Positions 1-64,000 of a stretch of 64,000 bases of DNA are shown here, piece by piece (the first letter of the stretch is position 1; the number at the start of each line of letters is the position of its first letter). Below the pieces are notes generated by a model that did no database searches, was not told where the DNA came from, and saw only the letters and a program-made list of their open reading frames with translations. The stretch comes from Kocuria sp. (GTDB lineage Bacteria; Actinomycetota; Actinomycetes; Actinomycetales; Micrococcaceae): NCBI RefSeq assembly GCF_030538595.1, contig NZ_JAUNTS010000002.1, positions 1 to 64,000 of the forward strand, read 5' to 3'. The position numbers and the translations under genes are program-made.

Positions 1-34
1 CATCAGCGCTGATGAGGTATCAAACTGCGCACGG
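1..34. repeat. Right half of palindromic repeat family A, cut by the window edge
   Basis: These 34 bases match the right half of the 60-nt perfect palindrome at 56567-56626, including the central AGCGCT at 4-9. The left arm lies outside the window. It sits just downstream of the aminotransferase gene that ends at 55, so it can act as that gene's terminator hairpin. Identity between two copies about 56 kb apart makes it a dispersed repeat rather than a chance hairpin. Confidence 0.8.
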
Positions 35-54
35 CTTGGTGATGACTCCGGCTG

Positions 55-1263
55 TCAGCCCACTGCTGCCAGTGCGGCACCCATACGCTCGACGGCGATG
101 CTCAAGATGGTGGGAGAGGTTCCAAAGTTCAGGCGTACAAAGCCGCGTCCGCCGGTCCCAAAGGTGGAGCCGTCGTTGAGGGCAACTCCGGCGTGGTCCA
201 GGAAAAACCCAGCGGGGCCCGTCAGCCGGAACTGCCTGGAGAGGCTTCCCGGCTCAGCTGCAGGCAGGTCCACCTGCGAACAATCCAGCCAAGCCAAGTA
301 GGTGGCCTCTGGGGGCTGAAACCTGAGCCCGGGCGCATGCTGTTCCACCAGTTCTTGGAGCAGACGGCGGTTGGAGGCCAGGCCCGCCAGCAGCGTATCC
401 AGCCAGGGTTGCCCGTGCTGTAGGGCCGCCACATGGGCCAGGATTCCCAGGTGGCTGGCACCGGCATCCACCGTCCAGGGAACCCGCGCAAGATCCTGGG
501 TGGCCTCCGAACCTGCCTGCAGCACGGCCGCCTTGAATCCGGCCAGATTCCACGCTTTGGACGCTGAAAACACTGCAAAGTCCGGCTCTGTGCCGGTCAC
601 GCTGAGGTAGGGCACAAAGTGAGCACCGGGCAGCACCAAAGGGGCGTGAATTTCATCCGAAATGACCCGGGCGTTGAACTTCCGGGCCAGGGCCGCAACT
701 GCTTCCAGCTCTGCGCGAGTATGTACCACCCCGGTGGGATTATGCGGGTTGGCCAGCAGCAACACCGGCTGGCGGGTGGTGCCTGAAATCCGTTGGAAGG
801 TGGCCTGGACGGCTTCCGGGTCCAGTCTTCCACCGGGAGTCAGCGGCGCCTCCACAACTTTTCGACCCAGATGCTTGGTGTAAACGTAAAACGGCGGATA
901 GACGGGGGAGCAGACAATGACCGTGTCTCCCGGGTCCGTGAGCGCGGAGATGGCGGCACTGATGCCGGTCATCACATCCGGTACCGTGCGCATCCGTTGC
1001 GGTTCGGCACCGGTCCACCCCCACCGGCGTGCCGCAAAGTCACTGAGGGCTTGCGGGTACACATCCCCTGACGGATACCCGGTGTCCCCGGACTCCACGG
1101 CCTCCTGCACCGCTTGACGGATGGGCCGGGCCGGGATCACATCCATTTCCGCCACCCAAAGGGGCAGCACCTCCGGGGGATAGTGGTGCCATTTTTCGCT
1201 GGTGCGTTTCCGTAGCTGCTCCAGTGGCACGGATTCCAGAGGGTTGGTCACGGCAGGAGTCAT
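55..1263 (-). CDS. MalY/PatB family PLP-dependent aminotransferase (probable cystathionine beta-lyase)
   Basis: 402-residue fold-type I PLP enzyme. The PLP lysine is K236 in SASKAWNLAGFK, preceded by the cofactor-contacting LLLANPHNPTG segment (about residues 168-178) and the SDEIHAPL segment (about 202-209). The N-terminal LPLWVAEMD motif is typical of the MalY/PatB branch, which cleaves C-S bonds of cystathionine or cysteine conjugates and can also transaminate. The ATG at 1263 lies 9 bases after the stop of the upstream EamA exporter, so the two are probably co-transcribed. That pairing suggests amino-acid or sulfur metabolite turnover coupled to export. Substrate cannot be fixed from sequence. 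Length is normal for the family. Confidence 0.85.
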   Translation of the reverse strand: MTPAVTNPLESVPLEQLRKRTSEKWHHYPPEVLPLWVAEMDVIPARPIRQAVQEAVESGDTGYPSGDVYPQALSDFAARRWGWTGAEPQRMRTVPDVMTGISAAISALTDPGDTVIVCSPVYPPFYVYTKHLGRKVVEAPLTPGGRLDPEAVQATFQRISGTTRQPVLLLANPHNPTGVVHTRAELEAVAALARKFNARVISDEIHAPLVLPGAHFVPYLSVTGTEPDFAVFSASKAWNLAGFKAAVLQAGSEATQDLARVPWTVDAGASHLGILAHVAALQHGQPWLDTLLAGLASNRRLLQELVEQHAPGLRFQPPEATYLAWLDCSQVDLPAAEPGSLSRQFRLTGPAGFFLDHAGVALNDGSTFGTGGRGFVRLNFGTSPTILSIAVERMGAALAAVG

Positions 1264-1272
1264 GGTTTCAGC

Positions 1273-2295
1273 CTAGGACAGCGGTGGGGTCTTGGGTGCG
1301 GTGGGTGAGCTACCACGTCGTTGTGGTGGGGTTGTTCTGGGAACCTCACCGGGAACGGCACGACCAGCAGTGACGGTGCTGCCAATACTGGCCGCCACCA
1401 CCAAGGTGACAGCCATGATCCGCCAGGTACCCGCAACCTGGTCCAACAGCACCCAACCGGCTATGGAGGCAACCACGGGCTCCATGCTGAGCAAGATGCC
1501 GAAAACCGGACGGGGCAGGCTGCGCAGGGCACTGAGCTCAAAGGTGTACGGCACCAAAGAAGCCAGGATGGCGGTGCCCAGGGCCAAGGCCAGCAGACGC
1601 GGATCAGTGACCAGGGCACTCACGTGGCCCACGCTGAAGGGCACCAGCAGCGCGGCTGCCACCACCAGCGCCATGGCCAATCCGCCGGACCCTGGGATCA
1701 CCTGTCCCACGCGGGCACTGGTGAGAACGTAGAGGGCCCAGAAGCCGCCCGCCACCAGCGCAAAGAGCACGCCCAGGGGATCCAGGGACTCCACACCCAG
1801 GGCACTTTCCACGCCCAGCACCGCCATGCCGGCCAGAGCCAGCGCCACCCAGATCAGGTCCCGGCCTCTGCGGGAGAGAATCGCGGCCAGCAACAGCGGC
1901 CCCAGAAACTCGATGGAGACAGCTGTTCCCAAGGGGATACGGGCCAAGGACGCGTAGAAAAACCCGTTCATCAAGGCCAGGGCAAAGCCGAAGGCCACAA
2001 CGGCTTTCCACTGGTCCCGGGTCCAGGACAGGAATCGGGGCCGCGCCACGGCGCAGAGCACAAGAGCTGCACAGCCCAATCGGAAGGAGGTGGTGGCCCA
2101 GGTGCCGAACACGGGGAACAGCTGCATGGCCAGAGCTGCCCCGAATTGCAGAGAGATGCAGGAACCCAGGACCAGGGCCACAGCAGGCCCGGTACCCGTG
2201 CCCCGCCCGGCCCGGGACAGTGCGGAGTTGGTGCCGCTGACGACGACGGGCGTTGGTGCGGAGGAGGTCATGCCCCATAGCTTGCCGCTGCTCAT
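1273..2295 (-). CDS. EamA/DMT family membrane transporter
   Basis: About 340 residues, with ten predicted hydrophobic segments arranged as two EamA repeats; the first starts near residue 38 and the last ends near residue 310. The family (RhtA/YdcZ-like) exports amino acids and related metabolites. The tail is short and hydrophilic. The ATG at 2295 has no ribosome-binding site and touches the palindrome TAGATTAATCTA (2296-2307), which could supply a -10 element for a leaderless message. An alternative start is the internal Met at residue 9 (MTSSAP). It is followed after 9 bases by the MalY-like gene and faces a LysR gene, a classic regulator/target layout. Confidence 0.82.
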   Translation of the reverse strand: MSSGKLWGMTSSAPTPVVVSGTNSALSRAGRGTGTGPAVALVLGSCISLQFGAALAMQLFPVFGTWATTSFRLGCAALVLCAVARPRFLSWTRDQWKAVVAFGFALALMNGFFYASLARIPLGTAVSIEFLGPLLLAAILSRRGRDLIWVALALAGMAVLGVESALGVESLDPLGVLFALVAGGFWALYVLTSARVGQVIPGSGGLAMALVVAAALLVPFSVGHVSALVTDPRLLALALGTAILASLVPYTFELSALRSLPRPVFGILLSMEPVVASIAGWVLLDQVAGTWRIMAVTLVVAASIGSTVTAGRAVPGEVPRTTPPQRRGSSPTAPKTPPLS

Positions 2296-2307
2296 TAGAT
2301 TAATCTA
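2296..2307. promoter_or_regulatory. 12-bp palindrome in the EamA/LysR divergent promoter
   Basis: TAGATTAATCTA is a perfect palindrome abutting the EamA start codon on the minus strand. On that strand TAGATT ends six bases before the ATG, the spacing expected of a -10 element for a leaderless transcript. An AT-rich palindrome at this place could also be part of the LysR operator. Both roles are inferred from position. Confidence 0.45.
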
Positions 2308-2353
2308 GCGAATGATTCTTACTGGTTTACTGAAGTAGAACTTAAGAGGGAAG

Positions 2354-3346
2354 ATGCTGAATCTGAACCGGCTGCGGATGCTCAGTGAACTCAAGCGCCG
2401 CGGAACCTTGGCGGAGGTGGCAAGAGTCTTGTCCTACACTCCGTCAGCGGTCTCCCAGCAGTTGGCCCTGCTGGAACGTGAGGCCGGAGTGGCCCTGTTG
2501 GAACGCGTGGGGCGTGGTGTGCACCTGACGGATGCCGGTGAGTCCTTGGTGGGGCATGCGGATGCGGTGCTGGCCCGCCTGGAGCGCGCGCAAGCGGATC
2601 TTGATGCCACCAAATCTGAGGTGCAGGGGGTGCTGCGCGTGGCCTCGTTCCAAACGGTGGTGATGACCCTGATGCCCACGGCGCTGTCTTTGTTGGCTGA
2701 GCGCCATCCGCTGCTGCAGGTGGAGATCACGCAACGGGTGTTGGACCGTGCCTATGACGGATTGCTGTCCCTGGAGTTCGATCTGATTGTTGGAGAGGAA
2801 CTGCCAGGGTTTCCCGTAGCTCCGCGCCCCGGCAGCGACCGCGTTGAACTGATCCAAGATCCGCAGGTGTTGGCCCTGCCGGATGTTGGCAGATTCTCAA
2901 CGCGGGTGGCCGATCTGGGTGAACTGGCCCAAACCCCGTGGGCATTGGATGCTGCCGACACCCAGATGGGGGTGTGGTCGCGCTCGTTGTGCCGCGCGGC
3001 TGGTTATGAGCCGCGGATCATTCTTGACTCCCCGGACCCGCTGCTGCAGCTGCACATGGTCCGCACCGGTCATGCGGCAGCTTTTGTGCACGGTCTGGTG
3101 GGTTCCCAATACACCGGCGGGATTCAACTCATTGCGCTGCCCGATGGGCCGCACCGCAAGATCTTCACCTCGGTGCGCGCTTCCAGGACGCATCATCCGG
3201 CGATCACGGCTTTTCGGGAAGCCATGGCGCAAGCAGCCCGCCAGGCTGGTTCCGCCACGGGTGACCGCGCCACGGTGCTGATGCCAGAGGTGTCCTACTC
3301 CTTGGGCGCACTGACCTCACAGAGTTCTGACACTCGTTCTCACTAG
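2354..3346 (+). CDS. LysR family transcriptional regulator
   Basis: 330 residues. The N-terminal winged helix-turn-helix (residues 1-60, LAEVARVLSYTPSAVSQQLA being the recognition region) is followed by a periplasmic-binding-protein-like effector domain from about residue 90 to 300. The start ATG has a purine-rich AGAGGGA just upstream. It is divergently transcribed from the EamA exporter with 58 bases between them, so it probably controls the exporter and the MalY-like enzyme and its own gene. The helix-turn-helix and the early LLERVGRGVHLTDAG stretch are typical of ArgP/IciA-like LysR proteins, but the effector cannot be deduced. Confidence 0.88.
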   Translation: MLNLNRLRMLSELKRRGTLAEVARVLSYTPSAVSQQLALLEREAGVALLERVGRGVHLTDAGESLVGHADAVLARLERAQADLDATKSEVQGVLRVASFQTVVMTLMPTALSLLAERHPLLQVEITQRVLDRAYDGLLSLEFDLIVGEELPGFPVAPRPGSDRVELIQDPQVLALPDVGRFSTRVADLGELAQTPWALDAADTQMGVWSRSLCRAAGYEPRIILDSPDPLLQLHMVRTGHAAAFVHGLVGSQYTGGIQLIALPDGPHRKIFTSVRASRTHHPAITAFREAMAQAARQAGSATGDRATVLMPEVSYSLGALTSQSSDTRSH

Positions 3347-3465
3347 GCGGTTCACCGTCAGCGATAACCTTGAGTCGCTTCAATCTGGGGGTGCAGGATG
3401 GAATGACCCATGCCGCCCACAGCCCGGTTGGGTCAGTGGTGGGTCCGATCTATGAGGAGCGCATC

Positions 3466-4512
3466 ATGCCTGAAGTCCTGGCTTACGCCTGTGATGACAA
3501 GACCACTCAGTTCCACAGGACCACTGTGGCAATTCCAGAACCCGGGCCTCATGACATCTACTTTGAGGTCAAATACGCCGGTATCTGCCACTCAGACATT
3601 CACACTGCACGTGAGGAATGGGGGCCGGCCAAGTTCCCGCTGACTCCCGGGCACGAAATCGCAGGAATTGTGACCCGGGTGGGTGATGAGGTCACCAAAT
3701 ACGCCGTGGGGGACAAGGTGGGTGTGGGCTGCATGGTTAATTCCTGCGGTGCCTGCGAATACTGCACGGCCGGTGAAGAACAGTACTGCGTGGGCAACGG
3801 CGGGACGCTGTGGACCTACGGCGACGACGCAGATGGCAACCCGACCGCCGGGGGCTATGCCCAAGGCTTCACGGTCAACGAAAACTTTGCGGCCCGCATC
3901 CCGGATGAGATCCCTTTTGAAACCGCAGCCCCGTTGCTGTGCGCCGGAATCACCATGTACTCGCCACTCAAGCGCTGGGGTGCAGGACCCGGCAAGAAGG
4001 TGGCCATTGTGGGCATGGGCGGTCTGGGCCACATGGGGGTGCAGCTTGCTGCAGCCATGGGTGCGGAGGTCTCCGTGATCTCCCAGACGCGCTCCAAAGA
4101 AGATGATGGTCGCCGCTTTGGTGCCACTGACTACTACGCGTTGGCGGAGGAAGGCACACTGGCCAATTTGGCCGGGACCTTCGACCTGATTGTGTGCACC
4201 GTCAGCGCGGACGACTTGGACTACACCGGACTGCTGGGTGCGCTGAAGCCTATGGGCGTATTTGTGGACGTGGGGCTGCCGGAAAACCCCACCACGCTGC
4301 ATTTGGCGGGCATTGTGATTGGCTCCAAGGTGATGGCCGGTTCACAGATCGGTGGTATGGCTGAAACCCAGGAAATGCTGGATTTCTGTGCTGAACACGG
4401 AGTTCATCCTCAGATTGAAATGATCTCCGGCGAAGACATCACCGAGGCTTACAACCACGTGGTCAACTCCAAGGTGCGTTACCGCTATGTGATTGACACC
4501 GCCACATTCTGA
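3466..4512 (+). CDS. Zinc-dependent NAD(P) alcohol dehydrogenase, YahK/CAD-like
   Basis: 348 residues from the ATG at 3466, chosen over an in-frame upstream ATG at 3370 because GAGGAG lies 8 bases before it and MPEVLAYA starts the conserved fold. Catalytic zinc ligands are in YAGICHSDIH and the GHE of PLTPGHEIAG. The four structural zinc cysteines are in CGACEYCTAGEEQYC together with the preceding region. The Rossmann motif GMGGLGHMGVQLA follows near residue 180. This subgroup reduces aldehydes broadly with NADPH. It stands alone between LysR and an RDD protein, so its physiological substrate is unknown. Confidence 0.88.
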   Translation: MPEVLAYACDDKTTQFHRTTVAIPEPGPHDIYFEVKYAGICHSDIHTAREEWGPAKFPLTPGHEIAGIVTRVGDEVTKYAVGDKVGVGCMVNSCGACEYCTAGEEQYCVGNGGTLWTYGDDADGNPTAGGYAQGFTVNENFAARIPDEIPFETAAPLLCAGITMYSPLKRWGAGPGKKVAIVGMGGLGHMGVQLAAAMGAEVSVISQTRSKEDDGRRFGATDYYALAEEGTLANLAGTFDLIVCTVSADDLDYTGLLGALKPMGVFVDVGLPENPTTLHLAGIVIGSKVMAGSQIGGMAETQEMLDFCAEHGVHPQIEMISGEDITEAYNHVVNSKVRYRYVIDTATF

Positions 4513-4561
4513 GCAGAATTGCCGCCGGTTGTGAGCGGAATGACCGCCGTAGGGTAGGGCC

Positions 4562-5047
4562 ATGACCTACGGCTGGTACCCGCAGCAGCAGACCACCCCC
4601 AGCGCCGATCCCGGGCTGGGGGTGGTGGTGCGTCACGGGAAGCCACTACCGCAGGCCTCTGCTCACCGCTGCTGGGCCGCCAGACTGATCGACGCCGCAC
4701 TCATCACGGTGGCCACATGTGTCTGCATGACGGGTGGAGCAGCTATTGCTCCGAGTGCAGCAGCCACGGCGGTGGTTGCCGTGCTGAGTTATCCTGCGGC
4801 GCTGCTGTTTTTCGGTGTCTTGTACGGGCTGACAGTTTCTCCGGGGCAGCTGCTGACCGGGGTGATTTCTTTGCGTGCTTGGACAGGGCGGCGTGTGGGA
4901 GCCTGGCGTGGTGCCTGGAGGTATCTGGGGGTGGGCTTGGCGCCGTTCTGGGCAATTTTTGCCGTGTGGAGTGCATTGACCAGCGGCAATTTCATGGATG
5001 TGGGCTACGCCGAACCCGTGCGGGTGGTGTACCGCCGAATCGCGTGA
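4562..5047 (+). CDS. RDD family membrane protein
   Basis: 161 residues with a hydrophilic N-terminus of about 35 residues (MTYGWYPQQQTT, Pro/Gln-rich as is common in actinobacterial RDD proteins) and three hydrophobic segments at roughly 42-60, 65-95 and 115-140. The RDD signature appears as ARLIDAALI and the SPGQLLTGVISLR loop that follows the second segment. RDD proteins are small integral membrane proteins; some act as ion transporters, but most have no assigned role. No partner gene is evident next to it. Confidence 0.75.
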   Translation: MTYGWYPQQQTTPSADPGLGVVVRHGKPLPQASAHRCWAARLIDAALITVATCVCMTGGAAIAPSAAATAVVAVLSYPAALLFFGVLYGLTVSPGQLLTGVISLRAWTGRRVGAWRGAWRYLGVGLAPFWAIFAVWSALTSGNFMDVGYAEPVRVVYRRIA

Positions 5048-5239
5048 GGTACGTGCAACAGCAGCCCCCGGGCGCTCACCGTTGCCATTGTTTCGGAGGA
5101 TGCGCGGTTGCTCCGTATGACCCGGGACAGTGCTTGCACTCCCGCAGGAAATGCCGGAGCTGTGACACAGAAGGCAACATTTGATGTCATCTGCCAGTTA
5201 CTCATTGGTCATATAGAAGTTGAGGAGCATACTCCCGGT

Positions 5240-5263
5240 CAGAGAATTATCGGCAATTCTCTG
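5240..5263. promoter_or_regulatory. 9-bp inverted repeat upstream of the sugar porter gene
   Basis: CAGAGAATT and AATTCTCTG flank a 6-base spacer inside the 276-base gap before the sugar porter start at 5324. Size and symmetry suit an operator for a sugar-responsive repressor, although a short RNA hairpin is equally possible. No other gene is seen in 5048-5323. Confidence 0.35.
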
Positions 5264-5323
5264 CCCCGGGGGATTCGGGCTTCGTGTTCCCCGTTCCACG
5301 TACATGATGGAACAGGATTTCTC

Positions 5324-6676
5324 ATGAAACCAATTGTTCTCCGCAGCGCCATTGTGGCTGCCCTGGGTGGTCTGCTGTTCGGCTTTGACACAGCTGTGAT
5401 CTCCGGGACCACACAGGCTTTGACCGAGCAGTTCAATCTGGGGACTTTTGCCCTGGGGTTCACTGTGGCATCGGCCCTGATTGGCACGATCATTGGGGCG
5501 CTGACGGCTGGGCGGCCCTCCGACCGCTACGGCCGTAAGAACATCCTTGTGGTGATTGGTGTGCTGTACCTGGTCTCCGCCATTGGGTCCGCCGTGGTGG
5601 ACAACTGGTATCTGTTCATTTTCTTTCGATTCCTGGGCGGTATAGGCGTGGGCGGTGCCTCCGTGACCGCCCCCATCTACACCGCAGAAATCTCCCCGCC
5701 CCGATTGCGTGGCCGCCTGGTGGGTTTGGTTCAGTTCAATGTGGTGCTGGGCATTCTCTTGGCGTACCTGTCCAATTACTTCATTGCCCGGGCCATTGAT
5801 CCGGGGGTGGCCTGGCGCTGGATGTTTGGCGTGGAGGCTCTGCCCGCAGCCATCTTCATCCTCTTGCTCTTCACAGTCCCCGAATCGCCACGTTGGCTTT
5901 TCCTCAAAGGCCGCACAGACTTGGCTCGGACCAACATGCAACGGCTGGCCACGTCACCGCAGGAAGCGGCTGAGCTGGAAACCGAAATTCAGGACGCTGT
6001 TGCGGATCTGGCCAAAGACACCAGCAAGGTGCGGTTTTTTGTGCCCCAGTACCGCAGGGTCATACTCCTGGCCATCGCCATTGCGGCGTTCAACCAACTC
6101 TCCGGCATCAACGCCATCATGTACTACGCGCCGGACATTTTCCGCATGGCCGGCGCCGGCGATGACTCGGCATTCCTGCAATCCATTGCCGTTGGCGGGA
6201 TGAATCTGATTGCCACCATGGTGGCCCTGACCGTGATTGACAAGTTCGGCCGCCGCAAACTCATGTTGATCGGGTCGATTGGTTACCTGATCAGCCTGGG
6301 CGTGATTGCCATGTTGTTCTTCACCCAGGGCGACAATTTCGGCAACCTCAGCAGCGCCCTGGTGCTGGCCTCACTACTGTTGTTCATTGCGGCTCACGCC
6401 TTCGGCCAAGGTTCAGTGATCTGGGTTTTCATCTCAGAAATCTTCCCCAACCGTGTCCGTGCCCGCGGCCAGGCTTTGGGCTCCTTCACGCACTGGTTTG
6501 CCGCTGCGGTGATCAGTTGGACCTTCCCCTGGATTGCCGGTGGCCTGGGGCCGGGAACGGCATTCGCAGTGTTTTTCGTCTGCATGGTGGCCCAGTTGAT
6601 CTGGGTCATCAAAGCCATGCCGGAAACCAAGGGAGTTGCCTTGGAAGAGATGGAGCGCGAACTCAGCACACGCTGA
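5324..6676 (+). CDS. Sugar porter family MFS transporter
   Basis: 450 residues from the ATG at 5324; longer in-frame starts exist upstream but add residues with no family resemblance. Twelve membrane segments are expected. Sugar-porter signatures are present: LFGFDTAVISG in segment 1, DRYGRKN in the 2-3 loop, PESPRWLFLKGR before the central loop, NQLSGINAIMYYAPDIF in segment 7, DKFGRRKL in the 8-9 loop and PETKGVALEEME at the C-terminus. It is probably a proton symporter for a hexose, pentose or inositol. It is monocistronic and ends at a strong bidirectional hairpin. An inverted repeat at 5240-5263 may control it. Confidence 0.88.
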   Translation: MKPIVLRSAIVAALGGLLFGFDTAVISGTTQALTEQFNLGTFALGFTVASALIGTIIGALTAGRPSDRYGRKNILVVIGVLYLVSAIGSAVVDNWYLFIFFRFLGGIGVGGASVTAPIYTAEISPPRLRGRLVGLVQFNVVLGILLAYLSNYFIARAIDPGVAWRWMFGVEALPAAIFILLLFTVPESPRWLFLKGRTDLARTNMQRLATSPQEAAELETEIQDAVADLAKDTSKVRFFVPQYRRVILLAIAIAAFNQLSGINAIMYYAPDIFRMAGAGDDSAFLQSIAVGGMNLIATMVALTVIDKFGRRKLMLIGSIGYLISLGVIAMLFFTQGDNFGNLSSALVLASLLLFIAAHAFGQGSVIWVFISEIFPNRVRARGQALGSFTHWFAAAVISWTFPWIAGGLGPGTAFAVFFVCMVAQLIWVIKAMPETKGVALEEMERELSTR

Positions 6677-6721
6677 ACCGGACCCCGATAGCGGCTGTCC
6701 TCACAAGGCACGGCCCTCACA

Positions 6722-6765
6722 AGGTACGACGACGGCGGTGGTCACCCACCGCCGTCGTCGTACCT
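6722..6765. terminator. Bidirectional hairpin terminator between convergent genes
   Basis: Twenty-base arms beginning AGGTACGACG and ending CGTCGTACCT are perfectly complementary around the loop TCAC. The hairpin lies between the sugar porter and the convergent ppk2 gene, where it can stop transcription from both sides. There is no long T tract, so it is not a canonical E. coli-type terminator. Confidence 0.7.
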
Positions 6766-6787
6766 CATGGAGAGTGCAGCGCAAGTC

Positions 6788-7759
6788 TCAAGCCTTTTTG
6801 GACTTCTTGGCTTTGCTGGACTTACCAGCCTTTTGTGCGGAGGAGGCCTTTCCTGACTTTTTCTTGCCGGAGCCCTCAGCCAGTGCAGCTTGTTCGATCG
6901 TGGTGGCATGATCGGCCACTTCATGCTGTAGGGACCGGTCCGGGCGGCGGTACCCGTTGGTGGTTGGCCGCTTGGGCAGGGACAGTTCGGGAAGCGGCAC
7001 GCGTTCCCACGGCACACGCTCCAGCAAATCCGCGATCATGTTGATCCGTGCGCGACGTTTGTCCTCGGCTTCCACAAAATTCCACGGGGATTCCGGAATG
7101 TCCGTGTGCACCAGCATGGCGTCCCGGGCGCGTGAGTAGTCCTCCCAGCGGGTGATTGATTCCAGGTCCATGGGGGAGAGCTTCCAGTGCCGCATGGGGT
7201 CTTCCATGCGAGACTCAAAGCGCTTGTACTGTTCATCCCCGGACACGGAAAACCAGTACTTGATCAAAATGATGCCGTCCTCCACCAACATGCGCTCAAA
7301 AATGGGGCACTGACGCAGGAACCGGCGGTATTCCTGGGGAGTGCAGAACCCCATCACTCGTTCCACCCCGGCGCGGTTGTACCAGGAGCGGTCCAGCAGC
7401 ACGATCTCACCTGCGGCCGGCAAGTGTTGAATGTAGCGCTGGAAATACCACTGCGTCTTTTGCCGCTCGGTGGGCGCAGGAAGCGCCACAATGCGGGCGA
7501 TTCGGGGATTCAGATATTCGGTGACGCGTTTGATCGCCCCGCCCTTGCCAGCGGCATCGCGGCCCTCAAAAATAACGACGACGCGCTGTCCCGTGGCTTT
7601 GACCCACTCCTGCATCTCCACCAACTCGGCCTGCAGCCGAAGCAACTCGGCCTCATAGATGGCCTTGTTCATCCGTTTTTTGGGTTTGTGGGAGACGGAG
7701 TCTTCCAGATCCAGAGCGTCGTTGTCCGTGGGATCTTGTGGTGTGGTGTCTTTTGCCAT
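6788..7759 (-). CDS. ppk2: Polyphosphate kinase 2 (PPK2)
   Basis: 323 residues. Walker A is GRDAAGKGGAIKR (about residues 66-78), the lid module has the conserved arginines in NPRIARIVALPAPTERQKTQWYFQRY, and Walker B is DRSWYNRAGVERVMGFC (about 123-139). These mark a PPK2 that transfers phosphate between polyphosphate and nucleotides, usually making GTP/ATP from GDP/ADP. The C-terminal 40 residues are a Lys/Ser/Ala-rich tail (ending SSKAKKSKKA), probably an acidic-polymer-binding extension. It follows the condensation-like gene in the same direction with a 33-base gap, but no functional link is obvious. Confidence 0.92.
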   Translation of the reverse strand: MAKDTTPQDPTDNDALDLEDSVSHKPKKRMNKAIYEAELLRLQAELVEMQEWVKATGQRVVVIFEGRDAAGKGGAIKRVTEYLNPRIARIVALPAPTERQKTQWYFQRYIQHLPAAGEIVLLDRSWYNRAGVERVMGFCTPQEYRRFLRQCPIFERMLVEDGIILIKYWFSVSGDEQYKRFESRMEDPMRHWKLSPMDLESITRWEDYSRARDAMLVHTDIPESPWNFVEAEDKRRARINMIADLLERVPWERVPLPELSLPKRPTTNGYRRPDRSLQHEVADHATTIEQAALAEGSGKKKSGKASSAQKAGKSSKAKKSKKA

Positions 7760-7792
7760 GTCCGCAGATTAGTCCGAGCGCGCTGGTGTGAG

Positions 7793-9346
7793 CTAGTTCA
7801 TGTGAAGTGTTGCCGGGGTGGGGCAGGGTTCGGTACCGGGAATCGTTCTGAGGTGATGCGCCACGGCTGCCAGCCAACGGTTCACCGATTCTTGTGCCTG
7901 CGGGGTGTCCGGATAGCGGGCCCGCAGGTGCAGCCCGGCATCGGTGACCACAAACCACACCTGAACACCGTTGGTGGGGGCGGAGGCGGAGACATGCTGC
8001 GGGTTCAAGGAAGCAGGCAGGGCTGCTGGGAGCCTGCGGTAGTCCAGGTAGGAAATCATGAACATTCCCGGGGGAACCGGCATGCCACCGTAGGGGCGCA
8101 TCATGGGCTCCAGCGCGTACGAACCCAGGCTCAGAGCTTCCCGGATGGCGGTGCGGCAAGCAGGAAGATCTGGGTTGTCAGATTCCACCACCGAATTGGT
8201 GATGAACCACCCCACGGCGTCGCGCCACTGTGGATCGGTGCGGGAATGCACGGGTAGTACGGCCCGCAGGGGCGCCTCCGCCAATGATGTGGTGGCTTGC
8301 GTCATGGCAGACACCACCAGAGTCAGGGGACGTTGACCGTGGTGTTCGGCCGCGTGTTCAAACTCGGCCAATTGACGGGCGTCCAAAACTTGGCTTGTGG
8401 TGACGCACTCGGGCGGTGTGGGTTCCAGTTCGCCCAGGGGCAGGGGGAACACCGGCATGGCGCCCGAGCCTGCGGCCAGTATTTCTTGCCATCGCTGTTT
8501 AATTTTTTCCGGCGACGGCGCCCGGGCGGCCAGTTCACGCGTGTGCTGCCAGAAAGCCGCCGCAGGTTCCACCGGAGTATCACGGGCTGGAGACTTGGTG
8601 TGAACCAGGGCCTCCAAGAAGTCGTGCGCCAGCACCGGAAGTGACCAGGCGTCCAGGTGGGCGTGGTCTGCGGCTATCACTACAGTGGGAACCGCATCAG
8701 CGGTACGCGGGTCCGTAGCTGTGGGTTCTATGACGCACAGGCGATGGGCGGGGCGAGCCATGGGAGAACATCCCCGATCCAAAACGGACCGCAGGATGGC
8801 TCGGGTGCCGGACACCGCGGTGTTGTGCTCCTCCCACCTGACCCCCAGAGGTTCAGGGACCTCCAAGAGTCGGAGGGAATCGACGTCGTGGGCTGTGGTT
8901 GCGGCGGTTGCCGCGGGTGTGGGGCCACCACCATCAAAACCGCCACCATCAAAAAAGGTGCGTAACGTGTGATGCCGCTGGATGACGCGCAGCCACGCGG
9001 CCCCAATGTCTTGGCGAGTGGCCGGCCCCGGGAGCTCAAAAGACACCGCCATCCAGGTGCCCGGCCGATCACCGGCACTGACGTGCATACGCTGATCGAA
9101 GGAAATCGGAAGCTCACGGCACTGATCGGTGGAGATCGGGTCGGTGGAGACCGGGGCAAGCAGCGCACAGCTGGCCACGATGCCCTCCGGCAGCGCAGCG
9201 TGCGTGATGTTGGTCAGATACATCAAGACCTCCGTGATCCAATCCGGCCCGGGTGGCACATCTTGGTGTGCTGGCAGCTTCCCAGTATCCGGGCCTACGG
9301 CAGCCCATACCCAACCGGGCGCCAAAAATTGACGCATTGGAAACAT
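7793..9346 (-). CDS. Free-standing condensation-domain-like acyltransferase
   Basis: 517 residues resembling the condensation/PapA acyltransferase superfamily. The catalytic HxxxD is visible as DHAHLDAWS near residue 233, matching the HHxxxDGWS core motif of NRPS condensation domains. A later VGWFITNSVVE (near residue 398) fits the VGxFVNT latch motif. The N-terminal half holds a QRMHV...RHHTLRTFF segment like the substrate-channel entry of these enzymes. No carrier protein, adenylation domain or phosphopantetheinyl transferase lies nearby, so it probably transfers an acyl or aminoacyl group from a carrier or CoA encoded elsewhere. Either ATG (residue 1 or 4) may start it. Product unknown. 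Confidence 0.7.
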   Translation of the reverse strand: MFPMRQFLAPGWVWAAVGPDTGKLPAHQDVPPGPDWITEVLMYLTNITHAALPEGIVASCALLAPVSTDPISTDQCRELPISFDQRMHVSAGDRPGTWMAVSFELPGPATRQDIGAAWLRVIQRHHTLRTFFDGGGFDGGGPTPAATAATTAHDVDSLRLLEVPEPLGVRWEEHNTAVSGTRAILRSVLDRGCSPMARPAHRLCVIEPTATDPRTADAVPTVVIAADHAHLDAWSLPVLAHDFLEALVHTKSPARDTPVEPAAAFWQHTRELAARAPSPEKIKQRWQEILAAGSGAMPVFPLPLGELEPTPPECVTTSQVLDARQLAEFEHAAEHHGQRPLTLVVSAMTQATTSLAEAPLRAVLPVHSRTDPQWRDAVGWFITNSVVESDNPDLPACRTAIREALSLGSYALEPMMRPYGGMPVPPGMFMISYLDYRRLPAALPASLNPQHVSASAPTNGVQVWFVVTDAGLHLRARYPDTPQAQESVNRWLAAVAHHLRTIPGTEPCPTPATLHMN

Positions 9347-9399
9347 GCCCGTGTCATCTGACCGCGGGTTGATGACGGTGGGAGTCGTACGGTGGGACC

Positions 9400-10197
9400 A
9401 TGCCCACCTTGGATCTGACCCGCTGCCGTTTGGACTACACCGTCACGGGGGAGGAGTCAGACACAGGGGCGCCCGCTGTGGTTCAGCTGCACGGCCTGAT
9501 GTCCAGTGCCGTGTCCAACACCAGCGGGGGCTTGGACTTGGCGGCATTCATCCCCAAAGCTCAGGTGTTGCGTTACGACGCCCGCGGTCACGGCAACTCC
9601 ACCGGAGAACCCGTGGTGGATGACTGGTTGTGGTCCAATCTGGCTCAGGACCTTTTGGCCCTGCTGGATCACGTGTTTCCAGGCCGCGCAGTGCACGGCA
9701 TCGGGCCGTCCATGGGATCAGCCACGCTGCTCTATGCCGCGCTGGCGGACCCGGAGCGCTTTGCCTCCCTGACCCTGTGTGTTCCCTCCACGTCCTGGGC
9801 CACCCGGCGCGGTCAGGCGAGCATCTACCGGGAGAGCGCCGAGATGATCGAAACCTTGGGCCTGGAGGCTTACATCCGCGCCACGCGTACGGTCCCGCAG
9901 CCACCGGCGGTGGCCGACCGGGAGCGGCACCGCCCGCGAGTTTCCGCAGAGTTGCTGCCCGCGGTGTTACGCGGGGCGGCCGCCACAGACCTTCCAGAGC
10001 CCCACGAATTGGCTGCGATCACAGCCCCCAACGTGATCTTGGCCTGGTCCGACGACGCCGCCCACCCCATCTCCAGCTCCGAAATCCTGCGAGCCACCCT
10101 GCCCGGGGACCAACTCCACATTGCGCGCACACCCCAAGACCTGGCCACCTGGCCCGCCGTGGCAGCGTCCTTTGTGAAGGGCCTGAGTGGTGAGTGA
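9400..10197 (+). CDS. Alpha/beta hydrolase fold protein
   Basis: 265 residues. The oxyanion motif HGLMSS follows strand 3, DARGHGNS is the strand-4 turn, and the nucleophile elbow is GIGPSMGSATLLY (Ser near residue 107). The probable acid is in AWSDDAAHP and the histidine in DQLHIARTP near the C-terminus. The cap region is short. It belongs to the broad esterase/haloperoxidase-like group; the substrate is unknown. It is divergent from the condensation-like gene with 53 bases between start codons, so shared control is possible, and the two could act on the same metabolite, although this is only positional inference. Confidence 0.78.
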   Translation: MPTLDLTRCRLDYTVTGEESDTGAPAVVQLHGLMSSAVSNTSGGLDLAAFIPKAQVLRYDARGHGNSTGEPVVDDWLWSNLAQDLLALLDHVFPGRAVHGIGPSMGSATLLYAALADPERFASLTLCVPSTSWATRRGQASIYRESAEMIETLGLEAYIRATRTVPQPPAVADRERHRPRVSAELLPAVLRGAAATDLPEPHELAAITAPNVILAWSDDAAHPISSSEILRATLPGDQLHIARTPQDLATWPAVAASFVKGLSGE

Positions 10198-10268
10198 CGG
10201 CTGTGACGGTGGGCACGTGAACGTGCCACTTCAGGAGTCTTTCAGCTAGGGGGGCGCAAGATCCTCCC

Positions 10269-10982
10269 ATGGACTTTCTACATCAGGTCACCTCCGCGTT
10301 CAGCGATCCCGGTTCTGTGCTGCAAGCTGCCGGCCCATGGGCCATAGCGATCATGATGCTTTTCATCTTCATTGAATCCGGATTGTTGTTTCCTTTCCTC
10401 CCCGGTGACTCCCTGCTGTTTGCCGCTGGAATGCTGCTGCCCGTCATGGGCATTCCATTCTGGTTGGTCTGGGTGTTGGCTGCTGCTGCCGCCATCGCCG
10501 GGGATCAAGTGGGCTACATGTTGGGCAAGACCTTTGGGCGCGGCTTGTTCTCCGAGAACGCACGCATTCTGAAACTGAGCCACCTCCGCCGGGCCGAGGA
10601 GTTCTTTGCCCAGCACGGTGGAAAAGCACTTGTCATGGCGCGCTTTGTGCCGATTGTGCGCACCTACGTCCCCTTGGTGGCAGGCGCCAGCCACTACAAG
10701 TACCGCCGCTTTGTGGGGTGGAACGTCACGGGTGCCTTGCTGTGGGTCACCGTGATGCTGACGGCGGGTCGCCTCCTGGGCGGGGTTCCCTTTGTGGCCA
10801 ACCACGTGGATCTGATTGCCATCAGCATTGTGATCCTCTCCATCGTGCCGATTGTGGTGCACTTTGTGGCCTCACGGCGCCGCGGAGCCCGCGACCAGAA
10901 CAACCACCTGGCAGACTCGCTGCACGAGCCGGAAACGGGTTCCGTTCAAGATGACGGCCAAGACCTGGCGGCACGGTCCTGA
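10269..10982 (+). CDS. DedA family membrane protein
   Basis: 237 residues with the DedA signatures IESGLLFPFLPGDSLL (about residues 38-53) and MARFVPIVRTYVPLVAGAS (about 124-142), re-entrant helices that define the family. The C-terminal 30 residues are polar. DedA proteins are lipid flippases or membrane-homeostasis factors; several return undecaprenyl phosphate to the cytoplasmic face. The stop overlaps the start of a PAP2 phosphatase by one base (TGATG), implying translational coupling. That pairing fits undecaprenyl-pyrophosphate dephosphorylation followed by re-import. A small symmetric GGCACG/CGTGCC element lies upstream at 10212-10227. Confidence 0.85.
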   Translation: MDFLHQVTSAFSDPGSVLQAAGPWAIAIMMLFIFIESGLLFPFLPGDSLLFAAGMLLPVMGIPFWLVWVLAAAAAIAGDQVGYMLGKTFGRGLFSENARILKLSHLRRAEEFFAQHGGKALVMARFVPIVRTYVPLVAGASHYKYRRFVGWNVTGALLWVTVMLTAGRLLGGVPFVANHVDLIAISIVILSIVPIVVHFVASRRRGARDQNNHLADSLHEPETGSVQDDGQDLAARS

Positions 10983-11710
10983 TGCGCTGGGGTCATCGCA
11001 AGTTGTGGGCCCTCACCTTGGTGGTGGTCGCCGTCGTCCTGATTGTTGGAACACTTCTGTTCGGGATTGATGTGACAGGCAGTGTTCAGGACACTGCGGA
11101 GGATTTGGCCCTGGACCAGTGGATCAGTGCCCATCACGTGGTCTGGCTGGATCCGGTGGCCCTGGGAATCAACAATCTCCTGGCACCCGCAGGCGCATTG
11201 CTCATCCTGGGTGGTATGGCGGTCTTTGCTGCGATCTGGCGCAGTGTGCCTCACGCCCTGTGGTTGTTGGCCACCGCGGCTGGGGGCTGGGGCACCGTGT
11301 TGGTGCTGAAGTATCTGGTGGCACGCCCACGACCCCTGGCAGATGCTCTGGCCAACCCCATGGTGACCGAAACGGGGCGTGACTCCTTTCCCTCCGGCCA
11401 CACCAGTTTTGCCGTGGTCCTGGCGATCTGCGTGATTGTGCTGGTGGCCACCTCTCCAACGCGGTCCGTCCGGGGATTGACGGGGTGGGTGGGTGTACTG
11501 GCTCTGCTGTTCGCCCTGGTGGTGGCCGCGAGTCGTCTGTATGTGGGGGCGCACTACATCTCCGATGTGGCGGCTTCCTTCAGCGCCACCTTGGCCGGCT
11601 GCATGCTGGTGGCGGCCGTATGGGTGTGGCGCCACGGTGCGGGTGGCCATCCACGGGAAGCACCCATCCCGGCATCCCGTACCCAGCACAAGGAACGGGT
11701 AGATTCCTGA
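10982..11710 (+). CDS. PAP2 superfamily membrane phosphatase
   Basis: 242 residues with a signal-anchor-like first helix and about five more membrane segments. All three acid phosphatase motifs are present: KYLVARPRP (motif 1), FPSGHTSFA (motif 2, catalytic His) and SRLYVGAHYISD (motif 3). Members hydrolyse phosphatidate, phosphatidylglycerol phosphate or undecaprenyl pyrophosphate on the outer membrane face. The one-base overlap with dedA argues for a shared lipid-carrier substrate. The response regulator gene begins 44 bases downstream on the same strand, probably in the same transcript. Confidence 0.87.
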   Translation: MRWGHRKLWALTLVVVAVVLIVGTLLFGIDVTGSVQDTAEDLALDQWISAHHVVWLDPVALGINNLLAPAGALLILGGMAVFAAIWRSVPHALWLLATAAGGWGTVLVLKYLVARPRPLADALANPMVTETGRDSFPSGHTSFAVVLAICVIVLVATSPTRSVRGLTGWVGVLALLFALVVAASRLYVGAHYISDVAASFSATLAGCMLVAAVWVWRHGAGGHPREAPIPASRTQHKERVDS

Positions 11711-11754
11711 TCGAGACAAAAGGCGCAACGGTCTTGGATCATGGAGGCTCGGGC

Positions 11755-12432
11755 ATGCGAGTGCTGGTGGTGGATGACGAGCGCGAACTGGCAGATTCGC
11801 TGCGCACGGGACTCCAAGCCGAAGGGTTTGCGGTGGATGTGGCTTATGACGGTCGCACGGGCCTGTGGATGAGCCTGGAACAGGATTTTGACGTTGTGGT
11901 CTTGGACCTGATGTTGCCGGGTAAAAATGGGTACGACGTTCTGCGGGAGATCAGACAGGCCGAAATTTGGACTCCGGTCCTCATGCTCACGGCCAAAGAC
12001 GGCGAATACGATCAAACAGACGCTTTTGAGCTGGGTGCCGATGATTACCTCACCAAGCCGTTCAGCTTCCTGGTGCTGGTGGCCCGCCTGCGTGCGCTGG
12101 TCCGCCGTGGCGCGCCGGCCCGGCCCACCGTCCTGCGGGTGGGCAGCCTGGAACTGGATCCTGCCAAGCGCAGCGTGACCCGCGCAGGCTCAGCCGTAGA
12201 CCTGACAGCCAAGGAATACGCCATCTTGGAGTACCTGATGCACAGGGCGGATCAGGTGGTCTCCAAAATTGAAATCATGGACCATGTCTGGGACTCGGCT
12301 TATGAAGGATCTGAAAACATTGTTGAGGTTTACGTGGGGTACCTGCGTAAAAAGATTGACAAGAGCTTTGGGGTGAACACCCTCTTGACCCAGCGTGGCC
12401 ACGGTTACTGCTTGGTCGCGGACCAGCCATGA
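11755..12432 (+). CDS. OmpR family response regulator
   Basis: 225 residues from the ATG at 11755, chosen because GGAGG lies 8 bases upstream and MRVLVVDDE is the canonical receiver start; an in-frame extension upstream overlaps the PAP2 gene and looks spurious. The receiver has the acidic pair D7/D8, phosphoacceptor D51 in VVLDLMLPG and the conserved lysine in YLTKPFSF. A winged-helix output domain follows from about residue 127 (LTAKEYAILEYLM, then VWDSAYEGSENIVEVYVGYLRKKI). The kinase gene overlaps by four bases (ATGA), so the two are a cognate pair. Confidence 0.93.
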   Translation: MRVLVVDDERELADSLRTGLQAEGFAVDVAYDGRTGLWMSLEQDFDVVVLDLMLPGKNGYDVLREIRQAEIWTPVLMLTAKDGEYDQTDAFELGADDYLTKPFSFLVLVARLRALVRRGAPARPTVLRVGSLELDPAKRSVTRAGSAVDLTAKEYAILEYLMHRADQVVSKIEIMDHVWDSAYEGSENIVEVYVGYLRKKIDKSFGVNTLLTQRGHGYCLVADQP

Positions 12433-14015
12433 ACAGTTCTCCCAGGGGGTGGTCGCGGACACGGGGGCGGCTCAAGTCCCGCAGGTGGTTCAAGTCTCCT
12501 AGACGGCTCCAGTCCAGTAGGTGGCCCAAATCCCTCATGAGCAACCCCCGCCACTGGGGAGTGCGGCTGCGTGCCACCGTCACCGCAGCACTGCTGCTCA
12601 CAGCGGTGGTCCTGGTGGCGGGGGTGGCCTTCAAAACGGCGGTGGAAACGGCCTTGACCGCCCAAGCACGTGAGCAAGTCAGCGCTCAACTCCAACGGCT
12701 GATGGAGGCCACCGCTTCCGATGCCACAGCTGCACCGGAGGCCCAGCCCACATCGGAAGCTCAGGCCACATCGGAGGCCCAGTCCTCATCGGAAGCTCAG
12801 GCCACCCAGCCAGCCCAGGCCACACCGGATGACGGTGTCTCTCAGGCGCACCTGCTGCAACTCATTCAAGATGTTCGGATGGCCGGCGAAACCGTGCAGA
12901 TTTTGCGCCAAGGCCAGGTGTTGGACTCAGTTCCGGACTCTGCTCTCTCCCACCAGGTCTCGGTGCACGTGCCGGAGCTGGCGCCGGGGGAGACTGCACA
13001 GTCAGCGGCTACCGATCTGCGCTCGCATGAGGTGTGGGCAGCCGGTGGGGTGGTTGTTGACGGTGAGGACAGCGCCGTCGTCGTTCTCACGGAGGGGCAT
13101 CCCGAACTGGCCGTGCTGGAGGTGGTGGAAACGGTCTTGCTGGTGGGCTCGCCGGTGGCCGTGATCTTTGGTACCGCACTGATGTGGTGGCAAATTGGGC
13201 GCGCGCTGACCCCCGTGCGCGTTCTCACCCGGGAGGTGGCGCGGATCAGCCGGGCTCGTGAGGACGCCAGGGTGGAACAGCCCGCCACTGCCGATGAAGT
13301 GGAAGAGTTGGCGGTGACCATGAATCACATGCTGGCCCGTCTTGCCCAGGCGGAGGCCCAGCAGAGACGGTTTGTGGCGGATGCCTCCCACGAGCTGCGC
13401 AGTCCGTTGGCCACGCTGCGAACCACGCTGGAGGTGACAGCGCGTCAGGGTTACCCGGACCGGTGGGAGAGCGTTGGACCGGTGCTTGTGGGTCAGGTGG
13501 AGCGCATGAACGTACTGGTGGATGACCTGCTGACCCTTGCCAAAGCCGACGACGACGGCCTTGCGTTACGTTGCGTGGACACTGATCTGGACGATGTGGT
13601 GGCCACTGAAATTCAGCGGATCGCGGCCGGCCCCGGGCCCCACGTGGTGGCTCACATTGAACCGATACGGATCACAGCTGACCCCAACCGCATCCAGCAG
13701 GTCATTCACAACCTCCTGGTCAATGCCCGAAGACACGCCTCCACCACCGTGTGGGTTGATGTTGGAAGGACAGGTTCACACGCACACGTGTCGGTGGTGG
13801 ATGACGGCCGCGGAATAGCGCCTGATCAGCGTGAGCGCATCTTTGAACGGTTTGTTCGGCTGGATGAATCCCGTACCCGGGACACGGGCGGGTCCGGACT
13901 GGGTTTGGCCATCAGCCGCAGCATTGCGGAGGCACATGGTGGGGGTGTGAGCTGCGACGTCGATCCGCAGGGCCGGACTCGATTCACCGTCTGGTTGCCC
14001 GGGGAGTTCGACTGA
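12429..14015 (+). CDS. Sensor histidine kinase with repeat-rich N-terminus and sensor domain
   Basis: 528 residues. A basic cytoplasmic N-terminus (1-48) is built of hexapeptide repeats. Membrane helices lie near 49-68 and 233-257, enclosing an extracellular sensor whose first part is a SEAQAT-type hexapeptide repeat. Then come a HAMP linker (QIGRALTPVRVLTREVARIS), the H-box ADASHELRSPLATL with His321, the N-box NLLVNARRHA, and G boxes in DDGRGIAPDQRERIFERF and GGSGLGLAISR. It partners the overlapping response regulator. The signal is unknown, but linkage to DedA, PAP2 and an App1 phosphatase suggests envelope or lipid-carrier stress. Confidence 0.92.
   Translation: MNSSPRGWSRTRGRLKSRRWFKSPRRLQSSRWPKSLMSNPRHWGVRLRATVTAALLLTAVVLVAGVAFKTAVETALTAQAREQVSAQLQRLMEATASDATAAPEAQPTSEAQATSEAQSSSEAQATQPAQATPDDGVSQAHLLQLIQDVRMAGETVQILRQGQVLDSVPDSALSHQVSVHVPELAPGETAQSAATDLRSHEVWAAGGVVVDGEDSAVVVLTEGHPELAVLEVVETVLLVGSPVAVIFGTALMWWQIGRALTPVRVLTREVARISRAREDARVEQPATADEVEELAVTMNHMLARLAQAEAQQRRFVADASHELRSPLATLRTTLEVTARQGYPDRWESVGPVLVGQVERMNVLVDDLLTLAKADDDGLALRCVDTDLDDVVATEIQRIAAGPGPHVVAHIEPIRITADPNRIQQVIHNLLVNARRHASTTVWVDVGRTGSHAHVSVVDDGRGIAPDQRERIFERFVRLDESRTRDTGGSGLGLAISRSIAEAHGGGVSCDVDPQGRTRFTVWLPGEFD
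12471..12533 (+). repeat. 18-nt tandem repeat encoding the basic kinase N-terminus
   Basis: Three and a half units of 18 bases (starting CTCAAGTCC, TTCAAGTCT, CTCCAGTCC, CCCAAATCC) encode LKSRRW-FKSPRR-LQSSRW-PKS. The reading frame is kept because the unit is a multiple of three. Such arrays can change copy number by slippage, altering the length of the cytoplasmic tail. Confidence 0.8.
12735..12824 (+). repeat. 18-nt tandem repeat in the extracellular sensor region
   Basis: Five 18-base units encode PEAQPT, SEAQAT, SEAQSS, SEAQAT and QPAQAT. They lie just after the first membrane helix of the kinase, forming an Ala/Gln/Ser-rich flexible stretch outside the membrane. The units alternate two nucleotide versions (TCGGAAGCTCAGGCC and TCGGAGGCCCAGTCC), which suggests duplication of a 36-base pair of units. 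Confidence 0.85.
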
Positions 14016-14116
14016 GCGCAGTGGTTGGTGGCGCTGGGCAGCACGGTCAAACGGGTGTGGCGGCCTGAGTTCTGGGCGGCACAGGCGTGCAAGCCAGCTG
14101 TGACAGACTGAGAGCC

Positions 14117-15226
14117 ATGTCTCCCAGCCACGTGCCACCCAGTCACGCTCCGCAAGATCAGATGCCGGTGGACCTGGCCACGGACCTGCGCCAGACGGTA
14201 GATCAGGTCACCAAGGAAGCGCTGAACCTGGGGTACCGGCTGGAACAACGCCTGGCTATGGTGCGCCAGCGCAGAGCCAAACGCCGGGGGGACATCCCGG
14301 TCATGGTGGCCTTTGACGGCTTCGGCACCACCTCCCACGTCCGGATCTTGGGACGGGCACTGCTCAAAACGGCCGGCCCGGAAGATCCCACCGATGAGGA
14401 TGCCTCCTCCATCCGCGGTTGGCGCTCTTTCACCTCCCTGCCCATCGCCTTTGCACATGTTGACGTTCGACTGGGCGGGCAGGAGTTCCGCTTGGTGGCG
14501 GACAAAGGCGGGGTGATTGACGCCGATCTGGAGATCGCCCTGGAAGCAGGTACCCACCAGGCGCAATTGCGGACGGAGGGTTCGGCCTGGGCCACCTCAA
14601 CGGTCACGGTGGTGCGCGACGGCCAAAAAATTGGTGTGGTCTCCGATGTTGATGACACCGTGATGGTCACAGCCCTGCCGCGCCCCATGCTGGCGGCCTG
14701 GAACTCTTTTGTGCTCAATGAGCACGCGCGCACGCCCACACCGGGTATGGCGGTGTTGATGGAACGACTGACCAAAAAGCACCCGCATGCTCCGTTCATC
14801 TATCTGTCCACGGGAGCCTGGAACGTGGCGCCAACGCTGCGGCGTTTCCTTTCCCGCAACGCCTACCCCGCCGGGGCGTTGTTGCTCACGGACTGGGGGC
14901 CCACCACGGACCGCTGGTTTCGCTCCGGGCCGCGGCACAAGGTGGAGAACTTGGAGCATCTGGCCAAGGACTTCCCGGGCGTCAAATGGATTCTGATTGG
15001 CGACGACGGCCAACATGACCCCGAAATCTACGGCGGTTTTGCGCGGCGCTACCCGGAGCACGTGGCGGCCGTGGTGATCCGCAATCTCTCACCGGCGGAG
15101 GCAGTTCTGGCCTCCGGACAGTTGCTGGCGGACTACGGACCGAGCATCCCGGAAGGCATCCCGCTGATTGAAGCCAACGACGGCGCCACCATCGCCGAGA
15201 AACTGAAGCAAGTGGGGTTGCTGTAA
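14117..15226 (+). CDS. App1-type phosphatidate phosphatase domain protein (DUF2183)
   Basis: 369 residues from the ATG at 14117, which is preceded by GAGAG; a further in-frame ATG lies 30 bases upstream. The HAD-like catalytic motif is SDVDDTVMVT near residue 178, followed by FIYLSTGAWN and ILIGDDGQHDPEIY, the order seen in the App1/DUF2183 family. Fungal App1 hydrolyses phosphatidate; bacterial members are unstudied. There is no signal peptide, so it should be cytoplasmic. It lies 101 bases after the kinase gene on the same strand, joining a cluster of lipid phosphatases (PAP2) and DedA. Confidence 0.8.
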   Translation: MSPSHVPPSHAPQDQMPVDLATDLRQTVDQVTKEALNLGYRLEQRLAMVRQRRAKRRGDIPVMVAFDGFGTTSHVRILGRALLKTAGPEDPTDEDASSIRGWRSFTSLPIAFAHVDVRLGGQEFRLVADKGGVIDADLEIALEAGTHQAQLRTEGSAWATSTVTVVRDGQKIGVVSDVDDTVMVTALPRPMLAAWNSFVLNEHARTPTPGMAVLMERLTKKHPHAPFIYLSTGAWNVAPTLRRFLSRNAYPAGALLLTDWGPTTDRWFRSGPRHKVENLEHLAKDFPGVKWILIGDDGQHDPEIYGGFARRYPEHVAAVVIRNLSPAEAVLASGQLLADYGPSIPEGIPLIEANDGATIAEKLKQVGLL

Positions 15227-15290
15227 CGCCGTGCTGTCCTTGTGGTGTCTGAGCCCGTGTGCTGTCTGAGTCTGGGCATAACGTGGGGTC

Positions 15291-16844
15291 ATGGAGACGA
15301 CCAACGCACGCACCGCCCAACACTTTCAGTCATCTGAGCCCGTTCCACTGCCTCAGCACACCGATTACGATTCCCAGCTGGCTCCAGTGCCAGGACTTGT
15401 GGAGACGGACGCCCAGGCGATTGGTGAAGCCGTTGAATCAGCCCGCCGGGCGTTTGAACCGGCCTTGGACCTGGCCTCCCGGCTGGAACGCCTGGACCGG
15501 CTGGAAGCACTGGTCCGGGAGTGGGAGGCGCCCCTGCTGGCGGCATTGGAACAGGATCTGGGCAAATCCGCCACGGAGGCCTGGACCACGGAACTTGGAA
15601 CGGTGCTGGGGGAAATCCAGCACATACGGCGTCTTCTGCCGGGCTGGATCAAGCCCACCAAAGCACCGGGAAGTGCCGTGTTGGCCCCTTCGCATGCCTG
15701 GGTGGATCACCAAGCCTTGGGGACCGTGTTGATTGTGGCTCCGTGGAATTACCCCGTGCAGCTGATCCTTTCACCGCTGGTGGGGGCTCTTGCCGCCGGA
15801 AACACCGCCGTGGTCAAGCCCTCGGAGGTCACTCCCACCGTGGCCAGTGTGTTGGCTGATGCCATTCGGGAACACCTGGGAGATTGCGTTGGAGTGGTCA
15901 CCGGCGGGGTGGCTGAGACCACGCGGGTGCTTCAGTACCGTTTTGACCACATCTTTTACACCGGCAATGCCACGGTGGGGCGGGTGGTCATGCGGGCGGC
16001 TGCCGAGTACCTGACCCCGGTCACCTTGGAACTGGGTGGCAAGTCACCCGTGTGGGTGGATGACACCGTTGACCTGGAGGCCGCGGCTCACAGGATTGCC
16101 TGGGGCAAGTTCCTCAATGCGGGCCAAACCTGCGTGGCACCGGATTACGTCATGGGACCAGCGCAGGTCCTGGCTCAGCTGGAGCCCCTGTTGGAATCTG
16201 CAGTGCGTTCGCTCTACGGGAGGGATCCAGCCACCAGTGACTCCTACGGTCGGATAGTGACCGAACGCCATCTGAGCAGGCTGGTGGATCAGCTGGCCCA
16301 GGTGGCAGCACCGGACGTGGTGTTCGGCGGTGCCCATGATCTGGAGCAGCGTTACTTGGCACCTACGGTGATCCGGGAAAGCACCGATGGCCCCCTCATG
16401 CAGGAGGAGATCTTTGGGCCCGTGCTGCCCCTGGTTCCCATGCCGGATCATCTCCAGGCGGCTGCATGGGTCAACGGTGGGGAGAAACCACTGGCGTTGT
16501 ACGTGTTCAGCCAGGACAACCACGTCCTCAGCACGTTCCGTGAGGCCACCTCCTCCGGGGGGATGTGTGTGGGATCACCGGTGATTCACCTGGCTCACCC
16601 ACATTTGCCCTTTGGCGGGGTGGGGGAGTCCGGGATGGGCAGCTACCACGGAGTCCATTCTTTGCGGACATTCAGCCACGAACGGGCCGTGCTGGAGAAA
16701 CCGTTGAAGCCTGACACCTTGAAAGTGGTCTACCCGCCCTACACGGCGTGGAAAGCCAAAGGGGCCAAAGTCATGATGGGACTGCCATCCCCATCCGCGG
16801 CTGTCAGGAAGCTCTTTGGTGGTAGCTCGACACGCCCGTCCTGA
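15291..16844 (+). CDS. Aldehyde dehydrogenase (class 3-like)
   Basis: 517 residues. The catalytic cysteine lies in NAGQTCVAPDYV (about residue 278) and the general-base glutamate in TLELGGKSP (about 244). The cofactor site includes IVAPWNYPVQL and the GNTAVVKPSE segment. The C-terminal third keeps PFGGVGESGMGSYHG. The short-N-terminal architecture and WNYP motif match class 3 and fatty-aldehyde dehydrogenases that oxidise medium to long chain aldehydes with NAD(P). It follows the App1-like gene with 64 bases between them. It may oxidise lipid-derived aldehydes, but that rests on family and context only. Confidence 0.88.
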   Translation: METTNARTAQHFQSSEPVPLPQHTDYDSQLAPVPGLVETDAQAIGEAVESARRAFEPALDLASRLERLDRLEALVREWEAPLLAALEQDLGKSATEAWTTELGTVLGEIQHIRRLLPGWIKPTKAPGSAVLAPSHAWVDHQALGTVLIVAPWNYPVQLILSPLVGALAAGNTAVVKPSEVTPTVASVLADAIREHLGDCVGVVTGGVAETTRVLQYRFDHIFYTGNATVGRVVMRAAAEYLTPVTLELGGKSPVWVDDTVDLEAAAHRIAWGKFLNAGQTCVAPDYVMGPAQVLAQLEPLLESAVRSLYGRDPATSDSYGRIVTERHLSRLVDQLAQVAAPDVVFGGAHDLEQRYLAPTVIRESTDGPLMQEEIFGPVLPLVPMPDHLQAAAWVNGGEKPLALYVFSQDNHVLSTFREATSSGGMCVGSPVIHLAHPHLPFGGVGESGMGSYHGVHSLRTFSHERAVLEKPLKPDTLKVVYPPYTAWKAKGAKVMMGLPSPSAAVRKLFGGSSTRPS

Positions 16845-16887
16845 AGTTTCGTGATGTGAATTTTGCATGCACAGGAGGTCACGGTCG

Positions 16888-16910
16888 GCTGTCCACAGCT
16901 GTGGATCAGC
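16888..16910. promoter_or_regulatory. Inverted pair of DnaA-box-like sites
   Basis: A 14-base perfect palindrome TCCACAGCTGTGGA (16892-16905) contains CTGTCCACA, one mismatch from the actinobacterial DnaA box TTGTCCACA, and on the opposite strand TGATCCACA, one mismatch from TTATCCACA. A third site TCATCCACA lies on the minus strand at 16966-16974. In E. coli DnaA binds the nrdAB promoter, so a similar control of nrdHIEF is plausible but unproven. Confidence 0.4.
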
Positions 16911-17022
16911 GGTGGTTGATGCGCCCGGTTGGCCGTGATGGCGCGGATGGGCTCAAGTGGGTGGCTGTGGATGATGGGAGGTGAACTGGGGATGACGTGA
17001 GGACAACCACGCAGCGTGCCTG

Positions 17023-17070
17023 ACACGACATCTTGGGGTTGTTCAGTGTTCCGAACACTAGATGTAGTAT
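17023..17070 (+). promoter_or_regulatory. Paired NrdR boxes overlapping the nrdHIEF promoter
   Basis: ACACGACATCTTGGGG (17023-17038) and ACACTAGATGTAGTAT (17055-17070) resemble the NrdR consensus ACACwATATmTwGTGT. The second matches better. Their starts are exactly 32 bases apart, three helical turns, which is the spacing NrdR needs for cooperative binding. Box 2 contains a -10-like TAGTAT (17065-17070). An additional AGTGTTC-C-GAACACT inverted repeat lies at 17045-17059 between them. NrdR would repress the operon when dATP/ATP is high. Confidence 0.75.
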
Positions 17071-17204
17071 CGGTGCTCAGCACAGGAGAGAGGTCCACCT
17101 AGCGGACCGGTCCGCGTCACCACCCGGTGACGCACGTACTTCCCCGGCCGGCTTCTCCCCACCGCGCACCAGAGACCACCCCCGTATGGAAGGGACAATT
17201 TGAG

Positions 17205-17441
17205 ATGTCCGTGACCGTTTACTCCAAGCCCTCCTGCGTCCAGTGCAACGCCACCTACCGCGCGCTCAAGAAGAGCGACATTGACTACAGCGTGATTGAT
17301 GTCACCGAGGATCAGGACGCTTACAACCGTGTTGTGGCCATGGGCTACCAGCAGGTGCCCGTGGTTGTTGCCGGCGAGGATCACTGGTCCGGTTACCGCC
17401 CGGACAAGATCTCCTCTCTGCGGATGCGCCTTTCTGCTTGA
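17205..17441 (+). CDS. nrdH: Glutaredoxin-like NrdH redoxin
   Basis: 78 residues from the ATG at 17205 (GAAGGGA upstream; longer in-frame starts lie in the leader). The redox motif is CVQC near residues 11-14 in YSKPSCVQCNATYR, and the C-terminal WSGYRPDKI is the NrdH hallmark that separates it from glutaredoxins and lets thioredoxin reductase reduce it. It supplies electrons to NrdE. It is the first gene of nrdHIEF behind paired NrdR boxes, with nrdI 131 bases downstream. Confidence 0.96.
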   Translation: MSVTVYSKPSCVQCNATYRALKKSDIDYSVIDVTEDQDAYNRVVAMGYQQVPVVVAGEDHWSGYRPDKISSLRMRLSA

Positions 17442-17572
17442 TCCCCTCGGGCCTCATCCCGGGTCACCGGGAACTGAAGCCCACAGTCGTCACAGACGGC
17501 CCCGGAGACATCACCACGTTGCCTCTCAGCAGGAACCGAAAGCCCCTACAGCGTTTACGGAAGTGATCTCCC

Positions 17573-18106
17573 ATGTCTGCCCTGTCCGCACTCCTGGAAG
17601 CCGCCCGCCACGGGCAGCATCAACCAGACGGTGGACAGGGCAGCCCTGACGGTGTGCAGGATGCCCTGAATGGTGAACAGTGCCGGGGTGAGCTTCCGGA
17701 GGGGGCCACGGCGCCCGTCGTCGTATATTTCTCCTCCGTCTCCGGAAACACGCACCGGTTCATGGAGAAATTGTGGGCGCGCACCGTGCGGCTGCCGCTG
17801 CACACCTCCGCTGAACCCCCCATCATGGAGGAGCCCTACGTGCTGGCCGTACCCACCTACGGGCGGCCCGAAGGCTCTGGGGCCGTGCCACCGCAGGTGG
17901 TCAAGTTCCTGAACGTTGAAGCCAACCGAAAGCTGCTGCGCGGTGTGCTGGGGGCTGGAAACACCAACTTTGGCGACAAATTCTGTATCGCCGCAGACAA
18001 AATCTCCGCCAAGTGCGGGGTGCCCGTGTTCTACAAGTTTGAACTGATGGGTACCGAAGATGACGTACACAAAGTGAACGAAGGACTGATGAACCTGTGG
18101 CAGTAA
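17573..18106 (+). CDS. nrdI: NrdI flavodoxin-like activator of class Ib ribonucleotide reductase
   Basis: 177 residues, longer than the usual 130-150. The conserved flavodoxin fold starts near residue 48 with [19 protein letters not shown], then VLAVPTYG and [15 protein letters not shown], the flavin-binding loops. The preceding 45 residues (Gly/Gln/His-rich) have no family counterpart, but the ATG at 17573 has GGAAGTG upstream and no better start is visible inside. NrdI delivers superoxide to assemble the manganese-tyrosyl cofactor of NrdF. The last ten bases overlap nrdE. Confidence 0.93.
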
Positions 18107-20286
18107 CCACCCACACCTCGCACATCGGCATTGCCGAATCCGGCCACGATGACCCCTCCGTGCCGGAGAAATACCGTGGCATGGGTTACCACGAGCTCAA
18201 CGCGGTCCTGAACCTCTACGACGCCGATGGCAACATCCAGTTTGAGGCCGACCGCCAGGCCGCCCGGCAATACTTCCTGCAGCACGTCAATGAGAACACG
18301 GTGTTCTTCCACGATCTGGAGGAGAAGCTGAAGTACCTGGTGGATCACCAGTACTACGAACCCGAGGTGCTGGATCAGTACACCTTTGAGTTCATCAAGA
18401 AGCTCTCCAAGCAGGCGTACGCGCACAAGTTCCGGTTCCAGACCTTCCTGGGTGCCTTCAAGTTCTACACGTCCTACACGCTCAAGACCTTTGACGGGCG
18501 CCGTTACCTGGAGCGCTTTGAGGACCGCGTGGTCATGGTCTCCCTGTACCTGGCTGACGGTGACGAGCAGCTGGCTGAAAAGCTGGTGGAAGAAATCATC
18601 ACCGGCCGTTTCCAGCCGGCCACCCCCACCTTCCTCAACGCCGGCAAGAAGCAGCGCGGTGAGATGGTCTCCTGCTTCCTGCTGCGCATGGAAGACAACA
18701 TGGAGTCCATTGGGCGTTCCATCAACTCCGCGCTGCAGCTGTCCAAGCGTGGCGGCGGTGTGGCCTTTGCCCTGACCAACCTGCGTGAGTCAGGTGCTCC
18801 GATCAAGAAGATCGAGAACCAGTCATCGGGTGTCATTCCCGTCATGAAGCTGTTGGAGGACTCCTTCTCCTACGCCAACCAGCTGGGTGCCCGCCAGGGT
18901 GCCGGTGCCGTGTATCTGCACGCCCACCACCCGGACATCTACAAGTTCCTGGACACCAAGCGGGAGAACGCGGATGAAAAAATCCGCATCAAGACCCTCT
19001 CCCTGGGTGTGGTCATCCCGGACATCACGTTCGAGCTGGCCAAGAAGAACCAGGACATGTACCTGTTCTCCCCGTACGACGTCGAACGCATCTACGGTGT
19101 GCCCTTCTCCGACATCAATGTCACGGAGAAGTACCACGAGATGGTCAATGACGCCCGGATCTCCAAGACCAAGATCAACGCGCGTGAGTTCTTCCAGACC
19201 ATCGCGGAGGTCCAGTTCGAGTCCGGCTACCCGTACGTGATGTTCGAGGACACCGTGAACAAGGCCAACCCCATTGCGGGCAAGGTCATCATGTCCAACC
19301 TGTGCTCAGAGATCCTCCAGGTCTCCGAGCCCTCCGTGTACGACGCCGACCTCGGCTACTCCACCGTGGGCAAGGACATCTCCTGCAACCTGGGTTCCTT
19401 GAACATCGCCATGACCATGGACTCCCCGGACTTCGGGTTGACCGTGGAGACCGCTATCCGGGGGTTGACCGCTGTCTCGGACAAGTCCGAAATTGAGTCC
19501 GTGCCCTCCATCCAGCGCGGTAACTCCATGTCCCACGCGGTGGGTCTGGGGCAGATGAACCTGCACGGTTACCTGGGCCGGGAGCACATTCACTACGGAT
19601 CGGAAGAAGGCGTTGATTTCACCAACATCTACTTCTACACCGTGGTGTACCACGCGGTTCGTGCCTCCATGCTGATCGCCAAGGAGCGCGGCGAGACGTT
19701 CGTGAACTTTGAGAACTCGGACTACGCCAATGGGTCCTACTTTGACAAGTACACCGAGCAGGAATGGGCGCCTGCCACCGATCATGTGCGGGAGATCTTC
19801 ACCCGCGCCGGAGTGCACATCCCTACTCGGGATGACTGGCGGGAACTGAAGGCCCTGGTGGCCGAGCACGGCATGTACAACCAGAACCTTCAGGCCGTGC
19901 CGCCTACTGGCTCGATTTCCTACATCAACAACTCCACCTCCTCCATCCACCCGATCGCCTCTGCGATCGAGATTCGGAAGGAAGGCAAGCTGGGCCGTGT
20001 CTACTACCCGGCACCCCACATGGACATGGAGAACCTGGAGTACTTCCAGGACGCGTACGAGGTCGGTTACGAAAAGATCATTGACACCTACGCGGCTGCC
20101 ACCCAGCACGTGGATCAGGGGTTGTCCCTGACGTTATTCTTCAAGGACACCGCCACCACCCGGGACATCAACAAGGCGCAGATCTACGCGTGGCGCAAGG
20201 GCATCAAGACCATGTACTACTCACGGATCCGTCAGCTGGCGCTGGAGGGCACCGAGGTTGAAGGCTGCGTCTCCTGCATGCTGTGA
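18097..20286 (+). CDS. nrdE: Class Ib ribonucleoside-diphosphate reductase alpha subunit
   Basis: 729 residues from a GTG at 18097 that overlaps nrdI by ten bases and has GAAGGA upstream. The protein has the class Ib layout without a long N-terminal ATP cone. The substrate-pocket cysteines lie in [14 protein letters not shown] and SNLCSEIL, the finger-loop asparagine/cysteine/glutamate region follows in the barrel, and the C-terminal EGCVSCML carries the CxxC pair reduced by NrdH. It reduces all four ribonucleoside diphosphates together with NrdF. Codon use (TAC, TTC, AAG, GAG heavy) suggests high expression. Confidence 0.97.
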
Positions 20287-20306
20287 ACCATCACGCACAC
20301 GTTGAG

Positions 20307-20354
20307 CGGTGACTTGTTCCGTCCGAAAGTCTTTTTGAGCGGAACAGGTCACCG
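20307..20354 (+). promoter_or_regulatory. Hairpin in the nrdE-nrdF gap
   Basis: CGGTGACTTGTTCCG (20307-20321) pairs with CGGAACAGGTCACCG (20340-20354) with one G-U, leaving an 18-base loop that includes CTTTTT. It lies in the 139-base gap between nrdE and nrdF. It could be an mRNA-processing or partial termination structure that sets the nrdE:nrdF ratio. A smaller GAGTCA/TGACTC repeat (20371-20386) follows before the strong nrdF ribosome-binding site AAGGAGA. Confidence 0.55.
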
Positions 20355-20383
20355 TGCGGCGTCGTCGTTAGAGTCAGGTTTGA

Positions 20384-21406
<1,023 letters not shown>

Positions 21407-21444
21407 GTCTCTGAACTTGGCCGAGGCCCGTAAGGGCTGATGGG

Positions 21445-21485
21445 AGGTCCGGACCTGCAGGTTTCTGCAGGTCCGGACCTCTTTT
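21445..21485 (+). terminator. Rho-independent terminator of nrdHIEF
   Basis: Sixteen-base arms AGGTCCGGACCTGCAG and CTGCAGGTCCGGACCT are perfectly complementary around GTTT and are followed by CTTTT. It starts 38 bases after the nrdF stop. This is the most canonical terminator in the window. Confidence 0.9.
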
Positions 21486-21698
21486 CGTGCCTCCATCCGA
21501 AGGACAGGGGAGAGCGCAGGTGAACATCAGTACCCGTTCGGTATGGCACGGGGTGGCACGAGCACGCCTTCCAGTCAAGCGCGGGGTGGCTCGCAGCCCG
21601 AAGTTTGGAGGTAGTACGCCACCGGATGCGTGCCACTCGGCTCGCATCGAGGCCCGTAAAGGGCAAGGTGAGAGGCCAGCTCGAAGGGATTGCACAGC

Positions 21699-21830
21699 TT
21701 AGTGGCACTTCTGCCAGAAGAACTGATCGAGGAGATAGTCGATGTCGAGGTAGATGGTCGTGACGGTGTTGTGTCCCTCGGGCTCACTGCCACACAGAAC
21801 GCCTGGGCGAGTCGCGGTCTCACGCAGTGA
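21699..21830 (-). pseudogene. Possible tail of a decayed gene
   Basis: On the minus strand the last codons before the stop at 21699-21701 encode GHNTVTTIYLDIDYLL and then DQFFWQKCH, with almost every third base C or G, as in dnaE2 downstream. Upstream of about 21830 the frame becomes low-complexity and Arg/Ser-rich, unlike protein. This could be a fragment left by recombination at the island edge. I do not recognise the family, and a chance frame is possible. Confidence 0.25.
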
Positions 21831-22086
21831 CGATCGCCTTGTATGGACAGCGCTATGACATCCAAAGCTCAGCGCTCCTCGGGTCAGACAAAGATGTGAA
21901 GTCCCCGCAGCAGGCAGACGAACAGCGAACCGCGCAGGTCGCCTACTCGCGGCTGCGGACGCAGCACTCCTCGAACTCGCTCCCACGGCCAGAGCGCACC
22001 TCTGTGCGACGGGCTCCCGAGCGTGGACTGTAGAACGGTCGCAACAGATCAGAGGCATGGGCCAGTCGATCATAACGGTGGTGATC

Positions 22087-22115
22087 TTGGCTGTGTCGGT
22101 GCATGAACCTACACT
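22087..22115 (+). promoter_or_regulatory. Promoter of the DUF6504-dnaE2 operon
   Basis: TTGGCT (22087-22092) and TACACT (22110-22115) are separated by 17 bases, a good sigma70-type pair. The predicted start falls about 22122, at the first base of the LexA palindrome. Confidence 0.65.
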
Positions 22116-22119
22116 GAAG

Positions 22120-22139
22120 AATCGAACATATGTTCGATT
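22120..22139. promoter_or_regulatory. LexA box (SOS operator)
   Basis: AATCGAACATATGTTCGATT is a 20-base perfect palindrome containing TCGAACATATGTTCGA, an ideal match to the Gram-positive/actinobacterial LexA consensus TCGAAC-N4-GTTCGA. It covers the predicted transcription start and ends 15 bases before the DUF6504 ATG, so LexA should block initiation until DNA damage. Confidence 0.9.
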
Positions 22140-22154
22140 CGGAGGGAGTGGGCC

Positions 22155-22451
22155 ATGGACACGATGTACCGCGAGGAAGTCGCTACCGTCTGGACGACCG
22201 CCTCCGGCGCCCCGGAGCGGTTCATCTGGCACCGTCGTCGCTTCGTTGTCTGCGCCCGCCCGATCCCGTGGATGGCTCGCGTGCGCTGGTGGAAGAACAA
22301 CACGGACCTCGTGGGCACGAGTAACGCCCGGATGGTTGAGCGACCGATGTGGCAGGTGCAGGCCAAGGCACTCGACGACGGCGAGATGCTCATCTTCGAT
22401 CTCGCGGTCGCCGACGGACCGCGCTGGTCGATCCGGGTCGTCTCCGACTAA
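22155..22451 (+). CDS. DUF6504-like small protein of the mutasome cassette
   Basis: 98 residues with GGAGGGAG 7 bases before the ATG. Its core, PERFIWHRRRFVV followed by WMARVRWW, resembles the DUF6504 proteins that sit beside imuB/dnaE2 in actinobacterial translesion cassettes. The remainder is beta-rich with no transmembrane segment. Function is unknown. It lies directly under a perfect LexA box and ends 8 bases before dnaE2, so it is the leader gene of an SOS operon. Family assignment is from memory of the motif pattern and is moderately secure. Confidence 0.65.
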   Translation: MDTMYREEVATVWTTASGAPERFIWHRRRFVVCARPIPWMARVRWWKNNTDLVGTSNARMVERPMWQVQAKALDDGEMLIFDLAVADGPRWSIRVVSD

Positions 22452-22459
22452 GACCGTCC

Positions 22460-25400
22460 GTGCCCTCCTTCACTCATCTCCATGTTGCTTCGGCGTTCAC
22501 CGCTCACCACGGCACTGCCCGCCCCGAAGCACTCGTGACTGCCGCCGTTGGTGCCGGCGCTGACGCGGCGGCGATCACCGACCACGACGGCATCTACGGC
22601 GCGATCCGGCACGTCCGTGCCTGCCTTGCGGCCGGGATTGATCCGATTGTGGGCGCGAACCTGCAAATCCGAGACCGCGACGGCGCGCTCTCGACGGTGA
22701 CCGTGCTCGCGCACGGTCACAATCATGGTGCCGGGTGGGCGGGCATGGTTCGCCTCATCTCGGCCTCGCACTCACCGCGACGCCGGCAACGCACCATCCA
22801 CGGCACCGCCCACCGCAGTGCCTGGATCACCCCCGACCAGGCCCCCGCGTTCCTGCTCGGCGAAACCGGTCCCGTCGCCACAATGCTCCTCGGCCCGGGC
22901 TCCGATGTCGGTCGCGCTGTCCTCGACGGCAATCAATCGCGAGCCCAAGCTCTGCTCAAGGTGTGGGAACGGCGGTTCCCAGGAGGCGTCGCTGTAGAGA
23001 TCGTCTGCCACCACAGCCGCCCCGGCACGGCCGCGAGCCTTCGGCACGCCGCTGACATGTTGCAGCTCGCTCGCGCCAACTGCGTGCCGGCAGTGCTCAC
23101 CAATGCCGTCCGGTTCCTCCTCCCTGACGATGCGATCACCGGCGACGTGCTCGACTCCGCCGCACTGCTGCAGCCTCTCGGCGCGTTTGAACCTCGGCCC
23201 GCCCAGGCATGGTTGAAGCCCGCCCCGGCCATGCACGACTTGGCGTTCCGCATCTGCGAGTACGCCGGGCTGCGCCGCGACGATGCCATTGATTTGCTCT
23301 CCCACACGGAGCAGGTCGCCGACCAGTGTCGTCTCGACCCCGAGGTGGACCTGCGGTGGCGGCAACCGAAAGTACCCGAGCTTGAGGCGATCGGCCTGGA
23401 CGGCGCCGATCCAGTATGGGCGCTGCGGCAACGCTGCGAGGCCGCGATCACCGACCGATACCCGGACGCCTCCGGAACCAACTTGAGGCGGGTGCGGGAA
23501 CGGCTCGATGACGAGCTCGCTACGATCGGCGGGTTCGGGTTCGAGACGTATTTCCTCACCGTCGCTGACGTCGTCGACCTCATCCGGGACATGGGCATCC
23601 GGGTCCATGCGCGAGGGTCCGGCGCCGGCAGTCTCGTCAACCATCTGCTGCGCATCTCTGCCGTCGATCCGATCGAACACAGCCTGCTCTCCGAGAGGTT
23701 CCTCGGCACAGCACGCTTGACACTGCCGGACATCGACATCGACGTCGAGTCCGCCCGTCGCCACGACATCTACAAAGCCGTTTTCGACCGCTACGGCCAC
23801 CACCGCGTGACGCTGCTGTCGATGCAGTCGACCTATCGAGCCCGCGGCGCTGTCCGAGATGTCGGCGCAGCCCTCGGTCTCGACCTCGAACAGGTTGACC
23901 GGATTGCGAAGAACATCTGGCGGTTCAACCCTGCGGACTTCCGGCAAGCACTGGAGACGAAGCCTGAGCTGCGCGATGTGGCTGCGCAGGTGAGGACTGA
24001 TGCGCACCTCGATCTGCTCATTGACCTCACCGCGCGTCTCGATCGGCTCCCGCGGCACATTTCGATGCACCCGTGCGGGGTGATCCTCGGCGACAGCGAC
24101 CTTCTCTCACTGACCGCGACCCAGCCGTCCGGGATGGGGCTGCCGATGTCGCAGTTCGACAAGGACGACATCGACGATGCCGGGCTCCTCAAACTCGACA
24201 TCCTCGGCGTCCGGATGCAATCGTCCATCGCCCACACGATCACCGAGATCGCTCGCGTCAACGGAGCAGCCGCCGCATTGGCAGGTGGACTGCCCGTCGA
24301 TGCGCCCTATGTTGGTGCCGATGGTCGGGTTGACCTTGAGCAGATCCCGCACGACGACGAGCCCACGTTCGAGCTCATCAGGTCCACGCACACGCTCGGG
24401 TGCTTCCAGATCGAGTCACCCGGGCAGCGGGAACTCCTCGGCAAGATGCAGCCCGATCAGTACCAGGACCTCGTCGCCGACATCTCCTTGTTCCGACCCG
24501 GCCCGATGCAGGCGAACATGGTCGCTCCGTTCATCGACGCCAAACTCGGATACGCCCCTGTCACCTATCTCCATTCGCGGTTCCGGCCGTTCCTGGCCGA
24601 GACGTACGGGGTGTTGATCTATCACGAGCAGCTGATGCGAGTGCTCGCTGACTGCATGGATATCAGCCTCGCTGAAGCGGACGAGATCCGCCGTGCCCTC
24701 GCCACCGACACCGCAGCCATCGAACACCGCTTCCGCATACGAACGGCCGCCCGCGTTGACCAGCGGGGTCGGCGGCTGTTCCGGGACCGCGACATCGACC
24801 GCATCTGGACCAACGTGGTCGCCTTCGGGTCATTCGGGTTCTGCAAAGCCCACGGCGCGTCCTTCGCGTTGCCGACCTATCAGAGCGCCTGGCTGAAGCA
24901 GCACTATCCGGTCGAATTCCTCACCGGTATCCTTGAACATGACCCCGGCATGTATCCGCGCCGACTCCTGGTCGCGGAAGCCCGCCGGCTCGGAATCACC
25001 CTGCTGCCTGTCGACATCAACGTCTCCTCCGGCCAGTACCAGGCGGAACGAGTCTCGCCCGGGGTCAAGGGCATCCGTTTTTCATTCCGCGACATCACCG
25101 GCATAACCGGCGCCGAGCTCACCCGCATCCTCGACGCACAGCCGTACACCTCCATCACGGACCTCTACGAGCGTGCCCGTCCATCGAGACCGCTGATGAT
25201 GCGCCTGGCCCGGATCGGCGCGCTCGACAACCTCACCCGTGACGAGCACGGGCAAGCCAGCCGTGGCGCCATCATCGCCTACGTCCGACAACTCACCGCC
25301 CGAGCCCACAACAAGACTCCTGCGCTGCAGCTGGACCAGACTCCACTCTTCGGCGACGAAATGCTCCTCGACGCCACTATTCCCGACCCCAGTGCCGAGG

Positions 25401-25813
25401 AACGCATCGCCACTGACCTCGACATACTCTCCACCGAGGTCGACGGCCACGTCATAGACCTCTACCGGCCCATGCTCGACGACCTCGGCATCACCCGCGC
25501 CTGCGACCTATTGAGCCTTCGCTCAGGCACGGAAGTGCTCGTCGCCGGCGTTCGCGTCGCAACCCAGACCCCACCCATGCGCTCGGGCAAACGCACTGTG
25601 TTCATCAGCCTCGATGACGGCACCGGCTGCATTGACGCCGCCTTCTTCGATGAAGCTCAGAAGCAGTCAGCGTCGGTGCTCTTCACCGCACGCATGATGA
25701 CGATCCGTGGCCGCACACGCCGAACCGGCGAGCGAGGAGTTTCTGTGCAGGCAGAGGAGGCACTTGATCTCAAGCAGATATGGCAAGACTGGCGTCGTGC
25801 TCGTCAGGGGTAA
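22460..25813 (+). CDS. dnaE2: Error-prone DNA polymerase DnaE2 (ImuC)
   Basis: 1117 residues from a GTG at 22460, 8 bases after the DUF6504 stop and without its own ribosome-binding site, so probably translationally coupled. The PHP domain opens with FTHLHVASAF and ITDHDGIYGA. The C-family polymerase catalytic aspartates are in LPDIDIDVESARRHD (about residues 425-439) and the third in FDKDDIDDAGLLKLDILG. The C-terminal OB domain (VLVAGVRVATQ ... TVFISLDDGTG) is present. Together with ImuA/ImuB it performs SOS mutagenesis. Leucine is mostly CTC here, against CTG in flanking genes, pointing to horizontal transfer. No imuA or imuB is in the window. Confidence 0.93.
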   Translation: MPSFTHLHVASAFTAHHGTARPEALVTAAVGAGADAAAITDHDGIYGAIRHVRACLAAGIDPIVGANLQIRDRDGALSTVTVLAHGHNHGAGWAGMVRLISASHSPRRRQRTIHGTAHRSAWITPDQAPAFLLGETGPVATMLLGPGSDVGRAVLDGNQSRAQALLKVWERRFPGGVAVEIVCHHSRPGTAASLRHAADMLQLARANCVPAVLTNAVRFLLPDDAITGDVLDSAALLQPLGAFEPRPAQAWLKPAPAMHDLAFRICEYAGLRRDDAIDLLSHTEQVADQCRLDPEVDLRWRQPKVPELEAIGLDGADPVWALRQRCEAAITDRYPDASGTNLRRVRERLDDELATIGGFGFETYFLTVADVVDLIRDMGIRVHARGSGAGSLVNHLLRISAVDPIEHSLLSERFLGTARLTLPDIDIDVESARRHDIYKAVFDRYGHHRVTLLSMQSTYRARGAVRDVGAALGLDLEQVDRIAKNIWRFNPADFRQALETKPELRDVAAQVRTDAHLDLLIDLTARLDRLPRHISMHPCGVILGDSDLLSLTATQPSGMGLPMSQFDKDDIDDAGLLKLDILGVRMQSSIAHTITEIARVNGAAAALAGGLPVDAPYVGADGRVDLEQIPHDDEPTFELIRSTHTLGCFQIESPGQRELLGKMQPDQYQDLVADISLFRPGPMQANMVAPFIDAKLGYAPVTYLHSRFRPFLAETYGVLIYHEQLMRVLADCMDISLAEADEIRRALATDTAAIEHRFRIRTAARVDQRGRRLFRDRDIDRIWTNVVAFGSFGFCKAHGASFALPTYQSAWLKQHYPVEFLTGILEHDPGMYPRRLLVAEARRLGITLLPVDINVSSGQYQAERVSPGVKGIRFSFRDITGITGAELTRILDAQPYTSITDLYERARPSRPLMMRLARIGALDNLTRDEHGQASRGAIIAYVRQLTARAHNKTPALQLDQTPLFGDEMLLDATIPDPSAEERIATDLDILSTEVDGHVIDLYRPMLDDLGITRACDLLSLRSGTEVLVAGVRVATQTPPMRSGKRTVFISLDDGTGCIDAAFFDEAQKQSASVLFTARMMTIRGRTRRTGERGVSVQAEEALDLKQIWQDWRRARQG

Positions 25814-25821
25814 CCCAGCCT

Positions 25822-25857
25822 GTCAAAACACCAACGTTTTCGTTATAGTTTTGACAT
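25822..25857 (+). promoter_or_regulatory. Autoregulatory operator/promoter of the AbiE module
   Basis: The inverted repeat TGTCAAAAC (25822-25830) and GTTTTGACA (25849-25857) brackets a -10-like TATAGT (25845-25850). The right arm runs into the first ATG of the antitoxin gene at 25856. AbiEi proteins bind inverted repeats at their own promoter, so this is a strong candidate operator. A start at 25856 would need a leaderless message. Confidence 0.7.
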
Positions 25858-26422
25858 GACAGTGAGGCTGATGGCCAAAGACGAATTGTGGGATGTCGCA
25901 GACGTCCAGCACGGCTTCGTCACCGCCAGACAGGCTGCTGATGCTGGAGTGGCAGCACCGACGCTTCAGATGCTGGTGCATCGCGGAACCCTTCAGAAGG
26001 TCGCTCATGGCGTCTACCGATTCCCCAAGTACCCCGTCGGCTCCCACGACGCCAAAATGCTCGCCGTGCTGTGGACCGGGGCGCAGGAGGCAGCGTTGTC
26101 GCACGAGACGGCACTGGACGCCTACGCGATCAGCGATGTGAACCCGAACCGCATCCACGTCACTGTTGCCAGACGCCGCAGGATTCGACGTTCCGGTGGT
26201 GACGCATATGTAATCCACTACCAAGACCTCCAACCGGCTCAGGTCGGGTGGTGGAACGAGATTCCCATGGTTACGGCAGCACAGGCGATCTCACAGTGCA
26301 TCGACTACGGCACACCCATCCATCTGCTGAGACAGGCAGTCGAGCGTGGACATGCCCACGGATATCTGACCAAGGCAGAGCAAGGTGAGCTGGCGAAACG
26401 CCTGGAGATGCGTCATGAATGA
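25856..26422 (+). CDS. abiEi: Type IV toxin-antitoxin AbiEi family antitoxin
   Basis: 188 residues. The N-terminal winged helix spans about residues 8-60 (FVTARQAADAGVAAPTLQML, then GTLQKVAHGVYRFP), the DNA-binding domain of AbiEi. The rest is the AbiEi C-terminal domain (ALSHETALDAYAISDV ... IHVTVARRRRIRRSGG) that counters the toxin. If the message is not leaderless, the better start is the ATG at 25871 (MAKDELWD) after GTGAGG. It should repress its own promoter through the inverted repeat at 25822-25857. The toxin gene overlaps by 8 bases. The island position after dnaE2 suggests a role in phage defence or island maintenance. Confidence 0.88.
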   Translation: MTVRLMAKDELWDVADVQHGFVTARQAADAGVAAPTLQMLVHRGTLQKVAHGVYRFPKYPVGSHDAKMLAVLWTGAQEAALSHETALDAYAISDVNPNRIHVTVARRRRIRRSGGDAYVIHYQDLQPAQVGWWNEIPMVTAAQAISQCIDYGTPIHLLRQAVERGHAHGYLTKAEQGELAKRLEMRHE

Positions 26423-27368
26423 CGGAACGGTCGAGTCCCGGTTGGCTGCCATGTTGCACGAGCTGAAGCCCAAGACCAAGCCGCCCGTCAAGGCTGCCGT
26501 ACTGGATGCTTGGATTGCGCAAGCTGAGGCGAAGCTGGGCGATGAGGCGAAGGGTGGCCGCTTAGGGTGGCTCGTCGCTACATCGGTCGCTGTCGCAGCG
26601 ATCCAGCGAGCCATTGATCAAGATGGACGGCAGTTGTTCCTGCTCAAAGGCGGCACATTGCTTCAGCACCGGCTCAATGTCACAGCTCGTGCGACGAAAG
26701 ACGTGGACGGATTGGTCCGCGGTGACATGGAAGCCTTCTTTGTTGCCCTCGATGACGTGCTTGCTGAACCCTGGGGGCCATTGACGCTGCGCCGTGGCCA
26801 GGTCGAAAACATCGAGGTGCCCACCAAGACCATCAAGCCGCGACGCTTCAACATGTTCCTGGAGCTGCGCGGCACTGTCTGGCGGCGCGTGCAATTCGAG
26901 GTCTCTGCAGACGAGGCAGGCATGGGTCAAGAGAGCGAGACCATTCGCCCGCCGAAGCTGGTCGCGTTCGGATTACCGGCGCCGGATGAGTTGGTGGGGG
27001 TAGCCATCCGGTTCCAGATCGCACAGAAACTCCATGCGGTCTCCGATCCGCATGACCCGCCGCACACGATCAACGACCGTCCTCGCGATGTTGTTGACCT
27101 TTTGCTGCTCAAGGAGCTCATCGCTGAGGCGGGTCATCCGACGTTGGCTGAAGTGCGCAGTGCGGCAGTCGCGGTGTTCAGTGCGCGTGCGGCCGAATGT
27201 GAACGTCTGGGTGAGCAAGGACGTTCGTGGCCTCCGACTGTCACCGCGTACGAGCATTGGGTGGGCAGCTACGACAAAGCTGCGACGTCTACACAACTCG
27301 GCCTCACGTTGCACGAGGCTGTATCCGAACTGAACGATTGGATTTCCGACCTTGACTCTGCGGGTTGA
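26415..27368 (+). CDS. abiEii: Type IV toxin-antitoxin AbiEii nucleotidyltransferase toxin
   Basis: 317 residues from the ATG at 26415, which overlaps the antitoxin stop by 8 bases; an in-frame ATG 30 bases earlier lies inside the antitoxin gene. The AbiEii/DUF1814 core is KGGTLLQHRL followed by RATKDVDG, the GS-like and acidic motifs of these nucleotidyltransferases. Downstream conserved basic/acidic stretches are FQIAQKLHAV and NDRPRDVVDLLLLKEL. Relatives transfer nucleotides to tRNA acceptor stems and arrest growth during phage infection. It ends the island segment; the next gene converges from the other strand. Confidence 0.9.
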   Translation: MNDGTVESRLAAMLHELKPKTKPPVKAAVLDAWIAQAEAKLGDEAKGGRLGWLVATSVAVAAIQRAIDQDGRQLFLLKGGTLLQHRLNVTARATKDVDGLVRGDMEAFFVALDDVLAEPWGPLTLRRGQVENIEVPTKTIKPRRFNMFLELRGTVWRRVQFEVSADEAGMGQESETIRPPKLVAFGLPAPDELVGVAIRFQIAQKLHAVSDPHDPPHTINDRPRDVVDLLLLKELIAEAGHPTLAEVRSAAVAVFSARAAECERLGEQGRSWPPTVTAYEHWVGSYDKAATSTQLGLTLHEAVSELNDWISDLDSAG

Positions 27369-27441
27369 GCGGCGGACCTTCAACGTGAGAAATCCCAACA
27401 GTCTCCGGTAGCCCAGCACCTATGATCCCGGGTCAGTACAG

Positions 27442-28560
27442 CTAGGCCGAGTCCGAGAAACGGGCTGGGTCCAGTGCCCTGGCCGTTTCCACCGAACACC
27501 AGCTCCCGATCAAGTTCTCCAACAACAGATCCGCTGCGGCGCGTGCCAGGGCGGTGCTGGTTTGGAAGCCGTACCCGGATTGCCCCACCAGCCAGAGGAA
27601 TCCCTGGACTGCGGGGTCAAAGCCGCACACGGGGACACCGTCCGGTGCGGCGGTGCGCTGTCCGGTCCAGGACCGAATGATGCCGGTGATACCAAGGTCA
27701 GTGAGCGAGTTGAGTTCAGCCACGAGTTCTTCAACCTGCCCCGGATGGGGTTGGGCATCGCAAGGTTCTTCCGGCTCTGCTTCGCCGGAGGAAATCAGAG
27801 CACCCACCGCATCCTGGCGGTAGTACCAACCGCCGTTGGCCATCACCACCACGGGATGTTCGGGATCCAGTGGGGCATTGAGCTCCACCAAGGCAGCCGT
27901 GCGTCGTAACGGTTGCAAGCCCAACGGATCCACCCCAAAGCTGGTTGCCACCTGATCTCCCCAGGCACCTGCGGCGTTCACCACAAGGGGGGCGCGCAGG
28001 TGGATGGTGCCGGCGGTGATTTCCCAGGTGCCGTCAGCAAATGTTGCGCCCGTGACCCGGTTGCCCGTGAGGATTTCCACGCCGGATTCCGTGGCAATGC
28101 GTCGGTGCCAGTCCAGCAGCGACGGGGCATCCAGGCGTACGGCGTCGTTCTCATACAGGCCGCCTTCAAGAGCCTCCCGGGGAAGGGGACTCAGCTCCGG
28201 GCACAGATCCAGCACAGAAGCTCGGTCAATGGCCGTGGAACCAAAAGTGGACTCGGCCGTCAGTTCCCTGTGGCTGCCGATCACCACGGTGGGACATTGC
28301 CACACCACGGGCTGGTCCAAGCCTTCCAGGCCCTTGCTCAACTGGGCCACGGTGCGGTGGGTCAGCTCGCGGACCGCCGGAGGGCCGTAGCTGGGGCTGA
28401 GATGTTGAGCAGATCGCGCGGAGGTGTGATGCGCCAACGTGTCCTCGGCTTCCACCAGGACGATCCCGTGCCCCGTGGAGCGGCGCCTACTCAGCTCCGA
28501 AACCAGAGACAGCCCGGCAATGCCACCGCCGATCACCACAATCTGTGCTTCCATACGCAT
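27442..28560 (-). CDS. FAD-dependent oxidoreductase, DadA/glycine oxidase-like
   Basis: 372 residues from the ATG at 28560 (MRMEAQ; a second ATG two codons on is possible). The FAD-binding GGGIAGLSLVSELSRR motif lies at the N-terminus (about residues 9-24), and the C-terminal WLVGQSGYGFQTSTALA is the second FAD contact seen in D-amino-acid dehydrogenase/glycine oxidase family members. It probably oxidises an amine or hydroxy acid. It lacks a membrane segment. It diverges from the acyltransferase-like gene across a 256-base gap. Substrate unknown. Confidence 0.82.
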   Translation of the reverse strand: MRMEAQIVVIGGGIAGLSLVSELSRRRSTGHGIVLVEAEDTLAHHTSARSAQHLSPSYGPPAVRELTHRTVAQLSKGLEGLDQPVVWQCPTVVIGSHRELTAESTFGSTAIDRASVLDLCPELSPLPREALEGGLYENDAVRLDAPSLLDWHRRIATESGVEILTGNRVTGATFADGTWEITAGTIHLRAPLVVNAAGAWGDQVATSFGVDPLGLQPLRRTAALVELNAPLDPEHPVVVMANGGWYYRQDAVGALISSGEAEPEEPCDAQPHPGQVEELVAELNSLTDLGITGIIRSWTGQRTAAPDGVPVCGFDPAVQGFLWLVGQSGYGFQTSTALARAAADLLLENLIGSWCSVETARALDPARFSDSA

Positions 28561-28781
28561 ACTCCAATCCTCACATACGCACCGTAGTAATCCTGTAGAC
28601 GCGTGTTGGGGGACGGAAGAATGCCCACTAGGGCTAATATCACAGCTAGTCATACGCTGTGCCCAGATTCGTCCCCCGTGCGGTGGACGAATCCATGCAG
28701 GACGAATGGAGTAGTCAACCCGGAGATTTTGGTGTGCCAAGATTTCCGCCAGATTTGTTTCACACTTTCTCCTCTCCCAAT

Positions 28782-28813
28782 TTGACCACTTGACCTCTTG
28801 ACCTCTTGCGAAC
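28782..28813 (+). repeat. 8-bp tandem direct repeats in a divergent promoter
   Basis: TTGACCAC, TTGACCTC, TTGACCTC and the diverged TTGCGAAC follow each other without gaps just before the start at 28817. The 8-base unit could form binding steps for a regulator such as a response regulator, or act as a slippage-prone leader. No other feature was seen in the 28561-28816 gap. Confidence 0.55.
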
Positions 28814-28816
28814 CGG

Positions 28817-30127
28817 ATGTGTCTGATGCCCAAGGACAGCACCCCCGCTGGCGCACATGCGCCCGCGTACGGTCCCGACGTCGTGGATGCCTACGCCGGC
28901 AGCATCACGGAGCCGACTCATGACGAGGATCCCGTGCGCACTTTGCCGGTGTGCCCGCACGGGCAAAGCCTGGACCAGCAGTACGCAAGTCAAGACTCCA
29001 TGGCGCCATCTCCGGTGCTGACTCTGGGGCCACATCGCAGACGATCACTGGTGGCCATGCGTACTGCGCTCGCCATGGTGTTCGTGCTCTGCCTGGCGCT
29101 GGACTTGGGTGGTGTGGCCCAGCAGCGGCCACAGGCCAGCTTGCTGGAACGGGCGATTGAACTGGGCTCCCCGGCCTTCCTGGGGCAGGTGGCTTTGGGG
29201 GCCATGTTTGTTCTGACGGGCATATTGACCACGCATTACTACCTGCGCCGGTCACCCCGTGGAGTGTGGGGGCAGCTTGTGGCCCAGACGGCGGCCACGT
29301 TGGCAGCCACGGTGATCCCGGGGCTGTTCCTGGCCGCAGTCCTTCACGACGTTGCGGCCCCGTCCACCGTGTTCAAGGTCCTGGCCACCATTTTGCCGGC
29401 GTGGGTGGTGGGCAGTGTGGTCATTGCAGTCGTCTTCCGAACCCACTGGGCCAAAGCGAACATCACCCGCATTGCTCCGGTGCTGATGGTGACCTCCATG
29501 GTGGTCTCCTTTGTGGTGGGCGTGAACCTGTCCCAGCATTCACCGGCCGTGGGAACGGCTCTGTGGGTGGATCCTGAGTTCTCCTGGGCGCAGACCGCCA
29601 TCTGTCTGGCTCACCTGTGCACGTATTTCTTTGCGGGCACCTTTGTGGTCTCCATCGGAGATGGTTTGTTACGACGTCGCACCCTCTTCCGGGTCTTGGT
29701 GCCCGTGCTCGGTGTGGTCGTGTTTGTGCTGGCTCTGCCCATGGCCATGGCAGGTTTTGATGTGGGGCAACCGTTCTTTGCCCTGGCGATACTGCCCGTG
29801 GTGGTCATCCCCATGCCCGCGATCTTGATGGGCCGCGACCTCTGGTTGGGCTTGGTGCTGTACGGGTGGCCCGTGTACCTGGTGCTGCTGGCCGTCGGTG
29901 CCGCTGCGTGGCCCGCAGTGGTCACAGCCGTGGTGGTCGTGGTGGCTTCCGTGCTGCTGGCCGGGTTGTCCTGGCGGCATCTGCAACGGCCGCTGGTGAA
30001 AAAGTTGACCCGTCACGCTCCCGTGGCGCCCAGGCACCGTGTGAAGCCCGATGCTGAGGAACCCGCTGAACCCCGTTCTGCTCGCTTCCGTCTCCTGGAA
30101 GTGGCAGAGGGTCAGCGGGTGAGCTGA
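28817..30127 (+). CDS. Multi-spanning membrane protein, acyltransferase-3-like and degenerate
   Basis: 436 residues: a polar N-terminus of about 80, ten or so hydrophobic segments from about 82 to 400, and a basic C-terminal tail. FLGQVALGAMFVLTGILTTHY resembles the second-helix pattern GxxxFFVLSGFLIT of acyltransferase-3 proteins, and LSWRHLQRPLVKK resembles their C-terminal WxxxExPL. The catalytic histidine expected in the first helix (YHA) is absent; the helix reads VFVLCLALDL. It may therefore be a non-catalytic relative. A second start at 28826 is possible. Confidence in a real membrane protein is high, in the family moderate. Confidence 0.6.
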   Translation: MCLMPKDSTPAGAHAPAYGPDVVDAYAGSITEPTHDEDPVRTLPVCPHGQSLDQQYASQDSMAPSPVLTLGPHRRRSLVAMRTALAMVFVLCLALDLGGVAQQRPQASLLERAIELGSPAFLGQVALGAMFVLTGILTTHYYLRRSPRGVWGQLVAQTAATLAATVIPGLFLAAVLHDVAAPSTVFKVLATILPAWVVGSVVIAVVFRTHWAKANITRIAPVLMVTSMVVSFVVGVNLSQHSPAVGTALWVDPEFSWAQTAICLAHLCTYFFAGTFVVSIGDGLLRRRTLFRVLVPVLGVVVFVLALPMAMAGFDVGQPFFALAILPVVVIPMPAILMGRDLWLGLVLYGWPVYLVLLAVGAAAWPAVVTAVVVVVASVLLAGLSWRHLQRPLVKKLTRHAPVAPRHRVKPDAEEPAEPRSARFRLLEVAEGQRVS

Positions 30128-30201
30128 ATCATCCCGTTTTGGGTGACGGTTGACGCAGTGCCTGCCACCCATCCGTGGCCGGTCCTAATACAGTTTCAGC
30201 C

Positions 30202-30843
30202 ATGACTTCTCTCCTGGTGGTGGCCGCACATCCTGCGGAAACCGCATATCTCCCACCGGACACGGATGTGGTGCTCACGGGTATTGGGATGTCCCGCGCC
30301 GCAACGCACACCACTCGCGCCATCTTGGAACGGGTCCCCAATTCTGCTGAGCGCGACGATCTGCTGGTGGTGAATCTGGGTAGTTGCGGCGGACTGAGGC
30401 CGGGAGTCTCCGGGATTCATGAACCATCGGTGGTCCTCAATCGGGACATAAACGTGCAGGCGATGAGGGCAATGGGCTCTGACCCGCAGGAGAGCATTGC
30501 CCTGGCGGCGCTGGGCCAATCCGGGGACGGGTCAGTGTTGGCCACCGGGGATGCGTTCGTTGCTGACGGGAGCATCCGCGATGCCCTTGCTGAGCGAGCT
30601 CACCTGGTGGACATGGAGGGATTCGCCGTGGCGGTGGCCTGCCGCGAACTGGGTGTTGGGCTGCGCATGGTCAAGCACGTGTCTGACGACGCCGGTGAGC
30701 AAGCCCTCGATTGGGCTGCACGGGTGGATGCCTCCGCGCGGGCATTGGCCACATGGTGGGAACAGTTCCTCACCCGGGTGCAGAACGGCACCCCTCAGCG
30801 CACTCGATCCACGTCAGATGACAACCGTGGGGCGGCTTCATGA
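30202..30843 (+). CDS. Nucleoside phosphorylase/MTA-SAH nucleosidase-like protein
   Basis: 213 residues from the ATG at 30202. The fold is suggested by MTSLLVVAAHPAETAYL at the N-terminus, NLGSCGGLRPG (the GxAGG-like loop), and VDMEGFAVAVACRELG with the conserved VDMEG that contacts the ribose, followed by RMVKHVSDDA with the catalytic Asp. Such proteins split nucleosides or their methylthio/homocysteine forms. It is shorter than canonical MtnN (about 230 residues). The lipoate-ligase-like gene overlaps by four bases (ATGA), so these are co-translated. Confidence 0.75.
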   Translation: MTSLLVVAAHPAETAYLPPDTDVVLTGIGMSRAATHTTRAILERVPNSAERDDLLVVNLGSCGGLRPGVSGIHEPSVVLNRDINVQAMRAMGSDPQESIALAALGQSGDGSVLATGDAFVADGSIRDALAERAHLVDMEGFAVAVACRELGVGLRMVKHVSDDAGEQALDWAARVDASARALATWWEQFLTRVQNGTPQRTRSTSDDNRGAAS

Positions 30844-31568
30844 AACTGATCCGGCAACGTGAATCCTTGGGAGCCACACAGGACTACCAGGCCGGAGACA
30901 ACATCCTCCGTGGAGTACGCGCAGGCACCGCCGGTCCCGTCCTGCGGATCTATCAGCCGCGTCCCACCGTGGCCTTTGGCCGCCGCGACGAACTGCTCCC
31001 GGGCTTTGGGGCGGCTCAACGTGCCGTGAAACGCGCCGGGTTCACACCCCTGGTTCGCGCAGTGGGCGGACGGGCGGCTGCCTATCACCGCGGCTGTCTG
31101 GTGATCGACCACATTGAACCGTCGCCTGATCCCAAAGCTGGAATCCAGCAGCGCTACCGGTTGTTCGCGGACATGGTGGTGGCGGCCATGGAGGAGTTGG
31201 AGATTCCGGCCGAGGTTGGTGAAATCCCCGGTGAGTACTGCCCCGGGGAGTACAGCGTGCACGCCACCGGGCGCACCATCGACTCCGCCTCTCAAACCAT
31301 CAAGCTGGCCGGATCCGCCCAGCGGATTGTGCAGGGGGCGTGGTACTTCTCCACCGTCGTCGTCGTGGAACAATCTGAGCCTCTGCGCTCGGTCCTCACC
31401 GATGTCTACCGGTGCCTGGGGTTGGAGTGGAGTCCAACCACGGCGGGGGCAGTGGAGGATCTGCGGCCCGGAACGCGCGTGAGTGATGTGGAGGCCGCCC
31501 TGCGCAAGATGTACGGCATGTATGCGCGGCACATGAATTACGGTTCCCTGCAGGAACAGGCCTTCTGA
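30840..31568 (+). CDS. Lipoate-protein ligase A family protein
   Basis: 242 residues with the BPL/LPL catalytic fold. PVLRIYQPRPTVAFGRRD is the N-terminal strand-helix unit, VRAVGGRAAAYHRGCLVI contains the conserved RxxGGRAxxH, GEYCPGEYSVHA follows, and IKLAGSAQRIVQGAWYFST holds the family Lys/Gly motif. It should transfer lipoate or octanoate to carrier proteins. It lacks the C-terminal accessory domain of full LplA, as in shorter LipL/LipM-type transferases. Both ends overlap neighbours (ATGA upstream, TGATG downstream). The link to a nucleosidase and YedK is unexplained. Confidence 0.82.
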   Translation: MKLIRQRESLGATQDYQAGDNILRGVRAGTAGPVLRIYQPRPTVAFGRRDELLPGFGAAQRAVKRAGFTPLVRAVGGRAAAYHRGCLVIDHIEPSPDPKAGIQQRYRLFADMVVAAMEELEIPAEVGEIPGEYCPGEYSVHATGRTIDSASQTIKLAGSAQRIVQGAWYFSTVVVVEQSEPLRSVLTDVYRCLGLEWSPTTAGAVEDLRPGTRVSDVEAALRKMYGMYARHMNYGSLQEQAF

Positions 31569-32404
31569 TGTGTGGCCGCTACGTGATTGCCCGGTCGGTG
31601 GACGATCTGTTGTTCGATGCGGACGCCGTGGCCGGAGCGCCGCTGCGCAAGACCGCCACGGATCAGACCCGTGAGAACTGGAACGTGGCGCCCACCACGG
31701 AAGTTCCCATTCTGGTGGAGCGTTTGGCGCACAACGACGACGCCGCAACCCCCGGGGAACTCCTCCGTGAACTGCATGTGGCGCGGTGGGGGCTGATTCC
31801 GAGCTGGGCCAAGGACACCTCCATTGGCGCAAGGGCCTTCAACGCGCGGTCGGAAACGGTGATGGACAAACCCATGTTCCGTTCGGCCATTCGTCACCAG
31901 CGGTGCGCAGTGCCGGCCAATGGCTACTACGAATGGAAGAAGCGACTGGATGCTCGGGACGATCCGTCCACGTCCGGTCAAGATCGTCCCGTCAAACAGC
32001 CCTACTACATCCACCCGACTGATCCGGCGGAGAACATCTGGTTTGCCGGGATCTATGAATGGTGGCGGGAGCCCAGTGGCTCTTGGGTGCTTTCGGTCTC
32101 CATCCTGACCACGCAGGCCCCGCCTGCGGACTCTGATCAGGGCAACCTGGCCGAACTGGGTGCTTTGCATGACCGCCTGCCCATTGCCCTCTCACGTGCC
32201 ACGCTGGATGATTGGCTGGATCCCACGGTGGGTGAAGGCAACACCCCGGAGGCCAAACAAGCTGTCATGGACCTGGTGGAGCGCGTTCGTGCTGAAGCCC
32301 CGGCAGCTGCGGCCGGGTGGCAACTGCGCCCGGTGGGAGCCGCTGTGGGCAATGTGCGCAACAATGGGCCAGACCTGGTGGAACCCGTACAGGCCTTGTT
32401 CTAG
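31568..32404 (+). CDS. yedK: SOS response-associated peptidase / abasic-site cross-linker (YedK/HMCES)
   Basis: 278 residues beginning MCGRY, which after Met removal exposes the catalytic cysteine. Conserved residues follow: Asn in FNARSET, Glu in NGYYEWKK and His in LHDRLPIAL. YedK/HMCES forms a thiazolidine link with abasic sites in single-stranded DNA and protects replication forks. The protein is somewhat longer than E. coli YedK (222 residues), with a hydrophilic insert around residues 122-138. It overlaps the lipoate-ligase-like gene by one base. No LexA box is visible upstream of the trio. Confidence 0.92.
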   Translation: MCGRYVIARSVDDLLFDADAVAGAPLRKTATDQTRENWNVAPTTEVPILVERLAHNDDAATPGELLRELHVARWGLIPSWAKDTSIGARAFNARSETVMDKPMFRSAIRHQRCAVPANGYYEWKKRLDARDDPSTSGQDRPVKQPYYIHPTDPAENIWFAGIYEWWREPSGSWVLSVSILTTQAPPADSDQGNLAELGALHDRLPIALSRATLDDWLDPTVGEGNTPEAKQAVMDLVERVRAEAPAAAAGWQLRPVGAAVGNVRNNGPDLVEPVQALF

Positions 32405-32455
32405 GTCTTCAGGGTGGTACGTGACAGTTGAACAACGGATGACAAGCGGGACCGC

Positions 32456-33172
32456 ATGGTTGAGGACACACGCACGGCGCAGACTGGACAGGTTCGAGTT
32501 CCCATGGCGGCGTTACTGGACGCGCCGGCGCCGTCGTTGAGAGATCAGGTGGCTGCCCAACTGCGCCACGCTCTGATTGCTGGTGACTTTGCGCCGGGGG
32601 AGGTGCTCAGTGCCCCCAGCTTGGCCGCCGAGTTCGGTGTCTCTGCAACACCCGTGCGGGAAGCCATGCTGGATCTGGCCAACGAGGGCCATGTGAGCCC
32701 CATTCGCTACAAGGGCTATCGGGTGACGGAAGTCTCCGTGGCCACGCGGCGGCAAGTCCTGCAACTGCGCTCGCTGATTGAAATACCGCTGATGGTGGAC
32801 GTGGCCCGCACGGGTATCACTGCCGAGATGACTCGGCGCTCGACCGAGCTTGCCGAACAGACCATCCAGGCGGCAGCTGAGGGGGACCTGGTGCGTTTCA
32901 TCGGTCTGGACATGGAACTGCACTTGGGGTTGCTGGCAGTGGCAGGTAATGACATTGCCGTGCGCCACGTGCGCTCGCTGCGTGCCATGACCCGGCTGAC
33001 CGGGCTGAAAGACCTGGCAGCCAAGAACCAGCTGACGGACACGGCCAGGGAGCATCATCAGATTGTGGAAGCCGCGCAGTCCCGGGATGCTGTGCTGATG
33101 CAGGAGATCATGACCCGGCATCTGGGCCATGTCACGGGTGTCTGGGCTGGTCAGCAGGAAATCACCGGCTAA
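32456..33172 (+). CDS. GntR family (FadR/FCD) transcriptional regulator
   Basis: 238 residues. The winged helix occupies about residues 25-90 (LRDQVAAQLRHALIAGDFAP, then SLAAEFGVSATPVREAM) and an all-helical FCD ligand domain fills the rest, with metal-ligand-like Asp/His in GLDMELHLGLLA and a C-terminal HHQIVEAAQSRD. FCD regulators respond to carboxylic or amino acids. It lies 154 bases before an MHS transporter and an ornithine-cyclodeaminase-family enzyme on the same strand, the likely targets. Confidence 0.88.
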   Translation: MVEDTRTAQTGQVRVPMAALLDAPAPSLRDQVAAQLRHALIAGDFAPGEVLSAPSLAAEFGVSATPVREAMLDLANEGHVSPIRYKGYRVTEVSVATRRQVLQLRSLIEIPLMVDVARTGITAEMTRRSTELAEQTIQAAAEGDLVRFIGLDMELHLGLLAVAGNDIAVRHVRSLRAMTRLTGLKDLAAKNQLTDTAREHHQIVEAAQSRDAVLMQEIMTRHLGHVTGVWAGQQEITG

Positions 33173-33326
33173 TCAATCGGGCTTGCCTTGCGTTCGGAGT
33201 GCCTTACCGGACGCACCTCTGTGGTCAACTGCTATGTAACATTGTACTGTGGCCTGAGTCACGTTCCCTGTCCCAGGGTCACCCACACCGTGGCCCGGAA
33301 GCTCATGTACCCACTGGAGGCACCCC

Positions 33327-34859
33327 GTGAATCCCGGTCATCCACCGAATCCAACACCTGGAGAAGGGCACCAATCCGTGTCCGCCGCGCCTGCGGAGAA
33401 TGCTGCTGCACCTGCTGCGGGGACTGGCGCCGCAGCGGTCGGCCAGGGCGTCGAGCAGAACGTGGAACAGGAGCTCGCTCTGACTGCCGAAGAGCAGAGG
33501 GAAGGCAAAGCCACCCAGGTGGGGGCCAAGAAAACCAATGTGCGGGTACTTTCTGGTTCTCTGGCGGGCAGTTCCATTGAGTGGTACGACTTCTTCCTCT
33601 ACGCCACCGCTTCCGCACTGATCTTCAACAAGCAGTTCTTTCCCACGGAAGACCCCTACGTCTCCCAGATGCTGTCCTATCTGACCCTTGCCCTGACGTT
33701 TTTCATCCGGCCATTCGGTGGAATTGTGTTTGCGCATTTTGGGGACCGAGTGGGACGTAAGGTCACGCTGGTGGTCACCCTGTCCATGATGGGCGGGGCC
33801 ACCGTGGCCATCGGTCTGCTTCCCACGTATGACCAGGTGGGAATCTTGGCTCCCATCTTGCTGGTGATCTGCCGCATTGTGCAGGGCTTGGCCATCGGTG
33901 GGGAATGGGGCGGAGCCCTGTTGTTGGCCTACGAATACGCTCCCAAGCAGCGCCGCGGGTTCTTTGGCTCGGTCCCGCAGATGGGCATCACCATCGGCAT
34001 GTTGTTGGCTGCCGGTGCTTTTGCCTTGGTTTCCGCCTTTGGTGAGGACTTCTTGACGGGGGTGGGGTGGCGCATCCCCTTCATCGCCTCAGTGCTGCTG
34101 GTGATCGTGGGACTGTGGATTCGCGGTGGGTTGGGGGAGACACCGCACTTCAAACAGGCCAAAGCCTCCGGCAGCATTCCCAAAATGCCGCTGGTGGACA
34201 CGCTGCGCCACCACTGGCGGGCCGTGCTGGTGGCCGTGGGCGTCAAGGTGGTGGAAACAGCCCCGTTCTACATTTTTGCCACCTTTGTGGTCTCCTACGC
34301 CACGGGCCTGCTCAACTACCCGCAGTCAGCGCCGTTGAACGCAGTCATGCTGGGCGCTGGGCTGTCCACCGTGTTGATCCCGGTCATGGGCGCTCTGTCT
34401 GATCGGGTTGGCCGTTTCCGGGTGTACTTCACCGGTGCCGTGCTGATTGCCCTCTTTGCCTTCCCGTTCTTCCTGCTGGTCAACTTGCAACAGACCTGGG
34501 CGTTGTTCGCCGCTGTGGTGATCGGTCTGGGCGTGGTGTGGCCGCCGGTCACCGCAACACTGGGCACCATGTGCTCGGAGATTTTCTCCGCGGAGGTCCG
34601 CTACACCGGTGTGACGCTGGGCTACCAGATCGGTGCAGCGCTGGCCGGAGGTACTGCCCCGCTGATCGCCACCTTCCTGCTCCAGGAATTCAACGATTCC
34701 TGGCAGCCGGTAGCTGTCTACTTGCTGTTCACGGCAGCGGTTTCTTTGACCGCGGTGCTCTTTGCCCCGGCCATCGCACGCCGGGAAGCTGCCCAAGAGG
34801 CCACCCCGGTCCCAGCCCGGGACAACCAGGTCACCTCCACGCAGGAAGATTCCCCATGA
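33327..34859 (+). CDS. MHS family MFS transporter (metabolite:H+ symporter)
   Basis: 510 residues from a GTG at 33327 with GGAGG 5 bases upstream. The first 70 residues are polar and Ala/Glu/Gln-rich, longer than usual. MHS signatures follow: GSSIEWYDFFLYATAS in helix 1, FFIRPFGGIVFAHFGDRVGR in the 2-3 region, RIVQGLAIGGEWGGA in helix 5 and LSDRVGR in the 8-9 loop. Family members import shikimate, proline/betaine, citrate or ketoglutarate. The stop overlaps the next ATG (ATGA), so it is coupled to an ornithine-cyclodeaminase-like enzyme, pointing to an amino-acid-derived substrate. Confidence 0.87.
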   Translation: MNPGHPPNPTPGEGHQSVSAAPAENAAAPAAGTGAAAVGQGVEQNVEQELALTAEEQREGKATQVGAKKTNVRVLSGSLAGSSIEWYDFFLYATASALIFNKQFFPTEDPYVSQMLSYLTLALTFFIRPFGGIVFAHFGDRVGRKVTLVVTLSMMGGATVAIGLLPTYDQVGILAPILLVICRIVQGLAIGGEWGGALLLAYEYAPKQRRGFFGSVPQMGITIGMLLAAGAFALVSAFGEDFLTGVGWRIPFIASVLLVIVGLWIRGGLGETPHFKQAKASGSIPKMPLVDTLRHHWRAVLVAVGVKVVETAPFYIFATFVVSYATGLLNYPQSAPLNAVMLGAGLSTVLIPVMGALSDRVGRFRVYFTGAVLIALFAFPFFLLVNLQQTWALFAAVVIGLGVVWPPVTATLGTMCSEIFSAEVRYTGVTLGYQIGAALAGGTAPLIATFLLQEFNDSWQPVAVYLLFTAAVSLTAVLFAPAIARREAAQEATPVPARDNQVTSTQEDSP

Positions 34860-35794
34860 GCGCTCAGCACACTCCTGCTCCACCCTGGTTCACCACCCCG
34901 GACATCCGGGCGGCAGTCACCCCGGACCGGGCGCGGCAACTGATCCAGGAGGCGTTGACCAGCGGGTTCGATCCTGCGGAGGATCCAGCCCGCACGCCTG
35001 TCACGGCCGGCCAGGGGCACCTGTTGCTCATGCCGTCCGTGATCGGGCCCTGGACCGGAACCAAGGTGGCCTCCGTGTCTCCGGGGAATCCGGAACGCGG
35101 TTTGCCGCGCATCCAAGCGGTTTACGTGCTCATGGACTCCGCCACCCTGACGCCCCGGGCCCTGCTGCACGGGGATGGGCTGACCTCCCTGCGCACCCCG
35201 GCAGTCTCAGCCGTGGCGGCCGATCATCTGGCCGTTGCACGCCCGGGCAAACTGGTGATTTTCGGTACCGGCCCCCAAGCCCTGGGCCATCTGGAGGCTT
35301 TTGCTGCCATCCGCAGCTACCACGACGTCGTTGTGGTTGGCCGTTCTGCCACCGCCACCCAGGCTGCACTGAAGCACGCCGCGCAGTGTGGCCTCACCGC
35401 GCGGGCGGGTGGGGCAGACGAGGTGCGCGGTGCGGATGTGATCGTGTGCGCAACATCTTCAGCCAGCCCGCTCTTTGACGGCGCACTGGTCGGTGACACC
35501 GCCTGCGTGGTGGCCATGGGCTCTCACGAACCCGACCGCCGTGAACTGGACTCCGGGTTGATGCAGCGCAGCACGGTGGTGGTGGAAGACACCGCCACCG
35601 CGTTGCGAGAGGCCGGGGACGTGGTGATGGCCATGGCAGAGGGGTGTTTGGCCGAGCATCAACTGGTCAATCTGGTGGATGTGGTCAACCACCGGGTACA
35701 GGTGGACCCTTCAAGACCTCGGGTTTTTAAAGGGGTGGGCATGAGTTGGCAGGATCTGGCAGTGGCCGGAGGGGTGATGGCTGCGTCGTCGTGA
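34856..35794 (+). CDS. Ornithine cyclodeaminase/mu-crystallin family enzyme
   Basis: 312 residues from the ATG at 34856, overlapping the transporter stop by four bases. The NAD-binding Rossmann motif VIFGTGPQALGHLEAF lies near residues 138-153, and the catalytic-domain features DGLTSLRTPAVSAVAADHLA and VVAMGSHEPDRRELDS are the typical family landmarks. Members are ornithine cyclodeaminases, alanine dehydrogenases or ketimine reductases; specificity cannot be read. In context (GntR regulator plus MHS transporter) it probably catabolises an imported amino or imino acid. Confidence 0.86.
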   Translation: MSAQHTPAPPWFTTPDIRAAVTPDRARQLIQEALTSGFDPAEDPARTPVTAGQGHLLLMPSVIGPWTGTKVASVSPGNPERGLPRIQAVYVLMDSATLTPRALLHGDGLTSLRTPAVSAVAADHLAVARPGKLVIFGTGPQALGHLEAFAAIRSYHDVVVVGRSATATQAALKHAAQCGLTARAGGADEVRGADVIVCATSSASPLFDGALVGDTACVVAMGSHEPDRRELDSGLMQRSTVVVEDTATALREAGDVVMAMAEGCLAEHQLVNLVDVVNHRVQVDPSRPRVFKGVGMSWQDLAVAGGVMAASS

Positions 35795-35880
35795 AGCCAA
35801 CGGCCTGTGGCCGGTAAGATCACGGGAGTCGAGCGCGGCCCCGGTACGGCCGCGCCCCAACCACGGAAAGGCAATACCCC

Positions 35881-38058
35881 ATGAGTGAACAGGTCCCAGA
35901 CAACGGCTCCGAAATTTCGGTTGTGGTGGATGGTGAAACGCGTCGTGTCACGGCCGGCACCACCGCAGCGCAGCTGTACACGGAGCACCGTGACGTGGTG
36001 GTCGCCCACATCAACGGCACTTTGCGGGATCTTGCCACCACGGTGAACGACGCCGACACCGTCACCCAGGTGCTCATTTCCGACCCCGAAGGCCTGGAGG
36101 TGCTGCGTCACTCCACCGCACACGTCATGGCCCAGGCCGTTCAAGAGTTGAAGACCGAGGCCAAGCTGGGAATCGGCCCCTACATCACGGATGGCTTCTA
36201 TTTTGATTTTGATGTGGACCAGGCCTTCACCCCGGAGGATCTGAAAGCCATTGAAAAGCGGATGCAGAAGATCATCAACACCACCCAGTCTTTCCGGCGT
36301 CGTGAAGTCACGCATGAGGAAGCCGTGGCGGAAATGGCGCAGGAGCCCTACAAATTGGAGCTGATCGGGCTGGCTCACGGTCCTGGCTCCGGTGCTGACG
36401 GCACCTCGGTTGAATCCGCGGCGGAGGGCGCCTCCCAGGAGGTTGGAGCTGGGGAACTGACCATCTACGACAACGTGGACCGCAAATCCGGTGAGATCGT
36501 GTGGCGGGATCTGTGCCGTGGACCCCACCTGCCCAACACCAAACTGATCGGCAACGGGTTCGCCTTGATGCGTTCGGCTGCCGCCTACTGGCGCGGTTCG
36601 GAGAAGAACAAACAGCTGCAGCGCATCTACGGCACCGCCTGGCCCACCAAGGAGGAACTGAAGGCGTACAAGGATCGCCTGGCTGAAGCCGAACGCCGCG
36701 ACCACCGCCGCCTGGGCAGCGAGCTGGACCTGTTCTCCTTCCCGGATGACATCGGCTCCGGGCTGGCCGTGTTCCACCCCCGGGGCGGGCTGATCCGCAT
36801 GGAGATGGAAAATCTCTCCCGCGAACAGCATGTCAAGGCCGGATACTCCTTTGTGAACACCCCGCACATCACCAAGTCCAACTTGTTTGAACGCTCCGGG
36901 CACCTGGGGTTCTACAAGGACGGCATGTACCCACCCATGCACATGGACCAGGAAAGGGATGCCGCCGGAAACATCACCAAGCAGGGGGCGGACTACTACC
37001 TGAAGCCCATGAACTGCCCCATGCACAATCTGGTGTTCAATGCGCGGGGACGGTCCTACCGCGAGCTTCCACTGCGCATTTTTGAGTTCGGCACCGTCTA
37101 CCGCAACGAAAAATCCGGAGTGGTCCACGGACTCACCCGCGCTCGCGGATTCACCCAGGATGATGCCCACATCTACTGCACGCGCGAGCAGATGAAGGAT
37201 GAGCTGGCGCGCACTTTGCAGTTCGTGCTGGACCTGCTGACGGCTTACGGGCTCACGGACTTTTACCTGGAGCTCTCCACCCGGGACCCGGAGAAGTCCA
37301 TTGGGGACGACCAGACCTGGGAGGAAGCCACCCGCACCTTGGAGGAAGTTGCCACTGAATCCGGGCTGGAGCTGGTGCCCGATCCGGAAGGTGCCGCTTT
37401 CTACGGCCCCAAGATCTCCGTCCAGGCCAAGGACGCCATTGGGCGGACGTGGCAGATGTCCACCATCCAGCTCGACTTCTTCATGCCGGAGCGTTTTGAG
37501 CTGGAGTACACCGCAGCGGACGGCACCCGTCAGCGTCCGGTCATGATCCACCGCGCACTGTTCGGCTCCATCGAGCGGTTCTTCGGTGTGCTCACCGAGC
37601 ATTACGCCGGTGCCTTCCCCGCCTGGCTGTCCCCGGAACAGGTCCGGGCCATCCCGGTGGCGGAGGCTTTTGACGGCTACCTGAGCGACGTCGTCGAACG
37701 CTTGCGGACCGCTGGGGTACGGGCGGAACTGGATGCTTCCTCCGACCGTTTCCCCAAGAAAATCCGCACGGCATCCAAGGACAAGGTGCCGTTCGTGTTG
37801 ATTGCCGGCGGGGACGACGCCGAGGCCGGTGCGGTGTCCTTCCGCTACCGCGACGGTTCCCAGGAGAACGGGGTGCCCGTGGAGGAGGCCGTTGCTCGAA
37901 TCACGGCGCACGTGAACAACCGCGTCAACGCTGACCCCCGCCCCTCCGCCGTCGCCGGCGCCGAGGACGCCATGTGGGAGGCCCCCGGCGTGGACCCGGA
38001 GGCCGCCGGTGCTGCGGGCGGTACCGATGCGTTGAGCACCGGAAGTTCGCAGGGCTGA
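35881..38058 (+). CDS. thrS: Threonyl-tRNA synthetase
   Basis: 725 residues, longer than usual because of an acidic insert near residues 163-185 and a Gly/Ala-rich C-terminal tail. The domain order is TGS (1-65), the N2 editing domain with HSTAHVMAQ and CRGPHLP, the class II core with zinc ligands in MNCPMHN and DDAHIY, motif 2 FRxxE-like [11 protein letters not shown], and the anticodon domain from about 590. It charges tRNA-Thr and clears Ser-tRNA-Thr. It is followed after 7 bases by a HIT protein, a conserved actinobacterial pair. A short GCGCGGCC/GGCCGCGC hairpin (35833-35855) precedes the start. Confidence 0.97.
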
Positions 38059-38065
38059 GGTACTG

Positions 38066-38632
38066 ATGGCTGAGCAGCAGGCACCCCACCACTGGGTCAG
38101 GCAGGACGACTTTCGGCTGGCTGGGGTGCCTGATGCTTTTCAAAGGCTCTGGACTCCGCACCGCCTGGCCTACGTGCGCGGGGAGGACACTTCCGTTCCC
38201 ACACGGCCCGGATGCCCGTTCTGCACGGGACCGCAGTACGAGGACGCCGAATCGCTGATTGTCCACCGCGGCGAGCACTGCTTTGTGATCCTCAATCTGT
38301 TCCCCTACAACCCCGGGCACCTGCTGGTGTGTCCCTACCGGCACGTAGCTGATCTTGAAGAGTTGACCCAGCACGAGCTGGTGGAACTCATGGAACTGAC
38401 CCGTGACGGGATCCGGGCGGTTCGTGCCGCAGCATCACCGGATGCGTTCAACACCGGGCTGAATCTGGGGGAGGCCGCCGGGGGCTCTCTGGCGGCACAC
38501 CTGCACATGCACGTGGTGCCGCGCTGGGGCGGGGATGCCAACTTCATGCCGGTGACCGCCGGTACCAAAGCGATGATGGACACCTTGGGCTCCACCTGGG
38601 AACTCACCCGCGCGAATTGGCCCATTCCATAA
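38066..38632 (+). CDS. HIT family nucleotide hydrolase/phosphorylase
   Basis: 188 residues with the catalytic HLHMHVVPRW (HxHxHxx) near residues 148-157 and a zinc-like CPFCTGPQ near 51-58. Actinobacterial HIT proteins next to thrS resemble diadenosine tetraphosphate (Ap4A) phosphorylases/hydrolases; Ap4A is a by-product of aminoacyl-tRNA synthetases, which makes the pairing sensible. It ends immediately before a palindromic bidirectional terminator. Confidence 0.9.
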   Translation: MAEQQAPHHWVRQDDFRLAGVPDAFQRLWTPHRLAYVRGEDTSVPTRPGCPFCTGPQYEDAESLIVHRGEHCFVILNLFPYNPGHLLVCPYRHVADLEELTQHELVELMELTRDGIRAVRAAASPDAFNTGLNLGEAAGGSLAAHLHMHVVPRWGGDANFMPVTAGTKAMMDTLGSTWELTRANWPIP

Positions 38633-38695
38633 CGCCGAAAACATGGTTTGACCCAAAATTTGGCCAAAAAATTGGGTCAAACCATGTTTTCGGCG
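38633..38695. terminator. Palindromic repeat family B, copy 1 (bidirectional terminator)
   Basis: Arms of 24 bases are perfectly complementary (38633-38656 and 38672-38695), beginning CGCCGAAAACATGG and ending CCATGTTTTCGGCG, around a 15-base spacer that contains TTTGGCCAAA. It begins on the base after the HIT stop codon and lies before the convergent M3 peptidase stop. The outer part of the arm recurs at 59948-60012. Confidence 0.85.
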
Positions 38696-38705
38696 GAGTT
38701 GGGAG

Positions 38706-40751
38706 TTAGTGGAGGCCGCGGCGGGCCAACAGCGGACCCATGTCCGGCTCCCTGCCGAGCAGTGCACGGACCCCGTCCATGGGGTCGGTTTCGTTACCGC
38801 GGGACAGGATGCAGCGCGCAAACTCGGCCCCTGCCTCCGCCGACAACCCTCCGTGCGCGTTGAACCACTCCACGGCATCCGCATCAATGATTTCCGACCA
38901 CAGATAGGAGTAATACCCCGCGGAGTACCCACCGGCAAAGATGTGCTTGAAACTGCCGGAGGTGTAGCGCGGGTCTATCCCATCCACCAGGAGCCCCGCA
39001 GCCTCCACCGCATCCCGGTCAAAGGTGGCCAGCTCAGGTGCAGGTGCCTCCGGCGTTCGCTCGTGCCACGCCAGGTCAATGGCCGTGGCCGCCAAATACT
39101 CCACCGTGGCAAAGCCCTGACCGGAGGTGGTTTTGGAGCGCAGCTTGTCCACAGCGACTTGCGGCAGAGGTTCGCCAGTGTGGTGGTGCTTGGCATAGAC
39201 GGGCAGCACGTCCGCGTGGTCCACCCACATTTCATACACCTGAGACGGGAACTCCACCACGTCGCGGGCAACCTTGGTCCCCGCAAAAGACGGGTAAAAC
39301 ACGTCCGAGAGCAGCCCGTGGAGCACGTGCCCGAACTCGTGGAAGAGCGTGATGACCTCGCTGTGGCTCAAGAGCTTGGGCGACCCCTGTGGCGCCCGGG
39401 TGAAATTGGTGTTCAGCGTGACCACGGGCCGCTGCTTGCCCAGCCGGTTCTGGTGCACCAGTGTGCCCATCCACGCTCCACCGGACTTGGTGGGACGCGC
39501 CCACCAGTCCGCCAGCACCAGCCCCACGGTTTCCCCGGTGGCCGCACGCCGGCATTGATAAACGACGACGCCCGGCAGGTGCCCGCGCAGATCATCCCGC
39601 TGCGTGAACTCCAGCCCGAACAATTCCCGCGCCGTGTGGAACAGCCCGTGGTGCACCACTGATTCCAGTTCAAAATAGTCCCGGAGATTCACGGGAGATT
39701 CATCCGCATCGGAGATCTCGGCACGGGCCGCCCAGTAGGGCCAATCCCAAGGTTGGATGGGGTGGCCCGCACGGCGTTCCAGCTGTTCACGTTCGGCCAC
39801 AGCGTTGCGCACGGCTGCTGGCGTCACGGTGGACATCATGTTGTGAACCCGGCCGGGTTCTCCCGCCGCTGATCCGGCCATCACGAACTCGTCGTGACTG
39901 TTGAATCCCAGCAGCTGGGCTTGCTCGGCGCGTAATCCGGCCAATTCGGCGGCAATGGGGCGCAGGTCTTCGCGGGAGCTGGTGGGCAGTTCGCCGCTGG
40001 GATCGGAGGGACCACGGCCCCGGTCCATGGCAGCCTGATGGATCTCCTGGCGTAATTGGCGGTCATGAAGTTGAGCCAAAACCGGCTGGGTGGTGAAGGC
40101 CGCGAGGGCAAGGAGGTAGGCGCCGTCGTGCCCGGCTTCTGCTGCGGCACTGGCTGCGGCGTCAATGTCCGCTTCCTCCATGCCCGCCAGCCGGTCGCGG
40201 TCTGTGACCAGCACGGCGGCACGTTGGTTTTCGCGCACCAGGTGGGTTCCGTAGCGGATGCCCAGGGTGGAGATGCGGTCATTGATCTCCCGCAAGCGCG
40301 CCTGCGCGGCCGCATCCAGGAGGACACCGGAGCGTTCAAACCACCGCCGGTACTCGCGCAGCACACGCAACTGGGTGCGGCTCAGACCGTCCTCCGGAAC
40401 GGCGGCGATCCGCTGGTAGAGGTGCCGGTTCAGGGTGATGTCCGCGCGGTGCTGAGAAAGTTTGGTGGCCAGGTCCTCGTAGATGGCTTGTAGGTCATCA
40501 CTGAGGTCACCGGCGGTCAGGGTGAAGAAGGTGGACTCCACCCGATCAAGGAACAACCCTTCGCGTTCCAGCACGTCCAGCGTGTTCTCCATGGTGGGGG
40601 GCCCTGGATCGGCCAGCACAGTGTGCACAGCAGCCACATCAGCTGCCATGGCAGCTTCAAAGGCCGGTGGAAAGTGCTCAGCCTCCAGTGCTGCAAAATC
40701 CGGCAGGTTGCACTCCAGGTCACTGGGCTTCATCAGCGGGTTGCTCACCAC
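38706..40751 (-). CDS. M3 family zinc metallopeptidase (peptidyl-dipeptidase Dcp-like)
   Basis: 681 residues. The zinc motif LFHEFGHVLHGLLSD (HExxH with the M3-type HEFGH) lies near residue 466, and the third ligand Glu is in the downstream helix SQVYEMWVDH. The N-terminal third is alpha-helical, as in Dcp/oligopeptidase A. There is no signal peptide, so it probably trims cytoplasmic peptides. It is monocistronic, convergent with HIT and divergent from murT with about 75 bases between starts. Length matches Dcp. Confidence 0.92.
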   Translation of the reverse strand: MVSNPLMKPSDLECNLPDFAALEAEHFPPAFEAAMAADVAAVHTVLADPGPPTMENTLDVLEREGLFLDRVESTFFTLTAGDLSDDLQAIYEDLATKLSQHRADITLNRHLYQRIAAVPEDGLSRTQLRVLREYRRWFERSGVLLDAAAQARLREINDRISTLGIRYGTHLVRENQRAAVLVTDRDRLAGMEEADIDAAASAAAEAGHDGAYLLALAAFTTQPVLAQLHDRQLRQEIHQAAMDRGRGPSDPSGELPTSSREDLRPIAAELAGLRAEQAQLLGFNSHDEFVMAGSAAGEPGRVHNMMSTVTPAAVRNAVAEREQLERRAGHPIQPWDWPYWAARAEISDADESPVNLRDYFELESVVHHGLFHTARELFGLEFTQRDDLRGHLPGVVVYQCRRAATGETVGLVLADWWARPTKSGGAWMGTLVHQNRLGKQRPVVTLNTNFTRAPQGSPKLLSHSEVITLFHEFGHVLHGLLSDVFYPSFAGTKVARDVVEFPSQVYEMWVDHADVLPVYAKHHHTGEPLPQVAVDKLRSKTTSGQGFATVEYLAATAIDLAWHERTPEAPAPELATFDRDAVEAAGLLVDGIDPRYTSGSFKHIFAGGYSAGYYSYLWSEIIDADAVEWFNAHGGLSAEAGAEFARCILSRGNETDPMDGVRALLGREPDMGPLLARRGLH

Positions 40752-40826
40752 TTCATCCTATGGCGGGACGGGCCGCGGTGAGGCTGTGTCACGCCCCGGC
40801 AACCAGCTCACCGTAGGATGGAACCC

Positions 40827-42137
40827 ATGTCCAGACCACTTGTGAGGCTCCTTGGCCAGGGCGTGCGCGCTGCCACCAAACTGCGCGGCGGCGGTTCCGC
40901 ATTCCCCGGCCTGGTGATGGAGAAACTGCACCCCAATTTTGTGGCCGAACAGTTGGCCCGCTTGCCACACGGCGTGGTGGTGGTCTCCGGCACCAACGGC
41001 AAAACGACGACGACCAAGATGGCCGTTCAACTTCTTGAATCCCAAGGTCTCAGAGTGTTCACCAACAGGACGGGCTCCAACTTTGTCCGCGGTGTGGCTG
41101 CCTCCCTGCTGGAAGAGATCTCCCTGACGGGTAAGTTCGACGCCGACATTGCCGTTCTGGAATTGGACGAAGCCCACGCCGTGCACTTTGTGCGCCAGGT
41201 CAAGCCACGATTTGCGTTGCTGCTCAACGTGATGCGGGATCAGCTAGACCGTTTTGGTGAGATCGACACCACACGGCGCATGTTGGCTCAGGTGGCGGCA
41301 GCCACCACGGAAGCGGTGATTCTCAACCGGGAGGACCCGCGAATTGCCTCCCTGGCGCAGGATGTCCAGCCCGGAACTCGCGTGCTCTGGTACGGGCTGT
41401 CCGAGCGGTTGCGGCCCATGTTCCCCTCCGATGACGACATGCGCGCAGCCAGCGGCCCCGCCGCCCCCACCCCGGAGGGGGAGCCGACTCCCCAGACCGT
41501 GGTGGAACTGGCTGATTTTGCCGCAACGGATGTGGACTTCCTGGTCCACGGTCAGCCGGCCCAGGCCAAGGTGCACCTGTACGGCGTGTACAACGTCTAC
41601 AACGCCGCCGGTGCGCTGGCGCTGGCCTTGACGGTCACCGACGACGGCCGCGCCGTGGACCACTCGCAAGCCGGCGTTGACTCCCTGCTGGACGAACTCT
41701 CCCGCGTCACACCCGCCTTTGGCCGCGGGGAAACCATCACGGTGGGGGACACCCCGCTACAGCTTTTGCTGGTCAAGAACCCGGCGGGTTTCCGGCTCTC
41801 TCTGGCCTCGGCCAAGCCGGAGGCCTACGCCACCATGATTGCGATTAACGACGAATACGCCGATGGCCGGGATGTGTCCTGGCTGTGGGATGTGGAATTC
41901 GATTCGCTGCGTGAAGGCGGGGTGGATCTGGTCACGGGCACCCGCGCGTGGGACATGGCGCTGCGCCTGGACTACGACCAAGTTCCGGTCCAGGCCGTTG
42001 AACCGGATCTCACCGAATCCCTCCACCAGTTCATCACCGCCGCCAACGGTCGCCCCATGCGGGTGTTCTGCACCTACACCGCCATGTTGGCCCTACGGCG
42101 GGCTCTGCGCGCCGTGGCCGAAGTTCCGGAGATTTGA
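40827..42137 (+). CDS. murT: Lipid II isoglutaminyl synthase, Mur ligase-like subunit MurT
   Basis: 436 residues from the ATG at 40827, with AGGATGGA upstream; an ATG at 40818 is also in frame. The ATP-binding loop is VVSGTNGKTTTTKM, followed by LLNVMRDQLDRFGEID and the MurT-specific C-terminal DUF1727 region (DVSWLWDVEFDSL). It activates the D-Glu carboxylate of lipid II for amidation by GatD. Only one cysteine is present in the whole protein, near the C-terminus, so the four-cysteine zinc ribbon of S. aureus MurT is missing. gatD follows after 3 bases. Confidence 0.92.
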   Translation: MSRPLVRLLGQGVRAATKLRGGGSAFPGLVMEKLHPNFVAEQLARLPHGVVVVSGTNGKTTTTKMAVQLLESQGLRVFTNRTGSNFVRGVAASLLEEISLTGKFDADIAVLELDEAHAVHFVRQVKPRFALLLNVMRDQLDRFGEIDTTRRMLAQVAAATTEAVILNREDPRIASLAQDVQPGTRVLWYGLSERLRPMFPSDDDMRAASGPAAPTPEGEPTPQTVVELADFAATDVDFLVHGQPAQAKVHLYGVYNVYNAAGALALALTVTDDGRAVDHSQAGVDSLLDELSRVTPAFGRGETITVGDTPLQLLLVKNPAGFRLSLASAKPEAYATMIAINDEYADGRDVSWLWDVEFDSLREGGVDLVTGTRAWDMALRLDYDQVPVQAVEPDLTESLHQFITAANGRPMRVFCTYTAMLALRRALRAVAEVPEI

Positions 42138-42140
42138 GCC

Positions 42141-42935
42141 ATGACCACCACCACTTCCATGTTTCCCACGGCACCGGATTCGGGCTCACCGCAGGACGGC
42201 GGGGTTGAACCCGGCGGTTTGGGGGAGGTCCATCTGGTTCAGCTCTACCCCCGGGACATGAACATTTACGGGGACTGGGGCAACACCCTGACCTTGAAGC
42301 GCCGGTTGGAAAAGCGCGGTTACGCCGTCAAGCTCACCGACTACAACCCGGGGGACTCCTTTCCCGGGGACGGCGACATTTTTGTGGGCGGTGGCGGCCA
42401 GGACTCCGGCCAGTTCCGGGTGATGGAGGACTTGCAGACCATCAAGCCTTTGCTGCTTGAATTGGTCAACGACGGCGCCCCCATGCTGGCCATCTGCGGT
42501 CTCTACCAACTTTTTGGTCACGAGTTCCGCACGATTGGTGGACAAACGCTTCCCGGTATCGGGATTTTCGACTTGACCACGGTGGGCGGTGAACAGCGCC
42601 TGATCGGCAACATTGTGACCGAATCGCCAGAGTTCGGAACCATCATCGGGTACGAAAACCACTCGGGGCTCACCCGCTTGGGGGTTGGCCAAAAGCCCTT
42701 GGGGCGGGTGGTCTCCGGGGCAGGCAACGATGGCCAGGACGGTACCGAAGGGGCCGTGACCAATCAGGTGTTGGGTACCTACCTGCACGGTTCGCTGCTG
42801 CCCAAGAACCCGGTGATTGCGGATCATTTGATTGCCACCGCGGTGCGTCGTCGTTACGCCCATGAACAACTGGAACCGTTGAACGACGCCTTGGCCGTCA
42901 AGGCCAGGGAAGTGGCCCAATCACGGCCGCGTTGA
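42141..42935 (+). CDS. gatD: Lipid II isoglutaminyl synthase glutaminase subunit GatD
   Basis: 264 residues with a class I glutamine amidotransferase fold of the CobB/CobQ type. The nucleophile cysteine is in MLAICGLYQLFGHEF (near residue 118) and the histidine in VLGTYLHGSLLPKNP (near 213). It releases ammonia that MurT uses to make iso-glutamine in peptidoglycan. A start-proximal acidic/polar tail of about 25 residues precedes the fold. It sits 3 bases after murT and is 73 bases upstream of yebC. Confidence 0.94.
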   Translation: MTTTTSMFPTAPDSGSPQDGGVEPGGLGEVHLVQLYPRDMNIYGDWGNTLTLKRRLEKRGYAVKLTDYNPGDSFPGDGDIFVGGGGQDSGQFRVMEDLQTIKPLLLELVNDGAPMLAICGLYQLFGHEFRTIGGQTLPGIGIFDLTTVGGEQRLIGNIVTESPEFGTIIGYENHSGLTRLGVGQKPLGRVVSGAGNDGQDGTEGAVTNQVLGTYLHGSLLPKNPVIADHLIATAVRRRYAHEQLEPLNDALAVKAREVAQSRPR

Positions 42936-43008
42936 GCACCACCCAACACCCGTAACGGCCCGGCGGGACTAGACTGGCGGGCAGATTTTTCACGTTCAGG
43001 AGGCACGT

Positions 43009-43770
43009 ATGTCAGGTCACTCCAAATGGGCCACCACCAAGCACAAGAAAGCCGCCATTGACGCCAAGCGCGCCAAGGCTTTTGCCAAGTACATCAAGGG
43101 AATTGAGGTTGCCGCGCGTCAGGGCGGCGCAGACACGGCAGGCAACCCCGCACTGGACTTGGCGGTGTCCAAGGCCAAGAAGAATTCGGTGCCCAATGAC
43201 AACATTGATCGCGCCATCAAGCGCGGTGCCGGGCTGACCGGTGAGGTCATTGACTACTCGGAGATTTTTTATGAAGCCCGCGGCCCCCAGGGCTCAGCGC
43301 TCTACATCGAGTGCCTGACGGACAACAAGAACCGCGCGGCCTCTGAGGTGCGGGTTGCCGTGACCCGTAACGGCGGCAGCATGGCTGATCCCGGATCGGT
43401 GACGTTCATGTTTGAACGTAAAGGGGTGGCAGAGGTGACCAAGTCTGAGGGACTGACCGAAGACGATGTCCTGATGGCCGTGCTGGATGCCGGTGCCGAA
43501 GAAGTGGTGGAAGAGGAAGAGGTCTTTGAGGTGGTTTCCGAGGCCACGGACCTTGGTGCCATTCGCACCGCGCTGGAAGAAGCGGGGCTGGAATACAACA
43601 ACGACGACCCCGTCTTCCGGGCCAACATGAAAGTTGACCTGGATGCCGAAGGTGCCGCCAAGTTCCTCCGGCTGGCCGATGCCGTGGAGGCGCTGGATGA
43701 CGTGCAAAACGTGTATTCCAACGCGGAGATTTCCCCGGAAGTCCTGGCCGAGTTGGAAGCCCAGAGCTGA
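43009..43770 (+). CDS. yebC: YebC/PmpR-TACO1 family protein
   Basis: 253 residues with the canonical start [20 protein letters not shown] after the strong AGGAGG at 42998-43003. Three-domain family architecture: an N-terminal helical domain, a middle [12 protein letters not shown] region, and the C-terminal [20 protein letters not shown]. YebC2-type proteins help ribosomes through polyproline tracts; others act as regulators. The stop codon abuts the ruvC ATG. This yebC-ruvC-ruvA-ruvB order is typical of actinobacteria. Confidence 0.96.
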
Positions 43771-44430
43771 ATGTCAACCTCCGAGCAGGTCATCCTGGGA
43801 GTTGACCCCGGGTTGACCCGCTGTGGATTCGGTGTGGTGCGCATGCGTGCCAACCGAAAGGTCGAGTGGATTCACCACGAGGTCCAGGGCACGGGCGCCG
43901 ACCAGCCTTTGGAGATGCGGATTCTCAGCATCGCTCAGGCTGCGCAATCCATGATGGAGCGTTACCAACCGGATGCGTTGGCCATCGAACGCCTGTTTGC
44001 CCAGAACAATGCCCCCACGGTGGTGGGTACCGCACAGGCATCCGGTGCGGTGATCGCAGAAGCCGCGCGCCGGGCCATACCGGTGGCCTGGCACACACCG
44101 TCAGAGGTCAAGGCCGCAGTCACCGGTGACGGTGCGGCGGACAAAGCCGCCGTGACCCGAATGGTGGTGCGAATCCTGGGCCTGGAGGCACCACCCAAAC
44201 CGGCCGATGCCGCAGATGCGATTGCCATTGCCATCTGCCACGGATGGCGTTCAGGGGTGGGGGCGGGGTACGACGCCCAAACAGCCACCGCAACTCACCA
44301 GGGTGCACAAACCCGCTTGGCTCAACTGACATCAGCTGGTGGGGGTGGGCTCACCGCGGCCCAGAAGGCGTGGAAAGCTGCTGAACAGCGGGCCCGCCGC
44401 GGCGGCTCCCGCTCCCAGCGGTTCCGGTGA
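43771..44430 (+). CDS. ruvC: Holliday junction resolvase RuvC
   Basis: 219 residues. The four catalytic acids lie in [12 protein letters not shown] (Asp), [10 protein letters not shown] (Glu), and the [12 protein letters not shown] pair (Asp/Asp). The C-terminal 45 residues (Gln/Ala/Arg-rich) extend past the usual 170-180 residue core and are probably disordered. It cuts Holliday junctions bound by RuvAB. The ATG follows the yebC stop directly with no gap, so translation is likely coupled. Confidence 0.96.
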
Positions 44431-44461
44431 CGGCAGCAATCGCTGCTAGTCTGGGTGAGAA

Positions 44462-44477
44462 TAGTACATATGTTCGA
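44462..44477. promoter_or_regulatory. Degenerate LexA box upstream of ruvA
   Basis: TAGTACATATGTTCGA differs at two positions in the left half from TCGAACATATGTTCGA, the perfect operator at 22122-22137, and keeps the CATATG centre. A -10-like TAGTCT lies at 44447-44452, so the box would cover the start site. It should put ruvAB under SOS control separately from yebC-ruvC. Confidence 0.7.
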
Positions 44478-44530
44478 TAATCGGCGGTCGTGAGCCACGG
44501 CAACGCTGAACGACCACCCTGGACAACCCC

Positions 44531-44561
44531 CACTGAATCACCCACTGAATCACCCACTGAA
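44531..44561 (+). repeat. 12-bp tandem repeat in the ruvA leader
   Basis: CACTGAATCACC occurs twice in full and once in part (CACTGAA). It lies between the LexA-like box and the ruvA start. In the frame of a GTG at 44490 it would encode a TES/PTES-like repeat, but no such N-terminus is known for RuvA, so it is read as untranslated leader. Confidence 0.6.
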
Positions 44562-44606
44562 CCTGGACGCCTCGGTGGCCGGTTCCGGCGCGGAAGGAAA
44601 CCCCCC

Positions 44607-45269
44607 ATGATTGCTGCGGTGCGCGGCGAGGTTTTGCACAAGGGATTGAGCACCGTGGTGGTTGACGTCCACGGCTTGGGCTTGGAAGTCCATGTGACTC
44701 CGGTGACCATCTCCGGCCTGCACGAAGGCCGTGAGGCTCGACTGGTCACCGCCTACGTGGCCCGCAAGGATGATTCCCCGCTGCTCTTTGGCTTTGCCGA
44801 TGCGCAGGAAAAGGAAGTTTTTGAAACCATGCTGGGTGTCTCCGGGGTGGGCCCGCGTACGGCACTGGCCGTTGTGGCCACTCTGGGCCCGGATGAGGTA
44901 CGCGCCGCCATTGCGGAAGGTGATCCCAAACCATTCACGGCGGTGGCAGGCATTGGCCCCAAGGGTGCCAAGCGCATCGTCTTGGAGTTGGCGGGCAAGC
45001 TCATCCCCACCCAGTCAGCCTCCAATCCGGTTGCCTCGGAACCTGCGCTGCCGGTCTGGCGGCTGCAGGTGACGGAGGCACTGGTGGGACTGGGCTGGAA
45101 TGACAGGGACGCCGCCCGGGCCATTGACGATGCACTGGTGGGTAGGGATGAGCTGGTGGCCGCGGGCGACGTCGCAGTGATTTTGCGTACCGTTCTGGGG
45201 TATCTGGGAGCCCGAACCTCCACCACGTCGTCATCATCCGGGACGTCGCCGGCTGGACGGGGGGCGTGA
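44607..45269 (+). CDS. ruvA: Holliday junction branch migration subunit RuvA
   Basis: 220 residues from the ATG at 44607, chosen because GGAAGGA lies 9 bases upstream and [10 protein letters not shown] is the universal RuvA start; a longer in-frame GTG at 44490 would add a repeat-derived extension. The OB domain (1-65) is followed by two helix-hairpin-helix motifs, [12 protein letters not shown] and [12 protein letters not shown], and a C-terminal RuvB-binding domain. RuvA tetramers hold the junction for RuvB. The stop overlaps the ruvB GTG by four bases. Confidence 0.96.
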
Positions 45270-46318
45270 GCATGATCGGGGACGGGACTGCCCGCAATGG
45301 GCGTGACCGCTTGCTGGACGCGGACACTGAGCCGGATGAAAAAGCCGTGGAATCCGCGCTACGGCCGAGCACGTTGGCTGACTTTGTGGGTCAGCCGAGA
45401 GTGCGTCGGCAGCTCTCCTTGGTCTTGGAAGCCTCCAAGTTGCGGGGGCGCAGCGCGGACCATGTGCTGCTTTCCGGCCCTCCTGGATTGGGCAAAACCA
45501 CCCTGGCCATGATCATTGCGGAGGAAATGGGGGCGCCGTTACGGATTTCATCCGGACCTGCCATCCAGCATTCGGGTGACCTGGCCGCCATCTTGTCCTC
45601 CCTCACGGCCGGTGAGGTGCTGTTCCTGGATGAAATTCACCGGATGTCCCGTCCGGCGGAGGAAATGCTCTACATGGCCATGGAGGATTTCCGGGTGGAC
45701 ATTGTGGTGGGCAAGGGTGCCGGTGCCACGTCCATCCCTCTGGAACTTCCACCGTTCACGCTGGTGGGTGCCACCACCCGTGCGGGTCTGCTGCCCGGTC
45801 CGCTGCGTGACAGGTTCGGCTTCACCGGGCATCTGGAGTTTTATGCGGTGGAGGAATTGGTGGCGGTTCTGCGCCGCTCTGCCGGATTGTTGGACCTGAA
45901 TCTCAGCACGGAGGGCTTCCAGGAAGTCGCCTCCCGCTCACGGGGCACGCCACGTATTGCCAACCGGTTGCTGCGCCGTGTCCGGGACTGGGCACTGGTG
46001 CACGGGGTGGGCCGGATTGACGCCCGTGCAGCCTCCTCCGCCTTGGAAATGTATGAAGTGGACCCCCGCGGCCTGGACCGTTTGGACCGTAGCGTGTTGG
46101 AGGCACTGGTCAAACATTTTGGCGGCGGACCCGTGGGGCTTTCCACTCTGGCCATTGCCGTGGGGGAGGAAACCGAAACCGTGGAGGAAGTGGCCGAACC
46201 TTACCTGGTGCGGGAAGGTCTGCTGGCCCGCACACCTCGGGGCCGGGTGGCCATGCCTGCCGCGTGGGAACATCTGGGACTTCCCGTTCCGGAGCAGGCT
46301 CCGTTCCAAGAATCCTGA
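45266..46318 (+). CDS. ruvB: Holliday junction DNA helicase RuvB
   Basis: 350 residues from GTG at 45266, overlapping ruvA (GTGA); an ATG two codons later is an alternative. AAA+ motifs are in order: Walker [12 protein letters not shown], Walker B LFLDEIHR, sensor 1 LVGATTRAG, the arginine finger region LRDRFGF and sensor 2 [17 protein letters not shown]. The winged-helix DNA-binding domain ends the protein. It drives branch migration with RuvA. It shares the putative LexA-controlled transcript. Confidence 0.97.
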
Positions 46319-46464
46319 GTGCTGGGTCAGCTCAGAGGTGATGGGAAGGCGCGGGGCGGCGTCGTCGCCTACCATGTTGTGGTGTGCACAAGCCGGGGTG
46401 TCCCGCAGGCTGTGCACTGACCGCTTGAAATCAACGCAGCTTTGCTGCAGAACCAGGAGCCCGC

Positions 46465-46866
46465 GTGTTTTCCTCCGCACTCCCCGCACTGTCCGCCCAG
46501 ACTGAAGCGAGCCTGGAGGCAGCCGGTCAGAACGCAGGAGGATCGGGTCAGTTCCTGTTCTTCGGTGTCATGATCGGCCTGCTGGTGCTGATGTTCTGGT
46601 TCACCAGCCGTAACCGCCGCCGTCAGCAGCAAAAGCTCAAGGACCAGCAGGCCCAGATGGTGCCCGGTACGGAAGTGATGACCAGCTACGGCCTCTACGG
46701 GCGGGTGGTCAGCATTGACAAGGACGGTGTCAAGGCCGTTCTGGAAATCGCCCCCGGCACCCGGGTGACCGTGCACCTGCAGACCTTGACCACCGTGGTG
46801 GACAAGGAGACCCCCGGCACTGAAGCCACCGAGAACACCGGTTCCACCAGCGCCAACGACAACTGA
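46465..46866 (+). CDS. yajC: Sec translocon accessory subunit YajC
   Basis: 133 residues from a GTG at 46465 with AGGAGCC upstream. One membrane helix (FLFFGVMIGLLVLMFWF, about residues 30-46) follows a periplasmic N-terminus. The cytoplasmic beta domain has MVPGTEVMTSYGLYG and VTVHLQTLTTVVD. It is longer than E. coli YajC by an acidic/Thr-rich tail. It precedes secD and secF, its partners. A hairpin at 46876-46912 separates it from secD. Confidence 0.93.
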   Translation: MFSSALPALSAQTEASLEAAGQNAGGSGQFLFFGVMIGLLVLMFWFTSRNRRRQQQKLKDQQAQMVPGTEVMTSYGLYGRVVSIDKDGVKAVLEIAPGTRVTVHLQTLTTVVDKETPGTEATENTGSTSANDN

Positions 46867-46875
46867 GCGTGGTCC

Positions 46876-46912
46876 AAAGCGTCCACCGAGGATTCTCCCC
46901 GGTGGACGCTTT
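46876..46912 (+). terminator. Hairpin between yajC and secD
   Basis: AAAGCGTCCACCG (46876-46888) pairs perfectly with CGGTGGACGCTTT (46900-46912) around an 11-base loop, 10 bases after the yajC stop. It may attenuate transcription or stabilise the yajC message before secD, which starts 84 bases later. Confidence 0.7.
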
Positions 46913-46995
46913 ACTGTGACTGCGCACGGTGGGAACCGGCGTCTTGACCGGAACAAACCCACCATCACCTGAGCCCATCATCAAGGAATCTGCCC

Positions 46996-48951
46996 ATGGC
47001 ATCCTCCCCAACTCCTTCACAGGAGGGACCGCGTCAGAGCGGCCCCTCCAAAGCAGTCAAGGATCAAACGGAAGTGTCACGTGCTCTGAGCCGTGCCCGC
47101 ACCTCCCTGGTCGCCTTGACCGTGGTGATCCTGGCTTTGATCGGCCTGCTGGCCTGGGGGGCCGGGCGTGGAAGTACCGACTGGACACCGCGTCTTGCCC
47201 TGGACCTGGAGGGCGGCACCCAGATGGTGTTGACCCCGCAGTTGCAGGGGGACGATGCCGGCCAGGAGATCACTTCTGAGCAGCTGGACCAAGCGGTGGA
47301 GATCATTCGTCAGCGCGTGGACGGTTCGGGTGTCTCCGAAGCTGAAGTGGCCACGCAGGGTGGGTCCAACATTGTGGTTTCCATGCCCGGAACTCCGGAC
47401 AGTGCCACCCGCGAGCTCATCCAGACCTCCGCGCAGATGACTTTCCGCCCGGTTCTGCTGACCGGCGCGGCGGAGGCCACCCCGGAGGACCAACGCACCG
47501 CTGAGGACCAGCTGCCGCAACCCAGCGCAGAACCCACGGATTCTTCAGACACCAACTGGATCACCGCCGAACTGATGCAGGAGTTTGAAGCCACGGATTG
47601 CACGCAGCCACAATCCCCGGAGGAACGGGCCGCCCAAAACGCGGACCGGGCCATCGTGGCCTGTGAACCGGCCAGCGGCGTCAAATACATCCTGGGGCCC
47701 GTGGACATTCAAGGCACGGAAATCTCGGATTCCAGCTACGGCATGGCCCAGGGGCAGGGTGGCACCACCACGGGCCAGTGGGCCGTGGACCTGCAGTTCA
47801 ACGCAGAGGGCACGGAAACCTTCAAGAACCTCTCCGAGCGTCTCTACAACATCGGTCAGACCTCACCCGGGGACCCACGCAATCAATTCGCCATCCTGTT
47901 GGACGGCGAAGTCATCTCAGCCCCCCAGATGAACGCGGTGATCCCCAACGGGCAGGCCCAGATCACCGGCCAGTTCACGGAGGAATCGGCGTCGTTCCTG
48001 TCCGAACAGTTGCGCTACGGTTCCCTGCCGGTGAGCTTCAGCATTGCGTCCGAACAGCAGATTTCTGCCACCCTGGGTGCCGATCAGTTGCGAATGGGCA
48101 TCATTGCGGGTCTGATCGGTCTGCTGCTGGTGGCCGTGTGGTCCATCATCCAGTACCGGTGGCTGGGTTGGGTCAACATCATCTCCCTGATTGTCCTGGG
48201 TGTGATGTCCTGGCTGGCCATCACCCTGTTGGGGTGGGCGCTGAACTACCGCCTGTCCTTGGCCGGTGTTGCCGGTCTGGTGGTGGCCATCGGCATGGCC
48301 GCAGACTCCTTCATTGTGTACTTTGAGCGGATCAGGGACGAGGTCCGCATTGGGCGCACCATTCCATCTGCCATTGACCACGGGTGGAAACGCGCGCAGC
48401 AGACCATTTTGGCCTCCAAGGCCGTGAACCTGATTGCCTCCGTGGTGCTCTACTTTGTGGCCGTGGGCAACGTACGCGGGTTTGCCTTCACCTTGGGGTT
48501 GACTGCGATCATCGACCTTCTGGTGGTGTTCTTCTTCACCCATCCGGTCATGGTTTATCTCTCCCGCACCAAGTACTTTGGCCGCGGCTCTCCGGGCTCC
48601 GGGCTTGATCCCAAGGCTCTGGACGCGGTGCCCTTCTACCGCGGGGCGGGTCGCTTCCGCACCCCGGATGACCTTGATCCCGCCTCCGGTGCCACGCAGA
48701 TGGACGACGCCGATCCCACCGCCTCCCGCACGCAAGACGGTGCTCCCGCCGAACCGTTGCAGCCAGACGCTGCAGCGCAGGTTTCCGCGGAAGTGGACGG
48801 CGGTCACCCACAGGAAGAAGCGGAGGCCCCACCGCGGGTCCCGGTGGCCACAGGGCTGGATGATGGATTGACCTTGGCAGAACGCCGCCGCCAGGCCCGC
48901 TTGGCGGCCTCCGAGAACACCACGCCTGAGACTGAGAAGGGGGAGGCCTGA
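46996..48951 (+). CDS. secD: Protein translocase subunit SecD
   Basis: 651 residues. The first membrane helix spans about residues 34-54 and is followed by ALDLEGGTQMVL (the D1 motif) and the large outer domain, which here carries an acidic/Gln/Ser-rich insert around residues 160-205. Five membrane helices follow from about 365 to 545, including GLVVAIGMAADSFIVYFERIRDE. A long Ala/Asp/Glu-rich cytoplasmic tail of about 110 residues ends the protein. SecDF uses the proton motive force to pull proteins across the membrane. The stop overlaps secF by one base. Confidence 0.95.
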   Translation: MASSPTPSQEGPRQSGPSKAVKDQTEVSRALSRARTSLVALTVVILALIGLLAWGAGRGSTDWTPRLALDLEGGTQMVLTPQLQGDDAGQEITSEQLDQAVEIIRQRVDGSGVSEAEVATQGGSNIVVSMPGTPDSATRELIQTSAQMTFRPVLLTGAAEATPEDQRTAEDQLPQPSAEPTDSSDTNWITAELMQEFEATDCTQPQSPEERAAQNADRAIVACEPASGVKYILGPVDIQGTEISDSSYGMAQGQGGTTTGQWAVDLQFNAEGTETFKNLSERLYNIGQTSPGDPRNQFAILLDGEVISAPQMNAVIPNGQAQITGQFTEESASFLSEQLRYGSLPVSFSIASEQQISATLGADQLRMGIIAGLIGLLLVAVWSIIQYRWLGWVNIISLIVLGVMSWLAITLLGWALNYRLSLAGVAGLVVAIGMAADSFIVYFERIRDEVRIGRTIPSAIDHGWKRAQQTILASKAVNLIASVVLYFVAVGNVRGFAFTLGLTAIIDLLVVFFFTHPVMVYLSRTKYFGRGSPGSGLDPKALDAVPFYRGAGRFRTPDDLDPASGATQMDDADPTASRTQDGAPAEPLQPDAAAQVSAEVDGGHPQEEAEAPPRVPVATGLDDGLTLAERRRQARLAASENTTPETEKGEA

Positions 48952-50078
48952 TGTCACGCTTTGCCGATTTCGGTAATGACCTCTACAGCGGACGGAAGTC
49001 TTTTCCGTTTGTCCCCAAGCGGAAACTGTGGCTGCTGATCGCAGCCGCCCTGGTGGTTGTTTCCGCCTTGATTCCAGTGGCCCGTGGCGGATTCAACTTG
49101 GGTATTGATTTCACCGGTGGCTCCGAGTTTGTGGTCTCCAATGTGTCAGATTCCGCGATTGAGCCGGGTCAGGAGGCCGTGACCTCCACGGGCCACGACG
49201 GCGAATCGACCGTCACCAACATTGCCCCCGGCACCATTCGGGTTCAGACCGAACAGTTGGATGATGACCAGACCTTGGCGCTGCGGGAAGCCCTGGTTCA
49301 GGCCTACGGGGTTTCTGAGGATCAGGTGGCCTCCAACTTTGTGGGACCCACCTGGGGCGCTGGCATTTCCCAGCAGATGATTCGCGGTCTGGTGATCTTC
49401 TTGGGGCTGACAGCCATTGTCATGGCCCTGTACTTCCGGACCTGGAAGATGTCCCTTGCCTCCATGGCAGGTGTGTTTGTCACGGTGGCCCTGACCGTTG
49501 GCACTTACTCCCTGGTGGGTTTTGAGGTCACACCGTCAGCCATCATCGGGTTCCTGACCGTGCTGTCCTATTCCCTGTATGACACCGTGGTGGTCTTTGA
49601 CAAGGTGCGGGAAAACACCCGAGGGCTCTTGGACGGCAGTGCACCACCGCCCAGGCTCAACCGCAGCTTCTCCGAACAGATCAACTTGGCCGCCAACCAA
49701 ACGCTGGTGCGTTCCATCAACACCTCCGTGGTGGGGCTGCTGCCGGTGGGCTCGATTCTGTTCATCGGTGCCGCCCTGCTGGGGGCAGGTACGCTCAAAG
49801 ACCTGGCACTGGCGCAGTTCGTGGGCATTGTGTGGGGCACGTTGGCCACGCTGTTCGTGGCCACCCCGGTGTATGCGGCCCTGCGATCCATCGAACCGGC
49901 GGTCAAGAAGCAGGAGGCACGTGCCGCAGAGCTCGCCCAAGAAACCGTGACCGAGTTGGATGGGGGCGCCGGGACGGACTCTGCTGGGGCGGACCCCGCT
50001 CTGGCCGCGTCCGCCACGGCGAGTGCTGACGGGACCGGTGCTGCCAACAGCGCGTCCACGGCGCCGGAGGCCCGCTGA
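48951..50078 (+). CDS. secF: Protein translocase subunit SecF
   Basis: 375 residues starting TGATG-coupled to secD. The first helix (about 27-46) leads into [15 protein letters not shown], the D1-like motif, then five more helices including [21 protein letters not shown], the signature conserved with SecD. The last 60 residues are Ala/Gly/Asp-rich and cytoplasmic, a lineage-specific tail. It completes the yajC-secD-secF set. rel begins 85 bases downstream from a separate ribosome-binding site. Confidence 0.95.
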
Positions 50079-50163
50079 CCCGCCTAGAATAAATGCCTCA
50101 AGTGCTGTGTTGTGTTGGGCACTCATAACGCCAAAGTCCCAGGGGCATTTTCAGGAGGCGGCC

Positions 50164-52659
50164 GTGGACGATCACTCGATCCAACCCGATCAGCATCGGA
50201 ATCGGGACTCGCTGCGCGCACCGGATGTCACCTCCGCCGCCGCCACCGGTGCTGCCGGTACGTCTGAACGGAAGGAGAGCGGGGCGTCGTCGTCCGGGCA
50301 GTCAGGCCGTGTCCGCGGAGCCAGTAGCTCCGGGACGCACGGGGTGGTGCCCGCCGCCCGTCCCGTGTTCGGTCGGCCGGTGTTCCCGGGGCGCTCCGAG
50401 CGGACGCGTTCAGCGCTGTCCTATCTATCCGGGGCTTCCATCTCCCGGTCGCCGCTGATTGAACCGCTGCTGCGTACGGTGCGGGAGAACGCGCCGGAGG
50501 AAGATCTGACGGTTCTGCAACGCGCTTTTGCCGTGGCGGATCGCCAGCATGAAGGTCAGAAGCGCAAGAGTGGTGACCCCTACATCACCCACCCCGTGGC
50601 GGTGACCACCATCCTGGCTGAGTTGGGCATGACCGGGCCCGTGCTGGTGGCCGCGCTGCTGCACGACACCGTGGAAGACACGGATTACACGCTGGAGCAG
50701 CTGGCCGCGGACTTCGGGGAGGAAGTCGCGCAGCTGGTGGATGGCGTGACCAAACTGGAAAAGGTCCAGTACGGCGAACACGCCCAGGCTGAAACTGTCC
50801 GCAAGATGATTGTGGCCATGGCCCGGGACATCCGCGTGTTGCTGATCAAATTGGCTGACCGCCTGCACAATGCCCGGACGTGGCGCTTTGTGTCCCAGGA
50901 ATCCTCAGCCAAAAAAGCCCGGGAGACGCTGGAAATCTTTGCTCCGCTGGCGCACCGTCTGGGGCTGAACACCATCAAGTGGGAGCTGGAGGACTTGTCC
51001 TTCGCTGCGCTGTATCCCAAGATTTACGATGAAATTGTGCGCATGGTGGGGGAGCGGCAACCCCAGCGCGAACGCAATTTGGCTGAAATCCGCACCCTGG
51101 TGGCAGAGGACTTGGCGGAATCTGGAATTGAAGCCGTCATCACCGGGCGGCCCAAACACTATTACTCCGTGTATCAAAAAATGATTGTGCGGGGCAAAGA
51201 TTTTGATGAGATCCACGATCTGTTGGCGGTCCGCGTTCTGGTTTCCTCCGTGCGTGAATGTTATGCGGCATTAGGTTCCCTGCACGCACGGTGGCGGCCG
51301 CTTCCCGGGCGGTTCAAGGACTACATTGCCATGCCCAAGTTCAACATGTACCAGTCCTTGCACACCACGGTGCTGGGGCCAGGCGGGCGGCCCGTGGAAA
51401 TCCAGATCCGCACCCATGAAATGCACCGCCGGGCCGAATACGGGGTGGCAGCGCACTGGAAGTACAAGGACCACGCCAAGCAAGGCGGTGGCTCCGCCAC
51501 CCCCAAGGCCAGCTCTGATGACATGGGATGGTTGAAATCCCTGGTCTCCTGGCAGGACGACACCAAAGACTCCACCGAGTTCCTGGATTCTTTGCGCTAT
51601 CAGATTGACACCAAAGAGGTCTACGTGTTCACCCCGCGCGGGGATGTCATGGCGCTGCCTGCCGGCTCCACTCCCGTGGACTTTGCCTACGCCGTCCACA
51701 CGGAGGTGGGGGCCAAGACCATTGGCGCCAGGGTCAACGGCAAGCTGGTGGCGCTGTCCTCCACGTTGCAGCACGGTGACTGGGTTGAGGTACTGACCTC
51801 CAAGTCTCCTGATGCGGCACCGTCCCAGGACTGGCTGAAATTTGTCTCCTCTCCCCGTGCCCGGCAGAAGATCAAGCAGTTCTTCACCAAGGAACGCCGG
51901 GAGGAAGCCATCACCCGGGGTCAGGAGGCCCTGACGCGGGCGCTGCGCAAGCACCACCTTCCGCTGCAGCGCACGGTGACCCAGGAGGGCCTGGTTTCCG
52001 TGGCCCAGGAGTTGAACAAGTCAGACATCACTGCGCTGTATGAAGCCATCGGCAACGAATCGGTTTCTGCCCGGGAGGTCATTGACCTGCTGGTGGAATC
52101 GGCCGGTGGTGCAGATGGTTCGGTGGAGGACCTGGTGGACACCACCTCCGCCATCCGACCTGTACGGCAAGGCATTGCCGACTCCGGGGTGGCCGTGGAT
52201 GGTGCCAGTGATGTGTACGTCAAGCTGGCTCGCTGCTGCACGCCGGTTCCCCCGGATGACATCGTCGGGTTTGTCACCCGCGGTCAAGGTATTTCTGTGC
52301 ACCGCACCGATTGCGTCAACATGCGGGCGCAGGGTGAATCCGAGCGCAAGGTGCCCGTCCACTGGGCACCCACCCAGTCATCGGTGTTCCTGGTGGAAAT
52401 CCAGGTGGAGGCTCTGGACCGGCAAAAACTGCTGTCCGATGTCACTCGGGTGCTCTCCGAAAATCACGTGAACATCCTCTCGGCCAATGTGCATACTTCA
52501 TCGGACCGTTTGGCCATTTCCCGCTTCTCCTTTGAAATGGGAGACGCCCGCTACCTGGATCACGTGCTGAACCTGGTGCGCAACATCGACGGCGTCTACG
52601 ACGTCTACCGCACCTCCGCTCAGCAGCGCCTCCCGGACAGACCCCGTTCCCTGGCCTGA
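50164..52659 (+). CDS. rel: Bifunctional (p)ppGpp synthetase/hydrolase Rel
   Basis: 831 residues from the GTG at 50164, preceded by AGGAGG; a longer in-frame start lies inside secF. The N-terminal 80 residues are Ser/Ala/Gly-rich and variable. The HD hydrolase domain has [15 protein letters not shown] and [12 protein letters not shown]. The synthetase domain has [20 protein letters not shown], where RGKD fits the RxKD charge of bifunctional enzymes. TGS ([20 protein letters not shown]) and a C-terminal ACT domain ([17 protein letters not shown]) follow. It makes and destroys the starvation alarmone. Confidence 0.95.
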
Positions 52660-52684
52660 GTTGTGGCAAGCCCCAGCAAAAGTC

Positions 52685-53356
52685 TCACCGGGTACCCGCT
52701 GATAGTCGCCCCGCGGGAACGGGTAAGTCCAAGCGGCGTGCAGCCTTGCGGACATTGGCCACCCCGCGGTCCCGGTGCGGCAGTCTGGGACGGGCACGAA
52801 TCACCTCAACCACCGCCTGCGGCTGGACCCGTAAATGTGGTGCGCCCATCAACACCGTCAGAATTTCCACGGCATCGGGGTGCTCCCAGCACGCCACATC
52901 CACGGCAGTGCGTAACGGAGTGGTGACCGCCAGCCCGTAAAAATGATCCACATCCATGGGCTGGTGGAGCAACTGCCGGGTGACCCATCGCACCGGTGCC
53001 GAGGGCGGTGCGGGGCGAGTTGAGGCGCGGTCCTGGCGCAGTGTGATGAAATCCACAACCTGCGGCGCAGGCGCACAGGAGTGAAACCAGGCTGCGGAGG
53101 CTCTGTGCAGCACACTGCGGTGCCACACACCCTGCGGTACCACCGCACGGATGGCCGCAGCTTTCACCTGGCGGGTGATGGCTGAACCCTTGGCGTAGTG
53201 GACCGGTCCCAGCACGGGAACCAGAACGCCGTCGTGCGCCAAAGTGAGCAGTTCACCGGAACTCAAACCGGTGACGGCGTCAACCATCCACAGGGCATCT
53301 GCTGATGCGGTGTGGGGCAATGGGGTGGGAATGCGCCAGCGGGGTTCAACGGTCAT
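52685..53356 (-). CDS. AbiEi-like hypothetical protein without a toxin partner
   Basis: 223 residues. The C-terminal part (PLRTAVDVACWEHPDAVEIL and the following basic stretch) resembles the C-terminal region of AbiEi/DUF559-neighbour proteins common in actinobacteria, and an N-terminal wHTH-like GLSSGELLTLAHDGVLVPV could bind DNA. No AbiEii-type toxin is adjacent. It is convergent with rel and followed, on its own strand, by the DUF349 gene upstream. The gene is well codon-adapted, so it looks resident rather than island-borne. Family placement is tentative. Confidence 0.5.
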   Translation of the reverse strand: MTVEPRWRIPTPLPHTASADALWMVDAVTGLSSGELLTLAHDGVLVPVLGPVHYAKGSAITRQVKAAAIRAVVPQGVWHRSVLHRASAAWFHSCAPAPQVVDFITLRQDRASTRPAPPSAPVRWVTRQLLHQPMDVDHFYGLAVTTPLRTAVDVACWEHPDAVEILTVLMGAPHLRVQPQAVVEVIRARPRLPHRDRGVANVRKAARRLDLPVPAGRLSAGTR

Positions 53357-53429
53357 GGGACCATCGAACCCCGCTGGCGGGTGGCACGGAAGAGTTACGT
53401 TGATCCTGTGGATGAACGCAACGCGGCGC

Positions 53430-54968
53430 TCACAGACTGGCTGCGGAGCGCTTGATCATGTCTCGCATGGCTTCAGCGCTGGAGAGCTCACCGCTGAGCT
53501 TCTTCACCTTGGAGGCGTTGCCCGCGGCCTCCGCCTCAGCCACCTGCGCCTGCAAATCCGTGACCTTGTCCTCAGCTTGGGTCAGCAAGGCGTTGGAGCG
53601 GACCTCGGGCTCGGAAGCCACTTTCTTGGCTCGGCTGCCGGAATCGGCCTCACGGACGGCGTCCTCCACGGCCTGGAGTTCGTTCTCGATCCGCTTGAAA
53701 TGAGCGCGCGGGACTTTGCCGATGGCATCCCAACGGTCCTGAATGCCGGAGAGTTTCTTACGTGCCGCCCGCACATCCGTGACAGGCAACAGCTGCTTGG
53801 CTTCCTCCACCAGGGCTTGCTTGAGCTTCAAGTTTTCCTCGAACTCTTGCTCCACCTGATCGTTGGCGGACTTTCGGGCGTCAAAGAACACGTCCTGAGC
53901 AGCCCGGAACCGTGACCAGAGAGCGTCGTCGTCACGCCGTGAGGCGCGGGGGGAGGCCTTCCACCGATCCATCAGATCCCGGTACTTACCCGCCGTGAGA
54001 TTCCAGTCCGTGGAACTCTGGAGCGCTTCTGCCTCGGAGATCAGCTTCTCCTTGATGCGCTTGGCCTCCGCGTTGTTTTCGTCCAGCTGGGAGAAATAGG
54101 CTCGGCGGTGCCGGTCAAAGGTGGTGCGAGCATTGCGAAAACGCTTCCACAGCGCCTCTTCATCCTTGCGGGAGAGCCGGATACCTGACTTCTGGTGGGC
54201 CTTCCACTGATCGAACAGCTCCGCCATCCGCGCCGAAGACTGCTTCCACTGAATCTTCTGAGGATCCTGCGCGGCCATCTGCTCTGCCTCTTGGACAATC
54301 GCATCACGCTGCGCAAAGTGCTCCGCCTTGGCGGCCTCCGTGGCGCGCTTGTGCTCGGCTTCCAGCTCGGCAATGCGGGGACGCAGCGCCTCCAGGCGGG
54401 CTTCCAGGGCCTTGACGTCGCCTACCAGTTTGCGTTCGTTCAACTGCGCCAGGACGTGATCGGCATTGCGGTTCATGTCGGAGGACGCGGTACCGGCCTC
54501 CACCCGCTGTTCCAACACGTTGACCAGGGTGCGGGCGTCCTCGAACTTCTTGGCAAAGTAGGCCAGTGCCTCATCGGCGGGAACCTCCGGAACCTGGCCA
54601 CACAGGAACCGTTCGTCACCCACCAGCACATAGACGTGACCGTCCTCAGTGACCTCGCCAAAAGGACGGGCGGCTTCCAACTGCTCGGCGCTGAGGCCAT
54701 CGGCAGCGGTTTCACTCACGGCTTCTGAACCGCTCGGTGCCACAGCGGCGGGTGACGGGGTGGCGACGTCGTCGCTGGTGGGCCCGGGGGTCGCGGCGGA
54801 GGCGGGCGTGGGAGCCGCGGCGGCGGAGTCTGTCCCAGCTGGTGGCACGGGCGTGGCCGGGGCAGCCGGCTTGGGTGTGGGGGAGGGCCTGACACCAGCG
54901 GGCTTGACGGCCGCGGGTGTGGGCACCTGGGGCTGGGGCTGGTCGTCGGATTCGAGACGTTCGGTCAC
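53430..54968 (-). CDS. DUF349 repeat protein
   Basis: 512 residues from a GTG at 54968 (VTERLESDD), chosen because upstream codons encode a non-family Arg/Pro-rich stretch; GAAAGAG lies upstream. A Pro/Ala/Thr-rich segment occupies residues 1-105, then FGEVTEDGHVYVL and a series of DUF349 helical repeats marked by W..A/G (LFDQWKAHQKSG, LMDRWKASPRAS, IQDRWDAIGKVP). The C-terminal 100 residues are coiled coil. The family is conserved beside hisS/rel in actinobacteria but has no assigned role. It diverges from hisS across 240 bases. Confidence 0.85.
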   Translation of the reverse strand: MTERLESDDQPQPQVPTPAAVKPAGVRPSPTPKPAAPATPVPPAGTDSAAAAPTPASAATPGPTSDDVATPSPAAVAPSGSEAVSETAADGLSAEQLEAARPFGEVTEDGHVYVLVGDERFLCGQVPEVPADEALAYFAKKFEDARTLVNVLEQRVEAGTASSDMNRNADHVLAQLNERKLVGDVKALEARLEALRPRIAELEAEHKRATEAAKAEHFAQRDAIVQEAEQMAAQDPQKIQWKQSSARMAELFDQWKAHQKSGIRLSRKDEEALWKRFRNARTTFDRHRRAYFSQLDENNAEAKRIKEKLISEAEALQSSTDWNLTAGKYRDLMDRWKASPRASRRDDDALWSRFRAAQDVFFDARKSANDQVEQEFEENLKLKQALVEEAKQLLPVTDVRAARKKLSGIQDRWDAIGKVPRAHFKRIENELQAVEDAVREADSGSRAKKVASEPEVRSNALLTQAEDKVTDLQAQVAEAEAAGNASKVKKLSGELSSAEAMRDMIKRSAASL

Positions 54969-55208
54969 CGCTGAAACTCTTTCACTCGTGCCGACCCGTG
55001 GACCCGGCGATTTCCGGGGCGTTCGGCAGCTTGTCCTGGGGCCGTGGGTAACCCACGACACTGTACGGAAGACCATGGTAGTCATGCCGCGGGCTCCCAC
55101 AGCTTTTGCGACATTCACCCGCGGTCCATCAGGGCAGAGCTGCCGCAAGCTGAGCGCCTAGAATGGTCGGCAAGACCCCACCCCACACAATTCCAGGAGC
55201 AATGCCCC

Positions 55209-56558
55209 ATGGCCTCCAAGTCCTCCCTGTCCGGATTCCCCGAATGGCTGCCCCAAGAGCGCCTGGTGGAGCTGCACGTTCTGGACACGCTGCGGGAGAC
55301 CTTTGAGCTGCACGGATTTTCCTCCATCGAGACCCGGGCCGTGGAGACCGTGGACCAGCTGTTGCGCAAGGGTGAGATCGACAAAGAGGTCTACGGAATC
55401 TCCCGCCTGGCCGAGGACGAGGAAGCCGCAGCCGTTGCCAAGGAGGGCAAGCTGGCGCTGCACTTTGATCTCACCGTCCCGTTCGCGCGCTACGTGGTGG
55501 ACAACGCCGGGCACCTGAACTTCCCGTTCCGGCGCTATCAGATCCAGAAAGTGTGGCGCGGGGAGCGCCCGCAGGACGGCCGCGCACGCGAATTCACCCA
55601 GGCGGACATTGACGTCGTGGGGGATGGCACCTTGCCATTCCGCTACGACGTCGAATTGGCCCTGGTCATGATTGATGCCCTGTCCAAGCTGCCGATTCCT
55701 GAATTCAAGCTGCGGATCAACAACCGCAAGCTGGCGGAGGGCTTTTACCGGGGTGTCGGGCTCACGGACGCCCCCGCGGTCCTGCGGGAGATCGACAAGC
55801 TGGAAAAGATCGGCGCGGAGAAGGTGGCCCAGAATCTGCGCACCGCCGTGGGCGCCACGGAGGCCCAGGCCCACGCTGCCCTGGAACTGGCCTCGATCCG
55901 TACGGAGGACACCGGGTTCGTGGAGCAGGTCCGCGCCTTGGGCGTGACCGATGACCTGCTGGAGGAAGGTCTGGCGGAGCTGGCCGAGGTCATGGCGGAG
56001 GGTGTGCGCCGCGCGCCGGGCAAGATGGTGGCCGATCTGTCGATTGCCCGCGGCCTGGACTACTACACGGGCACCGTGTACGAAACCGTGCTGGTCGGCC
56101 ACGAAAAGCTGGGGTCCATCTGCTCCGGTGGCCGCTACGAATCCCTGGCCACCTCCGGCAAACGGAGCTTCCCCGGAGTGGGGCTCTCGATCGGCGTCAC
56201 TCGCTTGGTCTCGCGCATGGTGGGGCAGAACTTGGCGGTGGCCAGCCGCGCGGTGCCCACGGCCGTGTTGATTTCCCTGGTCAACGAGGACTCCTGGGCT
56301 GATGCCCAGGACGTGGCCACGCAGTTGCGCGCCCGCGGCATTGCCTGCGAGGTCTCCGCCAGTGCTGCCAAGTTCGGCAAGCAGATCAAGTACGCGGACA
56401 AGCGCGGCATTCCGTTCGTGTGGTTCTCCACCATCGACGACGACGGCGCGGTCACCCACGAGGTCAAGGACATCCGCTCGGGGGAGCAGGTCACAGCGGA
56501 CCCGCAGACCTGGATGCCTCCGGCCGAGGATCTGACGGTGAGTGTGTCCGAAGCCTGA
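55209..56558 (+). CDS. hisS: Histidyl-tRNA synthetase
   Basis: 449 residues from the ATG at 55209, which has AGGAGC 9 bases upstream; an in-frame upstream extension is not family-like. Class II motif 2 appears as LTVPFARYVVDN ... FRRYQIQKVWRGERPQ, the histidine-binding loops as ARGLDYYTGTVYE and SICSGGRYESLA, and motif 3 as GVGLSIGVTRL. The anticodon domain starts near 345 and ends with VSVSEA. It charges tRNA-His. Transcription should stop at the 60-nt palindrome that begins 9 bases after the stop codon. Confidence 0.96.
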   Translation: MASKSSLSGFPEWLPQERLVELHVLDTLRETFELHGFSSIETRAVETVDQLLRKGEIDKEVYGISRLAEDEEAAAVAKEGKLALHFDLTVPFARYVVDNAGHLNFPFRRYQIQKVWRGERPQDGRAREFTQADIDVVGDGTLPFRYDVELALVMIDALSKLPIPEFKLRINNRKLAEGFYRGVGLTDAPAVLREIDKLEKIGAEKVAQNLRTAVGATEAQAHAALELASIRTEDTGFVEQVRALGVTDDLLEEGLAELAEVMAEGVRRAPGKMVADLSIARGLDYYTGTVYETVLVGHEKLGSICSGGRYESLATSGKRSFPGVGLSIGVTRLVSRMVGQNLAVASRAVPTAVLISLVNEDSWADAQDVATQLRARGIACEVSASAAKFGKQIKYADKRGIPFVWFSTIDDDGAVTHEVKDIRSGEQVTADPQTWMPPAEDLTVSVSEA

Positions 56559-56566
56559 TTCCGGCC

Positions 56567-56626
56567 AGACCGTGCGCAGTTTGATACCTCATCAGCGCTG
56601 ATGAGGTATCAAACTGCGCACGGTCT
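56567..56626. repeat. Palindromic repeat family A, complete copy (60-nt perfect palindrome)
   Basis: A perfect 60-base palindrome runs from AGACCGTGCG to CGCACGGTCT with the centre AGCGCT at 56594-56599, followed by TTT. As RNA it folds into a stem of up to 28 pairs, and it reads the same on both strands. It lies between hisS and a convergent APC permease. Its right half is repeated at 1-34, so it is a dispersed element doing the job of a bidirectional terminator. Confidence 0.92.
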
Positions 56627-56637
56627 TTCCCGTTGGG

Positions 56638-57960
56638 TCAGCGGCGCAGCAGCACCCGGCCCAGCAGGCCGATGGCCAGGACTCCTGCCATGACCAGCAC
56701 GGAGGTCCACGGCAGGGCGAAAGCCAAAGCCAGGCACCCGGTCAAACCCACCACATTGACCAGGCGCGGGGCCCAACGTGGCCGATCCTCCATGGTCAGG
56801 GCTGAAAGATTCGCCAGCGCGTAGTACAGCAGCACCCCGAAAGATGAAAACCCGATCACGGTGTAAACATCCGTGAGCAGCACCAGGGCGATGACCAGCA
56901 CCGCCGTCGTGATTTCGGAAAGCCAGGGGACGCCACGGCGGGACACTGCTGTGAGCGGCTGGGGGAGGTCGCGCTCCCGAGCCATGGCCAAGGAGGTGCG
57001 GGAGATGCCGGCAATCAGAGCCAGCAGCGCCCCCAGTGTGCCCAGGGCGGCGGCTACGGTGACGGCTGCGGCCAACACTCCGGCGGCACCGGAGGAGAGC
57101 CCCAGATGTTCGACGGCGGTGAGCAGCGCGGCCTGCGAATTTGCCAGGGTTCCGGGGCCCAGCAGCGCCAGGAGCAGCCCGCCAAGTGTTGCGTACAAGA
57201 CCAGTGTGAGCGCCAAAGCACCCAAGATGGCTCGGGGAATGGTGCGTTCGGGGTCGCGGACCTCCTCGCCCATGGTGGCAATGCGGGCGTAGCCGGCAAA
57301 GGCGAAGAACAGCATGGCTGCCGCCGGGAAGATTCCCCAGGCTGAACCGGACGTGGTGGGCTCCGGTGCGGCCGTGCTGCTGGAATCCCCACCTGCGACG
57401 ACGACCGCCATGGCCACCCCCAGCGCCAGCAGCACCGCCAGAACACAAGCCACCAACACTTTGGTGACCGTGGCGGTCTTGGTCACACCGAGCAGGTTGA
57501 TCCCGGTCAGCGCCACGATCCCCACCACCGCAAACACGGCCGCCCAGAGCTGGTTGTTTTCACGGGCCAGCAGCCCAGCAGCATTCAACAATCCGGCCAC
57601 GTACAGCCCAAAGGTCATGGCCATGGCGGCGGCCGAGGCGGTCTTACCGGTGACAAAGCTCCACCCCGCCATGAAACCCGGCCAGGGACCCAGCCGTTTG
57701 GAGGCGTACACGTAAGTTCCGCCGGAGCTGGGGTAGCGGGCAGCCAACTGGGCCGTTGAGGTGGCGTTGCACCAGGCCACCACGGCAGCCAGGAACACCG
57801 CGGCCAACATCCAGTTTCCGGCGTGGGCGGCAGCGGGGGTGAAAGCCACAAACACACCGGCGCCCACCATGGAGCCGATCCCGATCACGGTGGCATCGGT
57901 GAGACTCAACCGTCGGTGCAGCTGCCCGGTGGTGGGGGTGGAGTGTGAGGAAGACGGCAC
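56638..57960 (-). CDS. APC family amino acid permease
   Basis: 440 residues from a GTG at 57960 (VPSSSHSTPT), after which LSLTDATVIGIGSMVGAGVF gives the APC first-helix motif GxGxxxGxGIF-like. About twelve membrane segments follow, with SSGGTYVYASKRLGPWPGF in the 2-3 region and GEEVRDPERTIPRA in the helix 6-7 loop. The family imports amino acids with protons. It is convergent with hisS and divergent from aspS, standing alone. The start is the least certain part: no strong ribosome-binding site is present. Confidence 0.85.
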   Translation of the reverse strand: MPSSSHSTPTTGQLHRRLSLTDATVIGIGSMVGAGVFVAFTPAAAHAGNWMLAAVFLAAVVAWCNATSTAQLAARYPSSGGTYVYASKRLGPWPGFMAGWSFVTGKTASAAAMAMTFGLYVAGLLNAAGLLARENNQLWAAVFAVVGIVALTGINLLGVTKTATVTKVLVACVLAVLLALGVAMAVVVAGGDSSSTAAPEPTTSGSAWGIFPAAAMLFFAFAGYARIATMGEEVRDPERTIPRAILGALALTLVLYATLGGLLLALLGPGTLANSQAALLTAVEHLGLSSGAAGVLAAAVTVAAALGTLGALLALIAGISRTSLAMARERDLPQPLTAVSRRGVPWLSEITTAVLVIALVLLTDVYTVIGFSSFGVLLYYALANLSALTMEDRPRWAPRLVNVVGLTGCLALAFALPWTSVLVMAGVLAIGLLGRVLLRR

Positions 57961-58155
57961 AACAGTCCCTACTGGTCGCGGATTGCGGACGCTGAGGCCA
58001 CGAAGAAGGATTGTAGACTCGGGCACAGAAAATCTACGGGTGGCCGGTGAACCGGCGGTGAACAACACCGTCAGGTGGAACTGGAATGGGGCGCTGCGGC
58101 GTCGTCCAGGAAAACGCCACCGGTCTGCACACCGCAACAGGTAAGGAACTCATCA

Positions 58156-59919
58156 GTGCTGCGCACACACAGCCTTGGCGAACTCAACGCCGAGCACATT
58201 GGTCAGACAGTCACCCTGGCGGGTTGGGTGGGGCGTCGTCGGGATCACGGCGGCGTGGCCTTCCTGGATCTGCGCGATGCCTCCGGGGTGGCCCAGGTTG
58301 TGGTGCGCAATGAAGAGGACTTTGACCACCTGCGCAACGAGTACGTCCTGCAGGTCACCGGCACCGTTGAACGGCGCCCCGACGGCAACGAAAACCCCAA
58401 TCTGGCCTCCGGTCAGGTGGAGATCATGGCGGAGACTGTCACGGTGCTCAACACGGCAGCACCCCTGCCGTTCCAGATCGACGAGCACGTGGAGGTGGGG
58501 GAGGAAGCGCGGTTGAAGTACCGCTACCTGGACCTGCGCCGTCCCGAGCCCGCCCGCATCATGCGGCTGCGTTCGGAGGTCAACCGGGTGGCTCGCAACC
58601 TGCTGCATGACCGCGGATACCTGGAGGTCGAAACCCCCACGCTGACCCGCTCCACCCCTGAAGGTGCCCGCGATTTCCTGGTTCCGGCCCGCCTGGCACC
58701 GGGCTCCTGGTACGCGCTGCCGCAGTCCCCCCAGCTGTTCAAGCAGTTGTTGCAGGTGGGTGGGCTGGAAAAGTACTTCCAGATTGCCCGCTGCTACCGG
58801 GACGAGGACTTCCGCGCCGACCGTCAGCCCGAGTTCACCCAGTTGGACATTGAGGCTTCCTTTGTGGAGGAAGACGACATCATTGAGCTCGGTGAGGCTC
58901 TGGTGCGTGAGTTGTGGCGGCTGATCGACGTCGACATCCCTACGCCCATTCGCCGGATGACCTACGCGGAGGCCATGGAGAAGTACGGCTCTGACAAGCC
59001 GGATCTGCGCTTTGGGCTGGAACTGACCGACTTGACGGAGTACTTCCAGAACACGCCATTCCGGGTGTTCCAAGCTCCGTACGTGGGTGCCGTGGTCATG
59101 CCCGGTGGGGCTTCCCAGCCCCGGCGCACGCTGGATGCCTGGCAGGAATGGGCCAAGCAGCGCGGTGCCAAGGGCCTGGCCTACATCCTGCTGAAGGACG
59201 ACGGCGAAATCACCGGTCCCGTGGCCAAGAACATCACCGACGAGGAGAAAGCCGGACTGGCGGCTGCCACCGGTGCAGCCCCCGGCGACTGCATCTTCTT
59301 TGCCGCCGGTGAGATCAAGCCCTCCCGTGCGCTGCTGGGGGCAGCCCGGGTGGAGATCGGTCACCGCACGGGTTTGATCAATGATGCAGACTGGGCATTC
59401 GTGTGGGTTGTTGATGCCCCCATGTTTGAACCGGCTTCCGATGCCGTGGCTTCCGGCGATGTTGCCGTGGGCTCCGGTGCCTGGACCGCTGTGCACCACG
59501 CGTTCACCTCCCCCAAGCCGGAGTACCTGGACACCTTTGACACCAATCCGGGTGAGGCCCTGGCTTACGCCTACGACATCGTGTGCAACGGTGTGGAACT
59601 GGGCGGTGGGTCCATCCGTATCCATCAGCGCGATGTCCAGGACCGGGTGTTCCGGGTCATGGGGCTCTCCCAGGAGGAGGCCCAGGAGAAGTTCGGCTTC
59701 CTGCTGGATGCCTTCGCCTTCGGGGCGCCGCCGCACGGTGGCATTGCCCTGGGATGGGATCGCACCGTGGCCATGCTGGCCGGTACCGACTCCATCCGTG
59801 AGGTGATCGCCTTCCCCAAGACCGGCAACGGCTACGACCCCCTGACGGCAGCACCGGCGGCGATCACCGCGCAGCAGCGCAAGGAAGCCGGCGTGGATAC
59901 CAAGCCGGACCCCCAGTAA
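58156..59919 (+). CDS. aspS: Aspartyl-tRNA synthetase
   Basis: 587 residues from a GTG at 58156 with AAGGAA 8 bases upstream; a longer in-frame start adds unrelated sequence. The OB anticodon domain has [20 protein letters not shown], class II motif 2 is [22 protein letters not shown], the bacterial GAD insert spans about 300-420, and motif 3 is [13 protein letters not shown]. Length is normal for bacterial-type AspRS. Whether it also charges Asn cannot be told here. It ends before family B palindrome copy 2. Confidence 0.96.
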
Positions 59920-59947
59920 CCCACTCTCTCTTCCTTCCACCCACCCC

Positions 59948-60012
59948 CCGCCGAAATCATGGTTTCTGGCAATTTCAGGCACGAAAATTAGGGCAAACCA
60001 TGATTTCGGCGG
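59948..60012. terminator. Palindromic repeat family B, copy 2 (bidirectional terminator)
   Basis: Arms of 18 bases, CCGCCGAAATCATGGTTT (59948-59965) and AAACCATGATTTCGGCGG (59995-60012), are perfectly complementary around a 29-base loop. The arms match copy 1 (38633-38695) except for A/T at one position. It lies between aspS and the convergent P-type ATPase, the same convergent setting. Confidence 0.85.
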
Positions 60013-60026
60013 AGGGGAGGGGGAGG

Positions 60027-62822
60027 TCAGGTGTCTCGTTGGCTCGTGGAGCGACGAACAGCAGCCTTGGTTGCCTCCATGATGAGGAAGATCAACACGG
60101 CCACCACGATCGCCGTACCCCATTGGCGGATTCCCAATGAAGCAGATCCAAACCACACATGCATGAACGGCACGTAGGTGTAGATCAGCTGTAATCCGAC
60201 CAAGGTGGCGGTGGAGATCCAAACCGTCCGGTTGCCGGTCCAAGCCCTGCTGGTGAAGGCATGGGTGTTGAGCAGCCGGCAATTGAACAGATATGCCAAC
60301 TGACCAAGCGCAAGGGTTAACACTGCAGTTGTGCTGGCAATCTCTGAGCTACCCGTGAGTTCAAGTTGCACCAGGTATCCATACATGGCGCCACCACCGA
60401 TCACCAGGGAGGCCACCGCCACCAAGACCAACGATGACGCGGAAAGAACGTGTTCGTCCGTTGCTCGGGGCCGTCGGTTCATGATCCCCGGCTCCGCAGG
60501 CTCATTGGCCAAGGCCAAGCTCAAGGTGATGGCTGTGACCAGGTTGACCCAAAGAATCTGGACCGGTGACAGCGGCAAGGTCCAGCCCAGCAACACCGCC
60601 ACAATGATCACCAGGGACTGCGCACCGTTCGATGGCAACAAGAAGACGACGGACTTGCGGATGTTGTCATAGATCCGGCGCCCCTCTTCCACAGCGTGTT
60701 CAATGGTGGTGAAGTTGTCATCTGCCAGGACGATGTCGGCCGCCTCTTTGGTGGCTTCAGTGCCCTTGATACCCATGGCCACGCCTACATCGGCACGAGT
60801 GATTGATGGAGCATCATTGACGCCGTCGCCAGTCATGGCCACAACCTGGCCTTGGCTCTGAAGTGCCCGGACAATGCGGAGTTTGTGTTCCGGGGACGTC
60901 CGGGCGTACACGGAAACGTGCTGCACCGCTTGGCACAACTCGTCCTGAGTCATGGCCTCCAGCTGCGCCCCGGTCAAGGCGTTGGCAGCTTCACCAGGTT
61001 GGAGGATTCCCAACTCGCGCGCAATGGCGGTGGCAGTTCCCGGGTGGTCTCCCGTGATCATGGCCACCCTGATGCCAGCGTCTTTGCTCTTACGAATGGC
61101 TGCTTCTACCTCAGGCCTGGGTGGGTCCACGATCCCCACAAGACCCAGGAAGGTCAGGCCGGTGTCCAGGTCGCTACGCTCCAATCCGGCGTCCGACTCA
61201 GCGGGTCGCCGGGCTGCCGCCAGAACCCGCAAGCCTTGTGCCGACAACTCCTCCAGCTGCGCCGTCCAGTAAGAGCGGTCCAGGCTCTTGAGCGCGCCAT
61301 CCGTGGTCATCTCCGAATCGGAGCGGTCCAGCAGACGGTCTGGTGCACCGACGACGTGGATCATCAGGTGGGATTCCGCTTCCGGCTCCTTGCCGTGAGG
61401 GGTGATGCGGTCCAGGGTCGCCGAGTACTTGTACAAGGAGTCGAAGGGCACCTGATGCAAGCGCTCAATGTCATAGGGGCGTTGGCTCTGCTCCTGCTGC
61501 TGCTGCGGATCCCAGGCCTTGGTCGCCAGGACGGTCAAAGCCCCTTCAGTGGGCTGGCCCACCAGTTCCCAGCTGTCTTCACCTGGACGGACCTCGGCGT
61601 CGTTACAGGCCGCTGCAGCCAAAATCAGGGCATCGAAGGAACGGTCGTTGTTGAGCTCGACCACCCTGCCCTCGGGTGACACAACGCGCCCCTGCGGCCC
61701 GTAGCCGGTGCCCTCCACCGTGAAGCTTGAATCGCGGGTGACCGCTTCACGAGCCGTCATTTCATTCTGTGTGAGGGTGCCGGTTTTGTCAGAACAGATG
61801 ACCGTCACGGAACCAAGCGTTTCCACTGATTCCATGCGGCGGGTGATGGCTTGACGCCGGGCCATTTGTTGAACGCCAAGTGCAAGAGTGATGGTCACCA
61901 AAGCGGGTAGGCCCTCCGGAACAGCGGCAACGGCAAAACCTATGGCAGCCGAGACCAATTCATCCCCGGGCCAGTTGTGCACAAAGCGACCTATCAAAAG
62001 CATGGCGGCAGCCAATACCAGAATGATCAAGGACACTTGTTTCCCCAATCGGTCCAGCTGCCGATTCAGCGGGGTATCCATACTCTCCTGGTCGGCCACC
62101 AACTGGGAGATCTTTCCAATCTCCGTGTGGCCACCCGTAGCGACCACCACGCCTGTGGCTGTACCGGTGGTGATCAAGGTGCCGGAGAACAGCATTCCGG
62201 ACCGATCACCAAGCTGCGCTTCCACGGATACGGAGCGTTCATCCTTGTCAGTGGCTTCTGATTCACCCGTGAGAGCAGATTCGTCAGCTTTGACATTATT
62301 CGCTGCGATGATGCGTAGGTCCGCCGGGATGCGCGCGCCGGGTCCCAGCCGCACTAGGTCACCGGGGACCACTTCCGCCGCATCGACGTGCTCCCACTCC
62401 CCATCGCGTTTGACCTGCGCCTCCAGAGATTGCATATCTCGTAGGCTGGCCAGCGCTGAGGCTGCCCGTCCCTCTTGTACGTACCCGATCAGCCCCGTAG
62501 CCAGAATGACCACCATGATGACTGTGAAGTCAACCCAATCGCTGGAGACGGCTTTGAGTAGCGCGGCCGCCAACAAGATGTAGATCAATACATCCTGAAA
62601 CTGCCGCAAGAATCGACGCCACGCCGGCTCGGACTTCGCCTGCGGGAGCTCGTTGCGTCCGTGGCGTTGTATGCGCTTCTGAACCTGATCGGTTGTCAGG
62701 CCACTGTCAGCAGAGTCAAAGGCTTCCAATACTTCGGAGGATGAGGCTGCCCACGGATGCTCAGCTGCGGTTTCAGTACCAGGTGGTGCTGTACCGGGGA
62801 CGGGTGGTTCTGTCACGGTCAT
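60027..62822 (-). CDS. P-type cation-transporting ATPase (P2-type)
   Basis: 931 residues. The N-terminal cation-ATPase domain ([16 protein letters not shown]) leads to helices 1-2, the actuator loop [10 protein letters not shown], the helix-4 motif [13 protein letters not shown], the phosphorylation site [30 protein letters not shown] and the hinge [10 protein letters not shown]. Helix 6 reads [18 protein letters not shown]. The features fit the Ca2+/monovalent cation (SERCA/PMR1/Na-pump-like) P2 class; the ion is not certain. It follows the ferritin-like gene on the same strand after 97 bases and ends at family B palindrome copy 2. Confidence 0.9.
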
Positions 62823-62919
62823 GATCTTCTTCCGTTTCTGGATGGTGGAATGCTTGCAAGGCCATACAGGCCCGGGATTTCACAAAGATGATGGGGATAT
62901 GGCGGTGGGTGGGCGGAGA

Positions 62920-63708
62920 TCACATGGTGACGCCAAGGCGTTTGAAGGCTGATTGAAAGACTGTGAGATCCGTCAGGCCTGGGAGTTTCTGAATCTTCTG
63001 ATCGAGTTTTTCCAGCTCCGGACCTTGACCAGCGAAAAGGTGGGACATCACATGCTGTACTTCTGGTTCCGACATGATCCCCGAGCCCACAGGCTTCCAA
63101 AATCTATTCAGGGCAAAGCGCACGAATGTTCTGGCTTTTTCGGAGGCCTCCAGTCGTTGGCGCGCCTGCGTGGTGTAAAAGGCCACGTGACGGGTCTCCT
63201 GTTGACCGATGCGCCGCAGTAATGCGGACAGCGTAGGGTGCTTGGTCATGGTGGCCAACCGGCGGTAAGCCGCCACTGCGGAAAGTTCATTGGCAGCACC
63301 CCACGTCATATGGACGGCTACAAAGTCCGTTCCGGCCAGGTTGGAGACCACCGAGTGTTTGGCTGGCTGCAGAGCGTGACTCCAGCCAAGCTTCACCCTC
63401 TTGGCTTTCAGCGTGTTGTAGTCCACGGTCACATCGTGTTCAGCCAGAACGGCTGCCAGGGCCTCGCCGTGCCAGAACTCCTCCCGGTTCCACATGGTCA
63501 TGAAGGCGCCGGCGGCTTCCTCCTGATAGGACGGCGTGACCAGGAGGTCGCGCAGATAGCAGGAGGTGTGATACTCGACGTCGCACATGTAGCGCAGGCA
63601 CCGCAACGTCTGGTGATCGAGAGGATCCGTGCGGAAAGTGCGTAGATCAAGGTCATGCCATGTGACACGAGTACTGGTTTCGGCGAATCGTTCAAGGTTA
63701 AAAGCCAA
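62920..63708 (-). CDS. Ferritin-like di-iron protein, acyl-ACP desaturase-like
   Basis: 262 residues, largely alpha-helical. Candidate metal ligands are Glu/His pairs in MCDVEYHTSCYL, NREEFWHGEAL and QQETRHVAFY (two ExxH-type motifs about 100 residues apart), the pattern of ferritin-like di-iron oxygenases and acyl-ACP desaturases. No membrane segment is present. It may oxidise or desaturate a fatty acyl group, or store iron; the substrate is unknown. It precedes the P-type ATPase on the same strand, possibly as one transcript. Confidence 0.65.
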   Translation of the reverse strand: MAFNLERFAETSTRVTWHDLDLRTFRTDPLDHQTLRCLRYMCDVEYHTSCYLRDLLVTPSYQEEAAGAFMTMWNREEFWHGEALAAVLAEHDVTVDYNTLKAKRVKLGWSHALQPAKHSVVSNLAGTDFVAVHMTWGAANELSAVAAYRRLATMTKHPTLSALLRRIGQQETRHVAFYTTQARQRLEASEKARTFVRFALNRFWKPVGSGIMSEPEVQHVMSHLFAGQGPELEKLDQKIQKLPGLTDLTVFQSAFKRLGVTM

Positions 63709-63792
63709 AACTACTGTCCTGTCTGGTGGGAAGGGGATGTGTGGGGGCCCAGGTCCGGTCTGAAGCGGTGTCAGGGGTGGGCCGCGTGCGAT

Positions 63793-64000
63793 TCATGACG
63801 CCCGTTCGGAGTGAGGATTCACGTGCCGTCTGACCAGTGCGGTTGCCGGTGAACGGCGAGATCGTAGGTTCTGGGTCACGGAGAGTTCGGCGCGCAGAAG
63901 GTGTCGCCGGGCCTCCTGCGGGCCAAACAGTGCGGTGATGGCCTGGGTTTCGCCGGCGATTGGTAATCCATTGCGCAACAACGGCCGCCAGGGCCAACGC
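63793..64000 (-). CDS. C-terminal fragment of an unidentified protein running off the window
   Basis: On the minus strand a frame enters at the window edge and ends at 63793; its 5' end lies outside. The visible 69 or so residues read as a plausible protein end (LPIAGETQAITALFG, then QEARRHLLRAELS), helix-like and Arg-rich at the tail. No family is recognised. The alternative overlapping frame, about 100 residues and Arg/Pro/Thr-rich, looks less protein-like. An 84-base gap separates it from the ferritin-like gene, which it could precede in one operon. Confidence 0.4.
   Translation of the reverse strand, partial: RWPWRPLLRNGLPIAGETQAITALFGPQEARRHLLRAELSVTQNLRSRRSPATALVRRHVNPHSERAS

Follow-up and report, generated by a model that had tools for sequence, protein, structure and literature searches.

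Long palindromic hairpins past converging stop codons in a Kocuria genome: families of putative bidirectional terminators

What does a perfect palindrome of 60 nt do between two converging genes, and why does part of it recur elsewhere in the same DNA? The question arose from the window analysed here, the first 64 kb (64,000 nt) of contig C1 in a 27-contig, 3.14-Mb draft assembly of Kocuria sp. The best reading, to which we give a probability of about 0.72, is that this palindrome and others like it are putative bidirectional terminators with weak U-tracts, belonging to families that are homogenised per genome while the gaps in which they stand stay partly conserved.

The palindrome at hisS and its copies in the genome

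A check of the sequence showed that the palindrome is real and perfect over 60 nt (56567-56626, no strand assigned; named family A here), and the chance expectation for such a palindrome is about 3e-13 in 64 kb of the window's composition. The two genes between which an earlier note had placed it were confirmed, and both run toward it: hisS for histidine--tRNA ligase (55209-56558, + strand; TIGR00442) and an APC-type amino-acid permease gene (56638-57960, − strand; PF13520). Among named sequences, HisS of the window is most similar to that of Kocuria subflava YIM 13062, at 86% identity. The 34-base repeat at position 1 was also found as described: bases 1-34 equal 56590-56623 with 0 mismatches, a match slightly longer than the right half. 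Because base 1 of the window is base 1 of contig C1, this family A copy (1-34, no strand assigned) is truncated there and its left part is invisible. It lies 20 nt past the stop of a PatB/aminotransferase-like gene (55-1251, − strand). Gene ends throughout come from a simple codon-usage caller of our own writing, and individual cases may be wrong. The earlier note had also argued that the instability of so long a palindrome implies selection or copying, which is a weak argument since palindrome instability in E. coli begins at roughly 150 bp and longer.

The genome has not just the two copies visible in the window but 30, and the case of two copies alone, one part of what the earlier note had set down as refuting its reading, does not apply. 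A half-motif search of our draft with at most 3 mismatches gave 59 matches, 58 of them paired, and the family comprises 29 palindromes and the one truncated copy at C1:1; 26 of the 30 are uncut across the 54-nt core, contig ends truncate the other 4, and C12:7847-7902 has a shortened variant that is additional to the 30. Eight of the 54 contig ends (contigs C1, C4, C6, C7, C12 and C24) have a family A palindrome no more than 100 nt away, so the count of 30 may be an underestimate. Family A palindromes seem to break this assembly, which matters in general because palindromes coinciding with contig ends can disrupt short-read assemblies and conceal copies.

The family A consensus with its flanks is CAAG-CCGTGCGCAGTTTGATACC(C/T/G)CATCAG-SS-CTGATG(G/A/C)GGTATCAAACTGCGCACGG-CTTG. 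Covariation between the arms was analysed over the 20 distinct rows among 26 aligned copies with 500 shuffles. This analysis showed that 97.5% of the pair cells pair (shuffled mean 96.5; 97.5% reached by 1 of 500), that 6 cells have both sides changed (shuffled mean 2.5; 3 of 500 reach 6), and that 2 pairs carry both-side changes (reached by 37 of 500). Covariation of the arms is present, yet modest.

Outside our draft, the exact 36-nt core of family A had 0 matches in genome_contigs, a collection that may lack this genome or very near ones, and the 60-mer had no match among the plasmids or phages searched. A viral origin was considered and rejected: 25 IMG/VR contigs match a 16-mer, and as 0 of the 25 have a partner arm within 80 nt, these matches were regarded as chance. 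At gathering score, Rfam gave 0 matches in the window, and the open PMC literature, subscription journals being outside the search, yielded no paper on this Kocuria element.

Placement of the hairpins and signs of termination

The placement of family A was counted after leaving out 6 copies that are part of a MITE-like repeat. Both neighbours were called for 16 of the remaining copies, and of these 9 are in convergent gaps, 7 in co-directional gaps and 0 in divergent gaps, so that the convergent position asked about in the earlier note holds for 9/16 and not for all. Against the 93/647 share of convergent gaps, the convergent placement has P = 1e-4. The 7 co-directional copies begin 34, 1, 50, 164, 24, 9 and 65 nt beyond the upstream stop, and 8 further copies at contig ends, with one flank only, adjoin a gene 3' end in 5 cases and a gene 5' end in 3, the latter 3 speaking against a terminator.

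Such positions also bear on the idea that the palindrome serves a DNA-binding protein as operator or as nucleoid-organising site, the protein recognising the 14-mer tip CATCAGCGCTGATG and the outer GCCGA. The tip occurs in 7 of 27 genomes, namely 16 times in our own (G000), 10 times in G017 (taken to be K. subflava), 9 times in G024 and once in each of four others, and it recurs in differently armed hairpins of G000, G017, G024 and G026, as a recognised site might: long hairpins with other arms surround it at 9 of the 9 places looked at in G017 (of 10), at 8 of 8 in G024 (of 9) and at the single G026 place. But the relatives were retrieved with the tip as query, hence this sharing is partly ascertainment; the tip is dispensable, being absent from families B and D; and the sites are found where genes end rather than at promoters, with divergent gaps holding 0/16 of family A and 1/23 of family B. 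We therefore consider an operator improbable. Exact copies of the 14-mer in G002, G023 and G011, with a stem of 7, do not form a hairpin; two of them are inside called genes and the third adjoins one. Nor did anything found point to the palindrome as a target of a transposase or regulator, which the earlier note had suggested.

Families B and D resemble family A in behaviour. Family B has the motif CGCCGAAAACATGGTTTGACCC, with about 45 half-site matches genome-wide, and 30 of these 45 were used for placement, one entry (L261) being dropped as the other arm of another (L252); the 23 distinct hairpins with both flanks comprise 14 convergent, 8 co-directional and 1 divergent. In the window, a family B hairpin (38633-38695, no strand assigned) lies between convergent genes at 38066-38632 (+) and 38706-40751 (−), and a diverged one with 30-nt arms, 87% complementary, and a 29-nt loop (59936-60024, no strand assigned) lies between convergent aspS (58156-59919, +) and a P-type ATPase gene (60027-62729, −). 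Family B stems are often preceded by pyrimidine-rich and then followed by purine-rich sequence. Family D, with the motif CTGCCGAGTGTCCGAGTTTGGTCGTTTC and 22 forward and 24 reverse half-site matches, was placed from 18 loci, two of which had no hairpin; 7 of 11 hairpins are convergent and 4 co-directional. Its members include those at C1:73544, 74688, 213509 and 214344 and at C12:73912, among others. One family D hairpin (L444, C13 at about 89.3 kb in our genome) grows into a 113-nt inverted repeat with a score of 44, the highest printed. G001, a related Kocuria, has a hairpin with a near-identical family D arm, though K. subflava is closer by HisS identity. A 20-bp perfect hairpin outside any large family (6722-6765, no strand assigned) stands between convergent genes at 5324-6676 (+) and 6788-7759 (−).

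The same preference appears when hairpins are counted irrespective of family. Contigs C1 and C12 (790 kb) have 51 hairpins at a score of at least 18, of which 34 are in convergent gaps, and a block-shuffled C1 control gave 0 hairpins at score 15. Among the gaps of these contigs, a long hairpin was present in 31 of the 93 convergent, 13 of the 460 co-directional and 2 of the 94 divergent ones (contrasts between gap types were assessed by Fisher tests), and in 4 of the 6 convergent gaps of the window alone. K. subflava (377 kb) gave 13/42, 5/227 and 0/43, respectively. The rule of convergent-gap hairpins fails in parts of the genus. In G001 the corresponding fractions were 2/32, 8/113 and 2/33, where a preference of long hairpins for convergent gaps was not clear, and in G020 a hairpin was seen in 2 of 22 convergent gaps, with ordinary short stems. 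Across 80 named hisS loci, the convergent gaps with a long hairpin numbered 1 of 14 for Kocuria (13 loci), 1 of 8 for Rothia and 0 of 46 for the Arthrobacter group.

Structure and position speak for termination. The RNA of the hisS gap folds at -60.7 kcal/mol on one strand and -59.7 kcal/mol on the other, with z about -12. Across 83 transcript-strand hairpins the distance from stop codon to stem has a median of 28 nt and is at most 60 nt in 60, so a stable G+C-containing hairpin past the stop codon, as in an intrinsic terminator, is there. The U-rich tract that should stand straight after the stem is weak: the 8 nt after it contain a mean of 1.9 T, with at least 4 T in 11/83 hairpins and at least 5 T in 2/83, and because of this weak U-tract the hairpins are not classed as canonical U-tract terminators. 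A consensus terminator scan made no call at 56567-56626. The 20 nt ahead of the stem are 37% C and 24% G, and downstream of the stem G makes up 38%, compared with 32% C and 30% G past stop codons overall; we noticed that flanks C-rich upstream and G-rich downstream might fit a Rho/rut reading. Convergent placement above the expectation from gap numbers, as for bidirectional terminators, is found here and was not seen in G001.

The earlier note had proposed a dispersed element of REP/terminator type. The terminator half of this proposal is supported by the placement, by the stable hairpins on both strands and by the 31/93 versus 2/94 gaps, and a terminator-like function of the palindromes is predicted as likely; the strict REP half is not, there being neither a Y1 transposase nor the tags. 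Placement, structure and gap pattern together suggest that transcription ends at the palindromes. From whichever side family A is transcribed, an identical hairpin of about 28 bp would form right past the stop codon; it may stop or stabilise both converging transcripts and so act as a hairpin-dependent terminator or 3'-end former. This Kocuria lineage would then use very long hairpins of several families (A, B, D and others) in its gaps, chiefly convergent ones.

Spread of the palindromes and change at orthologous gaps

How did the copies come to be so many and so alike? One explanation is that the palindrome is purely a MITE or IS element that spread together with a transposon. A MITE-like repeat of about 600 bp with the inverted ends GGGTTATACGCC/GGCGTATAACCC does hold 6 of the 30 family A copies; it is complete at C12:43280-43878, C12:465944-466542 and C16:41231-41830 and has deletions at C19:264-736, C14:35767-36122 and C27:97843-98327, and pieces of it also terminate contigs C6 and C11 and open C10. 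In G018, a complete relative of this repeat codes for a transposase of the Mutator/MULE type. However, as the general carrier of family A this repeat was rejected, since it accounts for 6/30 copies only and among the other 24 the similarity stops about 4 nt outside the palindrome at either end. IS terminal inverted repeats with a target-site duplication at every copy, as expected of a MITE, were not found, duplications being checked by eye. In the G018 alignment, moreover, the two aligned blocks enclose transposase sequence at the place of our palindrome, which has no aligned counterpart there. The MITE/IS explanation is already disfavoured and we regard it as very improbable. In the 6 MITE copies, set in the same orientation, the two central bases are GG in 5 and CC in 1, as would be expected from a flip through the hairpin. 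As the palindromes are alike in both orientations, any two copies could recombine.

The second explanation is a selfish, REP-like mobile palindrome that inserts past stop codons, where it is harmless, so that any effect on termination is a by-product. It agrees with the near-identical family A copies at unrelated sites, with the presence of family A inside the MITE-like repeat, with the lack of the hisS palindrome in four relatives, and with whole hairpins being present or absent in both directions (for example, in K. subflava only at about C13:30.7 kb). Against it, the Y1 (HUH, RAYT-type) transposase that moves REPs, searched as PF01797, was found in 0 of 27 Kocuria genomes including our own, though 5 of 14 control genomes were positive; gaps aligned by eye, with flanks only about 80% identical, had no clear target-site duplication; and orthologous gaps often have a hairpin of different sequence, which is unexpected under neutral insertion. 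With no Y1/RAYT transposase in the 27 genomes, canonical REP membership fails, and the GTAG/CGTC tag is likewise absent from family A sequences by reading, families B and D having been read in printed copies only. A selfish palindrome is possible, but the doubts outweigh what favours it.

The own hairpins were compared with those of K. subflava at orthologous gaps. At hisS the palindrome is absent from K. subflava, G020, G026 and G019, and in the first three of these the called genes overlap by about 16-20 nt. Gain in the lineage of the window is the simplest reading of four relatives without it, and the hisS palindrome was probably gained there. Elsewhere, 32 own hairpins were in regions aligned to K. 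subflava and 28 could be mapped. The matching interval has some hairpin (score of at least 12) for 22 of the 28, 5 of these 22 intervals being loosely mapped (>1.4 kb), and 6 of the 28, including that at 56567, have no counterpart. In the reverse direction, K. subflava has a long hairpin right past a stop codon at C226, about 4.69 kb, and our genome has none at C13, about 30.68 kb.

A slot test was then made on 13 slots, 7 of families A, B or D and 6 others, which were 12 of the 22 paired hairpins together with C12:56390; the other 10 of the 22 were short, low-scoring or loosely mapped. In 7 of the 7 A/B/D slots the orthologue (identity 0.51-0.74) was less similar than both the best relative in our own genome (0.89-0.98) and the best in K. 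subflava (0.59-1.00). Since a best-of-many identity is biased upward, the 6 non-family slots served as control, and there the orthologue exceeded the best relatives from both genomes in 4 slots and failed to do so in 2. Random pairs of own and K. subflava hairpins have a mean identity of 0.49 and a 95th percentile of 0.63; the orthologue is above 0.63 in 4 of the 7 A/B/D slots and not above it in 3, which means that the slot histories are mixed. Judged by these identities, some slots look as if they had a common ancestor and then changed in concert, and others as if the hairpin had been replaced or gained independently. One pair of sites is C1:213509 and C1:214344, which both carry family D in our genome, and whose orthologous sites in K. 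subflava carry a 69-nt hairpin that is identical at its two sites and only 71-74% like our family D. Local conversion could account for this pair, the distance between its sites being 0.8 kb, but with family D copies on other contigs the sameness in our own genome reaches beyond it.

What is unusual about these hairpins is evolutionary, namely a concerted, species-specific sequence at shared gaps. Family members may be held near-identical within a genome by ectopic gene conversion or by the arrival of new copies, while the gap, and a requirement for a hairpin in it, would be partly conserved across species. A bolder form of this proposal, which we put forward tentatively and with more doubt than belief, is that the terminators of this Kocuria clade are concertedly evolving palindromes that convert or replace one another, so that many are rewritten together with gaps and structure kept, and without a REP-type transposase. 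Arms identical to all other arms in either orientation would let even distant copies convert or replace each other. If hairpins in orthologous gaps are rewritten in concert, a regulatory structure persists even as its sequence is made uniform across the genome. If true, this would provide a test case from nature for the spread of short palindromes in the absence of a dedicated transposase, and it would offer long, strong two-way terminator parts for GC-rich actinobacteria.

Comparison with known systems

Repeated hairpins have been described in several systems. An inverted-repeat survey of 118,019 genomes reports conserved arms near terminators, and in its available text the terms Kocuria and Micrococc are absent (PMC13155455). 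Stem-loop sequence families are repeated hairpins in bacterial genomes, for which the available part of the source names Corynebacterium and Mycobacterium as high-GC Gram-positives and not Kocuria (PMC2267715). The Kocuria hairpins likewise form repeated families, and the turnover at orthologous slots seen here is not mentioned in that part of the source (PMC2267715).

REPs, as far as the text available to us describes them, are dispersed intergenic palindromes with several families per genome and a preference for convergent and co-directional gaps (PMC3733652), and the Kocuria palindromes share all of this, being dispersed, intergenic, convergent or co-directional and of several families. Unlike the RAYT-mobilised REPs of 20-40 bp in the same text, family A is about 60 bp long and has neither the GTAG/CGTC tag nor a Y1 transposase, and many Kocuria palindromes are nearly perfect with a small loop or none; family A thus lacks both the transposase and the tag of a REP. 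In the uptake-signal terminators of Neisseria and Pasteurellaceae, according to the accessible portion of the paper, motifs of about 10 nt occur at least 1000 times (PMC1852404). There, as here, one repeated, lineage-specific motif makes hairpins enriched in tail-to-tail gaps. Unlike these signals, the half-motif of family A occurs 59 times, in 29 palindromes and one copy cut by a contig end, and instead of the hundreds to thousands of single motifs outside hairpins that DNA uptake would call for, 58 of the 59 are paired.

The Kocuria hairpins are most readily set beside bidirectional intrinsic terminators, like which they can be read from both strands, stand just past converging stops and have a weak or absent U-tract. 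Bidirectional terminators have been studied in E. coli, and weak-tail (I-shaped) terminators are known from actinobacteria. Unlike ordinary terminators, which are not sequence families, the Kocuria hairpins have near-perfect stems of 25-33 bp whose sequence recurs 20-30 times per genome.
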